From contig CP060758.1 of assembly GCA_023205875.1 (NCBI GenBank), forward strand, positions 434,001 to 498,000: a stretch of 64,000 bases of DNA. The letters are read 5' to 3'. The translations under genes and the position numbers were made by a program. The DNA is from Chloropicon primus (taxonomy: Eukaryota > Chlorophyta > Chloropicophyceae > Chloropicales > Chloropicaceae). Under the pieces are notes generated by a model. That model saw only the letters and a program-made list of their open reading frames with translations, was not told where the DNA came from and ran no database searches. Position 1 is the stretch's first letter. The number at the start of each line of letters is the position of its first letter. Shown piece after piece: positions 1 to 64,000 of this stretch.

Positions 1-1110
1 GATCTCCTTGCGAGTCCTTTCCGCCCTCATGGCGTCCTCTTCGATGTTCAGGATCTCCTCGTCCACGCCCCCCTGGGCTCTGCCTTTCGCCTTGGAAGGC
101 TTCTGAGAGAGGCACAGGAAGTTGCCGGAGAACGTATGTATCGCCACGTCCTGCGACTCTTCGTTTGTCACGTAACCCATGTGAATCGACGAGACGGAGT
201 CCGCGACGTTCCCGGAGTAGATCTTCTCGGGCTGCGCGACCGCGTCCCCGGTGCTGAAAATCTCCACGGTCCCGTCGTCCTTGCCCACTATGATGTCTGG
301 GATGCCATCCCCCGTGAAATCGTACTTGGCGCAGACACAGTTCACGCCACCCACGGAGTTCTCCACTGGCATGTTCCAGCCCCTCCGGATCGCATCCGAG
401 TCGAGGAAGAGCTGCCCCAAGCCTCCCCTCTCCGTCCCGTAGATAATTTCTCTCCTCCCGATGCAAAGCTCTAAGGTGCTGTAGCCCGCCCCGCCGCTGA
501 TGACCGACTCCACTTCAGCGATGGTGGTTGGAATGGTGTCCAGGGAGGCCTCGTAGTACACCTCGCCGTCCTTGAGAACCTTGAGGGACCTGTCTTGGCA
601 CACGAGCACCGGGCAAACCTCTGCCATGCCAGAAAAAGATATCCGCGCCGTGATCATCTCATTTATCCTGTCCCTCGACACGTACTGCTGGACGTCGTTG
701 CTGTTCTCGATCTTGTTGCAAACGTAGTCCCCCGCGGTGAAGAAGGTCAAGCCGTTCACGGTGAGGGCCTTGATCTCCTCGGTCAGGTTGGAGCTGTACT
801 GGAAGAACTGCTTTCCCTTCTTGTTCACTCCGACCACAGTTTGGTCGTAGCAATAGAATATCTTGTCCTGCTGGCCGGATCCCTTCCCGAGCTCGACCCT
901 GGTGATCGCCCGGTGCAGGGGAAGGCTCTTGAACACCCCGACCGTCTCCTTTTTCTTGACCGAGAACACTTGGATCACGCCGTCCGTGTCCCCTAACACG
1001 ACTTTCTGCCTCGTCCTCTTCCCCAGGGGCAGAAGCTTCATGGACCCCTTGTACGCCGGGGCGCTTTGTATGATGTCATTCCTGTAAAGCGTGATGTTCG
1101 TTCCCTCCAT
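1..1110 (-). CDS. BBS7: BBSome subunit BBS7 (partial, C-terminus off the left edge)
   Basis: From an ATG at 1110-1108 the minus strand stays open for 370 codons and runs out of the window, so only the N-terminal part is present. The protein resembles BBS7, a beta-propeller subunit of the BBSome that moves membrane cargo along cilia/flagella. Family blocks appear in order: KVVLGDTDGVIQVF near residue 36, KKGKQFFQY, NLTEEIKAL, PVLVCQDRSLKVL and DIIVGKDDGTVEIF. No intron is needed in this part. It is head-to-head with a flagellar-type kinesin, with about 850 bp of repeat-rich DNA between the starts. The assignment rests on remembered family sequence; BBS2 is the main alternative but fits less well. 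Confidence 0.85.
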   Translation of the reverse strand, partial: MEGTNITLYRNDIIQSAPAYKGSMKLLPLGKRTRQKVVLGDTDGVIQVFSVKKKETVGVFKSLPLHRAITRVELGKGSGQQDKIFYCYDQTVVGVNKKGKQFFQYSSNLTEEIKALTVNGLTFFTAGDYVCNKIENSNDVQQYVSRDRINEMITARISFSGMAEVCPVLVCQDRSLKVLKDGEVYYEASLDTIPTTIAEVESVISGGAGYSTLELCIGRREIIYGTERGGLGQLFLDSDAIRRGWNMPVENSVGGVNCVCAKYDFTGDGIPDIIVGKDDGTVEIFSTGDAVAQPEKIYSGNVADSVSSIHMGYVTNEESQDVAIHTFSGNFLCLSQKPSKAKGRAQGGVDEEILNIEEDAMRAERTRKEI

Positions 1111-1178
1111 GATGATGATGATGCCTGTCCTGTCCTTTTCCAGCAACCACCTGCTGCCGACTGCGACACTGACAGTGT

Positions 1179-1275
1179 CTCACACTCACTCACTCACTCA
1201 CTCACACACACACACACACACAGAGCGAGCGAGCGAGCGAGAGAGTCAGAGTGAGTGAATGAGAGTGAGAGTGAG
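1179..1275. repeat. Simple-repeat tract (CACT/CA/GCGA/GAGT)
   Basis: Successive short-period runs, (CACT)n then (CA)n, (GCGA)n and GAGT-like units, lie between the divergent BBS7 and kinesin genes. No coding capacity is supported. Confidence 0.85.
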
Positions 1276-1402
1276 CAAGGCGGAGACTCTTGGTGTCGTG
1301 TCCAAAATACTCTCGCTGTCGCTACCTCAACCGCGCTTGGGCGATCTCCATGAAGGCAATCCCAAATCGCCCTCCTTTCCTCCTTTCCTCTCCAAAGCAA
1401 AA

Positions 1403-1674
1403 GGGTTCGCTCGTTCCCTCCATGACATTACTTTTCCAAGAGCATGACTACTCGTTCCCTCCATGCCATTCCTTTTCCAAGAGCATGAGTACCCAAAAAT
1501 CGTACAATGCCAAGACACCACCTTTCCTTCCTTCCAAGTGCTTTTTCCATTGTACGCAGGAGAGGGTTCACTCGTTCCCTCCATGACATTACATTTCCAA
1601 GAGCATGACTACTCGTTCCCTCCATGACATTCCTTTTCCAAGAGCATGGGTACCCAAAAATCGTACAATTCCAA
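1403..1674. repeat. Two-level tandem repeat (41-bp unit inside a 161-bp unit)
   Basis: A segment of about 110 bp starting at 1403 recurs at 1564 (offset 161) with few differences. Within each copy a 41-bp unit beginning TCGTTCCCTCCATGACATT appears twice (1411 and 1452; again in the second copy). The rest of 1111-1964 shows no gene and presumably holds the promoters and 5' UTRs of the two divergent genes. Confidence 0.85.
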
Positions 1675-1964
1675 GATTTGCTAGTGCTTGTGTTGGCTCT
1701 GGTGGTATTTCCATGTTAGGCCTCCATGGGTGGTCTCTGGACCGTTAGGGGACGTTCAAACCCGACGCAGAGGAGTGAAAGAGAGAAGAGAGGAAAGCTA
1801 AAGGTGGCATTACCTTTGGAGAAAGTGTAGCCATGGGAGGGTAGGGGGGGGAGGCCAGAGGGAAAGCAGAGGGTGCAACCTGTGTGTCCTGGATTTTGCT
1901 TTCGTTCTTTCGTGTGTGTGTGTGTTGGTTTCGTGGGTTTGTCTCTTGTGTTGTTGTGGCAAGT

Positions 1965-4373
1965 ATGTCGGGACGGCCTTCCACGAGTGGCAAGAAGGCT
2001 GGGTCCTCGAAGAATATTGATATCTACCTCAGGTGCAGGCCGGTGCCTCGACCGAGTGAGAACTTCACGTACGACTTGCAGGATGGGAGCACGAGCATAG
2101 AGATACCGCACGAAGCGGCGGCGGGGTACATCAACAACAAGAAGGAGAAATACGACTTCAAGTTCAATGGGATCTTTGGGCCAGAAGCGAAGCAGGACGA
2201 GGTGTTCGACGGGGTGGCGAAGAAGGTTGTGCTGGGGGCGTTGCAGGGAGTCAACGGGACGATATTTGCGTACGGTCAGACGGGTTCGGGTAAGACGTTC
2301 ACCATCACCGGTGGAGCGGAGCGTTACGTGGACCGCGGTATCATTCCTCGGTCCATCTCGCTGATATACCAGGAGCTCGAGAAGAGGACAGACCAGCAGT
2401 TCTCGGTAAGCATCTCCTACCTGGAGATCTACCAGGGTCGAGGATACGACTTGCTCGATCCTGAGAGGGAGGTGAAGCAGATAGAAGATCTGCCGAAAGT
2501 CAGCCTTTGGGAGGACGGGGAAGGCAAGTTCGTCCCCCGGAACATGTCTAGCCACAACGCTGGCTCCGAGGAGGACGCCCTCAACCTCCTTTTCCTTGGG
2601 GACACGAACCGCACCATCAGCGAGACGCCGATGAACTTGACGTCAAGTAGGTCCCACTGTATTTTTATTGTGAACATCGAAGTCAGGACGCCTGGGGAGG
2701 ACACCGTGAGGAGGTCGAAGCTGAACCTGGTCGACTTGGCGGGTTCGGAGAGGGTGGCGAAGACGAACATCGACGGGACGATCCTGGCGGAGGCTCAGTA
2801 CATTAACGGCTCGCTGCACTTCCTGGAACAGGTCATCATTGCCTTGCAGGAGAAAGCGACCGGGATACAGAGGCACCACATCCCTTACAGGAACTCCATG
2901 ATGACAGCGATACTCAAGGACTCCCTGGGTGGAAACTGCTGCACTGCCATGGTTGCCACGGTCAACATGTCCGAAGCGCAGCTGGGGGAGTGCATCTCCA
3001 CCTGCCGGTTCGCTCAGCGCGTCGCGATGATTTCCAACGTCGTCATGGTCAACGAGGAGCTTGACCCAAAGCTCATGATAAAGAGGCTCAAGCAGGAGAT
3101 CAGGGACTTGAAGGAGGAGATAGGCATCCTGAAGGGCGGAGGCGCCGGCGCGGGAGAGGAGGAGGAGGCGGTCAAGCCAGGGTCGCAGATGTTCAACCAC
3201 ATCAAGCAGCAGATCCAGCAGTACGTCAGCGACGCTTCCTCGAGCGCAAAGTTGAACGTCGGCGGAAGCATGGCGTACATCAGGACGGCGTTCCAGATCT
3301 TCAAAGGCTTTGTTGGAAACTCTGGAAGCCATCTAGTCGGAGGAAGCGCAGGCGTCGGGGAGCCTGTCAAGCCTGAGGCTACGGCGGACACGAAGGCGCT
3401 CGAGGAGCAGTGCAAAAAATACAAGCTGCAGATTCAGCAGAGGGACAACGAGATCAGCATCTTGGTGTCCATGATGAAGAAACGGAGCGACATGCAAGGC
3501 TTCCAGGGCCTTCCTCAGCCCAAGCTGCGGTCTAGCGGGGAATCGGCACTACTCACCAAGTCCCCAGCAGCGGCGGCGGCAGGTTCTCCGGGGAATCATC
3601 GGCAGAGGCTCAAGTCCCCCGGCGGAGGAAAGGAGAACTTGCAGCAACAGGCGACGTCGGGTCGGGACGACATGGACGTTCTGGCCAACACCAACCTCCT
3701 GGCGGACCGCAACAAGGCTTTCGAGATATTCCGAAAGAGCTACAGGAAGAGCGAGGCGATCGAGGAGAACAAGCTCTTGCTGAAGGAGAAGTTTCAGGAG
3801 GCCAAGGCCTTGGGCCGGGTGGTCGGCGAGTGCAAGCAGAACATCTCGGGGCTGAAGGCTTCCATCGAGAAGCGCAGGATGGAGAGGGCTGTCCAGGGGC
3901 TGTCCGAAGGCGGGGACGACCAGGAGGGGGACCCCCAGGAGGACCTGCTCAAGTCCAAGATAGACAGGGAGAAGTTCAAGTACAAGGAGGGATTTGGCAA
4001 GCTCAAGGGGTTGAAGCGAGAGATCGAGCACATTCAGAAAATTTTGGAAAACAGCAGGAACAAGCTCCAGTCGGACTTTGAGCACTGGCTTTCGGTGATG
4101 GTCAGGCAGCAGCAGGGGCTGATCCGCAGCCCGGCCAACAAGCAGCAGGAGAGGAGGCAGGCGTGGAGCGACGACTCGAACGCCGTCGCCACGAGAAAGG
4201 GAAAGGGAGTGGTGGGGGGGAATAACTCTAGCGTCGCCAAGTCCCTGAACTTTGACTTTGACGTCGATCCCGTGGTCTTGCAGAAGGCGAAGCCCCTCCT
4301 CACTGGCAACGCCGAGGCTGACAGAGACATCATCAAGTTCTACCAAGCGAGGCAGAAACTCGTGAACTCCTAG
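1965..4373 (+). CDS. KIF6: Kinesin-9 family motor, KIF6-like
   Basis: An intronless 802-residue kinesin with an N-terminal motor. Visible motifs: P-loop GQTGSGKT at residues 104-111, switch I SSRSHCIF, switch II LVDLAGSERVAK, and the family-typical stretches GYDLLDP, LNLLFLGDTNR and CRFAQRVA. These match kinesin-9 (KIF6/KIF9), motors of motile flagella, and KIF6 best. The motor is followed by a neck coiled coil (LMIKRLKQEIRDLKEEI) and a charged coiled-coil tail. The frame is open upstream to 1884, but the ATG at 1965 begins the protein without a hydrophobic, UTR-like extension. TGTAA follows the stop at 4408. It is divergent from BBS7, another ciliary gene. Confidence 0.9.
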   Translation: MSGRPSTSGKKAGSSKNIDIYLRCRPVPRPSENFTYDLQDGSTSIEIPHEAAAGYINNKKEKYDFKFNGIFGPEAKQDEVFDGVAKKVVLGALQGVNGTIFAYGQTGSGKTFTITGGAERYVDRGIIPRSISLIYQELEKRTDQQFSVSISYLEIYQGRGYDLLDPEREVKQIEDLPKVSLWEDGEGKFVPRNMSSHNAGSEEDALNLLFLGDTNRTISETPMNLTSSRSHCIFIVNIEVRTPGEDTVRRSKLNLVDLAGSERVAKTNIDGTILAEAQYINGSLHFLEQVIIALQEKATGIQRHHIPYRNSMMTAILKDSLGGNCCTAMVATVNMSEAQLGECISTCRFAQRVAMISNVVMVNEELDPKLMIKRLKQEIRDLKEEIGILKGGGAGAGEEEEAVKPGSQMFNHIKQQIQQYVSDASSSAKLNVGGSMAYIRTAFQIFKGFVGNSGSHLVGGSAGVGEPVKPEATADTKALEEQCKKYKLQIQQRDNEISILVSMMKKRSDMQGFQGLPQPKLRSSGESALLTKSPAAAAAGSPGNHRQRLKSPGGGKENLQQQATSGRDDMDVLANTNLLADRNKAFEIFRKSYRKSEAIEENKLLLKEKFQEAKALGRVVGECKQNISGLKASIEKRRMERAVQGLSEGGDDQEGDPQEDLLKSKIDREKFKYKEGFGKLKGLKREIEHIQKILENSRNKLQSDFEHWLSVMVRQQQGLIRSPANKQQERRQAWSDDSNAVATRKGKGVVGGNNSSVAKSLNFDFDVDPVVLQKAKPLLTGNAEADRDIIKFYQARQKLVNS

Positions 4374-4558
4374 AGAGTCTGAGTGAAGGAAGGACACGAC
4401 GACGACATGTAACTCTACTAAACAAGCGTACAATACAACACTAGCACAGAAAGTAAACAAATACATAAGAAAGGGCTGCAGGGAGAGGAGAGCATATTGT
4501 GTGCAATCCAGGTTGCCGATGATTCGACGACCCCAAACAGATATGTGGATTCCCCTCT

Positions 4559-5203
4559 TCAGCTCGCCAGTCGGGCGGCCCCGGCGCTCTCGACGACGTC
4601 GAACAAACTATCCTTGAGAAAAGGCTGCAGAGAGAGGAGCACGTTGTACACGAAGCAGTCCTCCTCGGGCGTATGCCAATCCAGGTTGCCGATGATTCTC
4701 CTCTTCAACTCGCAGTCCCTCTCCACGGCGTCCAGGGCATCCGCAACTCCTGACACAAAGTCCCAGTAGACCGCGTGGTCCGGTGGCTCCTCCCGCTTCA
4801 CCAGAACCTCGAAGTCTCGGCGAAGGAGCCGCACGATACCCATCAGTTCCTTCTCCAGCGAACGCAGCTCCTGGTAGTGCACGTTCTCCGAGGCGAGGGC
4901 GTCCTCCACCGGTGACGAGTAGCACGCCAAGGACGACGACGACGCTGGTGACGATGACGCCGATGGAACGTTCTCTTCTCCATCCTGCCGTGCGTCGTCG
5001 GCGGCATCCAACCTGTGGAGAAGTTTGTCGACCTTGGCCTTGGCGGGTGTCTGTGCCTTGACCTTGAGGGTCTTGTACGCTCCCTCCAGTCGAGAGAAGG
5101 ACGACCTCACCGAGTCCTGCACGCTCCTGTACCTCCTCAAGTTCTCCAGCAACCGACGGACCTCCTCAGCAGGAGGAGAAGCCGCTGCGACGAGGGTCGC
5201 CAT
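4559..5203 (-). CDS. Hypothetical coiled-coil protein
   Basis: A clean 214-codon minus-strand frame. The N-terminal third (RRLLENLRRYRSVQDSVRS) and the middle look helical/coiled-coil, separated by a Ser/Ala-rich linker. The C-terminal part is more conserved-looking (VYWDFVSGVADALDAVE, then IIGNLDWHTPEEDCFVYN). I do not recognise the family. It is convergent with the kinesin gene (185 bp between stops) and co-oriented with the SAP30-like gene. GC-rich codon use like its neighbours supports a real gene. A small spindle or centrosome subunit is possible, but nothing in the sequence shows it. Confidence 0.65.
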   Translation of the reverse strand: MATLVAAASPPAEEVRRLLENLRRYRSVQDSVRSSFSRLEGAYKTLKVKAQTPAKAKVDKLLHRLDAADDARQDGEENVPSASSSPASSSSLACYSSPVEDALASENVHYQELRSLEKELMGIVRLLRRDFEVLVKREEPPDHAVYWDFVSGVADALDAVERDCELKRRIIGNLDWHTPEEDCFVYNVLLSLQPFLKDSLFDVVESAGAARLAS

Positions 5204-5456
5204 GCCATGCAGTTGCAGTTTCCAGTTTCCAGTTTCTTCTTGCAGAGCAATGAGGGAGGCGAGGCTTGAGGCAATGCCTTTGTGGATGACGATCGCCTTG
5301 TGTGCTTGGGCTCGTGTCAGGCAAAAGGATTAGAATACAGTAGTAGTAGATTTAACCTTGTTGGTACAACTCTCTTTGTTCAAAGCAAAAAAAAGGAAGG
5401 GGGCAAGACGGAACATGGAACGGGGGCTTCTGGCTTCCGCGGCGGTCTAAACCTAA

Positions 5457-6068
5457 CTAATTCGTCTTCACCCTCTTTGAGATCATGAACTCCAGGAACG
5501 TGTGAACGACTTTCCTCTCGTCCACCTTCTGTTTCACGAAATGCGCGCCGACCGCGCTGACAAGCTGCTCTTTCGTTGCGTTGGCCTGGACCTTGAGTTT
5601 ATAGTGCTTCTTGTACCTCTTCAGTGCCGCAACTTCGAGCTTGTTGAAGTTGACCGAGACGTCCGGAGACTGGTCATCCTGCCTCCGAAGGGACGACGTG
5701 GTCGCGTACCTCGAGGGCTTCCTCTTGGTCCTCCCGCCGACGGCCGTCACGGAAAACGTCGTCCTCTCCTCCCCCCCAGTCCGCGCCTCGTTCTCGTCCT
5801 CCTCGCTCTCGCTCTCCTCCCCGGTGGGCTGCTCCAGGACCGTCAGGGCGTTCCTCTGCAGCCTGACGTGCGAGCCGTCGCTCAGGACGAGCCAGTGCCA
5901 GCCCCCCAGCCCCACCGCCTTCTTCACCGTGCCCTTGAGCCCCACGAGCTTGGACTTTGTGCGGTTGTTCCCCGTCACCAACACCTTGGTGTGCCGAGGC
6001 AGCAGAGCCGTGGAGTCCTCGCTGACCTCATCGTCCTCCGCCGCGGCCCGCGACCCTCCGCCGTTCAT
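5457..6068 (-). CDS. SAP30-like Sin3-binding protein (histone deacetylase complex subunit)
   Basis: 203 residues. The C-terminal 60 residues match the SAP30 Sin3-binding domain: NFNKLEVAALKRYKKHYKL, then TKEQLVSAVGAHF and a final TFLEFMI helix. SAP30 family proteins bridge Sin3 to class I histone deacetylases. The N-terminal half holds a KOW/SH3-like stretch (GLKGTVKKAVGLGGWHWLVL), as in plant members, then an acidic linker and a basic KRKPSRYATTSS segment. No intron is needed. Start chosen at the first ATG (6068). Domain assignment is good; the full complex membership is inferred. Confidence 0.75.
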   Translation of the reverse strand: MNGGGSRAAAEDDEVSEDSTALLPRHTKVLVTGNNRTKSKLVGLKGTVKKAVGLGGWHWLVLSDGSHVRLQRNALTVLEQPTGEESESEEDENEARTGGEERTTFSVTAVGGRTKRKPSRYATTSSLRRQDDQSPDVSVNFNKLEVAALKRYKKHYKLKVQANATKEQLVSAVGAHFVKQKVDERKVVHTFLEFMISKRVKTN

Positions 6069-7191
6069 GAGGTGGTGATTAGGGCAATCCAGAGGACCAC
6101 GGCAGCAATCCCTCTAACAAGCAGGCAACCAATCCAAGCCAACGTGCGGAGCGCCGTCCTCCTCGAGTGACTCGGTGTTCAAGGGATCACCGAGGAGCGT
6201 TACCAAAGCTCCCTTCGAGAAACGTCGTTTTCGGAGAACCAAACAATCCGTCAAAAAACGTTCGTCCGTCCTCGTCGTTTGGAGGACGGGGAGAACGACG
6301 TCGATGTTTCGACACGACGGACCGTCGCGGATGTTTCGCCGTGTTTTTGTATTGGAAAAGAATCCTTCCAAGTCCACGACCCTCCCGCCCAACACCAACG
6401 AAGGTGCCCTCTTCGTTGAATAATCCAACACAGCACTCCACACCCCTTTGTTGGGATTAATAAACCAAGTGTATGTATGGTTATAATGTATGGATGTATG
6501 GATGTGTGTGGATGACGATGACGATGACGTTTGGATGACGATTGCGTTTGTTTTCTTCTGCGTCGTCCGGGACGAAAGAAAGAAAGTCAAAAGGGGGTGC
6601 GCAGGAATGCTCCACCACAACCATGCAATGCAGTGATACGGGTGCGGACGCCGTCCACCTAAACCCAAAAACACACAACAAACAAACACACGCCAAACCC
6701 TTCGCAAACTCTTCGTTGCCAACGAAGAGACACGTGAACGTTGGTTGTAAACGAGGTTACAACCAATCGTCTTATATGGGGATTTCAGCTTGAATTCGAA
6801 TTTTGGCTTGAAAATTTTTTTTTTTTTTTTTTTTTTCCCACCAAGTCGTTATGAAATAGTGTACGTAGTTTACATCATTTTGTGTTCGACGGCCGAACGA
6901 CGACGAGCCGAGAGGAGCCGAGAGAGGAGAGAGCGAGAGGGGGTTTGTTCTTCTTCTTGTGTCTCTTTGTGTGTGTGTGTGTTAGGGTTCGAGAGTGGGA
7001 GGAGGGGAGATCATCACCTTGGGGATACCTTTCCGCCGTTACCTTTCTCTTCCCGTCGTCCGGGACTTTGGATCAAGCTCGAGCTCTCGAGGAGGCAACG
7101 GAGACAGAGGAGTGGAGTGGAGTGGGTTTGGTTTGGTTTGGTTTGATTTGATAGGGTTTGATTGGGTTTGGTTTGTCCTTCTTTTGAGAAG
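6069..7191. other. Gene-free interval upstream of SmB
   Basis: No convincing coding frame. It contains a T22 run at 6815-6836, a telo-box-like TTAGGGTT at 6982, and a (TTTGG)n-like stretch from about 7128 to 7175 just before the SmB start. Frames on both strands have the skewed composition of UTR DNA. Presumably the two divergent promoters and 5' UTRs. Confidence 0.6.
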
Positions 7192-8160
7192 ATGACGGTG
7201 TCGCGGACTTCGAAGATGTTGAGCTACATCAACTTCAGGATGAGGATCACCATCCAGGACGGTCGGCAGCTCGTGGGAAGGTTCATGGCTTTCGACAAGC
7301 ACATGAACGTGGTCCTTGGGGATGCCGAGGAGTTCAGGAAGCTGCCGCCCAAGAAGGGAATGGGGGAGGTAAGGAGGAAGGGGATAGACAGAAATCGAAA
7401 CCACGACGACGTGCTTCGTTCTTTTTCTCTTGCTGACTCCAATGTGTTTGTTTGCTTGCTTGCTCGAATCGAATCGAATCGAATCGGATCTCTCTCTCTG
7501 TCTCTCTCTGTCTTTGCCTGCCTGCCTGCCTGCCACCATCAACGTCGTCGTCGCCGTCGCAGAGAGAGGAGAGGAGGGTTCTGGGGCTCGTCATCCTTCG
7601 CGGGGAGGAGGTCGTGTCCATGACGGTGGAGGGACCGCCGCCCACCTCGGAGGCGAAGCTCAGGACGACGACGGCGGCCAGCGGAGGCCCAGGAATAGGC
7701 AGGTCCGCCGGGCGCGGCGTTCCTGCCATGGGAGGAGGAGGACAGGTGCCCATGGGGCTCGCCGGACCCGTGCGTGGAGTCGGTGGACCGGGAATGGGAG
7801 CCATGCAGCCAAGGCCTCAGGTGAGTGGGGCGAAGGAAAGAAAAAGGGGATTGCGCGAAACGAAATGAATTATTCTGACTTTTGGACTGACTCGCGTTTC
7901 CCGTTCCAAACTGCTCTCAGATGTCCGGAGCCCCGATGGCTTACGGAGCCCCAGGGATGAGGCCGGGAATGCCACCGCCGGGAAGCTTTCCCCCCAGGCC
8001 AGGAATGCCGCCGCCGGGAGCGTACCCGCCGAGGCCGGGCATGAGGCCCGGGATGCCTCCTCCGGGAAGCTATCCCCCCAGGCCGGGAATGCCCCCACCG
8101 GGCGCCTACCCCCCTCGGCCTGGCATGATGAGACCCCCCAGGGGGCCTCCCCACCACTGA
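7192..8160 (+). CDS. SNRPB: Core snRNP protein SmB/B' (three exons)
   Basis: Exons 7192-7368, 7563-7820 and 7921-8160, joined in phase 0 across GT-AG introns of 194 and 100 nt, give 224 residues. The first two exons form the bipartite Sm fold: Sm1 with [18 protein letters not shown] and Sm2 with [20 protein letters not shown], both diagnostic of SmB. After [12 protein letters not shown] comes a proline/glycine/methionine tail; exon 3 is almost entirely PRPGMPPPG-type repeats, as in animal and plant SmB. SmB is part of the Sm ring on spliceosomal U snRNAs. Both introns fall between structural modules. The second donor is GTGAGT; the first is GTAAGG. Confidence 0.95.
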
Positions 8161-8279
8161 AAACAAAACGGAAAAGTGCAAGCTGAATATAAATAAAAAA
8201 ATATATAAACTTGTGTGTGGACTTGCGAGCGCGCGTGTTGTACTCGCCCTGTGCTCCTCCCCCCGCCAGCACTAGCGTG

Positions 8280-9501
8280 CTACTTTCTCGCCTCGATCTG
8301 CTCCCTCCAGCCCTCGTTCAGCTGCCTCTGCTTGAGCTTCTTGATCTCGACCTGCTCCAGCCTCGAGAGCGCGAGGTCCTCCTCGACGTCGTTCAGCAGC
8401 TCCCAGTCCTGCGAGAGCTCCTTCTTCCTCTGGGCCTTCTTCAACGACTTTTTCTCCAGCATCTGCTGCTCCAAAAAGGTCTTGTACTCGAGCTTCTGCT
8501 TCCTGACGTCCTGGGGGGACGAGCAGCTGATCTCAGCGGGGTAAAGGGGGACGTTGTTCACCGCCCGGGTGTTGTCCTGCTTCTCCCGCCGCGACCTCTC
8601 CTCCTTCTCGGCGATCTGGGCCTTGAGGTACTCCTGGACCTGCCTGTTGCTCGCCTCCTTCTGCTGCACCACCACCTTGGCTTGGCTGTCCAGCTGCTTC
8701 CTCCTCTGCAGGTTGTACTTGTCCAGGGACTTCTCCGTCTTCTTCATCGCCCTCTCGCTCTTCAGGTGGCGCAGGTACGCGTCCTTGCTCACCACGCTCT
8801 CGAACTCCTCCGGGATGATCTTCTTCTTCGTCTTCGAGGGAGCGTACGACGAGGACGAGACGCCCAACGAGCTCTTCCCCGTCGAACCCATGCTGGCCTC
8901 TCCCCCCTCCGGCCCTCCCTGGCTGCCGGCCGACGGAGGGTTCTGCCTCGACCCCCTCCTCTGATGACCCCTCTCCGCCTCGAGCTCCTTGGTCGCGCTG
9001 CTCAGCGTCGTGTACCCGCCGCCCCCGAACTTGAAGACCACCTTCATCCCGCGAGCGTGCAGGACACCAAAGCCAAAGTTGATGCTCATGGAGATCCCAG
9101 AAGATATCTTGCCGTTTATCTCGTTCAAAAGGTGTTTCAGGCACGTCTGTACCACGTCCTTGCTCAGCACCTTGGAGTACTGCAAGGCAATCCTCGAATA
9201 GTTGATGTCCTCAATGGGTTCCAGCTTCCTCTTCAGGATCACCTCCGTGTGGATCCCATAACGCCTGGCGAACTGCTCGTTCAGCACGAACACCGGGGTG
9301 ATGCTTCCGCTCGGTCCGGTCGACAGGGTGAACTTGCCGAAGTTTGCCAAAGCTGCTCCACGGTTCACCCGAAGCTGGCTATCGATCCACTTCATGGTCG
9401 CCAGCCAGGCCGTGAGGTACGCGCTCTTCGTCAAGTTTGGGTTCACCTTTCTCACCCTCTTGGCGCAGTCCTCCGCCAACGAAGTCAATTGGTCCGTCAT
9501 C

Positions 9502-9503
<2 letters not shown>
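8280..9503 (-). CDS. CCDC81-like protein with eukaryotic HU-like domains
   Basis: 407 residues. The first 180 hold two HU/IHF-like modules as in CCDC81 (GAALANFGKFTLSTGPSG with FVLNEQFARRYGI, then NFGFGVLHARGMKVVFKFG). The second half is a long basic/acidic coiled coil ending DWELLNDVEEDLALSRLEQ and EGWREQIEARK. CCDC81 relatives are centrosome- or cilium-associated in animals and conserved in flagellates. The gene is convergent with SmB, with only 119 bp between stops. The start codon sits next to a (GAC)n tract, and the first two codons are both ATG, so the exact start is uncertain by one residue. Confidence 0.75.
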
Positions 9504-9536
<33 letters not shown>

Positions 9537-10168
9537 GAGGAGGAGGAGGAGGCTACGTTATAGGCGAAGCAAAACGTAGCTTGCGAATGAGTTGTTGTTG
9601 TTGTTGTTGTTGTTGATGCCAAAAAGGTTGAATCTTGGTCGAGTCTCGCCCCAAGGGTGGCCACGGGGTTTGTCCTTAAGCCGAGTTCGGTCAAGCCTCT
9701 GCCTTGTTGACCCTCTCTCACTCACTCAGGTTTTTTCCTTCTCTTCTCCTTCTTTTTTTCTTTCTTCTCCTCGCTGGTCAAATATTTCTGCTTCAACACA
9801 AGAATAAACAAACACGAGGAGGAGGAGGAGGAGGGAGTGGTGGAGAAGGGCAACAGGGCAACAGGGAAGGGAGAGAGAGAGAGACCGGGATCTAAGGAAT
9901 GACTCTTGCTTGCTCTCCACTGCTTTCGATGGGTCAAGAAATGGATTGTTTTTTTGCTTGCTTGCTTTGTAACGCACGCGGCGGTCTCGTGTCGGGGCAA
10001 GGATGATGATGAGGAGGAGGAAAGGCTTGTCAGGGCACAAAGAAACTGAAGAGTGATGACATTTGTAACTACATTTTGCTTATCCAGCTTGATAGTGATA
10101 ACTGCATCTACATCTTGCTTATATCTAGTCTCCTAAGGCTTGCTTGACCTGACATAAGGTCTCCCACC
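9504..10168. other. Gene-free interval with simple repeats
   Basis: Holds (GAC)n followed by (GAG)n at about 9503-9550, (TTG)n at 9592-9615, pyrimidine runs near 9725-9775 and (GAG)n near 9817. Open frames here are low-complexity and not supported as genes. Confidence 0.6.
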
Positions 10169-11129
10169 TCACTCTTCCTCCTTGACCTTGACAATGGAAG
10201 GGGCCGTCTTGCTTGGTCTTCTCTTCGACGAACGACGAGGTTTGCAGAGCCCGACCTCTTCTAGGTATTCTCTCTTCACAATACATTGCTGCCTGTCACT
10301 CAGCTTAAGAGATGCGTCCGCAGAGATGATCCTCAACGCCTCGTTGTAGTCCGCGATCTCCCTCTTCTTCTCCGGCGACTTGCTGTCATAACGCTGGGCC
10401 TCCTGCACGGCTTCGGCGTACTCCTCCTCCGTCATCAGGCCGGACTCGAGAGCCTCTCTCAAATCCAAAGCATAGGGAGAAGGAGAAGGAGAACTTGTTG
10501 TGTTGCTGTTGCTGTTGTTGGCGGTGGCGGTGGCGGTGGTGTTGGAGTCCTCCTCATTCAGGTTGTCAGTGGTTGATCGATTCAAGTATTCCTTGGCGAT
10601 TGCGTATATGTTGCCGGTGCAGTGCGAACAAAGCGGGAGCTCTGTGAACAAGCAGAGCTGACAGTGGCCCGCATTTTCTCTTCAGATCAGTAGAAACAGA
10701 GCCATCTCTCCACCTGAACACATATAGCTTCTTGGCCCGGATCCGGGCAAGGATCTCTTTGGCGCGCAGGCTCCTCTCTCCAGCATCTTGAAGAACGCAA
10801 TAAATGGCATCCCGAAGCGTTCTCCTTCCATTTCCAGTCTTGATAGGAAGTGCGTTGCCTCTCATCATAGTCACCTGCACCTGCGATGACCCAGGCTGAA
10901 AGGACGAACCCGCACCACCACTAGTATCCTCCTCACTGTCGCTCTCCTCTTCGATGATGGTGGTGGAGCCCGTCAAGAAGCTTGCCAAAGGCTCCCCGTC
11001 CATGTCCATGGCGGTGACACCTGGGGGCAACCCTCCTCCCTTGTCGTCATCACCACCGTGGTCGGCCCTCGTCGCCGCGATCATCGACCTGGTACTTACA
11101 ACCGATCCTACAACCGATTGCGGAGACAA
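10169..11129 (-). CDS. HARE-HTH (winged-helix) and CxxC-finger protein, reading frame interrupted once
   Basis: Two overlapping minus-strand frames look like one gene. The first (11129 down to about 10692) has an acidic N-terminus and a HARE-HTH winged helix: RRTLRDAIYCVLQDAGERSL, RAKEILARIRAKKLY and RWRDGSVSTDLK. The second continues with ENAGHCQLC and LCSHC (two CxxC pairs), then a Ser/Asn linker and a basic tail. The switch near 10687 needs a +1 shift, and I found no usable GT-AG intron across it. Either a sequencing or assembly indel, a decayed gene, or real frameshifting. The HARE-HTH domain occurs in chromatin and RNA-polymerase-linked proteins; this gene's role is unknown. Confidence 0.6.
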
Positions 11130-11390
11130 AATTTATCAAACCTTTGAATGCAGCTCTCAAGGTTGATTTACGATCAATGATCGGCAGAGAGCAAGGAGCG
11201 ATCGCGATCGATCACAAGACGGGCACACACGGACGGCGGCGACGACAGACAGAAGCACGGGATCGATCGTCGGGAGGAAGAAGAGCGCACACGGACCGGA
11301 CGGCATCCCCACCTCGTCTGTAACGCTTCTTAAGGCCGCGACGACTTGCTTGACGTAACGGCCTGAAGCGGTCGACGACTTGACGCGGGG

Positions 11391-12779
11391 ATGGCGGGTT
11401 CAAGAGGTTTTGCCGCCCTGGCTGCGGTGGCTGCGGTAGTGGTGGCGGTGCTGATCGGGTCGGGCGAGGCCAGGGCGATCGTGAGCGGGTTCACCACGGA
11501 GGAGGACCTGAGGAAGCTGTTTCAGCTCTCGGAGGCGGAGATGCCCGAGGTGTACCTCGACATGAACGTGGAGACGACGGCGGACTTTCTGAACTTGAGC
11601 AGGAGGGAGGCGACCCTCGCGTCCTTCCTGGGCACTGATCCGACCGCCGCCGCGGGGAACGACATCACTACCGAGACCGTGGTGAGCTGCGACCCCGAGT
11701 ACTCCGTCTTCGGGACCCTGGAGCGCGGGGGTGGCAACCTCGGCGCTTACGACTTTGACCTGACCGTGAGCGCCCTGGAGGGCACCGGCATCTCCGCCCT
11801 GCTGGAGGCCAAGCCGGAGGCCGGGGACTTCAAGGCGTACGTCCTCGTCGCCCCGACCGACTCGGCTTGGGTGAAGCTCAAGCAGCAGCTGGAGGCGAGC
11901 CCCTCGTCCGAGAGCGAGGCCTTGCCCCTGCAGTCTCTCCTGACGTACCAGATCTACGGGGAGACGAACCAGACCCTGTTCAACGCGGTCAAGGACGTGG
12001 TGAACGGGACCTTCTTCGCGGACGCCCCGTTCTCCTTCTTTCTGAACGTTCCCATCGACATGCTGGACGGGAACGCCACGGTCCTCTCCACGGGCAGCAC
12101 GAGCGGCGTCCCGCCGGAGCTGAACGGGTCGCCGATCCTCGCCCTCGAGCCGGCCTGCAACGGGGTGATCCTGGCCGTGGACGACGTCCTCCTCCCCGGG
12201 GCAGCGGTGAAGCAGTACATGGGGAGGCCGGAGGACATGGCGCCGGCCCATGGAGGGTGCTCCGACGTCGTGCCCCCCTCCCCGCTCGGAACGGAGTGGA
12301 CGTGCCAGGACCAGAAGTACTGGGGCAAGTGCCAGGAGTACTGGATGTGGGCCGGGGACTACTGCAAGCAGACCTGCGGGTACTGCGGGCTTGACGAGTT
12401 TCCTTACGCCTACGGCGGGGCCGCGGCCGCGTCCCGGAGCAGGGAGGGCGACGGGCAGGAGGAGGAGGAGGCCCCCACCAGGTACGTCGACCCTTGCGCC
12501 TGCAGCCCGGACGGGGTCTCCGGGGGCGTGTACACGGGCGTCGCGGGCTGCGACACGATGACGGCCTCCCAGCTGATGGGCATGGCCTACGCGTCCTCCG
12601 TGTCGGACTCCAGCGCGGCCATCAACGTGGGAAGGCAGTTTGGGTCCCGGTTTGACGGAATCCTCCCGGGGGGGACCCCGGAGTTCAACTACTGCTACGT
12701 GGTGCAGCCGGGAGAGTGCAGCCAGGTGTACACCGAGCCCAGTCCCTTCTTCGAGGGCGTCAGGTGGAGGTTCTGCTGA
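11391..12779 (+). CDS. Secreted fasciclin (FAS1) and ShK-domain protein
   Basis: 462 residues in one exon. An N-terminal signal peptide (AALAAVAAVVVAVLIG, ending GEARA) is followed by a FAS1-like fold (YVLVAPTDSAWVKL, LTYQIYGE, ACNGVILAVDDVLLP) with several N-glycosylation sequons. Next comes a six-cysteine ShK-like module (WTCQDQKYWGKCQ, then DYCKQTCGYCG) and a Cys-containing C-terminal region beginning CACSPDGVSGGVYTG. FAS1 proteins are extracellular or wall adhesion proteins; ShK modules often sit in secreted algal enzymes and wall proteins. There is no visible C-terminal membrane segment or GPI signal, so secretion into the wall or medium is likely. Substrate or partner unknown. Confidence 0.8.
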   Translation: MAGSRGFAALAAVAAVVVAVLIGSGEARAIVSGFTTEEDLRKLFQLSEAEMPEVYLDMNVETTADFLNLSRREATLASFLGTDPTAAAGNDITTETVVSCDPEYSVFGTLERGGGNLGAYDFDLTVSALEGTGISALLEAKPEAGDFKAYVLVAPTDSAWVKLKQQLEASPSSESEALPLQSLLTYQIYGETNQTLFNAVKDVVNGTFFADAPFSFFLNVPIDMLDGNATVLSTGSTSGVPPELNGSPILALEPACNGVILAVDDVLLPGAAVKQYMGRPEDMAPAHGGCSDVVPPSPLGTEWTCQDQKYWGKCQEYWMWAGDYCKQTCGYCGLDEFPYAYGGAAAASRSREGDGQEEEEAPTRYVDPCACSPDGVSGGVYTGVAGCDTMTASQLMGMAYASSVSDSSAAINVGRQFGSRFDGILPGGTPEFNYCYVVQPGECSQVYTEPSPFFEGVRWRFC

Positions 12780-13039
12780 GGAGGAGGAGGAACTTGAGGG
12801 GAGGGGGAATTTAGTAACGTCAAGTAAAGTCAAGAAGGAGGCGTGTGTGTCAATGTAGTAACACAGTAGTCAGTCAAGCGTGTGTCAATTTCGTTTCGTT
12901 TCGTTCAGGATAGGTCTTGTTTTGGGTTTGTCCGTGGGGATAGGACGTCTTATCCCTTAAGAGGGAGGATTAATAGGATCGAGGATGAAGATGATCTCAT
13001 TTCGGTAGCAGCTGCAGGTTCTGCTGGTTGGAGGAGGTG

Positions 13040-13150
13040 AGGTCACCTTGAGATTTTGCAGTGGTTGCTTGAGGGGTGCGAGGGGTGCGAGTTGGATGTG
13101 AGGTCACCTTGATGTTTTGCAGTGGTTGCTTGAGGAGCAAGGGGTGCGAG
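13040..13150 (+). pseudogene. Ankyrin-repeat relic (two partial units)
   Basis: GGTCACCTTGAGATTTTGCA at 13040 and its near-copy at 13101 encode the GHLEILQWL / GHLDVLQWL core of the ankyrin units seen intact at 18.0-18.5 kb. The spacing here is 61 bp instead of 87 bp, so the frame is lost between units. No start or longer array surrounds it. The interval 12780-13039 shows nothing else. Confidence 0.75.
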
Positions 13151-13758
13151 TTGGACGAGAGGAGGAAGGAGAGGGGCAGTCAGGGGATGCGGGCGGGCGA
13201 TTCCGAGTTCCAAGGCCCTCGGGTGCCTCCTTCTGCGACCCACCTCCCCCTGCATCAGAAGACTCCATCGCGGCGACGAGAATCATCGACTCCTCATCGA
13301 GGCAATTGTTGATGAGCTTGACCTCCTCGGTTCGACAAGCTGACTTGCAGAGCTCCATGAACTTTGCTGTTTGCTCGGCAGACCAACGATTGACGTGGTC
13401 TGCGTCGTTGATTTCGTCGAACTTGCGCTGGAACGCCTTCACCTGGTCTCGGCATTCCTCCTGGTCGAACCTCCCCGACACCATTCTCGTCCCATCGCTG
13501 GCGTCTCGCCTCGTCCACCAGTGTAGGGTCGTCACTTCTCCCGTGGGATAACACGATTTGCTTCTCCCCTTCGCTCCATCTGGGAGCCCTCTTCTTCGTC
13601 GCCCTCCCCTTCTTCTTCGGGTGGTGCTTGACCAAGACCATGGTCCTCTCTCCAGCTCCCGCCAGGTCACACACCTCCTCGCCGTCGTCGTCGTCCTCGT
13701 CGTCAGCCGTTACCATCAACGATCTCGTTTCCCGGCGGCTCTCTCTCGACCGTCGCAT
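13104..13758 (-). CDS. SANT/Myb-like protein, reading frame interrupted once
   Basis: Two overlapping minus-strand frames together resemble a SANT/Myb-like protein. The first (from ATG 13758) has an acidic/basic N-terminus and RWSEGEKQIVLSHGR. The second supplies MVSGRFDQEECRDQVKAFQR, then a second helix-rich block RWSAEQTAKFMELCKS. The frames join through a +1 shift near 13520; the only GT/AG pair nearby would excise 11 nt and does not restore the frame. The 3' end of the frame reads antisense through an ankyrin relic, so the original stop may be lost. Likely a decayed or mis-sequenced DNA-binding gene; function unknown. Confidence 0.45.
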
Positions 13759-13817
13759 CTCGAACCGTAACTAACGTCTCTCACCGAATCATTGTCTCAC
13801 GGAGCATAAATATAAGT

Positions 13818-13906
13818 TGATTCCTCCGAGGATCGAACTCGGCACCTTTCGCGGACAAACTGAAATGTTGTTAGGCGAATGTCATAACCAACTAGACCAA
13901 GGAATC
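13818..13906 (-). tRNA. tRNA-Val(AAC) with a 15-nt intron
   Basis: On the minus strand, acceptor strands GATTCCT (13906-13900) and AGGAATC (13825-13819) pair fully, with discriminator A at 13818. The D arm contains AGTTGGTTA. The anticodon stem TTCGC/GCGAA is perfect with loop CTAACA-C and anticodon AAC (13872-13870). The T arm is CCGAG-TTCGATC-CTCGG. A 15-nt intron (13868-13854) sits at the canonical 37/38 position. An ATATATAT element lies about 50 bp upstream (13952-13963). No run of four or more T follows within 70 bp, which is unusual for a Pol III gene. Confidence 0.9.
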
Positions 13907-14176
13907 CCTGTATCCCAAGTGGGATTTCAACTGTCGAAATCTTCGGAATTACAATATATATATCCCTGGGACGGTAGGTTTCCCCATGTGGAAAACCTAC
14001 TCTCAAGACTCGCGAGATTCCCCGTCTTATCCAGAATCTCGTCCAATCCCCAGCCCCCCCCCAAATCCGATCCGCAATCCGATCCATTCAGGATCGAGAG
14101 ATCGATCGAACCGCCGGCGACACCTCTGTGACCCACGACGACGACGACGACGACAACAGAAGGAGGAAGGAATAGA

Positions 14177-14944
14177 ATGACTTCGTTTGCATCGGGAAGG
14201 ACCACCGGCCTGAAGGCCAAGACCGCCACCTCTTCACCCACGAGGGTGACGACGAGGGCGCGCCGCACCGTGGCCAAGGCCGGGGACAGCGTGTGGTACG
14301 GGCCGGACAGGCCCAAGTGGCTCGGGCCCTTCTCCGATGGGGCTGTGCCCTCTTACCTTTCCGGGGAGTTCGCCGGGGACTACGGCTGGGACTCGGCCGG
14401 GCTCTCCGCGGACCCGCAGACCTTCGCGGCGTACAGGGAGTGCGAGCTCATCCACGCCAGGTGGGCCATGCTCGGCGCCCTCGGGTGCGTCGGGCCCGAG
14501 ATCACCGGGGACGGGATGGCCCCCAACCCCTGGTTCAAGCAGGGAGCCCTGATCTTCGCGGACGGCGGGCTCGACTACCTCGGGAACTCCAACCTGGTCC
14601 ACGCCCAGAGCATCATGGCCATCTTGGGCTGCCAGGTCGTCCTCATGGGACTCGCCGAGGCCTACAGATCCAACGGAGGCCCAGCCGGCGAGGGGCTCGA
14701 CTCCCTCCACCCCGGTGGGTACTTCGATCCCCTCGGGCTCGCTGATGACCCGGACACCTTCGCGGAGCTCAAGGTCAAGGAGATCAAGAACGGAAGGCTC
14801 GCCATGTTCTCCATGTTCGGGTTCTACGTCCAGGCCATCGTCACCGGAAAGGGACCCGTCCAGAACTGGCAGGAGCACATCGCGGACCCATACGCCGTCA
14901 ACGGGTTCACCGAGGTCTTCGCCACCAAGTTCACCCCTAACTAA
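14177..14944 (+). CDS. LHCB: Major light-harvesting chlorophyll a/b protein of photosystem II (LHCII)
   Basis: 255 residues, intronless. A basic Ser/Thr/Arg-rich transit peptide of about 35 residues precedes [16 protein letters not shown], which carries the LHCII trimer motif WYG. Helix B ([16 protein letters not shown], about residue 91), helix C ([20 protein letters not shown]) and helix A ([18 protein letters not shown], about residue 203) follow with chlorophyll-ligand ExxHxR and ExxNxR motifs. The C-terminus ATKFTPN is typical of green-algal LHCBM. It binds chlorophyll in the thylakoid antenna of PSII. The last 59 codons and 3' flank are duplicated immediately downstream. Confidence 0.95.
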
Positions 14945-15611
14945 GCAGCGCTGCGCTGCGCTGCGCTAAAGAAGAAGAAGACAACAACTCGATTCAAACA
15001 AACAAAAAAAGAATCCATGCATTCAACCAATTCCAACGATGCTTTCGTCGTCGTCGTCGTCTCTCTCTCTCTCTTCTTCTCTCTCTTCTTCTCTCTCTTC
15101 TTCTTCTCTCTCTCTCCTTTACAGCTCGTCGGGCAGGCAGAAGCCGTCGCTCTGCTCGCTCCTGCTCAAGGTCAAGGAGATCAAGAACGGAAGGCTCGCC
15201 ATGTTCTCCATGTTCGGGTTCTACGTCCAGGCCATCGTCACCGGAAAGGGACCCGTCCAGAACTGGCAGGAGCACATCGCGGACCCATACGCCGTCAACG
15301 GGTTCACCGAGGTCTTCGCCACCAAGTTCACCCCTAACTAAGCAGCGCTGCGCTGCGCTAAAGAAGAAGAAGACAACAACAACTCGATTCAAACAAACAA
15401 AAACAAAAAAAGAATCCATGCATTCAACCAATTCCAACGATGCTTTCGTCGTCGTCGTCGTCGTCGTCTCTCTCTCTTCTTCTCTCTCTTCTTCTCTCTC
15501 TTCTTCTCTCTCTCTCTCCTTTATTCATTTAAAGACTACTACTACTACTACTAAAACTACTAAAACAGCTCGTCGGGCAGGCAGAAGCCGTCGCTCTGCT
15601 CGCTCCTGCTC
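14768..15611. repeat. Tandem duplication spanning the LHCII 3' end to the 3' end of the polyQ gene
   Basis: About 400 bp (14768-15167) recur as 15168-15611. Each copy holds the last 58 LHCII codons, the stop, a GCGCTGC run, an identical 3' flank (ACAACTCGATTCAAAC, CCATGCATTCAACCAATTCC), a (GTC)n/(CT)n microsatellite and the last coding bases of the convergent polyQ gene (GCTCGTCGGGCAGGCAGAAG). Copies differ mainly in microsatellite length; the second has about 40 extra bases of (ACT)n-rich sequence. The junction shares GCTC with both donor sites. One intact copy of each parent gene remains. Confidence 0.9.
15168..15341 (+). pseudogene. LHCII C-terminal fragment (helix A) in the duplicated copy
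   Basis: The last 58 LHCII codons, [14 protein letters not shown] through ATKFTPN and stop, are repeated without visible change. The copy has lost the transit peptide and helices B and C. It is nevertheless in frame with an upstream ATG at 15039 through Ser/Leu-rich microsatellite codons, giving a 100-codon open frame with a single LHC helix. Most likely an unexpressed duplication remnant, but the frame is open. Confidence 0.85.
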
Positions 15612-16195
15612 TCGCTCAGCAGCGAGTCCCTCTTCAAGCTGTTGTTCGACTGCCTCCTGGACAGGCTCGACGGGAGGAAGACTCCCGTGCCCGGGCTGCT
15701 CGGGGACCCCCCGAAGAAGCTCTGCTGCTGCTGGTGCTGCTGCGGGTGCTGCTGCTGCGGGTTCCCGGGGTAGTACGGTGGGGGGCTGAAGCTCTGCTGT
15801 TGCTGCTGCTGCTGCTGCTGCTGCTGGTGGTGGTGGTACTTCAACCCTCGCTGGACCCCCCTGCCCCTGTTGCCGTACGGCGACCCGTGGGGAGGCGTGC
15901 TCTGCTGCTGGTGCTGGTGGTACTGGTACTGGTACGGGCTCTGCTGCATCGCGTACATCTGGCTCTCGCCGCTGAACCCGTGGGGCGAGATCGGGGACAC
16001 GGGGGAGTGCGCCTGCCTCGACCACTGGAGGGAGCCCTGGCTCTGCTTGGGGGGAGGGGTCCAGATGGGGGCCGACGCGTCCAGGCCGCTCGACCTGCTT
16101 CCCACGCTCAGCCTCCTCTCCCTCTCCGCCGCTACCGCGGTGCTCTCCACCGGCGACCCGTACTTGGCTTTACTGCCCTGCCACGAGGACGTCAT
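15560..16195 (-). CDS. Low-complexity polyQ protein with GTGVFLP motif
   Basis: A 211-codon frame convergent with LHCII. The start region (MTSSWQGSKAKYGSPVEST) and the end (SSPGTGVFLPSSLSRR, SLLSESRSEQSD) look constrained. The middle is disordered, with Q11 and His/Gln/Pro/Tyr runs encoded by CAG/CAC repeats. A GTGVFLP motif near the C-terminus recalls plant proteins of unknown function, but I cannot name the family. No domain, membrane segment or signal is visible. Its last codons are copied in the neighbouring tandem duplication. Confidence 0.6.
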   Translation of the reverse strand: MTSSWQGSKAKYGSPVESTAVAAERERRLSVGSRSSGLDASAPIWTPPPKQSQGSLQWSRQAHSPVSPISPHGFSGESQMYAMQQSPYQYQYHQHQQQSTPPHGSPYGNRGRGVQRGLKYHHHQQQQQQQQQQQSFSPPPYYPGNPQQQHPQQHQQQQSFFGGSPSSPGTGVFLPSSLSRRQSNNSLKRDSLLSESRSEQSDGFCLPDELF

Positions 16196-16801
16196 CCTTC
16201 TTTGGGGCTGCAGCTACGAACAACAGACAGACCCCAGAGAAAAGAAAAACAAGGAAAAAACGAAGGAACCGAATCGATCGACTCGCGCTGTCGGTTCGAT
16301 TCAGTTGAGGTCCAAAAAACGCAACGCCGCGTCTCGGTCCCAACCCTTCTCGCTCGCTCGCTCGCTCGCTCGCTCTTGTGGTGGTGGCAAGCCTCTCTCT
16401 CTCTGTCTCTCTCTGTCTCTCTCTGCCACCTCTGGGAACAGGCCAGGTGGCGAATGAACGACGAAGGCGAACCCGTTCGATCGAGGAACTCCGCCGATGC
16501 ACGCGTATCTCCCTCTCCGCTTCTTCCTCTGCACAACTCACGATACCGATGCCTCTCGGGACCTTTGAAACCCAACAATCCTAAGGAATAAATCCTTTTC
16601 CACCTTCTTTCCTCGTTCCACAGGACGCCAAATCTCTCGACCGAGGGGTCCACGGAAAGCGCACGAGACGACCGAAGAGACCAAGCACACAAGAGAGATG
16701 CGTTCCCACACGACAACCCCGCCGACGGAGGGTGTTCCGTGTTGCCGCAGGAATCAAGTAATCCGCCTAATGCGCGTTCGCGTCGCGTCCGCGTCTTTCT
16801 G

Positions 16802-16829
16802 TTTTTTTTTTTTTTTTTTTTTTTTTTTT
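16802..16829. repeat. T28 homopolymer
   Basis: A run of about 28 T in the 1.4-kb gene-poor interval 16196-17575. The same interval holds (CGCT)n at 16347-16374, CT-rich runs at 16388-16425 and the 170-200-bp repeats listed separately. No gene is supported there. Confidence 0.8.
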
Positions 16830-17058
16830 GATCATCACATGCCCGTGTCAGAGACCGCGTAACGTAAGACCGCGTTTGCACTGGAACCTCCCGGGAGCCA
16901 CAAACGACGCGTCAGCCAGAGGTGGCAGAGAGTAGCGGGGACCGTGTTATTGCCGAGGATGGTTTGGTGTTTGAACAAGACGGTTATTAGGTGTACGAAA
17001 GGAGGGACACTCGAGAATAGATCCAAGGGCGAAAATCCCGAAACGGCCGATCGATCAG

Positions 17059-17540
17059 AGGGGAAAGAACAGACGAGGGCTTGGAGCGCGCGCGGCGGGG
17101 AGAGAGAGAGAGACAAGGAGGGAGTACAAGAAAGAAGAGGAATCTTTGTCGTCGTCTTCGTCTCTTCTTCTTTCGATCGAGCCGTCTCTTGAAAGGAACG
17201 ACGCTCTGACGAGGATCTGACGACGACGCGAAGACGCGGGCGAGCACCGAGGAGGAGGGGAAAGAACAGACGAGGGCTTGGAGCGCGCGGCGGGAAGAGA
17301 GAGAGAGACAAGGAGAGGACAAGAAAGAAGCGGAATCTTTGTCGTCGTCGTCTCTTCTTCTTTCGATCGAGCCGTCTCGCGAAAAAAACGACGCACGCTC
17401 TGGGACGCGGGCGAGCACCGAGGAGGAGGGGAACAGAGGAAGCGACGAGGGCTTGGAGCGCGCGGCGGAAAGAGAGAGAGAGAGAGACAAGGAGAGTACA
17501 AGAAAGAATCGGAATCTTTGCGGAAGCTTCGTCGCTGCTT
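17059..17540. repeat. Three tandem copies of a 170-200-bp intergenic unit
   Basis: Units start near 17059, 17256 and 17425. Each contains GACGAGGGCTTGGAGCGCGC, (GA)n, GACAAGGAG and ACAAGAAAG, a (GTC)n/TTC tract and a TTCGATCGAGCCGTCTC block in the first two. Divergence is in microsatellite length and small indels. The array lies just upstream of the F-box/ankyrin gene. A related block lies at about 57760-57905. Confidence 0.85.
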
Positions 17541-17575
17541 GAAAAGGCGGCGAGCATCCTCGTGATCCCCACCAG

Positions 17576-18586
17576 GAAAGAAAGAAGCAGAGAACGGAGG
17601 AGGCCAAGCACGCGTTGGAAGTGCTGCCAGGGAACGCGTGGCTCCTGATCTTCAAGAAGCTCAGCTCCTACGACCATGTCGCCTTCGCCTCGACCTGCAA
17701 CACGTTCCTCGAAGTGGCGAGCCCAGAGAAGAAGAAGAAGAAGAAGAAGAAGAAGAAGGCTCTTTCCCTGAGGACGGACCTGACAAACAAGACGTTGTTC
17801 AACCAGATGCCTTGCTTCAGTTTGAGTTGGTTCCAGTGGGTGTTTCACTCTTTCAAGAGGAAGAAGGGAGAACCGCAACGCTGGGGAAGGGGAAAGTACT
17901 ACGACCACTTGTACGACTCTGACCTGATGCAACTCGCCGCTTTCCAGGGCAGCATCAAGGCGATCAAGTGGTTGAGGAGCCAAGGGGGTATCCCTCTGGA
18001 TATAAAAGGTAAGGATCATGAGATAGCAGCTCCTTCAGGAGCCGCTGCCGGAGGTCATATTGATGTTCTGGAATGGCTGAGGAGCGAGGGGTGCGGGTTT
18101 GATCGGTGGACTTGCCGTGGTGCAGCCATGGGAGGTCACCTTGATGTTCTGCAGTGGCTCCAAAGTCAGGACCCGCCTTGTGATTGGAACGAGTGGACTT
18201 GTGCTGGTGCAGCTCAATTTGGTCACCTTCACATTCTGCAGTGGGCTCGAAGCCAGGACCCGCCTTGCCCTTGGAACGAGTACACTTGTTCTTATGCAGC
18301 TCAATTTGGTCACCTTGACGTTCTGCAGTGGCTCCGAAGCCAGGATCCCCCTTGCCCTTGGAACAGCGAGACTTGTTATAAGGCAGCTGAAGGAGGCCAT
18401 CTCGAAGTTCTGCAGTGGGCTCGAAGCCAGGACCCGCCTTGCCCTTGGAACAAGGAGACTGGTTCCTTCCATCCATTCCCAATCAACCCCTCTTGCCATA
18501 TCGTCGGATTCCATCTCCATCTTCTCCTCATCTCTTCATTCATTCTAGAGGCCAGCAGCCTCCGGAGGATCATCTCACCACCATAA
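17576..18586 (+). CDS. F-box plus ankyrin-repeat protein (5' exon not identified)
   Basis: The frame opens after a TGA at 17540 and has no ATG before the F-box-like LPGNAWLLIFKKLSSYDH, so a short 5' exon is likely missing; CCCCACCAG at 17567-17575 is a possible acceptor. A Lys run (AAG repeats) separates the F-box from an array of 29-residue ankyrin units (GHLDVLQWLRSQDPPCPWNE, CSYAAQF) spaced 87 bp at 18133, 18220 and 18307 and nearly identical in DNA. F-box/ankyrin proteins usually recruit targets to SCF ubiquitin ligases. After WNKETG the tail is unrelated to the repeats and runs into the next gene's upstream region, so the 3' end may be degraded. Confidence 0.65.
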   Translation, partial: ERKKQRTEEAKHALEVLPGNAWLLIFKKLSSYDHVAFASTCNTFLEVASPEKKKKKKKKKKALSLRTDLTNKTLFNQMPCFSLSWFQWVFHSFKRKKGEPQRWGRGKYYDHLYDSDLMQLAAFQGSIKAIKWLRSQGGIPLDIKGKDHEIAAPSGAAAGGHIDVLEWLRSEGCGFDRWTCRGAAMGGHLDVLQWLQSQDPPCDWNEWTCAGAAQFGHLHILQWARSQDPPCPWNEYTCSYAAQFGHLDVLQWLRSQDPPCPWNSETCYKAAEGGHLEVLQWARSQDPPCPWNKETGSFHPFPINPSCHIVGFHLHLLLISSFILEASSLRRIISPP

Positions 18587-18671
18587 TAATCATCAGAATC
18601 AGAAGAAGAGGCTCGGCTCGGCTCCGGCCCGTCGCACACCAAAACAAACCAACAAACCAACGACGTCAACC

Positions 18672-21600
18672 ATGAACGGCGGCGGCGGCGGTCACCACGA
18701 CGACAGCCGATCGAACCCTTCCGTCCTCCGTCGCGCGCGGCGCGCTTTGGCTCGGTTCACTGGCCTCGGCAGCCCCAGCTACGACGAGTTGGACGAGGAG
18801 GTGGAGTTCACGAAACTCAGCAACGACGACGGTGAGGATGCCAACGACGACGATGCCGAGTCTGAGGCCGAGGACGAGATGCTTTACCGCTCCTCCTCGC
18901 CTTCTTCGTCCTCCTCTCGTCGCCTTTCGCCGGAGGACGAGGCGTCGACTCTGTCGTCGTTGTTCTTCACGTACGTCACTCCGCTGATCCAAAAGGGGTC
19001 GAAGAAGGCGCTCGACACGCAGGACCTTTGGAGGACGGCGGAGGCGGACAGGGTCGGGAACCTGGCGGACGGGTACCGCGCCGCTCAGGACTTTTTGCGT
19101 GACTCGAACAAGAAGTACACGTGCTTCAGGATCCTGGTGAAGCTGCACTGGAGGAGGTTTGCGAGGGCGGGGTGCATCAAGGTGGTGCACGACGGGGTGG
19201 AGCTCTGCGGCCCGCTTCTGCTGCAGAGACTGCTCAAGGCGATCGCGGACGGGGCCCCGGCGTCGGAGAGCGGGGGAATAGCCGTAGTGATGGGGACGCT
19301 GGCGTGCACGCAGACCCTACTCATCAACCAGTACTTTCACATCCTGTTCAGGATCTCCGTCCACACCAAGGTGCAGCTCATCAGCGCGATCTACAGGAAG
19401 GCTCTGACGGTGAGCTCCTCGGGGTACGCCAAGGTCGGCACGGGAAAGGTGAACAACCTTCAGTCCAACGACGCGGCCAAGCTGTGGAACATGCCGCAGT
19501 ACCTCCACCAGCTGTGGAACGCCCCGCTCAAGCTGGTCGCCATCATGGCCATGCTGTCCAGCATCATCCACGTCGTCCCTGCCTTTGTGGGGCTGTGCGT
19601 GACGATCGTCATGATCCCGATGGGTTCCTTCGTCGCCAAGAGGCTGGCGAGGATGAGGAGGGAGCTCCTCAAGAAGACGGACGCGAGGGTCAAGTACGTC
19701 ACGGAGTTCGTCACGGGGATCAAGGCCATGAAGCTCTACGCGTGGGAGAAGGCCTACATGAGGAAAATCACCCAGCTCAGGGAGGAGGAGCTCAGGATGG
19801 TCAGGAGGATAGCCTACCTGAACATCTGCAACATGATGCTCTTCTTCGCCTCGCCCATCCTCGTGGCCCTGGCGGGCTTCTGGACCTACGCCCTCATGGG
19901 GTACACCCTGACGGCCTCCGTGGCCTTCCCGGCCCTCTCGCTGTTCAACATCCTGAGGTTCCCCGTGCTCATGCTCCCCATGCAGATCATGAACCTCATC
20001 AACGCAAAGGTCTCCTTCAAGCGTGTGCAGGACTTCTTCGACCAGGAGGACAGGGAGCTCCTGCCCCCGGCGGCCAAGGCCGACGCCCAGGGCGACGCCC
20101 AGAACGAGGAGGCGGTGACCATAAGGAACGGGGACTTCGCGTGGGCCAAGGACTCGGCCCTCGTGCTGAAGAACGTCAACCTCTCCGTGAAGAGGGGGGA
20201 GCTCGTCATGGTGGTGGGCCAGGTGGGCAGCGGCAAGAGCAGCCTGCTGAGCGCCATGCTCGGGGAGATGGTGTGCAAGAACGGGGGGTGCACCGTGGCG
20301 GGCACGTGCGCCTTCACCTCGCAGGAGCCGTGGATTCAGAACGCCTCGCTCAGGGACAACATCCTGGCCTCCGCGTCGAACAAGGGAAACTACGACAAGG
20401 CCAAGTACGAGGGGGTCCTGGACGCCTGCGCGCTGAGGGCCGACCTGGAGATCCTCCCGGGCGGGGATCTCGCGGAGATCGGGGAGAAGGGGATCAACAT
20501 CAGCGGGGGGCAGAAGCACAGGATTGCCCTGGCCAGGTCGGTGTACGCGGACGCGGACATCTACCTGCTGGACGACCCGCTCTCCGCGGTGGACGCCCAC
20601 GTGTCCAGGCACATCTTCGAGGAGTGCGTGAAGGGCACCCTGGCCAGCAAGACGAGGATCTTGGTCACCCACCAGGTCCAGTTCGCTGCAGAGGTGGACA
20701 GGATCTTGGTGTTCAAGGACGGGTGCCTGGAGCACTCGGGCACCTACGAGGAGTTGAGCCAGGCCGGTGTCGCCTTCAGCCAGTTCCAGGGGGATCAGGA
20801 GGAGGACGGGGAGGAGGGGGAGGGGAACCAAGCCGGAGAGGCCCAGGACCCCGGCTCCAAGAGCAAGGGAAGCGCCCAGGCGGTGAATGGCAAGGCCGCC
20901 CCGCCTGGGAAGCCCGGGGCCCAGGGTGCCATGATGAAGAAGAGCCCCTCGACCGGGGCCCTAGTCAAGGCGGAGGAGAGGAGCAAGGGAAGGGTGAAGA
21001 AGGCCGTGTACGTGAAGTACATCCGCTCTTGCGGCCCCTACCTGATCCTCCCGATCATCTTTATCTGCTGCGCGTTCACGGAGCGGGGCCTGCAAGTCGG
21101 GCAGAACTTTGTTCTCGCCGACTGGAGCAACGAGGAGGACGACAGCTGGAGGAGCGTCAAGTACTACCTGATGTTCTACTCGCTCCTGGCCGCCTCTTCC
21201 ATCGGTTTCCTGGGCTTGAGGTCGTTCACCATGGCGAACGGGTCCTTCTCGGCCTCCAAGGCGATGCACTCGGGGCTGCTGACAAAGGTCGGCTCCCTTC
21301 CCATGTCCTTCTTTGACTCCCAGCCGTCCGGGAGGCTGATCAACAGGTTCACGAGGGACACCGAGTCCCTGGACTCCACGATCAGCCAGTCGCTGAACTC
21401 TGCCACGGTGTGCGCGGTGTCGACTTTCTTCTCCGTGTTCGTTGTGTGCTGGGTGACTCCGCTGGTGATCCTGATGATCGTCCCGGTCTCCCTGCTCTAC
21501 CTGAGGGTGCAGCTGTTCTACATCGGCGCCAGCAGGGAGCTCAAGAGACTGGATTCCCTGGCCATGTCCCCCATCTTCTCCAACTTTGTGGAGACGCTCC

Positions 21601-22775
21601 AGGGCCTCACGGTCATCAGGGCGTTCGGGTTGGAGTCCAACTTTGACAGGAAGAACATGGTGCTGTTGACGAAATCCAACAGGGCCTATTGGCCACTCGT
21701 CAGCTCCAACAGGTGGCTGTCGATCCGGCTGGAATACCTGGGCTCGAGTATCACCTTCACCACCGCCCTGGTGTCGGCGATTTACTCCTCCCACTCTGCG
21801 GGGATGTCGGGGCTCGCCATCACGTCCGCGATGAACATGACCGGCCTCATGACGTGGATGGTGAGGCAGATGACGGAGCTCGAGGTCAACATGAACAGCA
21901 TCGAGAGGATTACGGAGTACGACGGCCACGAATCGGAGGGGGAGGCCAACATGCACCTGACGCGGGCTGTGCCCAAGATGTGGCCCTCCAAGGGGAGGGT
22001 GGTCTTCGACAAGGTCTTCGTGAAGTACAGGCCCGACCTCCCGCATGTTCTCAAGAGCTTGAGCTTCACCGTGAATGGCGGGGAGAAGATCGGCGTCTGC
22101 GGGAGGACTGGCTGCGGAAAGTCCACGATGATGATGACGCTGTACAGGATGGTGGAGCTGGACAAGGGGAAGATCACGATCGACGACGTTGACATCGCCA
22201 CGGCCGCCCTCCCTGACCTCAGGAGCAAGCTCTCCCTCGTGCCTCAGGACCCTGTCATCTTCTCCGGAACCGTGAGGAGCAACTTGGACCCCTTCAACGA
22301 GACTGAAGGAGACTCTGAGATCTGGAACGCCCTCAAGCTGTCTGGGTTGAAGTCCACGATCAAGGAGCTTCCCGACAAGAAGGGCTTGGACTCCAGCATC
22401 GACGAGGGCGGGGGGAACTTGTCCGTGGGCCAGAAGCAGCTCCTTTGCATGGCCAGAGCCCTGATAAGGAAGTCGAAGATTCTCATTCTGGACGAGGCAA
22501 CGAGCAACGTCGATGGGGAGACGGATGCTCTCATTCAGAACACCATCAGGACGGCCTTCAAGGACTGCACGGTGCTGACCATCGCCCACAGGCTGAACAC
22601 CATCATCGATTCGGACAAGATTCTGCTCCTGCAGGACGGGCAGGTCGCCGAGTTTGACGCGCCCCAGACCCTCCTGAACAGGCCAGACTCCATGTTCGCG
22701 CAGATGGTCGAGAAGGCGAGGGAGAATGCGAGCGCCTTGAAAAAGTCAAAGTCGAGCGGATCGATAGCGGAATGA
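18672..22775 (+). CDS. ABCC-family (MRP-type) full ABC transporter
   Basis: 1367 residues, intronless. Layout TMD1-NBD1-TMD2-NBD2. NBD1: Walker A GQVGSGKSS (about residue 516), signature ISGGQKHR, Walker B IYLLDDPLSAVDAH. NBD2: GRTGCGKST (about 1142), signature LSVGQKQLL, Walker B ILILDEATSNVD. The N-terminus contains the ABCC block SSLFFTYVTPLIQKGSKKAL; an extra TMD0 is absent, so it is a short MRP. NBD1 has the ABCC asymmetry (DP instead of DE after Walker B). Such pumps export glutathione, glucuronide or other organic-anion conjugates, often into the vacuole; the substrate here is unknown. Confidence 0.95.
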   Translation: MNGGGGGHHDDSRSNPSVLRRARRALARFTGLGSPSYDELDEEVEFTKLSNDDGEDANDDDAESEAEDEMLYRSSSPSSSSSRRLSPEDEASTLSSLFFTYVTPLIQKGSKKALDTQDLWRTAEADRVGNLADGYRAAQDFLRDSNKKYTCFRILVKLHWRRFARAGCIKVVHDGVELCGPLLLQRLLKAIADGAPASESGGIAVVMGTLACTQTLLINQYFHILFRISVHTKVQLISAIYRKALTVSSSGYAKVGTGKVNNLQSNDAAKLWNMPQYLHQLWNAPLKLVAIMAMLSSIIHVVPAFVGLCVTIVMIPMGSFVAKRLARMRRELLKKTDARVKYVTEFVTGIKAMKLYAWEKAYMRKITQLREEELRMVRRIAYLNICNMMLFFASPILVALAGFWTYALMGYTLTASVAFPALSLFNILRFPVLMLPMQIMNLINAKVSFKRVQDFFDQEDRELLPPAAKADAQGDAQNEEAVTIRNGDFAWAKDSALVLKNVNLSVKRGELVMVVGQVGSGKSSLLSAMLGEMVCKNGGCTVAGTCAFTSQEPWIQNASLRDNILASASNKGNYDKAKYEGVLDACALRADLEILPGGDLAEIGEKGINISGGQKHRIALARSVYADADIYLLDDPLSAVDAHVSRHIFEECVKGTLASKTRILVTHQVQFAAEVDRILVFKDGCLEHSGTYEELSQAGVAFSQFQGDQEEDGEEGEGNQAGEAQDPGSKSKGSAQAVNGKAAPPGKPGAQGAMMKKSPSTGALVKAEERSKGRVKKAVYVKYIRSCGPYLILPIIFICCAFTERGLQVGQNFVLADWSNEEDDSWRSVKYYLMFYSLLAASSIGFLGLRSFTMANGSFSASKAMHSGLLTKVGSLPMSFFDSQPSGRLINRFTRDTESLDSTISQSLNSATVCAVSTFFSVFVVCWVTPLVILMIVPVSLLYLRVQLFYIGASRELKRLDSLAMSPIFSNFVETLQGLTVIRAFGLESNFDRKNMVLLTKSNRAYWPLVSSNRWLSIRLEYLGSSITFTTALVSAIYSSHSAGMSGLAITSAMNMTGLMTWMVRQMTELEVNMNSIERITEYDGHESEGEANMHLTRAVPKMWPSKGRVVFDKVFVKYRPDLPHVLKSLSFTVNGGEKIGVCGRTGCGKSTMMMTLYRMVELDKGKITIDDVDIATAALPDLRSKLSLVPQDPVIFSGTVRSNLDPFNETEGDSEIWNALKLSGLKSTIKELPDKKGLDSSIDEGGGNLSVGQKQLLCMARALIRKSKILILDEATSNVDGETDALIQNTIRTAFKDCTVLTIAHRLNTIIDSDKILLLQDGQVAEFDAPQTLLNRPDSMFAQMVEKARENASALKKSKSSGSIAE

Positions 22776-22859
22776 AATAAAAACACGTAACGTATGAATT
22801 AACCAAGTAACTAGTACTACATTGAACAAGAAGAAAAATCTTGTGCACCTCCACCTCCA

Positions 22860-23927
22860 TTACCCCGTCACCTTGGATTGGAAGGACTCCTTGTCCGGCA
22901 GGCTCAGCAGCTCCTTCCAGTCGGGCTGCCCCGGGCCCATCGACCTCACCGTGCCGTCCAGTTGCACCTGCACGTACGCCGACTCCGAGTACTGCAGGGC
23001 CTGGGAGGCCTCCTTCTGGACCTCGAGCCACCTGAACCACTCCGGAGTGCCCCTTGGCTGGACGACCCAGCGCTGCTCCTCTTCGATCCCGTCGGGGGAC
23101 AACTTGCTCCCAGCAGCATCAAAGCCCTTTGATTCCCCGAGGCCTTCCGTTCTCTTGAAGCTCAGGCCCTTGCTATCCTGCAGCGGAATGAGGAGAATCC
23201 CCTTGGACTTGAGGTCCTTCTTGAGAGAGCTCGCGGACTTGATGCATTTCTTCAGGAAGGCTTCGTCGCCCTGCAGGATCACTGGCCTGTACTGCGCCCT
23301 CAGCCTCGACATGGGTACCACGCGGTTCGCTCCGAGGTCCACCTGTAGCCTGCCAAGAGTCTCCTCCACTTCAACTTCCTTGAGCTTCTCCTTTCCCGAT
23401 TTCAGGTCTTTGACAAAGAAGTAGGTCAGCACGGCAACCGCGGTGCCGTTGATGGCGAGGTTCTTCAGCGTCTCCTCGAGTTCCGGCGCCCCCGGCCCGC
23501 CTTTGATGGCGCTCGCCAGTCTCGACAGGATGATGAGGAGGCCCAGGCCCGCCCCGGCGTCCAGGCCACCGAGGGCGAAGAGCCGAAAGGTCCGGAACGG
23601 CGTCTTCGCCTCCACCCTCAGCTTGGCGTACTGCTCGTCCGACCTGATCCCCCCCTTGAGCCCGTTGGCGACGTCGTCGAACTCCACGCTCATCCGGTAC
23701 GCCTCCAGGTCCTCGTCCTTCATCACCACCGAGTACTTCACCCCGTAATCGTTCACCGCCCTCGTCAGGGGATCTCCCGCCTTGTCGAATTGCCGCAGCC
23801 TGGAGTACGCGCAAGCAAGGTTGTAGTTTGCCGCCCCGGCCTCCTCGTCCGTCAGTCTGCCCCCGAGCTCCGTCACGAGGGGCTCGAGAATCTCCACGGC
23901 CTCGTCCGCCTTGATTGAGATGAATCC

Positions 23928-23964
<37 letters not shown>

Positions 23965-24243
23965 AAAGTCAGTGACCTCGGCGGTCTCGACTGAGCAAGA
24001 GGAAGCCCGACCTACCTTTCCTCCCTGGACGAGCTCCGTGCCCAGGAGGACTCGCTCCCTTGGAGCCATACGGTCCACATCCGTCAAGGCTTCCCCACCT
24101 TTCCTACCCCTCACTCCAACCCTCTCCCACCTCCTGCACGAGTAAACCTCTCTCCTCCGTCCGGCGCAAACGCCAACGCCAGCGCCAACGCGCACGCCCC
24201 TCCCTCCACCTCTTCCCGTCATCCTCCTCCTCCCCATCGCCAT
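22860..24243 (-). CDS. LPA1-like plastid protein (PSII assembly), two exons
   Basis: Exons 24243-24016 and 23909-22860 join in phase 0 over a 106-nt intron whose polypyrimidine stretch is a (CT)n microsatellite; 425 residues. A basic N-terminus looks like a transit peptide. TPR helices span the splice (LVQGGK then ADEAVEILEPLV; NYNLACAYSRLRQFDKA), then a DUF3493-like region (EAKTPFRTFRLFALGGLDAG and a second hydrophobic segment VAVLTYFFVKDL). This matches LOW PSII ACCUMULATION 1, a thylakoid membrane factor for D1 assembly. Start at the first of two in-frame ATGs (24243, 24237). Confidence 0.8.
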
Positions 24244-24825
24244 CGTGTCCTCTGTCACCTCCTTTCGTGCCCTCAAATCCTCACCAGAGCGTCGTTCGCT
24301 TCGACCGAGGACTCTTTGGAAAGATCAAGAGATCCTTTTTCCCTCTATTCTTCCCTTGTCCTCCCCCTCGCCCCCCTTCTCTCCCTCCTTCTCTCTCTCT
24401 CTCCCCAGACCCTCGGCTTCAACGTCGACCACAAACTCCAAAATCTTATCGAGTTTTATCGAGTTCTTCTTGGACAGCTTGACGAGCGCGAGCAAGTCGA
24501 GGCATCGATGGAGAGGTTTAGGAGTCGCCTATCGCTTCGATATTGAATCCACCAAGGGGAAGGGGAAGAGCCTCGTCTCGTTGTTCAATCCTCTTCCTCT
24601 TCCTCTTCCTCCTCATCCTCCTCATCCTCATCCTCATCTTCAACAACAACCCTGAAGCTGCTTGCTGCTTCGGGATTGAGTTTGGTTGTCGTTGAGAACG
24701 TGGTGGGACGGCTCCCTCCCGAAGCAGGAGGAGGCATTGCCATTGTCACACCCACCAAACACTATCATGTTATCAATATCTATATCTATATAGATATATT
24801 GATTGATAAGGTCCATAGTTGTTTG
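24244..24825. other. Divergent intergenic region with an AT-rich palindrome
   Basis: Separates LPA1-like and the P-loop kinase gene. It contains a promoter-proximal motif also seen upstream of other genes (24291-24330), (CCT)n runs at 24590-24640 and an AT-rich imperfect palindrome at about 24772-24809 just before the kinase start. No gene is supported. Confidence 0.55.
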
Positions 24826-25362
24826 ATGGGAGGGGAGAGGGGCAAGAAGGTGGTTGTGCTGGTGGGGCCGGCCGCTTCGGGCAAGAGCACCTTCGCTCTC
24901 GAGCTCGTGGAGAGGACGAAGACCGACGAGGGGGATCGGTGGGTTCGCGTCTGCCAGGACGTCATCTCGAACGGCAAGCGTGGGAGCAGGAAGCAGTGTG
25001 TCCGAGCGTTACAGGCTGGACTGACGCAGGGCCTGAGCGTCGTGGTTGACAGGTGTCACGTGGACCCCGGGCAGAGGGCCGACTTCGTGAAAGCGGCGAG
25101 GGACTCGGGCGCGGGGGAGGTCATCGCCGTGGTGTTCCAGGTTTCGTCGGACGAGCTCAAGCAGCGGATGCTGGGCAGACTAAACCACGAGGGCGGACTC
25201 AATGGGAAGCGAGGCGTCGCTGTCTGCCAAAGAATGCTCAAGATGATGAAGCCGCCGACTGAGAGCGAGGGCTTCACGAAGATACTGTACATAAGTAACG
25301 AAAAGGACAGGAGGGACGTGATTTGCGACCACCTTTGCGCCGACCGCGCCGCCGTGGACTAG
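24826..25362 (+). CDS. P-loop kinase (AAA_33 / aprataxin-PNK-like)
   Basis: 178 residues starting MGGERGKKVVVLVG, with Walker A GPAASGKST at about residues 14-22. Downstream CQDVISNGKRGS and VVVDRCHVDPGQRADF match the AAA_33/polynucleotide-kinase-like domain found at the N-terminus of plant aprataxin-type proteins (VVDRCN-type motif). No HIT or macro domain follows, so this is the kinase module alone. Likely phosphorylates a nucleic-acid end or small molecule; target unknown. The open frame extends upstream to 24676 through AT-rich palindromic DNA, so the ATG at 24826 is preferred. Confidence 0.75.
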   Translation: MGGERGKKVVVLVGPAASGKSTFALELVERTKTDEGDRWVRVCQDVISNGKRGSRKQCVRALQAGLTQGLSVVVDRCHVDPGQRADFVKAARDSGAGEVIAVVFQVSSDELKQRMLGRLNHEGGLNGKRGVAVCQRMLKMMKPPTESEGFTKILYISNEKDRRDVICDHLCADRAAVD

Positions 25363-25422
25363 GGTGAGCAAAGCTGTACTATTACTACTGCATTGTTTTT
25401 TTTTTGTGTGTGTGTGCTCGGA

Positions 25423-26076
25423 TCAGACCTCGATGAGCTTTTGGGTCGCGTCCTGAAAGTCTCCGATGGCCCTGAATATGCTCTCCTGGGTCGTGGCCAG
25501 CTCCGCCTTCTTCGCCTCCCCGTCCCCTCCCTCCTCCTGCTTCAGATTCACTCCCGTCTTCATCAAGCCATCCATCTTTTCCAGCGGCTTGAACACGTCC
25601 TGCAAGGTCACCTCCTCGAGCGACTTCAAGCTTCTGTACGTGACGATCGCCCGGACCGAATTCCGAAACGTCTTGAACGTTCCCTCGCGCAAAAGCGCTT
25701 GTCCCTTCTCGTAGTCGTCGGCCTTGACAAGCTCGCTCAGGACCGAACCCACTTCAGTCTTCGCCTCCAGGATGTCGGCCTTATACGCTTCAATGCTCGT
25801 CGTGTCCTTCCTCCTAATGTACCTGGCGAGTCCCCTCTCCTTCTTCGAGCCCGCCAACGCATCGCCTGCACTGCCCAGCAGGAGCTGAGTGGCAGAACCC
25901 AGGAGAACCAAGTCCCTCCTTCGACTACTCCCGCCAACCTTGTCCGAGCCCTGAGGCGTAACCGAGGACGAGGAGGACGGGAAACCCTCCCGCTTCGACA
26001 ACCTCAAGCACTGACCCGGCGATGATGTCGCCGCACACATCAACCGTGCACCTCTCCCCACCGCCACCAGCCTCAT
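25423..26076 (-). CDS. Putative thylakoid lumen protein with Tat-like targeting signal
   Basis: 217 residues. A basic, Ser-rich plastid transit region is followed by SSRRRDLVLLGSATQLLLG and a DALA-G cleavage-like site, the layout of a bipartite lumen-targeting peptide with twin arginines. The mature part (about 140 residues) is helical: IEAYKADILEAKTEVGSVLS, TFKTFRNSVRAIVTYRSLK, ESIFRAIGDFQDATQKLIEV. It recalls PsbQ-like four-helix lumen proteins, but I cannot assign it to one. Convergent with the kinase gene; stops are 60 bp apart. Confidence 0.7.
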   Translation of the reverse strand: MRLVAVGRGARLMCAATSSPGQCLRLSKREGFPSSSSSVTPQGSDKVGGSSRRRDLVLLGSATQLLLGSAGDALAGSKKERGLARYIRRKDTTSIEAYKADILEAKTEVGSVLSELVKADDYEKGQALLREGTFKTFRNSVRAIVTYRSLKSLEEVTLQDVFKPLEKMDGLMKTGVNLKQEEGGDGEAKKAELATTQESIFRAIGDFQDATQKLIEV

Positions 26077-26246
26077 TCCTATTCAAACACAATCACTCCC
26101 TCGCTCTCGCTCACTCTCCATCCATCCATCCATCCGTCAAGTTGTCCCGTCCAAAGGCAACGCAAAGCACCGATGTGGATGGGATGGAGATGCCCTCAAG
26201 GCCTCGCGGAGCCAAATGACGTCCCCCCCCGTCCCTTGCCGGACCA

Positions 26247-27428
26247 ATGCCTCTCTCCCTTCCCTTTCCCTTTCTCTCCTGTGAACGCCAAGGAGGGCCT
26301 CTAGTTATGGATAAGGCTATCTCCTCCTCGAGAGGATACAGGGTTGGGTTGTTGATGGAGCGGACCAGAGGACGGGTGGGGACGAGCGGGAGGGGTGGAG
26401 GGGGAGCATCGTGCGCGCCTCGTCCTCTCGCGACTCATTGCCGCTCTTGTCCCCCGTGGTCTCCTTCGTCTTGTTCTTCTTCTTCTGGGGGATGGGGTGG
26501 GGTTGGGGGATGGCCCACCGCGAGGATGGGCAAAGGGGAGGGAGGGAGGGGGCGAGTCTTCAGCCATAGCGAGTGCACGGTGTCTTCCGAATGGTCGGAA
26601 CACTTCCGGGGGCTCGAGGGGGACTTGAACCCGGTGGTGGCTCTCGGGAAGTTCAATGCTTTGCACTTGGGGCACAGGGAGCTCATCTTCCAAGCCTCGC
26701 GGTTGGGGAGGCCCTACCTCCTGTCGTTCTCGGGCATGTCGAAGATTCTCAAGCGGATCAATCGGCCTCCGCTTACCGCGACGGTGGACCGCTCCAGGGT
26801 CCTCGAGGCGTGGGCCCAGGCCATGGGCAGCGGACTGGAGCCCAAGGAGGTCGTCATTCCCTTTCATAAGGTGAGGCACCTGGGGCCGGAGGACTTTGTC
26901 AAGGTCCTGGTGCACGAGATGGGCGCCAGCGGGATCGTGTGCGGCGAGAATTACAGGTTCGGGTACCAGGCGGCCGGCGACGCCAACCTTCTCAGGGAGC
27001 TCGGCAGCAAGTACGACGTGCCCGTCGAGGTCGTCGAGCTTGTCGAGGTGGAAGGCCGGGACGGGGAGGAGAAGTCCATAAGCTCGTCCCAAATCGCCAG
27101 GTTCATGGCGGAGGGCCGGATGAGCCTTGTGTCTGAGATGCTCGGGAGGCACTACCGGTTGGTCGCGGGCTGCGGGGAGGGGGAGGGCACGACCTCGAAC
27201 AGCGACGCGGTGGTCAGGCTCCCTCTCGAATGCTTCAGGAACATGGTTCCCGGCCCGGGAACCTACCCTGTATCGATGACGACGTCGAGTGACGAGACGA
27301 CGACGAGGGGCGGCGAGGGCCAAGCCTGCCCCGGCACCGCAAGGGTGGGGGAGGCGGACCTCGTCCTGGAGTGCGACCGGAGGCTCGTCTTGGACCGCGA
27401 GGCTTTGCTCTGCATCGACTTTGTCTGA
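26247..27428 (+). CDS. Plastid FAD synthetase-like protein (RibF-type nucleotidyltransferase)
   Basis: The C-terminal 280 residues contain a RibF-type adenylyltransferase fold: VVALGKFNALHLGHRELI with the HxGH nucleotide-binding motif, LLSFSGM, VVIPFHKVRHLGPEDFVKVL, GIVCGENYRFGYQAAGDANL and SISSSQIARFMAEG. This matches plant plastid FAD synthetases that adenylate FMN; no riboflavin kinase domain follows. The N-terminal 110 residues are low-complexity and could be a transit peptide; in-frame ATGs at 26247 and 26307 make the start uncertain. The acidic/Thr-rich insertion near the end (TTSSDETTTRGGEG) is unusual. Confidence 0.8.
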   Translation: MPLSLPFPFLSCERQGGPLVMDKAISSSRGYRVGLLMERTRGRVGTSGRGGGGASCAPRPLATHCRSCPPWSPSSCSSSSGGWGGVGGWPTARMGKGEGGRGRVFSHSECTVSSEWSEHFRGLEGDLNPVVALGKFNALHLGHRELIFQASRLGRPYLLSFSGMSKILKRINRPPLTATVDRSRVLEAWAQAMGSGLEPKEVVIPFHKVRHLGPEDFVKVLVHEMGASGIVCGENYRFGYQAAGDANLLRELGSKYDVPVEVVELVEVEGRDGEEKSISSSQIARFMAEGRMSLVSEMLGRHYRLVAGCGEGEGTTSNSDAVVRLPLECFRNMVPGPGTYPVSMTTSSDETTTRGGEGQACPGTARVGEADLVLECDRRLVLDREALLCIDFV

Positions 27429-27811
27429 TCTGAGCTACCGAACCCACGACAACGACGCAGCAGCCAGCCAGCAATAACTTGTCTTGCAAGGAATTCGTGT
27501 ACACTACCACGCACCCTGATTCGCTCTGCCATCCTTTCTGCGGCCAGTGGATGGGACCCCCTCTCCATCCATCCATCCATCCATCTATCCAAGGTTGTCC
27601 TCTATCTGCCATGAAAGACGCCTTGCAACCAAGACACACACAGAGAGACAGAGAGAGGGGGGAGGGGAGGGGAGACGCTTCGTGACAAGCGAGAGGAGTG
27701 GGATCCAATCCCACAATCCAATCCCAATCCCTGCCCTGCAACATCCCCTGCCTGCAACAATCTCAATCTCTCCCTCAATCGACACGACACCGTGCGGCTC
27801 AAGAGATTGAG
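27429..27811. other. Intergenic region, no gene seen
   Basis: Between two plus-strand genes. It includes (CCAT)n at 27565-27590 and AGAG-rich DNA near 27640-27670. No supported feature besides the presumed promoter and 5' UTR of the dioxygenase gene. Confidence 0.5.
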
Positions 27812-28778
27812 ATGATGATCTTGGCGGAGATCCTGCGCCTGAACTCAGCGTCGCGCGCGAGAGCGTACGCAGGAGAGGTTCTGGTGCTGAGGCAAGTTCC
27901 CTCGGCGCTGGCGCTGTGCGCGAGGTTCTCCCTCCTCTTGCGCGGCGCAGGGTCGACGTTCGACGTGGACGCGAGCGAGACGCCCTTCGAGCAAAGGGAG
28001 GACCTCTGCCAGACCTTTGAGTTGGACGAGGAGGTGGGGGTGTTGTTCCGGGAGGTGTTCCGGGAGGCCGGCGTGGAAGGCGGAGGGACGTATTGGGACA
28101 GGCCGAGGTTGAGGATACAGCAGTCGGGTTGTGGTGTCGATGACGTCGCCAACAGCAAGCTCTTCGGCCATGGGAAGTTCTCGTCCACCCTGCCGCCTCA
28201 CAGGTGAGTACTCTGGGGAAGCGAGCGAGGAAGAATTCTCTCCACTGAACCGAATTGCTTGATGCTTCATGATGGTTTTTCTCAGGGACACTTGGGCTTC
28301 CAACATCATGCAGCAGCTGAACTGGTGGATGCCGCTGGAGGAGATCGATGAGGGAAGGACGATGTGCTTCTATCCGGAGCTCTTCGACCGGGCGGTGCCC
28401 AACACCTCGACTGGGTGGGACTTGGACGAGCTTAGGGCCAGGAGGAAGCGGGGGCTTCCCTACCCTCAGCTGCCGGAGCTGGACCACGAGGGGGTGGCTA
28501 AGGACCCCCTGGTGTCAGAATTAATGAGACCCAAGTACGTCAGGCCCCTGGTTGGTGTGCGGCCCGGGGACGTTGTTGTCTTCAGCGGGGCTCACTTGCA
28601 CTCCTCGGTGGTAAACACCACCGGCCTCACCCGTTACAGCTGCGAGATCAGGAGCGTGGACGCGAGGGACCTGAGAAAGGGGATCGGGGCTCCGAACGTG
28701 GACGGGGAGGCAGCGCGCGTGCCCCTGCATTGGTTCAGGAACGTGGACAACCAAAAGTTGAAGTTGACCGCCGCGTAA
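27812..28778 (+). CDS. Phytanoyl-CoA-dioxygenase-like 2OG-Fe(II) oxygenase, two exons
   Basis: Exons 27812-28203 and 28286-28778 are joined by an 82-nt intron (GTGAGT donor, TTTTTCTCAG acceptor) that splits an arginine codon; 294 residues. The join rebuilds the HxD iron motif as LPPHRDTWASN, followed by NWWMPLEEIDEGRTMCFYPE. The distal His and the 2OG-binding Arg lie in FSGAHLHSSVVNTTGLTRYS. This is the PhyH-like arrangement of non-haem iron, 2-oxoglutarate-dependent oxygenases. Substrate unknown. Two adjacent ATGs begin the frame. TGTAA follows the stop at 28787. Confidence 0.8.
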
Positions 28779-28832
28779 ACAGCGATTGTAATTTGTGTGT
28801 GACGCTAATGTATTTGTATCCGTTTTCAGATC

Positions 28833-29686
28833 CTAGCCCTCGGTCTCCTCCCCTTCGTTGTAGATCGCGGGCGTCTTGCCCTTCCACTCGTCCCAGAGCT
28901 TGTCGTTGGTGGCCAGCGAAGCCATGAAGTGGGCCACTTGGTACCTGCTCGTCTTGGCGGACCCGAGGACGGGCCCGCCATGCTTTTCGGCCGGCGAGGG
29001 GCTCACCCCGTAGTTGCTGTGCTCCTCCCCGTCCAGCAGATCGCCCGGGCGCACACAGACCCACTCGATCTCGGGGTGCTCCTTCGCGACCTCCATCGTC
29101 AGGTACCTGAAGAGGCGGCAGAGAAGGAAGGTCAGAAAAAGTCAGTCAGTCACAGACATCAGCGGTTTACGGCGAGTACTGAAGCAGGCGCTACTCACTC
29201 CGAGGCTTCCACGTTGTCCGCGTGGGGCGGCAAGGCAAAGTACAAGAGCCCCAACAGCATCCTCTCGTGCCAAGGGTAATTCTCGACCAGGAGCTTGTTT
29301 CTCACCCCATTGCTGTTCATCAGAATGATCTTTTTCTTCTTGCCCCTCGCACCCGAGCTGCCGAGGGCCTTGGCAACTCTCTTGACGGTGTCCCTCACGA
29401 GCCTTCGGGGGGCACCAAACACCCCCGCCATCGTGAGCGTGTGCCCCAAGCAAATCAGGACGGCGTCGCAATCCTTGACGAGGCCCTCCACCTCCCCTTC
29501 GCTCTCCATCCCCAGCACCGTGCCTTCCACTTGGTCGACCAGAACCACATCCTCCTTCAAGCACTCGGTCAGGCAATTCTCCCTCGAGCGGACCACCGCA
29601 GTGACCCGATGCTTCCCCCTCGCCAACTCCCTCGTCACCAACCTCCCCGTCTTCCCCGTCGCGCCAAGCACCACGAACTTCCTCAT
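28833..29686 (-). CDS. NAD(P)-binding Rossmann protein (atypical SDR), two exons
   Basis: Exons 29686-29199 and 29106-28833, with a 92-nt GT-AG intron, give 253 residues. The N-terminus KFVVLGATGKTGRLVTREL is the glycine-rich dinucleotide-binding turn of NAD(P)-binding atypical SDRs; DCDAVLICLGHT and IILMNSNGV are further Rossmann strands; EWVCVRPGDLLDG and SRYQVAHFMASLA are conserved C-terminal SDR elements. Such proteins may be reductases, epimerases or redox sensors; no substrate signature is clear. It is convergent with the dioxygenase gene, with 54 bp between stops. Confidence 0.8.
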
Positions 29687-30318
29687 ATCGCGACGATGGC
29701 GACGATCGCAACCTCACGAGACGTCCTCCCGCTTCCCGTGCCGACGCTCTTCTCTTCTCTTCTCTTCTCTCTCTCTCACCGGAGGAGGAGGAGGACTTGA
29801 GCTTGAGCTTGAGATTGGAGGCGAAGGCGAGTCCCGCACAACAGAGGGAAGGGCAAGAAGAATCGTGGCCCGCGATGCAAGACTCGAACCAGATGGCTTG
29901 ACTTGCTTCCGGGACAACCTAGCGCCTTGGAGATCGACAACACACGTTGCTCCCTCGATTGTCTGCTTCCGTGATTCTCTTGTTCGTCTCGGCTCGGCCC
30001 TCTGTGCGTTACGTTACACTCTCGCTCGAATCGTAACCGCCACGCCCCACAAACCAAACCAAGGGCTCCTAGGGCTTGGCTAGCGAGGCCAGGCGTCGCG
30101 TGTGTTTTTTGTTTTGTGTTGGTGTCCGACGGTTGGGAGGGAGAAAGGGGAAGGGGGGACGGCATCGTTGCGCTCGTTGAGTCGCGCTCTCGCCGCTTGC
30201 GTGGGTTTCGCTCGCTTGTTGGGTGGAAAGGAGGGAGGTCTCGTGTAACGCGTGAAGGGGGGTAGCCGCCTCGAAAAGCGGGAACGGAGGGAGGAGTTGC
30301 ACGGAGAGACCCTGCGCC
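29687..30318. other. Divergent intergenic region, no gene supported
   Basis: Separates the SDR gene (minus) from the membrane-protein gene (plus). A weak tRNA-Leu-like stretch on the minus strand (about 29860-29960) fails to form an acceptor or T stem and is not called. Otherwise only pyrimidine-rich runs (29745-29780). Confidence 0.55.
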
Positions 30319-32323
<2,005 letters not shown>

Positions 32324-32441
32324 CATGTATACTTTTTTAATTCTTATGGACGAGTGACGATCAAACGAGAGGAGTTGCACTACATGTGAAACATAAAATC
32401 GGGAAATAAGCGAATTAATATACAAACAATCAAGAATGCCC

Positions 32442-33788
32442 TTATAAGGAGTTTCCCGCGAAGAGGAATCTGTTCCACATCTCGCTGATCGCGTGCATTG
32501 CTTCAATGTACACGAGCTTTTCGCCCCTCCTGTACAGGATAGCATACGCCGCCCTCCTTTCCAGGCCCCCCGGCTTCAGCAAGAGTTCGTCATCCTCCTT
32601 GACGCTCGTCGGGAAAGCCTGGAGGGACTTCTGGCACGTCAGCATCACCTCTCTGAACACTTGGAGCTCGTTCTGCAGATTGAGGGGCTTGCCGCTTTCC
32701 AGGGCCCTGAAGTTGTCAAACTCACTCGGCTTCATCATGTGCACGCGGAGGGACGCGAAGAGGTCCTGGGGAATCTTTCCCTGTCTCTTGAGGATGAAGG
32801 TCTCCCTCTGCGCAACGTCGAGGTATTGAAGAATTCTCCTTTTCGTCTCCACAAATGGGTCGCTGGGGTCGCTACTCACGTGCAGCTCCACAAAGTCCTC
32901 TGGGTTGTTGACGAGGGAGAAGCCTTGGGTGAGCATGTAGCCGAAGTTCGGCTCGTTCCCCAGAAAGAGGTAAACTTGCTCCCCCTCCTCAAGGTCCTGG
33001 TCGGACACCACGGAGACAACCCCTTTGGTGTTGTCAATCTCCAGTCTCGATCCCGGCTGACCCGAGTTGAAGAGGTCGACTCCTGGGATCAGCAGGGGAA
33101 GGTTGACCCCCTCGTCCGTCTGCACGATGAAGGCTCTGGACAGGATGCAGCACGACGCCCACAGGAACCCTTGGATGTCGACGCCGAAGTCCTTGACGAG
33201 CTCCGCGTGCTGCAAGCTCTGCAAGGTGGGGAGGACGATTTGCGCAAACTCCGCCTGCAGAGCTTGCTTCTGCTGGATGACCTTGGGAAGGAGTTGCGTT
33301 CCGTTCAGCTCCCCGAGCTCCGCCATCGACCAAACCAGTGGCAAGTCGAATGTCTTGGGCAGGGACTCGATGTACGGCTGGAACGCAGACTCCTCGCCCA
33401 GAGCTCGCTCGTGCAGCAGGTGCAAGGCCAGCACAGAGTTCGAGCTGCAGTTGTTTCTCACGAGGTCCTCCACCACGGGCCTGAGCCTTCCCTCCGAGGC
33501 AGTCTTCAGGGATATCAGGGCGCTCGCCGGAACCTCCATGATCGTCTCGTTCGCCGGTATCCTCTCCTCCGCTTTCAGACCGAAACCCATCCCAGGGAAA
33601 ACGTCTTGAACCACCTTTGTGCTTATCTTCGACGGCGTCTCCCGATTCGTCAACCACTTGGCCAGGTTGGCCGTGAGTCCACCGCTGTGGGCGTTATCCG
33701 CCGCCGCGGCTGCAGTGGCCTCCCTCACCACCACCGCCACAACCAACCACACCACAACCTTACTGAGCCCCTTCCTCATGCCTGACAA
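32442..33788 (-). CDS. SET-domain methyltransferase, Rubisco-LSMT/SETD3 type, secreted or organellar
   Basis: 448 residues. After an N-terminal hydrophobic stretch (VVVWLVVAVVVREATA) comes a split SET domain of the LSMT/SETD3 class: GMGFGLKAEERIPANETIM, PLVWSMAELGELNGT, then SRAFI, LIPGVDLFN and VSDQDLEEGEQVYLFLGNEP. The C-terminal helical Rubisco-LSMT substrate-binding region follows. These enzymes methylate lysine or histidine in non-histone proteins such as Rubisco, fructose-bisphosphate aldolase or actin. The canonical NH motif near the active site reads LFNSG here, so activity is uncertain. The hydrophobic N-terminus suggests ER entry or an anchor. Confidence 0.75.
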   Translation of the reverse strand: MSGMRKGLSKVVVWLVVAVVVREATAAAAADNAHSGGLTANLAKWLTNRETPSKISTKVVQDVFPGMGFGLKAEERIPANETIMEVPASALISLKTASEGRLRPVVEDLVRNNCSSNSVLALHLLHERALGEESAFQPYIESLPKTFDLPLVWSMAELGELNGTQLLPKVIQQKQALQAEFAQIVLPTLQSLQHAELVKDFGVDIQGFLWASCCILSRAFIVQTDEGVNLPLLIPGVDLFNSGQPGSRLEIDNTKGVVSVVSDQDLEEGEQVYLFLGNEPNFGYMLTQGFSLVNNPEDFVELHVSSDPSDPFVETKRRILQYLDVAQRETFILKRQGKIPQDLFASLRVHMMKPSEFDNFRALESGKPLNLQNELQVFREVMLTCQKSLQAFPTSVKEDDELLLKPGGLERRAAYAILYRRGEKLVYIEAMHAISEMWNRFLFAGNSL

Positions 33789-34059
33789 AAACCGGGATGA
33801 AACCCCTCACCAAATCCAGAGTTCCTGGTCAAATGCTTCGAACGAGGTACGAGTGGAATGCTGGTGAGAAGCCCTTCGAAAACGTTTGGTCCTCTCCTCG
33901 AGCTTGCACGCACCAATCCGTAATAGCCCGCGATTCTGTCCAGCAATCAATCCACCAGGCGATGCTTCCCCTGTCCATGGGATCAATAAATTCTAGCAGA
34001 TGGATCGAGGAAAAGTCCAAAAGCGGACGTTCTCGATGTAATACAACTTTATAGAGCCC

Positions 34060-35856
34060 TTAGTAACCTATTCGGGACCCTGGAGGTCCCACCACCCCCG
34101 TCTCCAGCTGCTTGACAAAGAGCATGGACTCCCTCTGCGGGTCCACGAGACAGAGCCTCTCCTTTGGCAAAATCTCCCGGGCACTGTGAGCGGGCCCCTT
34201 GTTCTCGAAGCCCCTCGCGTCGAACCAGTCCCCCGTTCTCGTGGTCAGCAAAACCAACGTCTTGAGACCAGAATTTCTTGCCCTCTGCTCCACGAAATCC
34301 AGAAGGGCGTCGCCCCTGTGCTCTGTCCTAAATTCTTCCTGGACCACAAAGGCCGAGATCTCGCCCACGTCCTTGTCCAATTTCTTCAAAAGAGAGCAAC
34401 CAATGAGCTTCCTCTCCCGCTCGATCACGGTGAAGTCCTCAACATCCGCCCTGATCTCATCCAAGCTTCTTGTGATGAGGGTCCCAACCCTTTCAAGCGG
34501 GGCCAGCAGTCCCTTGAGCTGCTCGAGATCGGACAAGGTCGCAGGCCTCATGCCCTCGTACAAGTCCTTGGAGACCATGGTGCCGAGCCCGTCCCTGGTG
34601 TAAAGCTCCAGGAAAAGCGCCCCATCTGAGTACGCATTGATGAGGTGTGTCCTCGGCACGCCCTCTTTGCAAACTTGGAGTGCCAGTGAGAGCTCCAGAA
34701 CGTTGGGGTCCGCGTGGATATCCCCCCCCCTCAGCGTATTGGCCAAAGATGCGTTTGCGCAGGTTTCGCTCGTGCCGTTACTAGCGTCGGTGCCAGCTGT
34801 ACCCGGGATCCAAGAATACTTGTCATCCGACAGACCTATCCACGCCGGAAGATTCAAAGCGGCAACCTGCTCCCCGTGGTAGACAATGAGCTTGTCCGCC
34901 ATCAAGGCCTTGGAAACTTTCCTCGCGATGTCGAACGAGCTGCAGTTGAGCACTTGGCCACGTTCTGTGTAACCCAAATTATCGACCAAGACAATCTGAT
35001 TCTGTTCCATGTGCTGCAGAATAGCATCGGCCCAGACATTCCGAACCTCCCCAGTGTATTCAAAGTTGACGCCGTCCACGACACCCTTGTGCTTGGCCAT
35101 CACGAAGTTCCCGCTCACGACTTGAACCGGCGGCTTCAGCTGGCCGTTCGAACCATGGCCGTTCGCAGAGTCCCTGGACCTCCAGCTGTCTCTCCTCTGA
35201 TTATAGCCGTGTCTTCTCACGCTTCCCGCTGGAATGAACTTGGAAAGCTTCGCTTCTATGTCTATTCTCATCGCACCCGCGGCTTGCCTCGCTGCCTGCA
35301 AGGCCACCTCGCTTGTTACCCTGTAACCCCTCACGAACTCAGTCTCCTCTCCCATCTGTCTCAGCACCTTGTCGATGGAAGCTGTTGCTCCAAGAACAAT
35401 GCACAGTCTCACCCCGAGGTTCTGAAGCAGGGCCACATCTTGCAGGACGCTGTCCAAGACGTCGTTCTTGCCCTCTATGATGTACCCCGGCACCATGAGC
35501 ACGAAGGTCTTACTAAAGTGCTGGCCAATGTAAGGCGAAGCCTGGCGGAAAAACGACACCAGCTTGGGAAGATCGCTGTTGCTCATCACGTTGACGTGGG
35601 AGTAAGCGTCCGAGGACGCCGTCGGGCCCACAGATCCCCCCCCTTCACTCGAGGAAGAGCCGCTTCTCGCCGCCCCAAGTCCGAAGCTCCCCCCCCTCTC
35701 CACCTTCTTCGGTGGCCTTCCGCATCTTGTGCCAACTCCTCCGTACATCCTGCCACTCGTGCAAGGCCGAGGGCGGGCGCTGGCCACAGACTCTTTCCCC
35801 TGGCGCCCGGTGGGCGCCAGCCTTTGCCTCACGCCCGACATGAAACTCCCCGCCAC
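34060..35856 (-). CDS. NAGS: N-acetylglutamate synthase (amino-acid acetyltransferase), plastid
   Basis: 598 residues. A Ser/Arg/Gly-rich N-terminus is a probable transit peptide. It is followed by an amino-acid-kinase-like domain (FVLMVPGYIIEGKNDVLDS, VRLCIVLGATASIDKVL, IVLVDNLGYTERGQVLNC, INAYSDGALFLELYTRDGLG) and a C-terminal GNAT domain (FTVIERERKLIGCSLL, ISAFVVQEEFRTEHRGDALL). This is the ArgA-type fusion that acetylates glutamate in the first step of arginine synthesis and is usually arginine-regulated. A Gly/Asn/Arg-rich insertion (about residues 210-235) interrupts the kinase-like domain. Confidence 0.9.
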   Translation of the reverse strand: MAGSFMSGVRQRLAPTGRQGKESVASARPRPCTSGRMYGGVGTRCGRPPKKVERGGSFGLGAARSGSSSSEGGGSVGPTASSDAYSHVNVMSNSDLPKLVSFFRQASPYIGQHFSKTFVLMVPGYIIEGKNDVLDSVLQDVALLQNLGVRLCIVLGATASIDKVLRQMGEETEFVRGYRVTSEVALQAARQAAGAMRIDIEAKLSKFIPAGSVRRHGYNQRRDSWRSRDSANGHGSNGQLKPPVQVVSGNFVMAKHKGVVDGVNFEYTGEVRNVWADAILQHMEQNQIVLVDNLGYTERGQVLNCSSFDIARKVSKALMADKLIVYHGEQVAALNLPAWIGLSDDKYSWIPGTAGTDASNGTSETCANASLANTLRGGDIHADPNVLELSLALQVCKEGVPRTHLINAYSDGALFLELYTRDGLGTMVSKDLYEGMRPATLSDLEQLKGLLAPLERVGTLITRSLDEIRADVEDFTVIERERKLIGCSLLKKLDKDVGEISAFVVQEEFRTEHRGDALLDFVEQRARNSGLKTLVLLTTRTGDWFDARGFENKGPAHSAREILPKERLCLVDPQRESMLFVKQLETGVVGPPGSRIGY

Positions 35857-36236
35857 AACAACGTCGTCTTTGTCCTCTCCGTCCTCACCACTTGACCGTT
35901 TCCTTCACGCAAGGGCTCGAGCGAAAGATCATAACACGAATATTCTCCCCTTCCCCCTCTCCCCCGCCCTCCTGCCCCTCCCCCCTCCTCCTCGGCCACC
36001 TTCTGCCTCTCTCCCCTCCCTCTCCCTCCGTCCTCTCCCCTCGTTTTCGCGTCCTAAAATCCTCACCACAGGGTCGTTCTCTTCGACCAAGGGCTCGTTC
36101 GAAAGATCACGAGAAGCCCCTTCCACCTGAACCAACCTCCTTCTCTCTCCTCCCCTCCTCCTCCGTCACTCGCGTCTCCCCTCCCTCAGGACCCCTCCCT
36201 GTCGTGTCCTGGCGTCCTCCAGTGAGGTCCAGCACG
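35857..36236. other. Divergent promoter region with shared motif copies
   Basis: Between NAGS (minus) and the YEATS gene (plus). Two related copies of a motif seen elsewhere (CTTCACGCAAGGGCTCGAGC near 35901, CTTCGACCAAGGGCTCGTTC at 36081) lie at either end, separated by CCT-rich DNA. No gene is supported. Confidence 0.55.
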
Positions 36237-37093
36237 ATGGCGACGGCTTCCGGCTCAAAGTACGTGATGGGAAAGAAGGGCGAGAGACGCTTGAAGGACG
36301 TCGAGCTCTGCCTGCCCATCTGCGCCGGAACGGTGTCCTTCTGGCAAGGAAAAAAGGTAAACACTTCTTTCAATCCTTCCTTCCTTCAAACAAACAAACA
36401 AACAATCAATCAATCAATCTCAAGCGTTCGTTCCTTCCATCATGGTCTCGATCGGGATGAAGTTGGTGATGGCTGTTGTTGGATGGGCGGTGAGGTGTCT
36501 GATGTTCTGACTTCTGGGATGGTTTTGTTTTTGTGTTTCGGTTACGTTTCTCGCGTTGGGCGAAGGCGGACGAGTATAACGCACACAAGTGGACGGTGTA
36601 CGTGCGGAGTCCTGTGAATGAGGACCTCTCCCCTGCGGTGAAGAAGGTTGTGTTCCATCTGCATCATAGTTTCGCGGAGCCGGTGAGGGAGGTTCTTGAG
36701 CAGCCGTTCGAGTTGACGGAGACAGGATGGGGCGAGTTCGAGATAACTGCGACGGTTCACTTTGTTGACGAAGCGATGGAGGAGCCCTTCAAGTTGGCAC
36801 ACGGTTTGAAGCTCTTCCATACGAACGACCAGCCTCTGACGACCAAGAAGCCGGTGGTGAGCGAAACGTACGAGGAATTGGTGTTCTCGGAGCCAACGGA
36901 AGAGTTCCACAAGAAGGTTGTCCCGATTACCCCCAAGCCAGCGCCTCCCAGCCCCCTGCTGCCGCACTTTCCACAGCACTCGGACGCCGAGGAGTTTGGA
37001 AAGATAAGCAAAGCCAGGGAACGGATCGCCAACCTCGTGTCTGCGGCCAAGCAGCAAGCTGGTGGCGGCCCGATCAAGATGGAAGTGAACTAG
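36237..37093 (+). CDS. YEATS-domain protein (GAS41/YAF9/TAF14-like), two exons
   Basis: Exons 36237-36356 and 36566-37093 (209-nt intron, phase 0) give 215 residues. The YEATS fold is clear: DVELCLPICAGTVSFW, the splice-spanning GKKADEYNAHKWTVYVRSP, VVFHLHHSFAEPVREV, then FELTETGWGEFEITA and the LKLF block. The C-terminus ends in a short coiled coil. YEATS readers bind acylated histone H3 and sit in NuA4, SWR1 or TFIID/F complexes; length and coiled coil fit GAS41/YAF9. An acidic start context and a clean ATG support the first exon. Confidence 0.9.
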
Positions 37094-37173
37094 AAGCATC
37101 GCGAGCGTGGGGTGCCTTGTATAACATTAAAATTAATCGTACGGAGAGAAAACCACACACACAAAGCAAGGTC

Positions 37174-37265
37174 GAATGCTGGATGGAGGTAAACGCAACT
37201 CAGCAAGGCCGATCCCTCCACAACATAATCCATCCATCCATCCATCCATCCATCCATCCATCATC

Positions 37266-37308
<43 letters not shown>

Positions 37309-37490
37309 TCTCCCTCTCTCTGCTCCAAGGAGCCAAGGAGCCAGGTGTTCTGAATCAACACTTGTGGATGCCTGGGATCCCCGGAGGCTGGATGGAGGCA
37401 AGCGCGACTCAGCAAGGCCGATCCCTCCACAACACAATCCATCCATCCATCCACCCACCCACCCACCATCACCTCTCTCTCTCTCTTGCT
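37174..37490. repeat. Tandem duplication in the 5' region of the S28 peptidase gene
   Basis: GCTGGATGGAGG through ACTCAGCAAGGCCGATCCCT and CCACAACA is present near 37174 and again near 37382 with few changes. Each copy ends in (CCAT)n followed by (CT)n. Offset about 208 bp. The frame of the downstream gene is open through this region, but the codons are microsatellite-derived and are not included in the gene. Confidence 0.8.
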
Positions 37491-37595
37491 CCTCCCCTCC
37501 TCCCCACGCTCATGCCTGATGATGATTCTCTGGCATGCGCTGTCAGTCAGCTACAGCCAGAGGGTGGCGACGGAGGCTCTCAAGGCACAACCACG

Positions 37596-39266
37596 ATGAA
37601 GAGAGCGCACAAACCCAACCCCAACCCCAACCCCTACCGATGCCGATACCAATGCCGATACCGATACCTTGTTGCTGTGGTCGTCTCGTTGGCGTTTCTC
37701 TTGGGCAAGAGGACGGAAGCGAAGAGGCCTCCGACATCTCTCTTCCCAGTCCCTGCCCATGAAGCCGGCTTGTTGTTCGACCCGACAGAGGGGGAGAAGA
37801 AGAACAACGGAAGGAGCACGAACCTCATTGACTTGTGCAAGGAGTTTTACTATGATTCGGACGTGGACCACTTCTCATGGTCACTCAAGTCGCGGACGTA
37901 CAAGCAGAGGGTGTTTGTGTGCGACAAGTATTGGCAAGACCGTTCGGTGGACGCTGACGGCAAGGAGAAGAAGGTGAGGGGGCCCATATTTTTTTATACT
38001 GGGAACGAGGCGGACGTGACGCTGTACCTCAACGCGACTGGGTTCATGTGGGAGTATGCTCCTGAGGTTGGAGCCTTACTGGTGTTCGCCGAGCACAGGT
38101 ACTACGGGAAGTCGAGCCCCTTTGGGAGCGATGACAGGGAAAACTTGCAGTACCTGACATCGGAGCAGGCCTTGGCGGACTACGCGAACCTCATAGAGTA
38201 CATCAAGGAGGACTGGGGAGCTATAGACAGTCCGGTCATCTGTTTCGGTGGTAGCTACGGGGGGATGCTCTCGTCGTGGTTTCGGATGAAGTATCCTCAC
38301 GTCGTTGACGGTGCGTTTGCCGCCTCGGCGCCGATCTGGAGCTTCCTCGGGGAGCTTCCCCCCTACGACGCGGGCTCTTTCGCGAAGGTTGTCACTTACG
38401 ACGCCACCAGGGAAGCCGGAGCGAGCGAGTACTGTGCCCAGAACATCAGAAGCTCTTGGGTTGCGGCGCAGAACATGAGCTGGACGAGCCAAGGGAGGGA
38501 CCACATCAGGCAGGCGTTCCAGCTGTGCGACGACGTCCCGCTAGAGTCGTCATACAACTTGACGTCGCTCCTGTACTGGGCCCAGACGTCCTTTGACTAC
38601 ATGGCGATGGGAAACTACCCTTACCCCTCGAGCTACATGACGAACGGCAAGGGAGACCTGCCAGCGTACCCGATGAGGGTTGCTTGCGAGGCGTTCCAAA
38701 GCCAGAGGATGAGCGACGCCGAGCTGGTGAGCGCACTTGCCCAAGCCTCGAAGGTTTGGTACAACTACACAAACTCCATGGAGTGCCTCGACTATCGCAA
38801 GGGGGTGAACCCCGAGACCCAGAGCGTCGGGGAGATGTGGGACTACCAGTTCTGCACGGAGATGTTCATGCCGTCGAGCAGAGATGGGATCCACGACATG
38901 TTCTTCCCCCAGCCTTTCGATTACGGTTACCAGATCGAGAACTGCCAGAAGGTTTGGGGCGTCACCCCACGACCTTACTGGGTTACGGTGAACTTTGGAG
39001 GGAAGGACATCAACGCGTTTTCCAACATCATCTTCTCAAACGGAGAGTATGACCCGTGGAGGGGTGGGGGCGTTCTGTACAACGTCACCGAGTCCATCCA
39101 CGCCATTTTCATCGACGGCGGTGCCCATCACCTGGACTTCATGTGGTCCACCAAGTACGACCCTCCGTCCGTGCTGCAAGCGAGGGCCCAGGAGCGCGAC
39201 ATCATTCACGAGTGGATCGAGGACGCCTACAAGAGGAAAGTCTCCGGTCGCACGTACTCGTTCTGA
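37596..39266 (+). CDS. Serine peptidase S28 (lysosomal Pro-X carboxypeptidase / DPP2-like)
   Basis: 556 residues from ATG 37596. A basic N-terminus is followed by a signal anchor (YLVAVVVSLAFLL), then the S28 fold. FYTGNEADVTLYLNATGFMW, LLVFAEHRYYGKSSPFG and YANLIEYIKEDWGA are typical. The catalytic triad is visible as GGSYGGMLSSW (Ser), FSNGEYDPWRGGG (Asp) and IDGGAHHLDF (His). S28 enzymes cleave after or before proline in secretory or lysosome-like compartments. The frame stays open upstream, with another ATG at 37512, through the duplicated repeat region; 37596 gives the best signal sequence. Confidence 0.88.
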   Translation: MKRAHKPNPNPNPYRCRYQCRYRYLVAVVVSLAFLLGKRTEAKRPPTSLFPVPAHEAGLLFDPTEGEKKNNGRSTNLIDLCKEFYYDSDVDHFSWSLKSRTYKQRVFVCDKYWQDRSVDADGKEKKVRGPIFFYTGNEADVTLYLNATGFMWEYAPEVGALLVFAEHRYYGKSSPFGSDDRENLQYLTSEQALADYANLIEYIKEDWGAIDSPVICFGGSYGGMLSSWFRMKYPHVVDGAFAASAPIWSFLGELPPYDAGSFAKVVTYDATREAGASEYCAQNIRSSWVAAQNMSWTSQGRDHIRQAFQLCDDVPLESSYNLTSLLYWAQTSFDYMAMGNYPYPSSYMTNGKGDLPAYPMRVACEAFQSQRMSDAELVSALAQASKVWYNYTNSMECLDYRKGVNPETQSVGEMWDYQFCTEMFMPSSRDGIHDMFFPQPFDYGYQIENCQKVWGVTPRPYWVTVNFGGKDINAFSNIIFSNGEYDPWRGGGVLYNVTESIHAIFIDGGAHHLDFMWSTKYDPPSVLQARAQERDIIHEWIEDAYKRKVSGRTYSF

Positions 39267-39355
39267 AGCAAGAAGGAACGCGCCCTCGTCTCGCTGTTGT
39301 ATTAACACTCTCAATATTTTATAACACTTTTTTTGCTTTTCGCGCCAAACTCCTC

Positions 39356-40250
<895 letters not shown>

Positions 40251-40273
40251 TTTCTGTTTCGGTCCTGTTCGAG

Positions 40274-41607
40274 TTAAACGGTGACGTTGGTCACCTTGTG
40301 CTTTTTGTCGATGCGTTTCATGATTCCCGCAACGACTTTCCCTGGGCCCAACTCGTAGCTCGTCTCCAAGCCGCTCTCGAGGAGTCCGCCGAGGGTGGTC
40401 TCCCACTGCACGGGGGAGGTCACCTGCATGGCGAGGATCGATTTGATGACCTCGGGGTCGCTGTGGGCCTTGGCATCCACGTTGGAATAGACTGGAATCC
40501 TCGGTGCCTTGATCTCAGTCTGAGAGAGGACCTCCTGCAGCTTCTCCACGGCGCTGTCCATGTACTTCGTGTGGAAGGCCCCCGCCACGGCAAGCCTCAC
40601 CGTCATCCTGGCCTTGAACTCCGGCTTTGCCTTCGCTTCGAGAACCTCGATGGCCTTGACCGTGCCCGAGACCGCGTAATTGCCGTTGCACAGAAAGTTC
40701 GCAACCTGGACGGACTCCCCCTCGCCAGCCTCCTCCGTGGCCGCTTTGCAGAGCTCCTCGACCTTGTCGGCCTTCAGCCCGATGACGCTGCACATGGCAG
40801 TCGGCCTGGAGTCCGCTGCCGCCTGCATGGCCTCTCCCCTCGCCTTGACGATCTTCAAGCCGTCCTCAAAGCTTAAGGCTCCCGCGAAGCAGAGGGCGGT
40901 ATACTCGCCCAGACTCAAGCCCGCCGCAACATTCGTGGAGTCGATGACGCCCTGACCCCCGTCCTGGGACTTCAGCTCCTCCACTGCGGCCATCGAAGCC
41001 ACGAAGATGGCCGGCTGGCTCACCGCGGTGGAGTTCAACTTGTCTGCAGGGCCATTGACGCAGACGTCCAGCAGGTCGTACCCCAAGACCTCCGATGCCT
41101 TCTCGAAGAGCTTCTTCGCGGCATCGTTCTTCTCGCACACCTCGCCGCACATCCCGACGCTCTGAGCTCCCTGTCCCGGAAAGAAGAAAGCAACCGACGG
41201 CTTCACCTGCAAGAGGAAGAGGACAGGAGATGAAAAGCAACCACAGGCAGGCGGTCCGTCAGTTCAAGTCCAAAAGAGGAACACAGAGAGACAGAGAGAC
41301 AGAGACAGACAGAGAGAGAGAGAGAGCAGCGACGTACCTCGGCGAACTTGCCGTCCGTGGAGGACGTCGGAACCTCAACAGCCGTAGCAAAAGTCCTGGT
41401 CGACCTTCCCGCGAGCCACGCCGTGTGGTTGCTTGTCCTCGCTCCTCGTCCTCTCAAGCCCACAACGGGGTGGGATGACGACGCGAGGGGCGTCGTCGTG
41501 GTGACCGCCGCCGCGGCCTTCCTCGTGGTCGCCGCGGCCTTGGTCCTCATCTGCCTCAGCGCGAAGCACTTCAAGTTCATCTTCGACGAGGACGCCAACG
41601 CCACCAT
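40274..41607 (-). CDS. FABD: Malonyl-CoA:ACP transacylase (FabD), plastid, two exons
   Basis: Exons 41607-41338 and 41206-40274 (131-nt intron, phase 0, junction FAE-VKPSVAF) give 400 residues. The first exon is an Ala/Thr/Arg-rich transit peptide. The second is the transacylase: FFFPGQGAQSVGM, the nucleophile elbow GLSLGEYTALCFAGAL, MCSVIGL, NYAVSGTVKAIEVL and the active-site AGAFHTKYMDSA. It loads malonyl groups onto ACP for plastid fatty-acid synthesis. The His before Ser in the bacterial GHSLG motif is Leu here, as in plant plastid enzymes. Confidence 0.93.
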
Positions 41608-41649
41608 CTTGCTGCTCCTGCCTTTATCCGATCAGATGAGGATTGATCC

Positions 41650-41850
41650 TCGGCCTCTCGTTGCTCGAGGAAGAGGGGACAAGGGTAATGATGATGCAAG
41701 AGAGGTTGAGCGACCTCCAGCAGGAGTGTGTTCTAGAGATAAGCTCCATGTCTCTCTCTATCTATCTCTGTCTCTCTAGTGGCCTCTCCGTTGCTGCCGC
41801 TGCTGGAGGAAGAGGGGACAAGGGTGATGATGATGCAAGAGAGGTTGCTT
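41650..41850. repeat. Tandem duplication upstream of FabD
   Basis: GAGGAAGAGGGGACAAGGGT and GATGATGCAAGAGAGGTTG occur at about 41669 and again at about 41806 with single-base differences, separated by a (CT)n-rich stretch. No gene is supported between 41608 and 41941. Confidence 0.75.
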
Positions 41851-41941
41851 AGTTGGATGCTAAAGTGGAGTTGGCAACATAAAAATATATACGTATATTT
41901 ATTTTGTTCCCTGTTTCATTCGCCAGGACGACGGGCTTTCT

Positions 41942-42370
41942 TTACTTCTTGCCCTTCTTCTTGTTTCCTCCCCTGAGCTTGACACCCAAAGCCCGCTCGA
42001 TCTTACCGAGGATCTGGTTGTTTGGGATGGCTTTACCGTTCTCGTACTCCTGGACGATCTTTGGCTGCTCGTTGATGGCCGTGGCGAGCTGGGCCTGGGT
42101 CATCTTCTTGGCCATCCTCGCCTGCTGGATCGCCTTCTTGAGGTCGGTCGAGACTTTCTTGTGGGCAAAGGCCTCGTCCGACGCGTCGAGCTTGGTGGCG
42201 TTGGCTGGGCCAGCCTTCTTGTTCGATCCCCCCGAAAACTTGTTCAGGGTGTCCACGTTTCCCGACCTGAACGCGTTGTTGACGTTCTTGGAGTCCTTGG
42301 TCTGCGAGGAAGACGGCTTCTTCTTCCTGATGATGACCTGGTCCCAATCTTGGCCCGGGTTCATATTCAT
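41942..42370 (-). CDS. MBF1: Multiprotein bridging factor 1 (MBF1)
   Basis: 142 residues from ATG 42370. The N-terminal MBF1 domain (GQDWDQVIIRKKK, LDASDEAFAHKKVSTDLKKA) is followed by a Cro/C1-type helix-turn-helix (QARMAKKMTQAQLATAINEQ, IVQEYENGKAIPNNQILGKI, ERALGVKL) and a basic Lys-rich tail. MBF1 links transcription activators to TBP and also helps ribosomes resolve collided states. The open frame upstream of 42370 has UTR-like composition and is excluded. Confidence 0.95.
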   Translation of the reverse strand: MNMNPGQDWDQVIIRKKKPSSSQTKDSKNVNNAFRSGNVDTLNKFSGGSNKKAGPANATKLDASDEAFAHKKVSTDLKKAIQQARMAKKMTQAQLATAINEQPKIVQEYENGKAIPNNQILGKIERALGVKLRGGNKKKGKK

Positions 42371-42547
42371 GGTGGCGACTCGGTTTTGTGTTGCTTGGCT
42401 GCTACTAAAATAGAAGGTTTCCGCCTCTCCGCGCCTCCAGTTGCCGTGTCCTGCGAGAGAAATGAGCGCGTGTGATTCAAGGACGTCAGTCAGGGAGCAG
42501 GAAGACGTGAGACAAATCGTCGTTGTGGCGCTCCAATTCAATTCGAG

Positions 42548-42605
42548 TGTGTGTGTGTGTGTGGAAATGCATATACCTCACGAACAAACCACAAACACAG
42601 GGGAA

Positions 42606-42652
<47 letters not shown>

Positions 42653-42725
42653 AGATCCTCTATCCTCCTCCGTCTCGTCCCTCACAACAAAAGATCTGTA
42701 TCCTCAACTCACTCCATCACAACGA

Positions 42726-42799
<74 letters not shown>

Positions 42800-43080
42800 A
42801 ACGCGCTCCTCTCGTGCCCTCAATCCTCTCCCTCTCTCTCTCGTGCCCTCACGACTCCCTCTCATCGAACATGGTGGTCTCCTCCCCCACAAAACAAAAC
42901 AAAAACGAACCACACAACACAACACACACACACACACAGAGAGAGCGAGAGAGAGCGAGAGAGAGAGAAAGAGAGAGAGAGAAAGACGAGATGAGAGAAG
43001 AACTCAACCCTCCTTCCACCTCCGCCTCCTCGCCGCACTCACCGTCGTCCTCCTCGTCGTCGTCGTCGTCGTCCTCGTTT
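42548..43080. repeat. Microsatellite-rich interval (GA)n, (CA)n, (CGT)n
   Basis: Runs include (GT)n at 42548-42562, (GA)n at 42611-42648, (CA)n at 42729-42758 followed by (GA)n to about 42795, (CA)n then (GA)n at 42922-42982, and (CGT)n at 43045-43075. The wider gap 42371-43520 between MBF1 and RbcX shows no convincing gene; it presumably contains the two divergent promoters. Confidence 0.85.
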
Positions 43081-43520
43081 TGAGTGTTTGATCTTTTTTT
43101 CTTTTCTTGATTTTGTTTTCAGGGAGAGACGTTGGTGTCCGTTCGTCCGTCACGCGAGGCCGAGCGAGAGATCTCGAATGAGCGGCTCTCCGTTCTCCGT
43201 TCTGTTCTGGAATGGAGGAAGAGATCGGCTTGCTAGAGCAAAGGAACAACCCAAGGTGAGGACGAGGCGGCGACGGAACGGGGGGGTTGGGGACGAAGAG
43301 GAGGTTGTGGAGGGAACCGTCAGGTTGTGGTCTTTCCATTGACCCATCTGTCGAGAGATTTGGCCTCGTTTTGACCAAGAGAGGGACTGACTCTTCGAGG
43401 ACTGCTTCTCGGTCTCGGTCTCGTTCTAGCTCTTGGCGATTTTGGTGGGTTGGTTGAGTTGTGTTCGTGTGGAGTCCTGGGGATTGGGTTGTCGGAGCAC
43501 GAAGATCGACCTCGGCCTCG

Positions 43521-44249
43521 ATGTCTCGGTATAACGCGACGACGACGGGCCGAGGCACGGGAGGAGTTGTCGTTGTCGTTTTTGGGAGGAGTGGGGCGAC
43601 GACGAAGCGGGAGGCGTGTTCGCCTTCGTTTTCGTGCTCTCGAGGGGCGTCGTCGTGTCACACGGGTGGCCCTTCGAGGGCCTTCGACGTGGCCGTCGGG
43701 GCGAGGAGGAGGGTCCGAGCGGAGGCCAAGTCGAGGCCGCTGAGGCCGGACGACTCCCCGTTGAGGGACGGAAACAGGGACCGTCTCTTGGGCCTGCTGA
43801 CCGAGCGCGCGGCGAAGACGCTGCTGCAATACTGCTCCGAAACGAACCAGCACTTGTACCACTGGCTCACGGACTACATTAAGCAGAACCCCATTCCAAG
43901 GGACGGGCAGTTCCAGGACGTCTCTGGCGAGACGTTCTTGGTGAACCTCATGCTGGCCCCCGCGGTCGAAGCGAGGGCCCAGCCTTGGTTGGACCCGCTC
44001 TTCGACTGCAGCAAGCCACTCACGGTGGACCCCAGGAACGTGGCGCAGCGCATTATGGACATCAGGGTGGCCCTGTCGAAGGAGTTCCAGGAGGACCTCA
44101 ATAGGATCGATGAGGAGAACATGGACCTGCTCAGAAGCTCGCTCATGGTCAGTCTAGAAGCCAAGACCTACAGCCACCCCATCGTGCCAGATCCTGAGGA
44201 CGTGGAGAAGAATGCCACCGAGGAGGAAGGCGGGGAGAGCGCGCAATGA
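43521..44249 (+). CDS. RBCX: RbcX, Rubisco assembly chaperone (plastid)
   Basis: 242 residues from ATG 43521. A long basic, Val/Ser-rich N-terminus is a plausible transit peptide (to about residue 90). The conserved region then matches RbcX: LTERAAKTLLQYCSETNQHL, YHWLTDYIKQNPIPRDG, FLVNLMLAPAVEARA, PRNVAQRIMDIRVALSKEF and ENMDLLRSSLMVSLE. RbcX dimers clamp the C-terminus of the Rubisco large subunit during assembly. An acidic C-terminal tail (NATEEEGGESAQ) extends it. TGTAA follows at 44302. Confidence 0.82.
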   Translation: MSRYNATTTGRGTGGVVVVVFGRSGATTKREACSPSFSCSRGASSCHTGGPSRAFDVAVGARRRVRAEAKSRPLRPDDSPLRDGNRDRLLGLLTERAAKTLLQYCSETNQHLYHWLTDYIKQNPIPRDGQFQDVSGETFLVNLMLAPAVEARAQPWLDPLFDCSKPLTVDPRNVAQRIMDIRVALSKEFQEDLNRIDEENMDLLRSSLMVSLEAKTYSHPIVPDPEDVEKNATEEEGGESAQ

Positions 44250-44340
44250 CACGCGGCCGGGCACACAAAAACCACGGATTAGTTGAACCAAAAGAAAGCA
44301 ATGTAATTAGATATAATTAGGTTTAGAAGGAGAAGGATCG

Positions 44341-45384
44341 TCACTGCTGCGAGGCCTCCCCCAAGTCCAGCGAAAGCAGCTGCTTGTACCCCTTGGACGT
44401 GACCGGCATGAAGTGCAGTCCGCCAATGTTGGGGAGGCCCTTGCACAGCTCCACGAGGCCCCTGGTGTGCTGCAAGCAGAACTCGTCGAACGCCTCCGGA
44501 GGAAGGGAGTCCTGCCTCTCCTGGAACTCTTTCATGAGGGCGACCTCGCCCTCCGTCGGCCGCACCCCGCAGATCTTGAACCAGAACGACAAACTCTTCG
44601 CGGACGTGATGCAGGGGATCCCCACCACGAAGGGGTCCGCCCTATCCCCGACCATGCTGCCCCGCAGGTCCCGGTCGCACTCCTCGAACCACTTTTGGAA
44701 CTTGCCCCTGATGAGTGGCGGCTGGGTTATCACCTTGGTCGCGCCGGACTCGAGCTTGAGGCCCAGTCTGCGCGAGTCGAGCGGCAGCATCGGGTTCTCC
44801 ACGCACCACAGCTCGAAGGGCTGGTTGGCTACCGAGGAAGGGGGGGGAGCCCCCAGGGCGAGCCCCCCGAGGTCCTCCATGCTCCTCGAGGCCTCCTCGA
44901 GCAGGTCGGTGCTGTCGGCCAGGAGGCCCGATCGCCCCCCCAAGAACGGGACCCTCCTCGCAGGGTGCCCCCCCGAGACGCACAGCAGCGCCCTCATCCT
45001 CGGTGACCCCCTCCGCGAGTACTTGTCCCTGCACTCCTCGACCTTGGCCCTCAGGTAGGACCTCAGCTCCCTCCGCGTGCGAAGGTTCACGCCGACCGTC
45101 TGCACCACGTCGACTCCAGCCATGTCCTCCTCCGCCCCGCCATCCCACCCAGACCCGGACGCCTCCTTCCAGGTCCCGGTCCTCCCCAGACTCCTCTGCA
45201 GGAGGCCGGCCCAGGTGTTGGAGACGGGCAGGTCCGGTTGGACCACCGCAGCGAACCTCCCGTCCTTCCTCGACACGAGCTGAGACTCCAGACTCCTCGC
45301 TGCGCCACTCGCCTTCTCCACCGTAAACATCCACCTCCCCGCCTGCATCCCTCCCACAGCAAACACAACAAACCGACCAACCAA
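44341..45384 (-). CDS. Methylenetetrahydrofolate-reductase-like TIM-barrel protein
   Basis: 347 residues. The C-terminal part has MTHFR-like barrel elements: LGLKLESGATKVITQPP, KFQKWFEECDRDL, PFVVGIPCITSAKSLSFWF, LVELCKGLPNIGGLHFMPV. The N-terminal part (GVNLRTRRELRSYLRAKVEE, ALLCVSGGHPARR) fits the first strands, where MTHFR reads a GG-H pattern. It is shorter and more divergent than housekeeping MTHFR, so it may be a paralogue acting on another folate or corrin substrate, possibly mitochondrial. In-frame ATGs at 45384 and 45348 leave the start open. Confidence 0.55.
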   Translation of the reverse strand: MVGRFVVFAVGGMQAGRWMFTVEKASGAARSLESQLVSRKDGRFAAVVQPDLPVSNTWAGLLQRSLGRTGTWKEASGSGWDGGAEEDMAGVDVVQTVGVNLRTRRELRSYLRAKVEECRDKYSRRGSPRMRALLCVSGGHPARRVPFLGGRSGLLADSTDLLEEASRSMEDLGGLALGAPPPSSVANQPFELWCVENPMLPLDSRRLGLKLESGATKVITQPPLIRGKFQKWFEECDRDLRGSMVGDRADPFVVGIPCITSAKSLSFWFKICGVRPTEGEVALMKEFQERQDSLPPEAFDEFCLQHTRGLVELCKGLPNIGGLHFMPVTSKGYKQLLSLDLGEASQQ

Positions 45385-45921
45385 TCAATCAAACAATCAA
45401 TCAATCAAGTGTGATGATGATGATGATGATGATAAGATACTTTGGTTATCAATAGTCCTCCTCGCTCGCCGTGCTGGGATGAGAAGAGGAGGAGGAGAGG
45501 AGGTGGGACAATCAAACCCAAAAGAGGGGAGGAAGCAACAACGGAGGCGCGCAACCCAACAAGACGCACTTGAATTGAATTGATTTGGATATGCCACCTG
45601 TTTCCTCTTCTCTCGTTCTCGTTCTCCCCTCCCTTTCGGATAAGTAACGTCTCTTCACGTAAATATAATTCTCTCCCCTGGATAATGAATGTCTTTGGTG
45701 GAATATCTGGCGGCGGGCTTTCCCAGCCACAGATGCGTTGAGGATAACAACAGGCCACGCGGCTTTGTGCGACCGCCGGAGGACGGTCTTCTCGTTCGTT
45801 TTTGGGCACGAGGGCGGGAACTTTGGGGCAAGAGAGTGGCATTGAACGAAAGTACGTCTCGCGAGGTTTCGAAAGAGCTCTCGGTCGAAGGATTTGGTGC
45901 CGTTTTGCGGGAGGGAGAGGC
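45385..45921. other. Divergent intergenic region
   Basis: Holds (TGA)n at 45411-45433 and, on the minus strand near 45866-45892, another copy of the promoter-proximal motif (reads CTTCGACCGAGAGCTCTTTC when reversed). No gene is supported. Promoters for the MTHFR-like and DnaJ genes. Confidence 0.5.
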
Positions 45922-47238
45922 ATGGCGACGTGGAAGGGCGTGAGGGGGTCCAGTGGGTGCCGAGGGGGGTCGGAGAGGATGGTGGCGCAGAGGTCAGTGC
46001 TCCGCCAGGGCGGAGGGAGGAGGAGGTTGGGTGCGGGGTCTTCCTTACCCTTGGGTTATGATCAGGGGAGGAGGGCCCACTCGCGAGGGGGGAGGAGGGA
46101 GACCGTGCGCGTGTGCATGGCAGCGGACTACTACGACAGGCTCGGGGTGAAGCGCGGGGCGAGCAAGAAGGAGATCAAGAACGCGTACAGGAAGCTTGCG
46201 AGGAAGTACCACCCGGACGTGAACAAGGAGGCGGACGCGGAGCAGAAGTTCAAGGACATCAGTAACGCGTACGAGGTTCTCAGCGACGACGAGAAGAAGC
46301 AGATTTACGACAGGTTCGGGGAGGCTGGCCTGAAGGGCAGCCCCTTCGGCCCGGGCGCGGGAGCCTCCGGCATGGACTTCAGCAACCCCTTTGATATTTT
46401 CGAGTCCTTCTTCGGCATGGGCGGGGGCGGCATGGGCGGGGGGATGGGAGGCATGGGCGGCGGAGGCGCGAGCATGCGCGACAGGCCCCAGCAGGGCGAG
46501 GACATCGTCGTCCGCGTCCGCCTGAGCTTCCTGGAGGCGGTGTTCGGCTGCGAGCAGGAGGTCGCCACCTCGAGGAGGGAGACGTGCGGTTCCTGCGACG
46601 GCTCGGGCATCCAGTCGGGCACCAAGCCAACGACGTGCTCCCAGTGCGGGGGCGCGGGCCAGGTCATCTCGGCAGTCAGGACGCCCATCGGCACCTTCCA
46701 GCAGTCCGTGCCCTGCAACGCCTGCGGGGGGAGCGGCAGAACCTTCACCCCCTGCAGCTCTTGCAACGGAAGCGCCAGGGTGATGAAGAACAAGACCCTG
46801 AGCGTGAGGTTCCCCGCCGGAGTGGACAACGGAAGCCGCCTCAGGGTGAGGGGCGAGGGCAACTCGGGGAGGAACGGCGGCAGGACGGGAGACCTGTACG
46901 TGGAGGTCGAAGTCGAGAGGGACGCTGAGCTCGAGAGGGACGGGGAGAACATCAAGAGCACTGTCACCGTGGGCTGCACGGATGCCATCCTTGGGACTTC
47001 GGTCAAGACAAGGACGGTGGACGGCTCGGTGGAGCTCAAGATCCCCGCGGGGACGCAGCCCGGAACCACCTTGCTCATGAGCAAGAGGGGGGTGCCGAGA
47101 TTGGGCAACCCCAACCTGAGGGGGGACCACCTCGTCAGGGTCAACGTCAAGATACCAAACAATCTCACCCCAGAGGAGAAGGAGAAGTTTGAAGAAATCC
47201 GGGAACTCTCGAACCAGCAAGTCAAGGTGAAGCAGTAA
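45922..47238 (+). CDS. Plastid type-I J-protein (DnaJ/CDJ1-like)
   Basis: 438 residues. A basic Arg/Gly/Ser-rich N-terminus of about 65 residues is a transit peptide. Then a J domain ([28 protein letters not shown] with HPD), a Gly/Met/Phe-rich linker, a zinc domain with [24 protein letters not shown] and CSSCNGSA, and the C-terminal substrate-binding domain ([39 protein letters not shown]). It delivers clients to plastid Hsp70, as CDJ1 does in Chlamydomonas. The fourth zinc repeat ends GSA instead of GxG. Confidence 0.93.
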
Positions 47239-47697
47239 CTCTTCCCTGGACACACACACACACACACACACACGCACGCACGCAGAGAGAGAGAGAGAGA
47301 GAGAGATCAAAGATTTGTTCACCACCTCTCCCGAGTTGTGCTAGACTAGAGCAGCATCTAAATTCAACCATTTAAGTAAAACACGCCAACAGTCAATCGA
47401 ATCTTCTATATTCTTTAATAGCCCTCCCTCCTCTTCCTCTATTCCATCCATCACCCTGGCGTGAAAAGAGAAAGTGAAAGAGAAAGAGAGCGAAAGCTTG
47501 CCTTCCGTCTCCCGATCCTCTGCTAGACTAGAGCACAATCCATCCATCCAAACCCAAACCCAAACCATGCATTGAAGTCCATCTTCCAGCCGTTCCGTTC
47601 CACTTTCGACAGCTAGAGAGGAGCAGAGAGAGGAGAGGAGCAGAGAGGAGGTTGTGTTGTTCTTGCTGTGGTTGTCGGGCGTGTGGTGTGGGGAGGA
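47239..47697. other. Intergenic region, simple repeats only
   Basis: (CA)n and (GA)n at 47250-47306 directly follow the DnaJ stop. CTAGACTAGAGCA occurs at about 47341 and again at about 47523. No gene is supported. Confidence 0.5.
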
Positions 47698-48444
47698 ATG
47701 GCGTACGGGGGGTACGCGAACGGGACGCGTTTCAACCATCACAAGAAGCGGGAGAAGCGCGTGTGGAGGCGTGAGGACCACGGCCACCAGGACAAGCCTG
47801 AAGAGGACGGCCCTGGTCCTGGCCCTTCGAGCAAGGGGAAAGGGGGGAAGGGTTCGTCGTCCTCGGGTGGACTGAATGCGGAGGCGAGGCCATTCACGAG
47901 GCTGAGCGCCAAGGCGAAGCCGTTCGCGCCTTTGAACGGGAAGTTGGAGGAGATAGAGCGGAAGAAGAAGGAGCTGCAGGAGAAAATCAGGGCGAAGAAA
48001 CGAAAGTTGAAAGAGGACGAGGTGTTCAAGAAGAGGCAGCAGGCTCTGCGGGATGCTGCCAAGCAGTCACAAGACGTTGCCGAGAGGAGGGCCAAGATAG
48101 CGCGGCTCCAGGGTGGTTTCGAGAAGGTCAAGAAGCACATGGTGGACAAGGCCGGTGGACAAGACCAGAACCTTCCGGGGTCCTCCAACGCCCAAGCGTC
48201 CAACCTGAAGCCGACGAACAAGATCAAGGAGGTCACGAGGGAGGACGTGGCCCGCGTGCTGCACGCCTTGAACGACTACGATGTTCTCGAGGTCAACCTC
48301 GCGAGCGGCTCGTCTGAGATCAGGAAAAATTTTCTCAAGCTCTCGAGGGCCTTTCACCCCGACAAGTGCCGGGTGGATGGCAGCAAGGAAGCTTTCCAGA
48401 GGGTGAGCAAGGCATACACGAATCTCAAGAAGCAGCACTCGTAG
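47698..48444 (+). CDS. Small soluble J-domain protein
   Basis: 248 residues. The N-terminal half is basic and disordered, followed by a coiled coil (KLEEIERKKKELQEKIRAKK). The last 60 residues are a J domain: DYDVLEVNLASGSSEIRKNF, LSRAFHPDKCRVDGSKEAFQ with the HPD motif, RVSKAYTNL. This resembles DNAJB12/14-type or auxilin-like single-J proteins, but no membrane segment or clathrin box is visible. It stimulates an Hsp70; client unknown. TGTAA at 48500. It lies next to the plastid DnaJ gene but is too different to be a recent copy. Confidence 0.8.
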   Translation: MAYGGYANGTRFNHHKKREKRVWRREDHGHQDKPEEDGPGPGPSSKGKGGKGSSSSGGLNAEARPFTRLSAKAKPFAPLNGKLEEIERKKKELQEKIRAKKRKLKEDEVFKKRQQALRDAAKQSQDVAERRAKIARLQGGFEKVKKHMVDKAGGQDQNLPGSSNAQASNLKPTNKIKEVTREDVARVLHALNDYDVLEVNLASGSSEIRKNFLKLSRAFHPDKCRVDGSKEAFQRVSKAYTNLKKQHS

Positions 48445-48696
48445 ACCTTGCTCGGCCCGTGTACACAAAATTCTATTCTAGGATCAACTCTTTAACCTTT
48501 GTAATTCTTTACTTTTTGTTTCCATTACAACAATCAAATACCAATACGTTTTACTTTGTGAAGGTTACACGAGCGAGAGACCGCCAAGGTCCGAAAAAAT
48601 ATAGCATACAAAAGACTCTCTCTCAATCTCTCTCCCTCCCCCTCTCTCTCTGGCCAGGCAGAAGCGAGGTTCGCCTTGCAGGCCAACGGGCGTGCA

Positions 48697-49539
48697 TCAG
48701 TCGTCGCTCAAGTCCTTCCACACGGGAATAGACTCGGCCTTTGGCAAAGTGTACAGTCTGCTCACGAGTCCGATGCATTCCTCCATTTGCTCCAAGGACA
48801 CGTTGAACATTTCCCACCACGGCGGGTTGTCCGGGAGCAGGTGCCCCAGGCGCCGCGACGCCAACAAAATCATCGCGCAAGCCACCGTCTCTGGGTTGAA
48901 CCGCACGCAAGCCGTCGTCCTGAGGCTGTCGTTCAAGAGATTCCAGGCCTCTTGAGTCAGCTTGCTGCTCGCATTCAAGACCTGGGGCGACAGCAGCACA
49001 AGCACGAGCTTGTGAGGGTGCTCCACCTGTATGCTGAACCCGAACTCTCTCAGCATGTACCTCTCCGCCACGGTCACGTTCGCCTTCCAGTTGGAGAAGA
49101 TCGGATCCGAGTACTCGAGCGGAGTGAGGGGGAGGCCCTTCCTCCTCCTCTCGATCCGGTAAAACACTTGCAGTATCCATCGAAGGGCCCGAGGGGTCTC
49201 TTCCAGCTTCGAGGCCAGCCAGACCGCTGCCATAGCCGCGAAGTCCACCTTGAAGTCAACAAAGGACCTCTTTATGTAGAACCGCTGAAAGATGACTTGC
49301 GCAGTGGCACAAGCCTGTTGCGGCAGCTTCAGGAGCTGCCCCGCCTGCTGTATGATCTCCGACCCATAAACCCTCAGCATGACCTCGTCCTCCCTCGACA
49401 CGCCGTCCCTCCTGCTTTCGCTGTCTTCCACATACTCCTTCGGGACCACGAAAGCGAAGCGATCCCGCTTCCTCCCGGACGACATGGATGAAAGCGGCTT
49501 CAGATTCCCCCAGCTACGGAACCTCCTGACCCGCTTCAC
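48697..49539 (-). CDS. Cyclin L
   Basis: 280 residues (262 if started at ATG 49485). Two cyclin boxes are clear: GSEIIQQAGQLLKLPQQACA, TAQVIFQRFYIKRSFVDF, MAAVWLASKLEETPRALRW, then REFGFSIQVEHPHKLVLVLL, AWNLLNDSLRTTACVRFNPE and TVACAMILLASRRLGHLLP. The spacing and the NDSLRT...VRF.PETIACA block identify cyclin L, partner of CDK11/CDK13-type kinases in transcription and splicing. The usual C-terminal RS domain is absent, so this is a short form. Confidence 0.88.
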   Translation of the reverse strand: MKRVRRFRSWGNLKPLSSMSSGRKRDRFAFVVPKEYVEDSESRRDGVSREDEVMLRVYGSEIIQQAGQLLKLPQQACATAQVIFQRFYIKRSFVDFKVDFAAMAAVWLASKLEETPRALRWILQVFYRIERRRKGLPLTPLEYSDPIFSNWKANVTVAERYMLREFGFSIQVEHPHKLVLVLLSPQVLNASSKLTQEAWNLLNDSLRTTACVRFNPETVACAMILLASRRLGHLLPDNPPWWEMFNVSLEQMEECIGLVSRLYTLPKAESIPVWKDLSDD

Positions 49540-50075
49540 GACACCTCTCTACTTCCCAGGACCTTCGACAAGCCCTGGCGCACCCTTCTTCGCTACCTCC
49601 TCTCTCTCTCTCTCTCCAACCGACAGAACGATCGTTCTTCCTCTCCCAAAACAAGTGATCCCGGGGCCAAATCCTCCGTCCGATGGCACCACAGAAAGCC
49701 CGAGAGACGCCCTTTCGTCCTGTGCCTCCTCTTTTCCCCCTCCTCGCCTCTCCCGTCCTCCAACCGACGCCAACACCAAAGCCTCTGCTCTGCTCCTGCC
49801 GAAGCCAAGCGAAAGGAGAAGGTTTTGGTTTAGGGGGATCACTCTCGTCGCCACGTGACAGAAAGGGCTGCGGAGCGGAGTCGCTTCGATACGAGCGAAG
49901 GAGGCCAGGGACGAGGACGGAGTTAGTGACTGGACGAAAGAGCATTTCGAGATCTTTCCGTCGGTAGGTTGGTCGACGGGTTTGGGTTCCGGAACAAGTG
50001 GGACGAGGGACGGAAGAAGAAGGATCTCATCTCAATCATCTTGATTGTGGTGGATCCCAAACCAGCAAGAGGAGG
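49540..50075. other. Divergent intergenic region, no gene supported
   Basis: Between cyclin L (minus) and the Rossmann gene (plus). Overlapping open frames here are GC-rich shadows without domains. Pyrimidine-rich (49590-49620). Presumed promoters. Confidence 0.5.
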
Positions 50076-51249
50076 ATGGTTGTTGCAGTGTTAGCGACTC
50101 GAGGAAGGTCTGCAGCGAGTTTGGTGCATCGTAGGGAAGCTTCTTCTTCTCTTGTTGTCCGTGGGAGAGTTTCGGGACGGCGGGGTCGCCACAACGGCAA
50201 ACCTTTTTCTCAGAGTATGAGTATGGATCCGAGGGTGGGAAGAGTCGAGGCCGAGGGAGGGGCGGGGATGAGGATGAAGGGGACTCGGGAGGATCAGAGT
50301 TCGGCGACATCGCGGGACTTGCTGGTGATCGGGCCAGGCGTGCTCGGCAGGCTCTTCGCGAGCAAGTGGAAAGAGGTAAGTGGACAGACAGAAGGGTGGA
50401 GAAGAAGAAGGGTGTTCGTTTGGCTGCAGGGGCTGGGCTGACACGGTGGCTCTCGCTTTCGTTTTCGGGAATGGAAAGGAGAATGCGAGTGCAAGGTTGG
50501 TGGGCGAGACGGCAACGAACTTGAACCACGAGGAGCTCAAGGAGGTTGGCTGCTTTGATGGGATACGGACGAGGGAGGATGCGACGACGGACGAGGGAAA
50601 GTTTCCATTCGTATTGTTCTCTGCCCCTCCTTCTGGAAGCGAGAATTACTTGGAGGAAGTTGAGCGAGCTGCCAGCAAGTGGGACGGGACGGGCTGCTTC
50701 CTGTTCACGGGCAGCGCCGCGGTGTATGACTTGGAGCACGGAGAGTGCACCGAGGTCTCCAAGATCAAAGAGATGGGTAGCAGCGAGAGGACTGACAGGC
50801 TCTTGAACTGCGAGAATGCCGTCCTTGGCAAAGGTGGCAGTGTGGCGAGGCTGGTCGGGCTCTACCACTCCAAGAGGGGGGCCCACATGTACTTCCTGAA
50901 GATACAAAACGTGCCGAGGTGGGGAGACAGCGTGATCAACCTGATCCACTACGAGGACGCGGCCGACTTGTGTTACAGCATCATGACCGGGGAGCGCAAG
51001 GGCGAGGTTTTCTTGGGCTGCGACAGCAATCCGATATCCTTCCAGAAGATGATGGACGCGACTCTCATGAGCGGGGAGTACACCGGGCACTTCAAGTTCA
51101 CGGGCGAAGAGCAAGAGTTCGCGGGAAAGCTCGCCAGCAACAACCAAACGAGGGAAGCACTTGGCTGGAAGCCAAAGTTCGAGAGCTTTGAGTCCTTCAT
51201 GAGTGCGGGAGCGAGGGACAAATTCTCCGGCTTGTCCGAGGAGAGGTGA
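50076..51249 (+). CDS. NAD(P)-binding Rossmann-fold protein (plant-type epimerase-like), two exons
   Basis: Exons 50076-50375 and 50479-51249 (103-nt intron) give 356 residues. A basic transit-like N-terminus precedes DLLVIGPGVLGRLFASKWKE, the dinucleotide-binding turn split from the rest by the intron; then NLNHEELKEVG, FVLFSAPPSGSENYLEEVER, FLFTGSAAVYDLEHGECTEV, VARLVGLYHSKRGAHMYFL and VINLIHYEDAADLCYSIMTG. This matches a plant/algal NAD(P)-binding family of unknown substrate. An alternative acceptor 3 nt downstream (50482) would drop one Glu. Confidence 0.82.
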
Positions 51250-51338
51250 TCGGTCTTTCTTCTCCTTGGCCCTGACGACGACGGGGGCGAAAAAAAAAGC
51301 GCGCTAAGGGGTTCTCTTTAACTTATAATGAACTTTGC

Positions 51339-52520
51339 TTATTTTCCCTTTCCTACGTTGAACTTGAAGAAGATAACGTCTCCATCCCCAACGACGTAGT
51401 TCTTTCCTTCTTGCCTGTACTTTCCAGCTGCCTTGACGGCACTCTCTGTGCCGGCCTCCCTCAGCTCGTCGTACTTCATGACCTCGGCACAGATGAAACC
51501 CTTCTCGAAATCGGTGTGAATGGTTCCTGCGGCCTGTGGGGCTTTGCAGCCCTGGCGAATTTGCCAGCACTTGACCTCGTCCGGGCCGGCAGTGAAGAAG
51601 TAGATCAAGTTAATGGCGGCAAACCCGGTCTTGACGATCTTGTCCAAGCAAGAGGTCAGCTTGTTCTCCTCGAGATAGGCCTTTCCTTCGTCCTCTGGCA
51701 TGTCGATAAGCATGCTTTCAAGGGCCCCGCTGTAAGGGATCATCACGTCGCCAGGAGAGTTGGCCTGGATCCACTCATGAATCTTCATCAGCCACTTGTT
51801 CTTCTTGCGCTTGTAGTCCTTCTCGCTCAGGTTGACCAAGAAAACGACGGGCTTGGCGGTCAGGAAGCCGTGGGTGTTCAGGTAGTCGACCTCCTTCCCG
51901 GTCCAGGTCTGCTTCCTGATCTCCTTCCCGGACTCCAGGGTCTCCTTGATCTTGTTGCACATCGCGATCTCCTCCTCCTGCTCCTTCTTCACTCCCCCCC
52001 TCGTCTTCTTCGACACATCCTCCAGGTGGGCCGTGATCCTCGCGAGGTCCTTGGCCAAGAGCTCCCCCGCAATGATCTCAATGTCCTCCACGGGGTTGAT
52101 GCGGTCCTCCACGTGAGTCACCTCCGTGTCGTCGAACGCCCTCAGCACGTGGAAGATCCCGTCCACGGCGGAGATGTTCGAAAGGAACGCGTTACCGAGC
52201 CCAGCCCCCTCCGCTGCTCCTTTCACGAGACCCGCGATGTCCACAACCTCCAAGAACGCCGGCACCTTGCTCTTCGGCTTGTACGTTTCGATCAGCCAGT
52301 TGTAACGCTCGTCCGGCACGTTCACCCTCGCCGAGTTCGGTTCGATCGTGCAAAACGGGAAGTTTTCCGCTGGCACTTGACACTTTGTCATGGTGTTGAA
52401 CAGGGTGCTCTTTCCCACGTTTGGCAGACCCACTATCCCTATCTTCAAGTGAGAGCTAAACCTTCCAAGCATCGGCTTGGCCTCCTCCTCTCCCTTTCCC
52501 TTTCCTTTCTTCGGTGGCAT
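51339..52520 (-). CDS. OLA1: Obg-like ATPase 1 (OLA1/YchF)
   Basis: 393 residues, full length. G1 is [18 protein letters not shown]3 is [18 protein letters not shown], and the G4 position reads [11 protein letters not shown], the NxxE form that favours ATP over GTP in OLA1. The helical and C-terminal TGS domains follow ([37 protein letters not shown]). OLA1 is a universally conserved P-loop NTPase tied to translation and stress. The C-terminus is basic. Gene is intronless and convergent with the Rossmann gene. Confidence 0.97.
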
Positions 52521-52729
52521 CTTCTGAAAAAAAAATATTAGATATCTACTTCTATGATATCAAACTCACTCCTCTCTCCTCTCCTCTCGCTCGTCTCTCT
52601 CTCTCTCTCTCTCGTGTCTCTCTCGCGCGCGCGCTCCTCTCGGCGGCGTCGTCCTTCGCGTTCTTTCGGTCTCCAGAAAAGAAGAGAGAGAGAGAGAGAG
52701 AGAGACGATCGATCGATCGGCGCGACGAC

Positions 52730-53100
52730 AGGTGAGTGAGGGAGGGAGGGGAGGGGAGGGAGGCGAGGGATTGGACTGAACTGGGAGGAACATCGTGTCG
52801 TCTTGTTGGCTCTTTGTTTTGGTTTGTTTTGGTTTGGTTTGGTTTGGTTTGGTTTGGTTTGGTTTGGTTTGGTTTGGTTTGGATGGAGCAGAGAACAAAA
52901 ACGGGACCCGGAACGACAGGTGAGTGAGGGAGGACGAGAACGAGAACGACGAGGAGGAGGGAGGCGAGGGATTGGACTGAACTGGGAGGAACATCGTGTC
53001 GTCTTGTTGGCTCTGGCTCTTCGTTTCGTTTTGGCTTGGTTTGGTTTGGAACAGAGAACAAAAACGACCCGGAACGACAGGTGAGGGGAGGACGAGGAGG
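52730..53100 (+). repeat. Tandem repeats of about 190 bp carrying 5' splice donor-like ends
   Basis: GCGAGGGATTGGACTGAACT, GGGAGGAACATCGTGTCGTC and the TTTGG-rich run, ending in AACGACAGGTGAGTGAG-like sequence, appear twice (about 52763 and 52964), with CGACAGGTGAG at about 52726, 52914 and 53075. The array lies between OLA1 and NEDD8 on the NEDD8 sense strand and may be NEDD8 5' UTR/intron material. Confidence 0.8.
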
Positions 53101-53406
53101 AGGTGAAGGTCAAGTGAAGGAATGGCTGGCTGACTCGCCGCTCTCTCTCTCTCGCTCGCTCTCTCTCTCTCTCTCTCTTTATGTGTGTGTGTGTGTGTTT
53201 TCTGGATGCTGTTGTTTTGGCTTGCTCGTGTTGGCTTGTGTTGTTCTTTGGATCGACAACGACGACAGCTGTGCGTTTGGAACGGGATCAAGGTAGTGTG
53301 TTTTTTTTGTGCCGCCTCCGGAGAGAGTATGAGGACGAAGAGGGGGAGCATAAGGGGCGGGGATGTCAATCCTTACACGGGCGACCTTCGCTTGAGGGGA
53401 GGAATC

Positions 53407-53787
53407 ATGGTGAAAGTGAAGACATTGACGGGCAAAGAGATAGAGGTCGACATCGAGCTCACCGACACGGTCGAGAGGATCAAGGAGAGAGTGGAGGAGA
53501 AGGAGGGGATCCCCCCGCCTCAGCAGAGGCTCATCTTCGCGGGAAAGCAGATGAACGACGCAAAGACGGCCAAGGAGTACAACATCGAGGGAGGCTCCGT
53601 GTTGCACCTGGTAAGAGGAAGCGGCTTCGCACCCCGCACCCACCCCTCGGCGGGTTCTCCCTTTCCCCCTGCCCTCGTTCTTCGACGCCGTCGTCTCCTT
53701 TTTTCTCTTCTTTTCTCGCGTCTCTGACTCTCGCTGCCCTCGCCTCGAGCAACGCAGGTCCTTGCCCTCCGCGGAGGCCGTGCCTGA
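53407..53787 (+). CDS. NEDD8: NEDD8/RUB1 ubiquitin-like modifier, two exons
   Basis: Exons 53407-53610 and 53758-53787 (147-nt intron) give 77 residues: [74 protein letters not shown] followed by RA. Ala72 (ALRGG) identifies NEDD8 rather than ubiquitin. RA must be removed by a processing protease before conjugation to cullins. The second exon encodes only VLALRGGRA. The frame is open upstream with another ATG at 53329; that 26-codon leader ends in LRLRGG-I right before the NEDD8 Met. UBE2E in this window is a ubiquitin E2, not the NEDD8 E2. Confidence 0.92.
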
Positions 53788-53823
53788 ACTTGCACAAGGG
53801 GAAGGCCTTCTGAGTGCGGTTTC

Positions 53824-53950
53824 CGACGAAACTGGCTTCGATGGAGATGCCCGGGCCTTGCCCCGACGAAACTGGCTTCGATGGAGATGCCTGGGCCTTG
53901 CCCCGACGAAACTGGCTTCGATGGAGATGCCTGGGCCTTGCCCCGACGAC
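53824..53950. repeat. 40-bp minisatellite, three copies
   Basis: CGACGAAACTGGCTTCGATG, GAGATGCCTGGGCCTTGCCC recurs with exact 40-bp spacing at 53824, 53864 and 53904, and begins a fourth unit at 53944. Lies just after the NEDD8 stop, in the likely 3' UTR. Confidence 0.9.
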
Positions 53951-54403
53951 ACGCGCCTCCCACTCCGTGTAATCTAAGTAGAATTGTTTAGCGGCGAAGA
54001 CTCTCTGGCCTCCACGATGTCCGATCCTACCCTCTCAAGAAGCGATGGAGCTTCGTTTAGGAACCTCGTGTCCGTGTCACGGGGCAACACACGGGCGAGC
54101 GAGCACTTCCCAGACCCTCCCCTTCCCCCCAATGGAATGGAGCGGGTGGATGGACGGACAAAAGCAGCGGTCAGTTTCGCGAAAAAGATGCAACACGTCC
54201 CGGGAGCCGGATGAAGGAGCAGGAGGGACGCACAACGCGCACCGTGGTGCATGCATGCATGCATTGTGTGTACGTGCCTCCATCCCTCCCCCGTGCTCCC
54301 CCTCGGCATGTCCTGTCCATGGGACCACATCCCCCATAGAGTGCATCACACCGCGTGAAAATCGGGGCGGGCGTTACGGGGGAGGTCCCGGCCAAACGGC
54401 CAG

Positions 54404-54443
<40 letters not shown>

Positions 54444-54577
54444 TGCGCTTGGGTGTGAAGGACGAGGAACTCGTTCGCTGGGTTTTGCCTCCTTCCTCTT
54501 TTTCTTTTTGAACCTTCGTCGTTCGTTTTTGTTGTTGCTCTTTCTTTGTTTTGGACCCGATCGAGGAGGAGCAGGAG
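53951..54577. other. Intergenic region, no gene supported
   Basis: Contains GCATGCATGCATGCAT near 54250 (self-complementary) and (GA)n at 54405-54440. No coding frame looks real. It precedes the SEL1 gene. Confidence 0.5.
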
Positions 54578-54860
54578 ATGAACTTCTCGAAGGCCTTTGG
54601 GTGCGGGAGGATCACCCCGTCGCTCGAGGACGGGACGGCCGAGGAGACGTTCATGAAAGGCCTCGAGGCCGTCCAGCGGCACGGAGACAACGCGGACTGG
54701 AAGTCGGTCGCCAAGTACTACTTGAGGGCGGCGAACGAGGTAAGAGAGAGAGTGTGGGTGGGTGGGTGGGCTGGGCTGGGGGGCTGGGCACAAGACGACG
54801 CTAGACGACGCCGCGAGCATTGTTCCTGATTTTGATTTCTGACGCGCATCGATGGTCTCA

Positions 54861-54900
<40 letters not shown>

Positions 54901-55806
54901 TGCCAGGGCCTCCCGGAGGCGTGCTGCAACCTCGGAGTCTGCTACGCGACGGGGAGGGGCGTCCCCCAGAGCGCGGAGCAGGCGGCTCACTGGTACCACA
55001 TCGCCGCGGAGAAGGGCCTTCCCCGGGCCCAGTCCAACCTCGCGGGCTGCTACGCGTCGGGCCGAGGGATCCAGCAGGACTGGGCCCTCGCGGCGATGTG
55101 GTTCCAGAAAGCCGCGGAGGCCGGCGACGGCGCCGCGGCGTGCAGCTTGGGGGCGATGCACGCGGAGGGCAAGGGCGTGGTCCACGACGGCGCCGCGGCC
55201 GCCTACTGGTTCCACAAGGCGGCGAAGCTCGGGCTCCACGCGGCCATGTTCAACCTCGCGCTGTGCTACGAGCAGGGCACCGGGTGCGACGCCCACCCCG
55301 TCAAGGCGGTGTACTGGTACCTCAGGGCGGCGAGGGGGAGCACCTCCCTGGCCAACCTGTCCTCGGAGCGGGTGGCTCAGCTCAGGCAGGAGTTCAACGT
55401 CGACGTGAGCCAGGCTTCCGAGATGGAGCTCCTGGACGACGACGGGGACTTTGCGCTCGCCGTGGGGCGGACCGTGACGAACGAGTCGAGGTCGTCCCGC
55501 AACAACAACAACAACAACAACAGTAGCAACTTCCTCGAGTCTTACTGGGCGGAGGAGCAGGACCCGATGCAGCCCTCGCCCCAGGACTGCGCCATCAGCA
55601 TGGAGAGGGACCAGGTCTGCATCGACAAGCTGGGGAGGCTGAGGACGAAAATGTCCCCCCTCTCCGAGGAGGAGGAGGAGGAGGCGGGGGGCGGGAGGTC
55701 CAAGTCGAACTTCTCCTCGTGGCTCCTCTTCTCCGGGATGGTGCTCGGGTTCAGGAAGGACGTCAGGAGGCAGAGGGGCAGGGACGCGGCGCGCCCCAGG
55801 AGTTGA
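54578..55806 (+). CDS. SEL1-repeat protein with C-terminal hydrophobic segment, two exons
   Basis: Exons 54578-54739 and 54907-55806 (167-nt intron ending in (CT)n(GT)n) give 353 residues. The second exon starts a run of SEL1-like units: ACCNLGVCYATGRGVPQSAE, AQSNLAGCYASGRGIQQDWA, AACSLGAMHAEGKGVVHDGA, AMFNLALCYEQGTGCDAHPV. After ARGSTSLANLSSERVAQL comes a disordered Asn/Glu-rich tail and SSWLLFSGMVLGF, possibly a tail anchor. SEL1 arrays are scaffolds in ER-associated degradation and signalling; the specific role here is unknown. Pieces of this gene reappear in the rearranged region downstream. Confidence 0.85.
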
Positions 55807-56109
55807 GAGAAGGGGTGGTTAGGTAGATCGAGCGGCAAAGGAACGAACGAACGACAACGGGACGAAAGAACTAACGAACGACGACTGTAGATGATGATTG
55901 GGGTGGTTGGTTTGTGGAATTTTTATTTATTCGTTACTATTTATTTATTGTTGTTTTGGTGGAGGAATGTTTTTTCTTTTTTTTTCGAGCGAATCACTGT
56001 GTCTTCAGCCGTTTCTCAAGAGCTGCTCACATTGGTAAAGTCGTCGTCTCCAGCGAGTCCTTTGCTCCTATCATCCTTGACCCATCTCAGGACGAACTGG
56101 GTTGTGACG

Positions 56110-56290
56110 GGAGGAGGCAAGCTTGATGTTCTCAAGCGGGCTCGAAGCCGGGGTTGCGCTGTGATTTGGGAGTATCTGAGGTCACCTTCACATTCTGCAG
56201 TGGTTGCGAAGCCAGGACCCGCCTTGTGATCTTCAACACAAGTGGACTTGTTCTGAGGCAGCTCGAGGAGGTCTCCCCTCCACGCCTTCG
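56110..56290 (+). pseudogene. Ankyrin-repeat relic at the left inverted-repeat boundary
   Basis: AAGCTTGATGTTCTCAAGCG encodes KLDVLKRARSRGC, an ankyrin-like unit, immediately outside the left arm. Inside the arm GGTCACCTTCACATTCTGCA gives HLHILQWLRSQDPPC and then CSEAARGG. The two lie in different frames. It belongs to the same unit family as the intact array at 18 kb. The stretch 55807-56109 after the SEL1 stop shows nothing else. Confidence 0.75.
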
Positions 56291-56589
56291 TCGTCGTCCA
56301 TTCTCTCTCGTTTGTTCGCCACCACCGCCGTCTTGAGGCCGTTCCTTTCGTGCTGCTCCTCGTGCTGCTCCCGCTTCTTCCACGCTCGTCCTCGTCGCCT
56401 CCCGTTGCTTTGTTTCCCTCTCGCGCGGCCGTTACGGTTTTTTCCCTTCCGAAGGGATTCGATTCGGGATTCGAGGGATTCGAGGGCGAGGAGACCTTTG
56501 TGGAGGGCTAGCGGGCGCGGTAGGGCGACCCAGGCGCCATGGGAGGGCTCGTTGGATTGGAAGCGTCTCGACCCGGTGAGAGACGGGGC

Positions 56590-56598
56590 AAAAAAAAA
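56590..56598 (-). terminator. Pol III terminator (T9) of the left permuted tRNA
   Basis: Nine A on the plus strand, read as T9 on the minus strand, start 7 nt after the last base of the 5' half (56605). A standard Pol III stop signal at the expected place for a transcript that ends with the 5' half. Confidence 0.8.
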
Positions 56599-56604
56599 GC
56601 GTCT

Positions 56605-56724
56605 TGAGAGCCGGGTATACTAACCAGACTATACTACGTGGGATTGCAGTGAGTGTACTGTTACACTGCGTAGTTGGGAAGCGGAATTCTTCCCACGCCG
56701 GGACTCGAACCCGGGTCGCCCGGG
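56605..56724 (-). tRNA. Circularly permuted tRNA-Glu(CUC), left copy
   Basis: Minus strand, 3' half first. 3' half 56724-56690: C38, CCGGG, CGAC, T arm CCGGG-TTCGAGT-CCCGG, acceptor CGTGGGA, discriminator A. A 46-nt intervening stretch follows. 5' half 56643-56605: acceptor TCCCACG, TA, D arm GTAT-AGTCTGGTTA-GTAT, A, anticodon stem CCCGG, loop CTCTCA with anticodon CTC (56608-56606). It is the same sequence as the right copy through the tRNA halves. Confidence 0.85.
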
Positions 56725-56901
56725 TACAACGAACGCTGTAGTCGATTCGTGGACAACTGTAAAAAAAATGCGGAAATGCACTAGATGTATCACTGTTCTA
56801 TAAGAGACGTTATCCCGCAATTTCCATTTAGGAAATCTCGCCCTCACAAGGGGATACCTACAGATTTGAGTTGTGGAAATGTTGAGTATTTCAAATATGA
56901 A

Positions 56902-57442
56902 CGACTTCGAGTCTTACTCTTGCTGGGCTCTCGGAGAGCTCTGTCTGGTACGGCTGGGCCTTCCTCTTCGTTGTTGGTCAGATTGTATGTTGGCCGCTTG
57001 GCTTCTACGTGCGCAAGCTGCCAATCCTGAACAAGATGTTCTAACAAGAAGATATCGACAAGCAACACTATGTACAGTTATAATCAAGGTGTGCGCGCTG
57101 TCGTGTATCCCCTCCCAATGCCTTTCCCTTGCCTCCATCCATCCCTATATTACCATGCTGGAGGAGAGGAGGGATCGTGATGGCCTCCACCTATGTTGTG
57201 ATTCCTTCCTCCTGCTATTTTCCGTAGAGCCTCACACTTGATGGGAGAAAGGAATCAGAGGATAATTGATTGATTGATTGGTTCACACACAAGACGCAAA
57301 CCACTCACTCACTCACTCACTCTCTGTGATTGAGCTCATGGATGATCAAGCGGACAGAAGCTGACACAGGGGCTTCAAGAGAGAGAGAGAGAGAGAGGAT
57401 CTTATCTCTCCCTTAATCCTCATCCTGATCCTCATCACCGCC

Positions 57443-57478
<36 letters not shown>

Positions 57479-57732
57479 TGATCACCATCTTCCCGCCAAA
57501 CAGATCACCATCCAGATCGCCACGAAGACGAAGCGGACGACGAAGGGATCCGCTCTGCGCAAGGGCGAGGAGGGCGATGGTGGAGGACGACCTGGACGAC
57601 CTGAACTTCGACTTGGAGTCCCCCTTCGATGCTGCCAAGTCCAAGCACGGCTGTGTCGTTTCCCGCGTCCTCGGGGGCGACGCCAAAACGACAAAGGCCA
57701 AGGCATCCAGCAGTGATGCCTGCGAAGGGATG
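56902..57732. other. Inverted-repeat spacer, left part: no gene recognised
   Basis: Unique sequence with (CACT)n at about 57302-57322, (GA)n at 57380-57396 and (CT)n at 57446-57474. A plus-strand frame from 57475 has an acidic stretch DDLDDLNFDLESPFDAAKSK and lacks recognised domains; it could be another gene fragment but I cannot name it. Confidence 0.5.
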
Positions 57733-57772
57733 GGAGGAGGAGCGGGACCCGATGCAGCCCCAGGACTGCGCG
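57733..57772 (+). pseudogene. SEL1-gene fragment A
   Basis: GGGACCCGATGCAGC and CCCAGGACTGCGC match the SEL1 gene at about 55551-55591, which encodes EEQDPMQPSPQDCA, with a short deletion. Same orientation as the parent. Confidence 0.75.
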
Positions 57773-57905
57773 GCGAAAGAGAGAGACAAGGAGAGAGACG
57801 GAGGACAAGAAGGAAGGAAGCGACTTCTTTTCTTCTTTCGAACGAGCCGTCCCACGAAAGAGACGGCGGTCTGGCGAGAGGACGAACGAGAGGGCGAACG
57901 AGAGA
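57755..57905. repeat. Copy of the dispersed GA/ACAAGAA/TTCGAGCC intergenic repeat
   Basis: AGAGAGACAAGGAGAGAG, GGACAAGAAGGAAGGAAGCG and CTTCTTTCGAACGAGCCGTC in this order match the units at 17.06-17.54 kb. Single copy here, inside the inverted-repeat spacer. Confidence 0.65.
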
Positions 57906-57949
57906 GAGAGAGAGAAACGAAACGCACGCTCATGGAGGAGACGATCGTT

Positions 57950-58414
57950 CCCGTGACGTCCTCAATCGTGAGGAATGCGAGCTTTCCAAAGACGCGCTTG
58001 TTCGTAACCCTGCAGCGCACCGCGACCCGGGCGCCGCTCTCCTCCTCCTCCCCAGGCCCCAGCTCGGAGTGCCTCTCCTGCAGCTCCTTGCAGTAGTCCG
58101 TCCTGCCAAAGCCAAAGGGCATGAACCCACTGCTGCTGAGAGGGCTTTGGGTGTCCCTCGCAATCTCCCGAAGAGCGGCCGCCTTCTCGATTTTCGAATT
58201 TTCCTCAGCTCCTCGAGCGAGGAAGTGCTGCTTGCGCCCCCCCGTCACCCTCTTGCTTCTTCTTCTTCTGCTTCTTGCCCTCGCTGACCACTTTCCCGCT
58301 GCCGCTGCCTTTCCCCTCCTCGGCGGCCTTGCCCTCCCCCGTCAGAGCGTCCAGCTTGGCCTTCAGCTCGAGAAGCTTGGCGATCTCGTCCTTGGCGTAG
58401 GAGCTCGGTTTCTC
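57950..58414 (-). pseudogene. Truncated aminoacyl-tRNA synthetase fragment (WHEP-like plus LysRS-type OB N-terminus)
   Basis: Reading the minus strand: DEIAKLLELKAKLDALTGEG is WHEP-like, then a Lys-rich linker. In another frame: RTDYCKELQERHSELGPGEE, RVFGKLAFLTIEDVTGTI, the start of the OB anticodon-binding domain of class II lysyl-tRNA synthetase. The sequence then leaves the family abruptly before the catalytic domain, and the two parts are in different frames. A broken, truncated copy; a full-length parent is not in this window. Confidence 0.6.
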
Positions 58415-58551
58415 CCCCACGGCGAGCGCAAAGTCCCCGGCGTCGTCCAGGAGCTCCATCTCGGACGCCTGGCTCACGTCGACGTTGAACTCCTGCCTGA
58501 GCTGAGCCACCCGTTCCGAGGACAGGTTGGCCAGGGAGGTGCTCCCCCTCT
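58414..58551 (-). pseudogene. SEL1-gene fragment B (inverted)
   Basis: About 138 bp, the reverse complement of the SEL1 gene at about 55333-55470, encoding GSTSLANLSSERVAQLRQEF and NVDVSQASEMELLDD with few changes. It is fused in frame to the WHEP-like segment (LAVGE-KPSSYAKDE). Opposite orientation to fragment A. Confidence 0.85.
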
Positions 58552-58899
58552 CTATTTTCCCTCTCGCGAGCTTCCGCCACCAGCCCAGAGTCTCGTCCGC
58601 CCCAGTCCCCCCCCGGTCGTCGTCGCCGCTCGCCTGCCCAAGCCCCGTCCATTCTCCCAAGCCTCGACCTAACCGCCACGCAGGCGCTGCACCAGAGCGC
58701 CCTCGTCGGAGGAGGGCCACCGCGGAGCCCCGAGGTGCGGCTCCCTCCCCCTCGCCGCGGCGCAGGTCGACGCCACCGCACCGCCTTGGCTCCTGGGACC
58801 TCTCCTCCTCATCGTCCTCGTCCTCGTGGCTCCTCGCCTTGACCTGACCTGGAGCTGGAGCTCCAGACGACAGACGATGAGGAAAAAAAGTCGAAAAAA
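58552..58899. other. Inverted-repeat spacer, right part: no gene recognised
   Basis: GC-rich DNA whose open frames are Pro/Arg-rich on both strands and look like composition artefacts. Joins the fused SEL1/WHEP fragment to the right arm. Confidence 0.5.
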
Positions 58900-59077
58900 T
58901 TCATATTTGAAATACTCAACATTTCCACAACTCAAATCTGTAGGTATCCCCTTGTGAGGGCGAGATTTCCTAAATGGAAATTGCGGGATAACGTCTCTTA
59001 TAGAACAGTGATACATCTAGTGCATTTTCGCATCTTTTTTTACAGTTGTCCACGAATCGACTACAGCGTTCGTTGTA

Positions 59078-59197
59078 CCCGGGCGACCCGGGTTCGAGTC
59101 CCGGCGTGGGAAGAATTCCGCTTCCCAACTACGCAGTGTAACAGTACACTCACTGCAATCCCACGTAGTATAGTCTGGTTAGTATACCCGGCTCTCA
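59078..59197 (+). tRNA. Circularly permuted tRNA-Glu(CUC), right copy
   Basis: 3' half first, 59078-59112: C38 (59078), anticodon-stem CCGGG (59079-59083), variable CGAC, T arm CCGGG-TTCGAGT-CCCGG (59088-59104), acceptor CGTGGGA (59105-59111), discriminator A. A 46-nt insert (59113-59158). 5' half 59159-59197: acceptor TCCCACG, TA, D stem GTAT/GTAT around AGTCTGGTTA, A26, anticodon stem CCCGG, loop CTCTCA with CTC at 59194-59196. Joined at 37/38 the halves make a 74-nt tRNA-Glu: 7/7 acceptor, 5/5 anticodon and 5/5 T-stem pairs. CAAGACGC (59196-59203) can pair with GCGTTCGTTG (59066-59075), as expected near a splice junction. A B-box-like GGTTCGAGTCC precedes the A-box-like region. Confidence 0.9.
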
Positions 59198-59203
59198 AGA
59201 CGC

Positions 59204-59212
59204 TTTTTTTTT
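59204..59212 (+). terminator. Pol III terminator (T9) of the right permuted tRNA
   Basis: Nine T start 7 nt after the 5' half ends, where a permuted precursor transcript should stop. Confidence 0.85.
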
Positions 59213-59499
59213 GCCCCGTCTCTCACCGGGTCGAGACGCTTCCAATCCAACGAGCCCTCCCATGGCGCCTGGGTCGCCCTACCGCGCCCGCTAGCCCTCC
59301 ACAAAGGTCTCCTCGCCCTCGAATCCCTCGAATCCCGAATCGAATCCCTTCGGAAGGGAAAAAACCGTAACGGCCGCGCGAGAGGGAAACAAAGCAACGG
59401 GAGGCGACGAGGACGAGCGTGGAAGAAGCGGGAGCAGCACGAGGAGCAGCACGAAAGGAACGGCCTCAAGACGGCGGTGGTGGCGAACAAACGAGAGAG

Positions 59500-59670
59500 A
59501 ATGGACGACGACGAAGGCGTGGAGGGGAGACCTCCTCGAGCTGCCTCAGAACAAGTCCACTTGTGTTGAAGATCACAAGGCGGGTCCTGGCTTCGCAACC
59601 ACTGCAGAATGTGAAGGTGACCTCCTCGAGCTGCATAAGCACAAGTATTTCATCCAGTGCTGGTGGACCT
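59500..59670 (-). pseudogene. Ankyrin-repeat relic at the right inverted-repeat boundary
   Basis: On the minus strand: TCAYAARGG-like codons just outside the arm, then GHLHILQWLRSQDPPC and CSEAARGG inside it. Here, unlike the left side, the ankyrin unit continues in frame across the arm boundary at 59622, so this arm is closer to the ancestral ankyrin gene. Confidence 0.7.
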
Positions 59671-59860
59671 GATGGTGAAGAAGGCACTCGCCAAGCACTA
59701 AGGCACGTCGTTGTTTCGAAAGCAGCAAGATCTCAGCTTGTTATTACAAGTCAAGCGTTCACGCTTCCCCATGATCAAAAGAATCCCCCCCTCCTTCCCT
59801 CCTCACTCCCTCCTCCCCTATCCCCCTCACTCCTCCCTCCCCCTCCCTCCCCCTACCCCC

Positions 59861-61048
59861 CTATCCTATCTGCTGCTTCTGCTTCGCCAGCCTCCTGAGC
59901 TCCTTCTTCCTCTTGATGATCTCCGAGTACAGCCGGTCCCTGTACTCCGAGATGGTGTACTTGGTGTTGTCGTCGATCGGGATCCGGACCACCTTGGCGC
60001 TCACCGGCTCGTCCGCCTCGTTGTGGAACTGGGCCACGTAGGGGTGCCTCAGCGCCTCCTCGGCCGTGATCCTCTTGTCCGGGTTGAACTCCAGGCACCT
60101 CCGCAGGAGGTCCAGGGCCTCCTGCGGGGCGCCCTTCCCACGGAACAGGTCCTCGAGGGAGCTCGACGCAGCCGCTGTCGCGGGGGCGACCCGGCCGTCC
60201 TTTCTCGGGTCCCCCTCCCTCCTCCCGGACCTCGCCAGGCTCTCCAGCATCGTGGACGCGAACGAGCTCTCGATCGCCTCGACGTCCTCCGCCGAGGGCA
60301 CGCCGATCAGGCCCAGCACCCTGTGCAGCTGGTCCATCGTCGAGGTCCCGGGGAACAGGGGCCTCCCCCCGAGGAGCTCCGCCAGGATGCACCCGGCCGA
60401 CCATATGTCCACCCCGTGCGTGTACCGGGTCGAGCCCAGGAGGATCTCCGGGGCCCGGTACCACCGGGTCGCCACGTAGTCCGTCAGGATGCACGACGAG
60501 CCCTGCAGGAGGTCCCCCCTCCCCTTCCCCTTCTCCCCGCTCGAGACCTGCTCCTCGAGCTGGGCCACGGACCTCGCCAGCCCAAAGTCCGCGAGCTTCA
60601 CGTAGCAGTCGCTCGACAGCAGCAGGTTGCTGGGCTTGATGTCCCGGTGCAGCAGCTGGGCCGTGTGCAGGTACTTGAGCGCCTTCAGGAGCTGGTACAT
60701 GATGTACCGCTTGTGCACGTCCAGCAGGATGTTCGCCCTGATGGCGGCGTGGAGGTCCGTCTCCATGTGCTCGAACACGAGGTAGATGTCCCTGTCGTTG
60801 TCCGCCCTCAGCACGTTCAGGAGTCGTATGATGTTCCCATGGCTGCTTATCTCCTGCAGGAACATGATCTCTCGAAACGTTCTCTGCGCGTCCGTCGCGT
60901 TCTGGAACGCGTCGAAGATCTTCTTCAGCGCAACCACTCGACCCGTCTTCCTCTCCACGGACTTCCACACGATCCCATACGCACCCTTGCCCAGCTTCTG
61001 CTGCACCTCGTACTTCTTCAACACGTGCGAGTCGATCTCCTCCGTCAT
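59861..61048 (-). CDS. MAPK15: MAPK15/ERK7-type MAP kinase
   Basis: 395 residues from ATG 61048. P-loop GKGAYGIVWKSVERKTG, lysine VVALKKIFDAFQNATDAQ, HRDIKPSNLLL catalytic loop, DFGLARSV, activation motif TDY in CILTDYVATRWYRAPE, and SAGCILAELLGGRPLFPGTS. The KKIFDAF..TDAQRTFRE block is specific to ERK7/MAPK15, an atypical autophosphorylating MAP kinase that controls cilium length and basal bodies. The activation segment between DFG and TDY is longer than in animal ERK7 (inserted Ser/Gly/Lys residues). A second Ser/Ala-rich insertion lies in the C-lobe. Confidence 0.9.
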   Translation of the reverse strand: MTEEIDSHVLKKYEVQQKLGKGAYGIVWKSVERKTGRVVALKKIFDAFQNATDAQRTFREIMFLQEISSHGNIIRLLNVLRADNDRDIYLVFEHMETDLHAAIRANILLDVHKRYIMYQLLKALKYLHTAQLLHRDIKPSNLLLSSDCYVKLADFGLARSVAQLEEQVSSGEKGKGRGDLLQGSSCILTDYVATRWYRAPEILLGSTRYTHGVDIWSAGCILAELLGGRPLFPGTSTMDQLHRVLGLIGVPSAEDVEAIESSFASTMLESLARSGRREGDPRKDGRVAPATAAASSSLEDLFRGKGAPQEALDLLRRCLEFNPDKRITAEEALRHPYVAQFHNEADEPVSAKVVRIPIDDNTKYTISEYRDRLYSEIIKRKKELRRLAKQKQQIG

Positions 61049-61348
61049 CGTGTCGCGTCCAAAAAAAAAACGCAAAAAGACAGAGAGACAGAGAGAGGTC
61101 AAAGGGCACACGTTGTCTCACTCACGCCGCTACCGCCCTCGTCCCCTCGTCATTCCTCGATCGCGATCGTCTCGACCCCTGCGCTGCTCCTCTCCTCGGA
61201 CCTCCGCACCCTCGATCCCAACGCCCTAGGAAAACGAACGTCTTTGAACGAATAACCTTTCCTTAACGAAATACGACGCACCTCTCCCACCCACGAGGAT
61301 GCCAGGCAGTGAGGGCCTGAGGCGCGCGCACACCCAAGCATCGTCGTT

Positions 61349-61425
61349 CCTCCTCCTCCTCGTCTTCGTCCTCCTCGTCTTCGTCCTCCTCGTCTTCGTC
61401 CTCCTCGTCTTCGTCGTCTTCCCTT
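61349..61425. repeat. 15-bp minisatellite (CTCCTCGTCTTCGTC)n
   Basis: About four to five copies of a 15-bp unit in the divergent gap 61049-61616 between the MAPK15 and B9 genes. Nothing else is seen in the gap except A/T-rich runs near 61500-61525. Confidence 0.85.
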
Positions 61426-61616
61426 TGGTACAGGTACACACCAATGACCGATTGTCTTCTTCTCTCCAAAAGAAAAAGAAACCCTCCACCCCAATTTCAA
61501 ACTAAAAAAAAAAATAAAAAAGCAAGCGTCTTTCCCGCCAAGAGGAAAACGTCGCTCCTCTTCTCCTTGTTCTTCTTCTTGTTCTTCTTGCTCTGGTTGT
61601 CTTGGTCACCACCATC

Positions 61617-62972
61617 ATGGCGGAGGAAGGACCCCCTAACAACAACAACAACAATAATGATAATCATGCGTCGTCCTCCTCTGCGACGACGAGGGCGCGG
61701 GTAGGGAGCTTCTTGGAACGGAGGCTCGCACCCATAGCCTCCTCACCGAGCATGGCGTCCTCGTCGTCCCCTTTGGCTTCGCCCATGAGGGGCAAGAGGA
61801 GGAGCACGATGAGGGACGCCCTGAAGCGTTCGGTGGCCAACCTGCAGTACGGCAGGATGCTGAGCAGCGCGGTGAAGGACAAGGACTCTGGTTCGGACAA
61901 GGGCTCCCCAAGCTTGGGAGCCTTCAGGAGGTCGAGCTTCCTCCAAGGCGACAGCTTTCGCGAGGAGGACAAGGAGAACGTGGAGGCCATGCCGAGCGGG
62001 GACGTGTTCGTGATGGGGACGGTGGTGGGCCTGAGGCCGGCGGCGAACAGCGAGCTCGGGGGCTGGGGCAAGAGCCTGTGGTGCGAGTGGAAGGTGGTGA
62101 AGGACGACAAGTGGTCCATCGTCAGGGGAGGGAGGGAGGGCCTCACGCACAAGGCCCTGCCGAGCACGGACGACGGGCTCTACGTGTGGCAGAGCCCCCT
62201 GAACGTGCAGCTGAGGACGAAGACGAGCTTTGATTGGCCAAAGCTGTGTTTCACGATCTTCGAGAGGGACGGCCTCATGTCCACGGACACGGTCTTCGGC
62301 TACTCCCTCGTGTCCCTTCCCATGGAGCCCGGGTACCACCGCCTGGAGGCCAAGTGCTGGCGGCCCACCTCCAGGGTCAAGTGCATCGACTGTGAGTTGA
62401 GCGTGGCTTACACGGGGATCAGGCCGGAGCTGAGGAGCAAAAGTCTGATCTGGCAGAGGGAAGGACCTTACATGAACATGCAGACCGTTGGCATCGGGGC
62501 GATCGAGCTCGAGCTGAACATCGTGTTCTCCAAGGAGATCGACGAGCTCTTCGATATCGAGCTCACCGAGACGGAGGCCAGCAAGTCGTCGCAGGGCGAC
62601 TTGCTGGCGAGCAAAGGGAACGGAGCCTCCTCTCTCGCGGAGGAGCCCCAGAGCGAGGGCCTGAGGATCGTGAGGAGCAGGAGGGGAAAGAGGTTCAACG
62701 AGGTCACTTCGAGCCTTGTGGCCGCGAACATGATGAAGAAATCCGTCGGCAAGAAGTTTGATCCCATGTCCAACCCCGCCTCCCCCTTTCCTTCGAGCCA
62801 GGCGGCCCAGGGGTCCGCGGGAGGCGTCGACTCTGTGCTCTCCCCGGCGGACCAAGCCCGGGCGGACAGGAGGCAAAGAATGCAAGCCCTCATGCAAGAC
62901 AGGGAGCAGAGAAGGGCGGAGCGGGCCCAGAGGAAAAACACCCTCGAGGACCAACCGGGCGACGCGGCTTGA
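61617..62972 (+). CDS. B9-domain protein (ciliary transition zone type)
   Basis: 451 residues from ATG 61617. A disordered Asn/Ser-rich N-terminus is followed by a B9 (C2-like) domain from about residue 125: VFVMGTVVGLRPAANSELGG, SLWCEWKVVKDDKWSIV, TSFDWPKLCFTIFERDGL, TVFGYSLVSLPMEPGYHRLE, ending near IVFSKEIDELFDIEL. B9D1, B9D2 and MKS1 form the tectonic-like transition-zone complex gating the cilium. The domain is most like B9D1/B9D2, but the protein is twice their length, with a long basic C-terminal tail; MKS1 is another possibility. The last exon's 3' end is partly duplicated downstream. Confidence 0.75.
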   Translation: MAEEGPPNNNNNNNDNHASSSSATTRARVGSFLERRLAPIASSPSMASSSSPLASPMRGKRRSTMRDALKRSVANLQYGRMLSSAVKDKDSGSDKGSPSLGAFRRSSFLQGDSFREEDKENVEAMPSGDVFVMGTVVGLRPAANSELGGWGKSLWCEWKVVKDDKWSIVRGGREGLTHKALPSTDDGLYVWQSPLNVQLRTKTSFDWPKLCFTIFERDGLMSTDTVFGYSLVSLPMEPGYHRLEAKCWRPTSRVKCIDCELSVAYTGIRPELRSKSLIWQREGPYMNMQTVGIGAIELELNIVFSKEIDELFDIELTETEASKSSQGDLLASKGNGASSLAEEPQSEGLRIVRSRRGKRFNEVTSSLVAANMMKKSVGKKFDPMSNPASPFPSSQAAQGSAGGVDSVLSPADQARADRRQRMQALMQDREQRRAERAQRKNTLEDQPGDAA

Positions 62973-62984
62973 GGAATGGAGTTC

Positions 62985-63345
62985 ACTGGTAGTGGTGACT
63001 TGACTTGATCGATTGCGAGAAACGATAGATAGAAGCCTTCCTCCTGTAACTTGCACCACCTGCACCCTTCCTCAGAGGGAGGAAAAACACCCTCGAGGAC
63101 CAACCGAGCCTCGACGTCCTCCTTGCGCGTCGTGATGTAATTTTACGCATTTTACGTATCTTCCGAAAAACGATAGAAGCCTCCCCCAACTTGTACCACC
63201 TGCATCCTCCTTCCTCTTGTAACTTGCACCACCTCCTTCCTCCTGTTCCTCCGCCTCCTCTCTCGGGCCTGAGGATCGTGAGGAGCAGGAGGGGAAAGAG
63301 GTTCAACAAGAGGCACTTCGAGCCGCGAACATGACGAAGAAAGCC
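62985..63345. repeat. Scrambled partial copies of the B9 gene 3' end
   Basis: GGAAAAACACCCTCGAGGAC, the end of the B9 coding region (62932), recurs at 63079. GGGCCTGAGGATCGTGAGGA, GCAGGAGGGGAAAGAGGTTC (62658-62699) recurs at 63265-63306. GAAGCCTTCCTCCTGTAACT-like units occur at 63033 and 63177. Order differs from the gene, so this is a local rearranged duplication. Confidence 0.8.
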
Positions 63346-63427
63346 ATTGCACCTCATCCCCCATCTCCCCCTCCCTCCCCCGTCCATTCCTCATTCATTC
63401 TATTCATTCATTCGTCCTCCTCCCGCG

Positions 63428-64000
63428 ATGGCGACGGTGGAGACGATGGCGTCGTCGCAGCACTCCTCCTCCTCCTCCTCATCTTTGGCCGTCAAGGAGG
63501 TCGTATCCTTGCTGGGGAAGACCACGAACGACGTCCTGTCCAGCAAAGATGCTTTCTTGGAGGACCTAAGCGCTTTGCGTAAAGATGTTTCGGCCAAGTC
63601 AGAGAAGAGCACTTCGGTGCTGAACTCCCTGATTCAGACGATAACCGAGGAGGCCCGGTCGAACATAGACCTCGTGAACAAGGTGAACAAACGGAGCGAG
63701 GCCCTTCGGGGCCTCTTCAGAGATATCGAGCAGCTTTGCGAGGAGTCGAGCCAGCTGGTGAATAGGGAGCATGTGACCAAGCTGAGCAGGGCGTCGTATA
63801 ACATCAACAAGACCGTCCAGAACACGGAGGACATCATAGCCATACCCTCCCTCGCTTTGGAGGCCCAGCAGTTCATTCAAGAGGGTCAGGAGAACGAAGA
63901 CGAGGGGGGGGTTGACCTCGTACAGGGTTACGTCGGGATCACGCAGCTCGAGGGAGCGAGCCTTTTCGCCAGGAAGGCCGTCGTGATGCAGCAGGGGGCT
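63428..64000 (+). CDS. SEC6: Exocyst subunit SEC6/EXOC3-like (partial, runs off the right edge)
   Basis: 191 codons from ATG 63428, open to the window end. A Ser-rich N-terminus is followed by long helices typical of the SEC6 N-terminus: VKEVVSLLGKTTNDVLSS, VNKRSEALRGLFRDIEQLCE, HVTKLSRASYNINKTVQNTE and IIAIPSLALEAQQFIQEG, ending LVQGYVGITQLEGASLFA. The order and spacing fit plant and animal SEC6, a core of the exocyst that tethers secretory vesicles to the plasma membrane. The C-terminal two thirds are outside the window, so other CATCHR-family subunits cannot be excluded. Confidence 0.65.
   Translation, partial: MATVETMASSQHSSSSSSSLAVKEVVSLLGKTTNDVLSSKDAFLEDLSALRKDVSAKSEKSTSVLNSLIQTITEEARSNIDLVNKVNKRSEALRGLFRDIEQLCEESSQLVNREHVTKLSRASYNINKTVQNTEDIIAIPSLALEAQQFIQEGQENEDEGGVDLVQGYVGITQLEGASLFARKAVVMQQGA

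Follow-up and report, generated by a model that had tools for sequence, protein, structure and literature searches.

In the green alga Chloropicon primus, positions 59078-59212 (plus strand) of the window, by which we mean the whole 64-kb stretch of DNA analyzed here, hold what, judged from its sequence, is a nuclear, circularly permuted tRNA-Glu(CUC) gene of type II, with its halves in reversed order and its junction at 37/38 (Table 1). The genome of this strain, RCC138, comprises 17,584,162 bp in 20 contigs of 417,210 to 1,855,637 bp (PMC12301720, Table 1 therein). A sequence-only reading had proposed such a gene, and the reversed halves with a 46-nt gap between them are borne out by the coordinates and by a score of 55.9 bits against the covariance model described below. 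Placed in natural order, the halves give 74 nt with standard pairs at 7/7 positions of the acceptor stem, 5/5 of the T stem and 5/5 of the anticodon stem, and inspection recovered further elements listed by that reading: TTCGA in the T loop, A73, and the anticodon CUC, here within a loop that reads C-T-CTC-A-C. As A37 flanks the junction on either side, joins at 36/37 and at 37/38 yield identical mature RNA. The run of nine Ts said to lie behind the 5' half is present, and the pairing of leader and trailer claimed around the junction was found between AGCGTT and GACGCT.

Standard searches are blank here, as is expected if the gene is permuted: ARAGORN run without introns reported no tRNA in the 64-kb window, and neither did Rfam at its gathering threshold. 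The intronless scan also missed an ordinary tRNA-Val(AAC) gene with a 15-nt intron at window positions 13818-13906 (minus strand), which is followed by a 32-base repeat considered further below.

Used as a query, 166 bases of the locus identified an identical permuted tRNA-Glu(CUC) gene, absent from the earlier reading, on the minus strand at 56605-56724. The two copies lie in the arms of an inverted duplication, in which 723 of 725 blastn columns are identical and the permuted gene is intact on both sides; such identity indicates that the duplication is recent. Between the copies, at window positions 57364-57501, a hairpin attracts many plant miRNA models below their cut-offs on both strands, and this pattern shows an inverted repeat rather than a miRNA. 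Downstream of the permuted gene, positions 59532-59647 share repeat units, 78-82% alike, with several units at 18131-18441.

Table 1. Features of the window and permuted tRNA genes elsewhere in the C. primus genome (C, contig; L, fetched locus; R1, covariance model for permuted tRNAs).
Feature	Position	Strand	Basis or remark
Leader of tRNA-Glu(CUC); AGCGTT 59065-59070 able to pair with trailer	59062..59077	+	P 0.034 versus 1000 shuffles
3' half of tRNA-Glu(CUC), positions 38-73	59078..59112	+	R1 match 55.9 bits, stems inspected
46-nt spacer, acceptor loop of expected circular intermediate	59113..59158	+	coordinates
5' half of tRNA-Glu(CUC), positions 1-37, anticodon CUC	59159..59197	+	R1 match, stems inspected
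Trailer; GACGCT 59199-59204 pairs with leader	59198..59204	+	folding versus shuffles
T9 run, likely Pol III terminator	59204..59212	+	sequence
3' half, second tRNA-Glu(CUC) copy	56690..56724	-	R1, coordinates
Spacer, second copy	56644..56689	-	coordinates
5' half, second copy	56605..56643	-	R1, coordinates
T9 run, second copy	56590..56598	-	coordinates
Right arm of 725-column inverted duplication containing the tRNA-Glu(CUC) gene	58900..59624	.	blastn
Left arm of same inverted duplication	56178..56901	.	blastn
32-base repeat in window	13774-13805	-	also at L003, L008, L009, L093, L099, L114, L117 and others
Permuted tRNA-Glu(UUC)	C14:98385-98475		R1 58.9 bits; 17-nt spacer; on a different chromosome from Glu(CUC), flanks unlike
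Permuted tRNA-Arg(ACG)	C1:1319750-1319865	-	R1 61.9 bits; spacer 44
Permuted tRNA-Ser(UGA)	C3:655664-655756	-	R1 41.1 bits; spacer 11
Permuted tRNA-Ser(CGA)	C9:641421-641514	-	R1 42.6 bits; spacer 13
Permuted tRNA-Phe(GAA)	C5:63067-63246 (L117:18-197)	+	R1 60.9 bits; spacer 107

The covariance model, R1, was built from 16 ordinary tRNAs of the same genome, rotated in silico at 37/38 and given a spacer of N; its training set contains no tRNA-Glu, and two class II rows were dropped. When the rotated tRNAs carried random spacers their halves were misaligned, and N spacers were used for the final 16. Against the 64-kb window, the tRNA-Glu(CUC) site scores with an E-value of 9.6e-16, and a match of 15.8 bits lies beside the ordinary tRNA-Val(AAC) gene. 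In a further 87 loci, 264,752 bases in all, the highest score outside the permuted genes is 27.1 bits and is explained by half of an ordinary tRNA gene; each listed match falls within a locus that also carries a tRNA gene. Further non-permuted matches on fetched loci score at most 19.8 bits, or at most 24.7 bits in another set, where they lie beside tRNA-Val(UAC), and the 30 loci that hold no tRNA genes (L039-L068) gave no match at E<=10.

The earlier reading had called for a search for permuted tRNAs beyond the window and, run on the fetched loci, this search found five further kinds, bringing the genome to at least seven permuted genes of six kinds: Glu(CUC) in two copies, Glu(UUC), Arg(ACG), Ser(UGA), Ser(CGA) and Phe(GAA), with anticodons assigned by eye from the stems. 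The T stem of Ser(UGA) has one mismatch. All six kinds are of the 37/38 type, as found with a model built for 37/38 only. The list is a lower bound, as the search covered only the 37/38 junction, T stems in which GG precedes TTC, and T loops without R60. The loci scanned include all 42 sites of the pattern GGGTTCRANYCCC (17 in its control) and all 24 of AGGTTCRANYCCT (24 in its control). The pattern YGGTTCRANYCCR occurs at 49 sites versus 64 in its control, and three of the 49 are known ordinary genes; 23 of the remaining 46 were fetched and read, and the only two with a full T stem, L132 and L136, were not accepted as tRNAs. Another pattern, GGTTCRANNCC, proved useless, with 531 sites versus 554 in the reversed control and thus no enrichment.

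A normal tRNA-Glu elsewhere in the genome was another point raised at the outset. A tRNA-Glu probe in natural order, run against the whole genome, gave seven matches. One was tRNA-Asp(GUC) on C17, at 87% identity over query positions 7-69; the others were halves of the three permuted Glu loci, matched separately, with the 3' half ahead of the 5' half in each locus. Within the sensitivity of the probe, no ordinary tRNA-Glu gene was detected. DNA probing of this kind overlooks diverged relatives, as seen when a plant initiator tRNA-Met probe found no match genome-wide despite an ordinary intron-bearing initiator tRNA-Met gene at L116. As the tRNA-Glu probe finds only permuted Glu loci and tRNA-Asp, permuted genes appear, on this sequence evidence, to be the sole source of both Glu isoacceptors.

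With the Rfam tRNA family (RF00005), 63 of 285 genome candidates were scored; among these, 33 ordinary tRNA genes and no permuted ones lie above the cut-off, and two of the 33 (L024 and L032) are doubtful by eye. Ordinary genes with introns include those for Val(AAC), Val(UAC), Pro(AGG), the initiator Met and Ile(AAU). The tRNA count published for RCC138 is 46 and comes from tRNAscan-SE (PMC12301720), a program that, according to a review, finds tRNA genes that are intronless or have canonical introns (PMC3978253). Some individual genes are unusual in other ways. A tRNA-Lys(UUU) gene at C4:559650-560062 (L098) has, by eye, one intron in the D loop and a second at 37/38, and its Rfam score of 23.2 bits is below the cut-off. 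A tRNA-Ser gene at C19:260712-260817 (L035, minus strand) has a 24-nt intron that, by eye, seemingly sits ahead of or inside the anticodon, at 33/34 or 34/35, instead of at 37/38. At C4:1124897-1127803 (L011, L029-L031), four tRNA-Pro(UGG) genes stand in tandem, about 0.95 kb apart. A plus-strand frame at window positions 61602-62972 scores 100.7 bits for the B9-C2 domain of ciliary basal bodies; Chloropicon is not known to bear flagella.

At the junction of each of the six kinds, the anticodon stem with the trailer was folded against the leader with the anticodon stem, and 1000 shuffled versions of leader and trailer served as the reference. The pairing gave P values of 0.034 for Glu(CUC), 0.024 for Glu(UUC), 0.028 for Arg, 0.126 for Ser(UGA), 0.056 for Ser(CGA) and 0.043 for Phe; in every kind it is better than the mean of the shuffles, and the mean z is -1.92. 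In the bulge-helix-bulge register that we assigned by analogy with 37/38 introns, Glu(UUC) has 7/8 positions filled, and Glu(CUC) has 4/8 pairs in strict register together with a 6-bp outer helix that is offset by one base. The genome also encodes two homologues of the tRNA splicing endonuclease (PF01974, cut-off 27 bits), one on C3 at 70.1 bits and one on C7 at 53.9 bits. Folded as bare RNA, the mature cloverleaf is at -26.7 kcal/mol versus a minimum of -35.8, and the precursor at -41.5 versus -50.0 kcal/mol, a preference for other folds that arises in part because the 3' acceptor strand is able to pair with the spacer.

Signals for transcription were mixed. Runs of at least four Ts lie downstream of four of the five permuted kinds tested, of 15 of 31 ordinary genes, and of about 8% of random 40-nt stretches. 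The upstream DNA was 62% AT versus a background of 41%. Upstream 6-mers learned from the 33 ordinary tRNA genes scored high for Arg and Ser(UGA) (P of 0.0002 and below) and gave P 0.015 for Ser(CGA), or 0.14 when matched for AT content; they were absent before both Glu genes (P 1.0 and 0.40), and Phe was left out as it has too little upstream DNA.

The 32-base repeat mentioned above has 24 sites in the genome and none in the reversed control. At 22 of the 24 it follows a gene of Pol III type at a distance of 8-154 bp, downstream and in the same orientation, the genes being 17 ordinary tRNAs, three permuted ones (Glu(UUC), Arg and Phe), the SRP RNA and a lone 3' half of tRNA-Met; for the other two sites, the closest listed gene is 530 bp away in one case and 2,592 bp in the other. 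At 12 loci, as judged by comparing coordinates by hand, the same strand also codes for a related protein, 0.7-1.1 kb downstream of such a gene. Two cut frames of this protein score 17.7 and 18.0 bits against Resolvase (PF00239), below its cut-off of 23.3, and PF00239 is among the precomputed domains of three of seven full-length relatives, all from C. primus; no match was found in NCBIfam or among solved structures. From these sequence features, the repeat and the protein family probably represent a mobile element with Pol III genes as its targets. The lone tRNA-Met 3' half (L105, about C9:636458-636494) is followed by the same DNA that lies downstream of the complete tRNA-Met genes on C16 and then by the repeat, as if the element had carried along part of a tRNA gene. 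The idea that permutation shields a gene against the downstream element was rejected, as the element sits beside three of the seven permuted genes and 17 of the 39 ordinary ones examined, so that permuted genes are not spared; the count is biased, as several of these genes were located via the element itself.

We are confident that this locus is a functional nuclear tRNA-Glu(CUC) gene in circularly permuted form (type II, 37/38 junction), of which C. primus carries two identical copies. It might instead be a non-functional remnant of a decayed tandem array, from which one tRNA-Glu gene has kept its 3' half and its neighbor the 5' half; such arrays do occur in this genome, as the four tRNA-Pro(UGG) genes on C4 attest, and a lone half tRNA exists at L105. 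We consider this unlikely, however, as the stems are complete, both copies in the duplication are intact, and the pairing of leader and trailer exceeds that of shuffles. Further arguing against decay, both Glu isoacceptors are permuted and no ordinary tRNA-Glu was found, yet GAA and GAG codons need to be read.

A misassembly that reversed the halves is very improbable. Although the gene lies within a recent inverted duplication, a setting prone to such errors, other permuted kinds including Glu(UUC) occur at unrelated loci, and the chromosomes of RCC138 and CCMP1205 are, according to the authors of the genome paper, entirely collinear (PMC12301720). More improbable still is a chance meeting of two halves from which no tRNA is formed; nothing was found in its favor, and it is refuted by the E-value of the R1 match, with no match at E<=10 in the 30 loci without tRNA genes.

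For the working permuted gene, we infer both expression and a circular intermediate; very probably, the cell closes the tRNA-Glu(CUC) RNA into a ring and then recuts it. A single Pol III transcript would fold into a structure in which a site resembling a bulge-helix-bulge is framed by the anticodon stem on one side and the leader-trailer helix on the other. The tRNA splicing endonuclease would cut off leader and trailer, a ligase would join position 37 to 38 to give a circle, RNase P and tRNase Z would remove the 46-nt acceptor loop, and after addition of CCA the tRNA would read GAG. We infer each of these steps for Chloropicon from published work on other algae, a pathway of transcript, endonuclease, circle, RNase P/tRNase Z and CCA having been described for Cyanidioschyzon merolae and green algae (PMC3978253).

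Permuted tRNA genes as such are known, and the closest parallels are found in the Mamiellophyceae (Ostreococcus and Micromonas; PMC3978253, Table 1), where, as in Chloropicon, the genes are nuclear and of the 37/38 type, with short spacers and a downstream T run, and where Ser(CGA) and Ser(UGA) are likewise permuted. Chloropicon, in contrast, belongs to the class Chloropicophyceae; its Glu(CUC), Glu(UUC), Phe(GAA) and Arg(ACG) are absent from that 2014 table, and its Phe(GAA) spacer of 107 nt exceeds the maximum of 74 nt among the 34 permuted genes tabulated there (PMC3978253). Cyanidioschyzon merolae shares with Chloropicon a compact algal genome whose tRNA set is composed of ordinary, intron-bearing and permuted genes, the latter with reversed halves, but its junctions fall at 20/21, 37/38, 50/51 and 59/60 (PMC3978253), versus 37/38 for all six kinds detected in Chloropicon by a 37/38-only model. 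Chlorarachniophyte nucleomorphs also have permuted genes of the green lineage, but these are for Ser(AGA) and Ser(CGA) (PMC4494063), and in Auxenochlorella, likewise of the green lineage, permuted genes were noticed only once the tRNAscan-SE set proved incomplete (PMC12633428). For Chloropicon, we found no report of permuted tRNAs in the literature searched, most subscription papers being outside the reach of that search, and neither of the two Chloropicon genome papers uses 'permuted' in its main text.

A more far-reaching scenario, which we hold to be doubtful, would combine these observations. All Glu and Phe codons, together with those read by Arg(ACG), Ser(CGA) and Ser(UGA), would be read only via circular tRNA intermediates; the permuted Ser(CGA) and Ser(UGA) genes held in common with the Mamiellophyceae would trace the habit back to an early green-algal ancestor; and the recombinase-like element downstream of Pol III genes, having apparently carried the tRNA-Met 3' half on C9, would supply the rearrangements that give rise to permuted genes. 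As Chloropicon and the Mamiellophyceae each have these two Ser genes in permuted form, an ancient versus a recent origin can be tested by comparing their flanks across the classes.

With the genes described here, permuted tRNA genes now reach a further class of green algae, the Chloropicophyceae, and Glu, Phe and Arg(ACG) are added to the isoacceptors of the 2014 table. The findings further suggest that both tRNA-Glu species of an alga may depend on the circularization of RNA.
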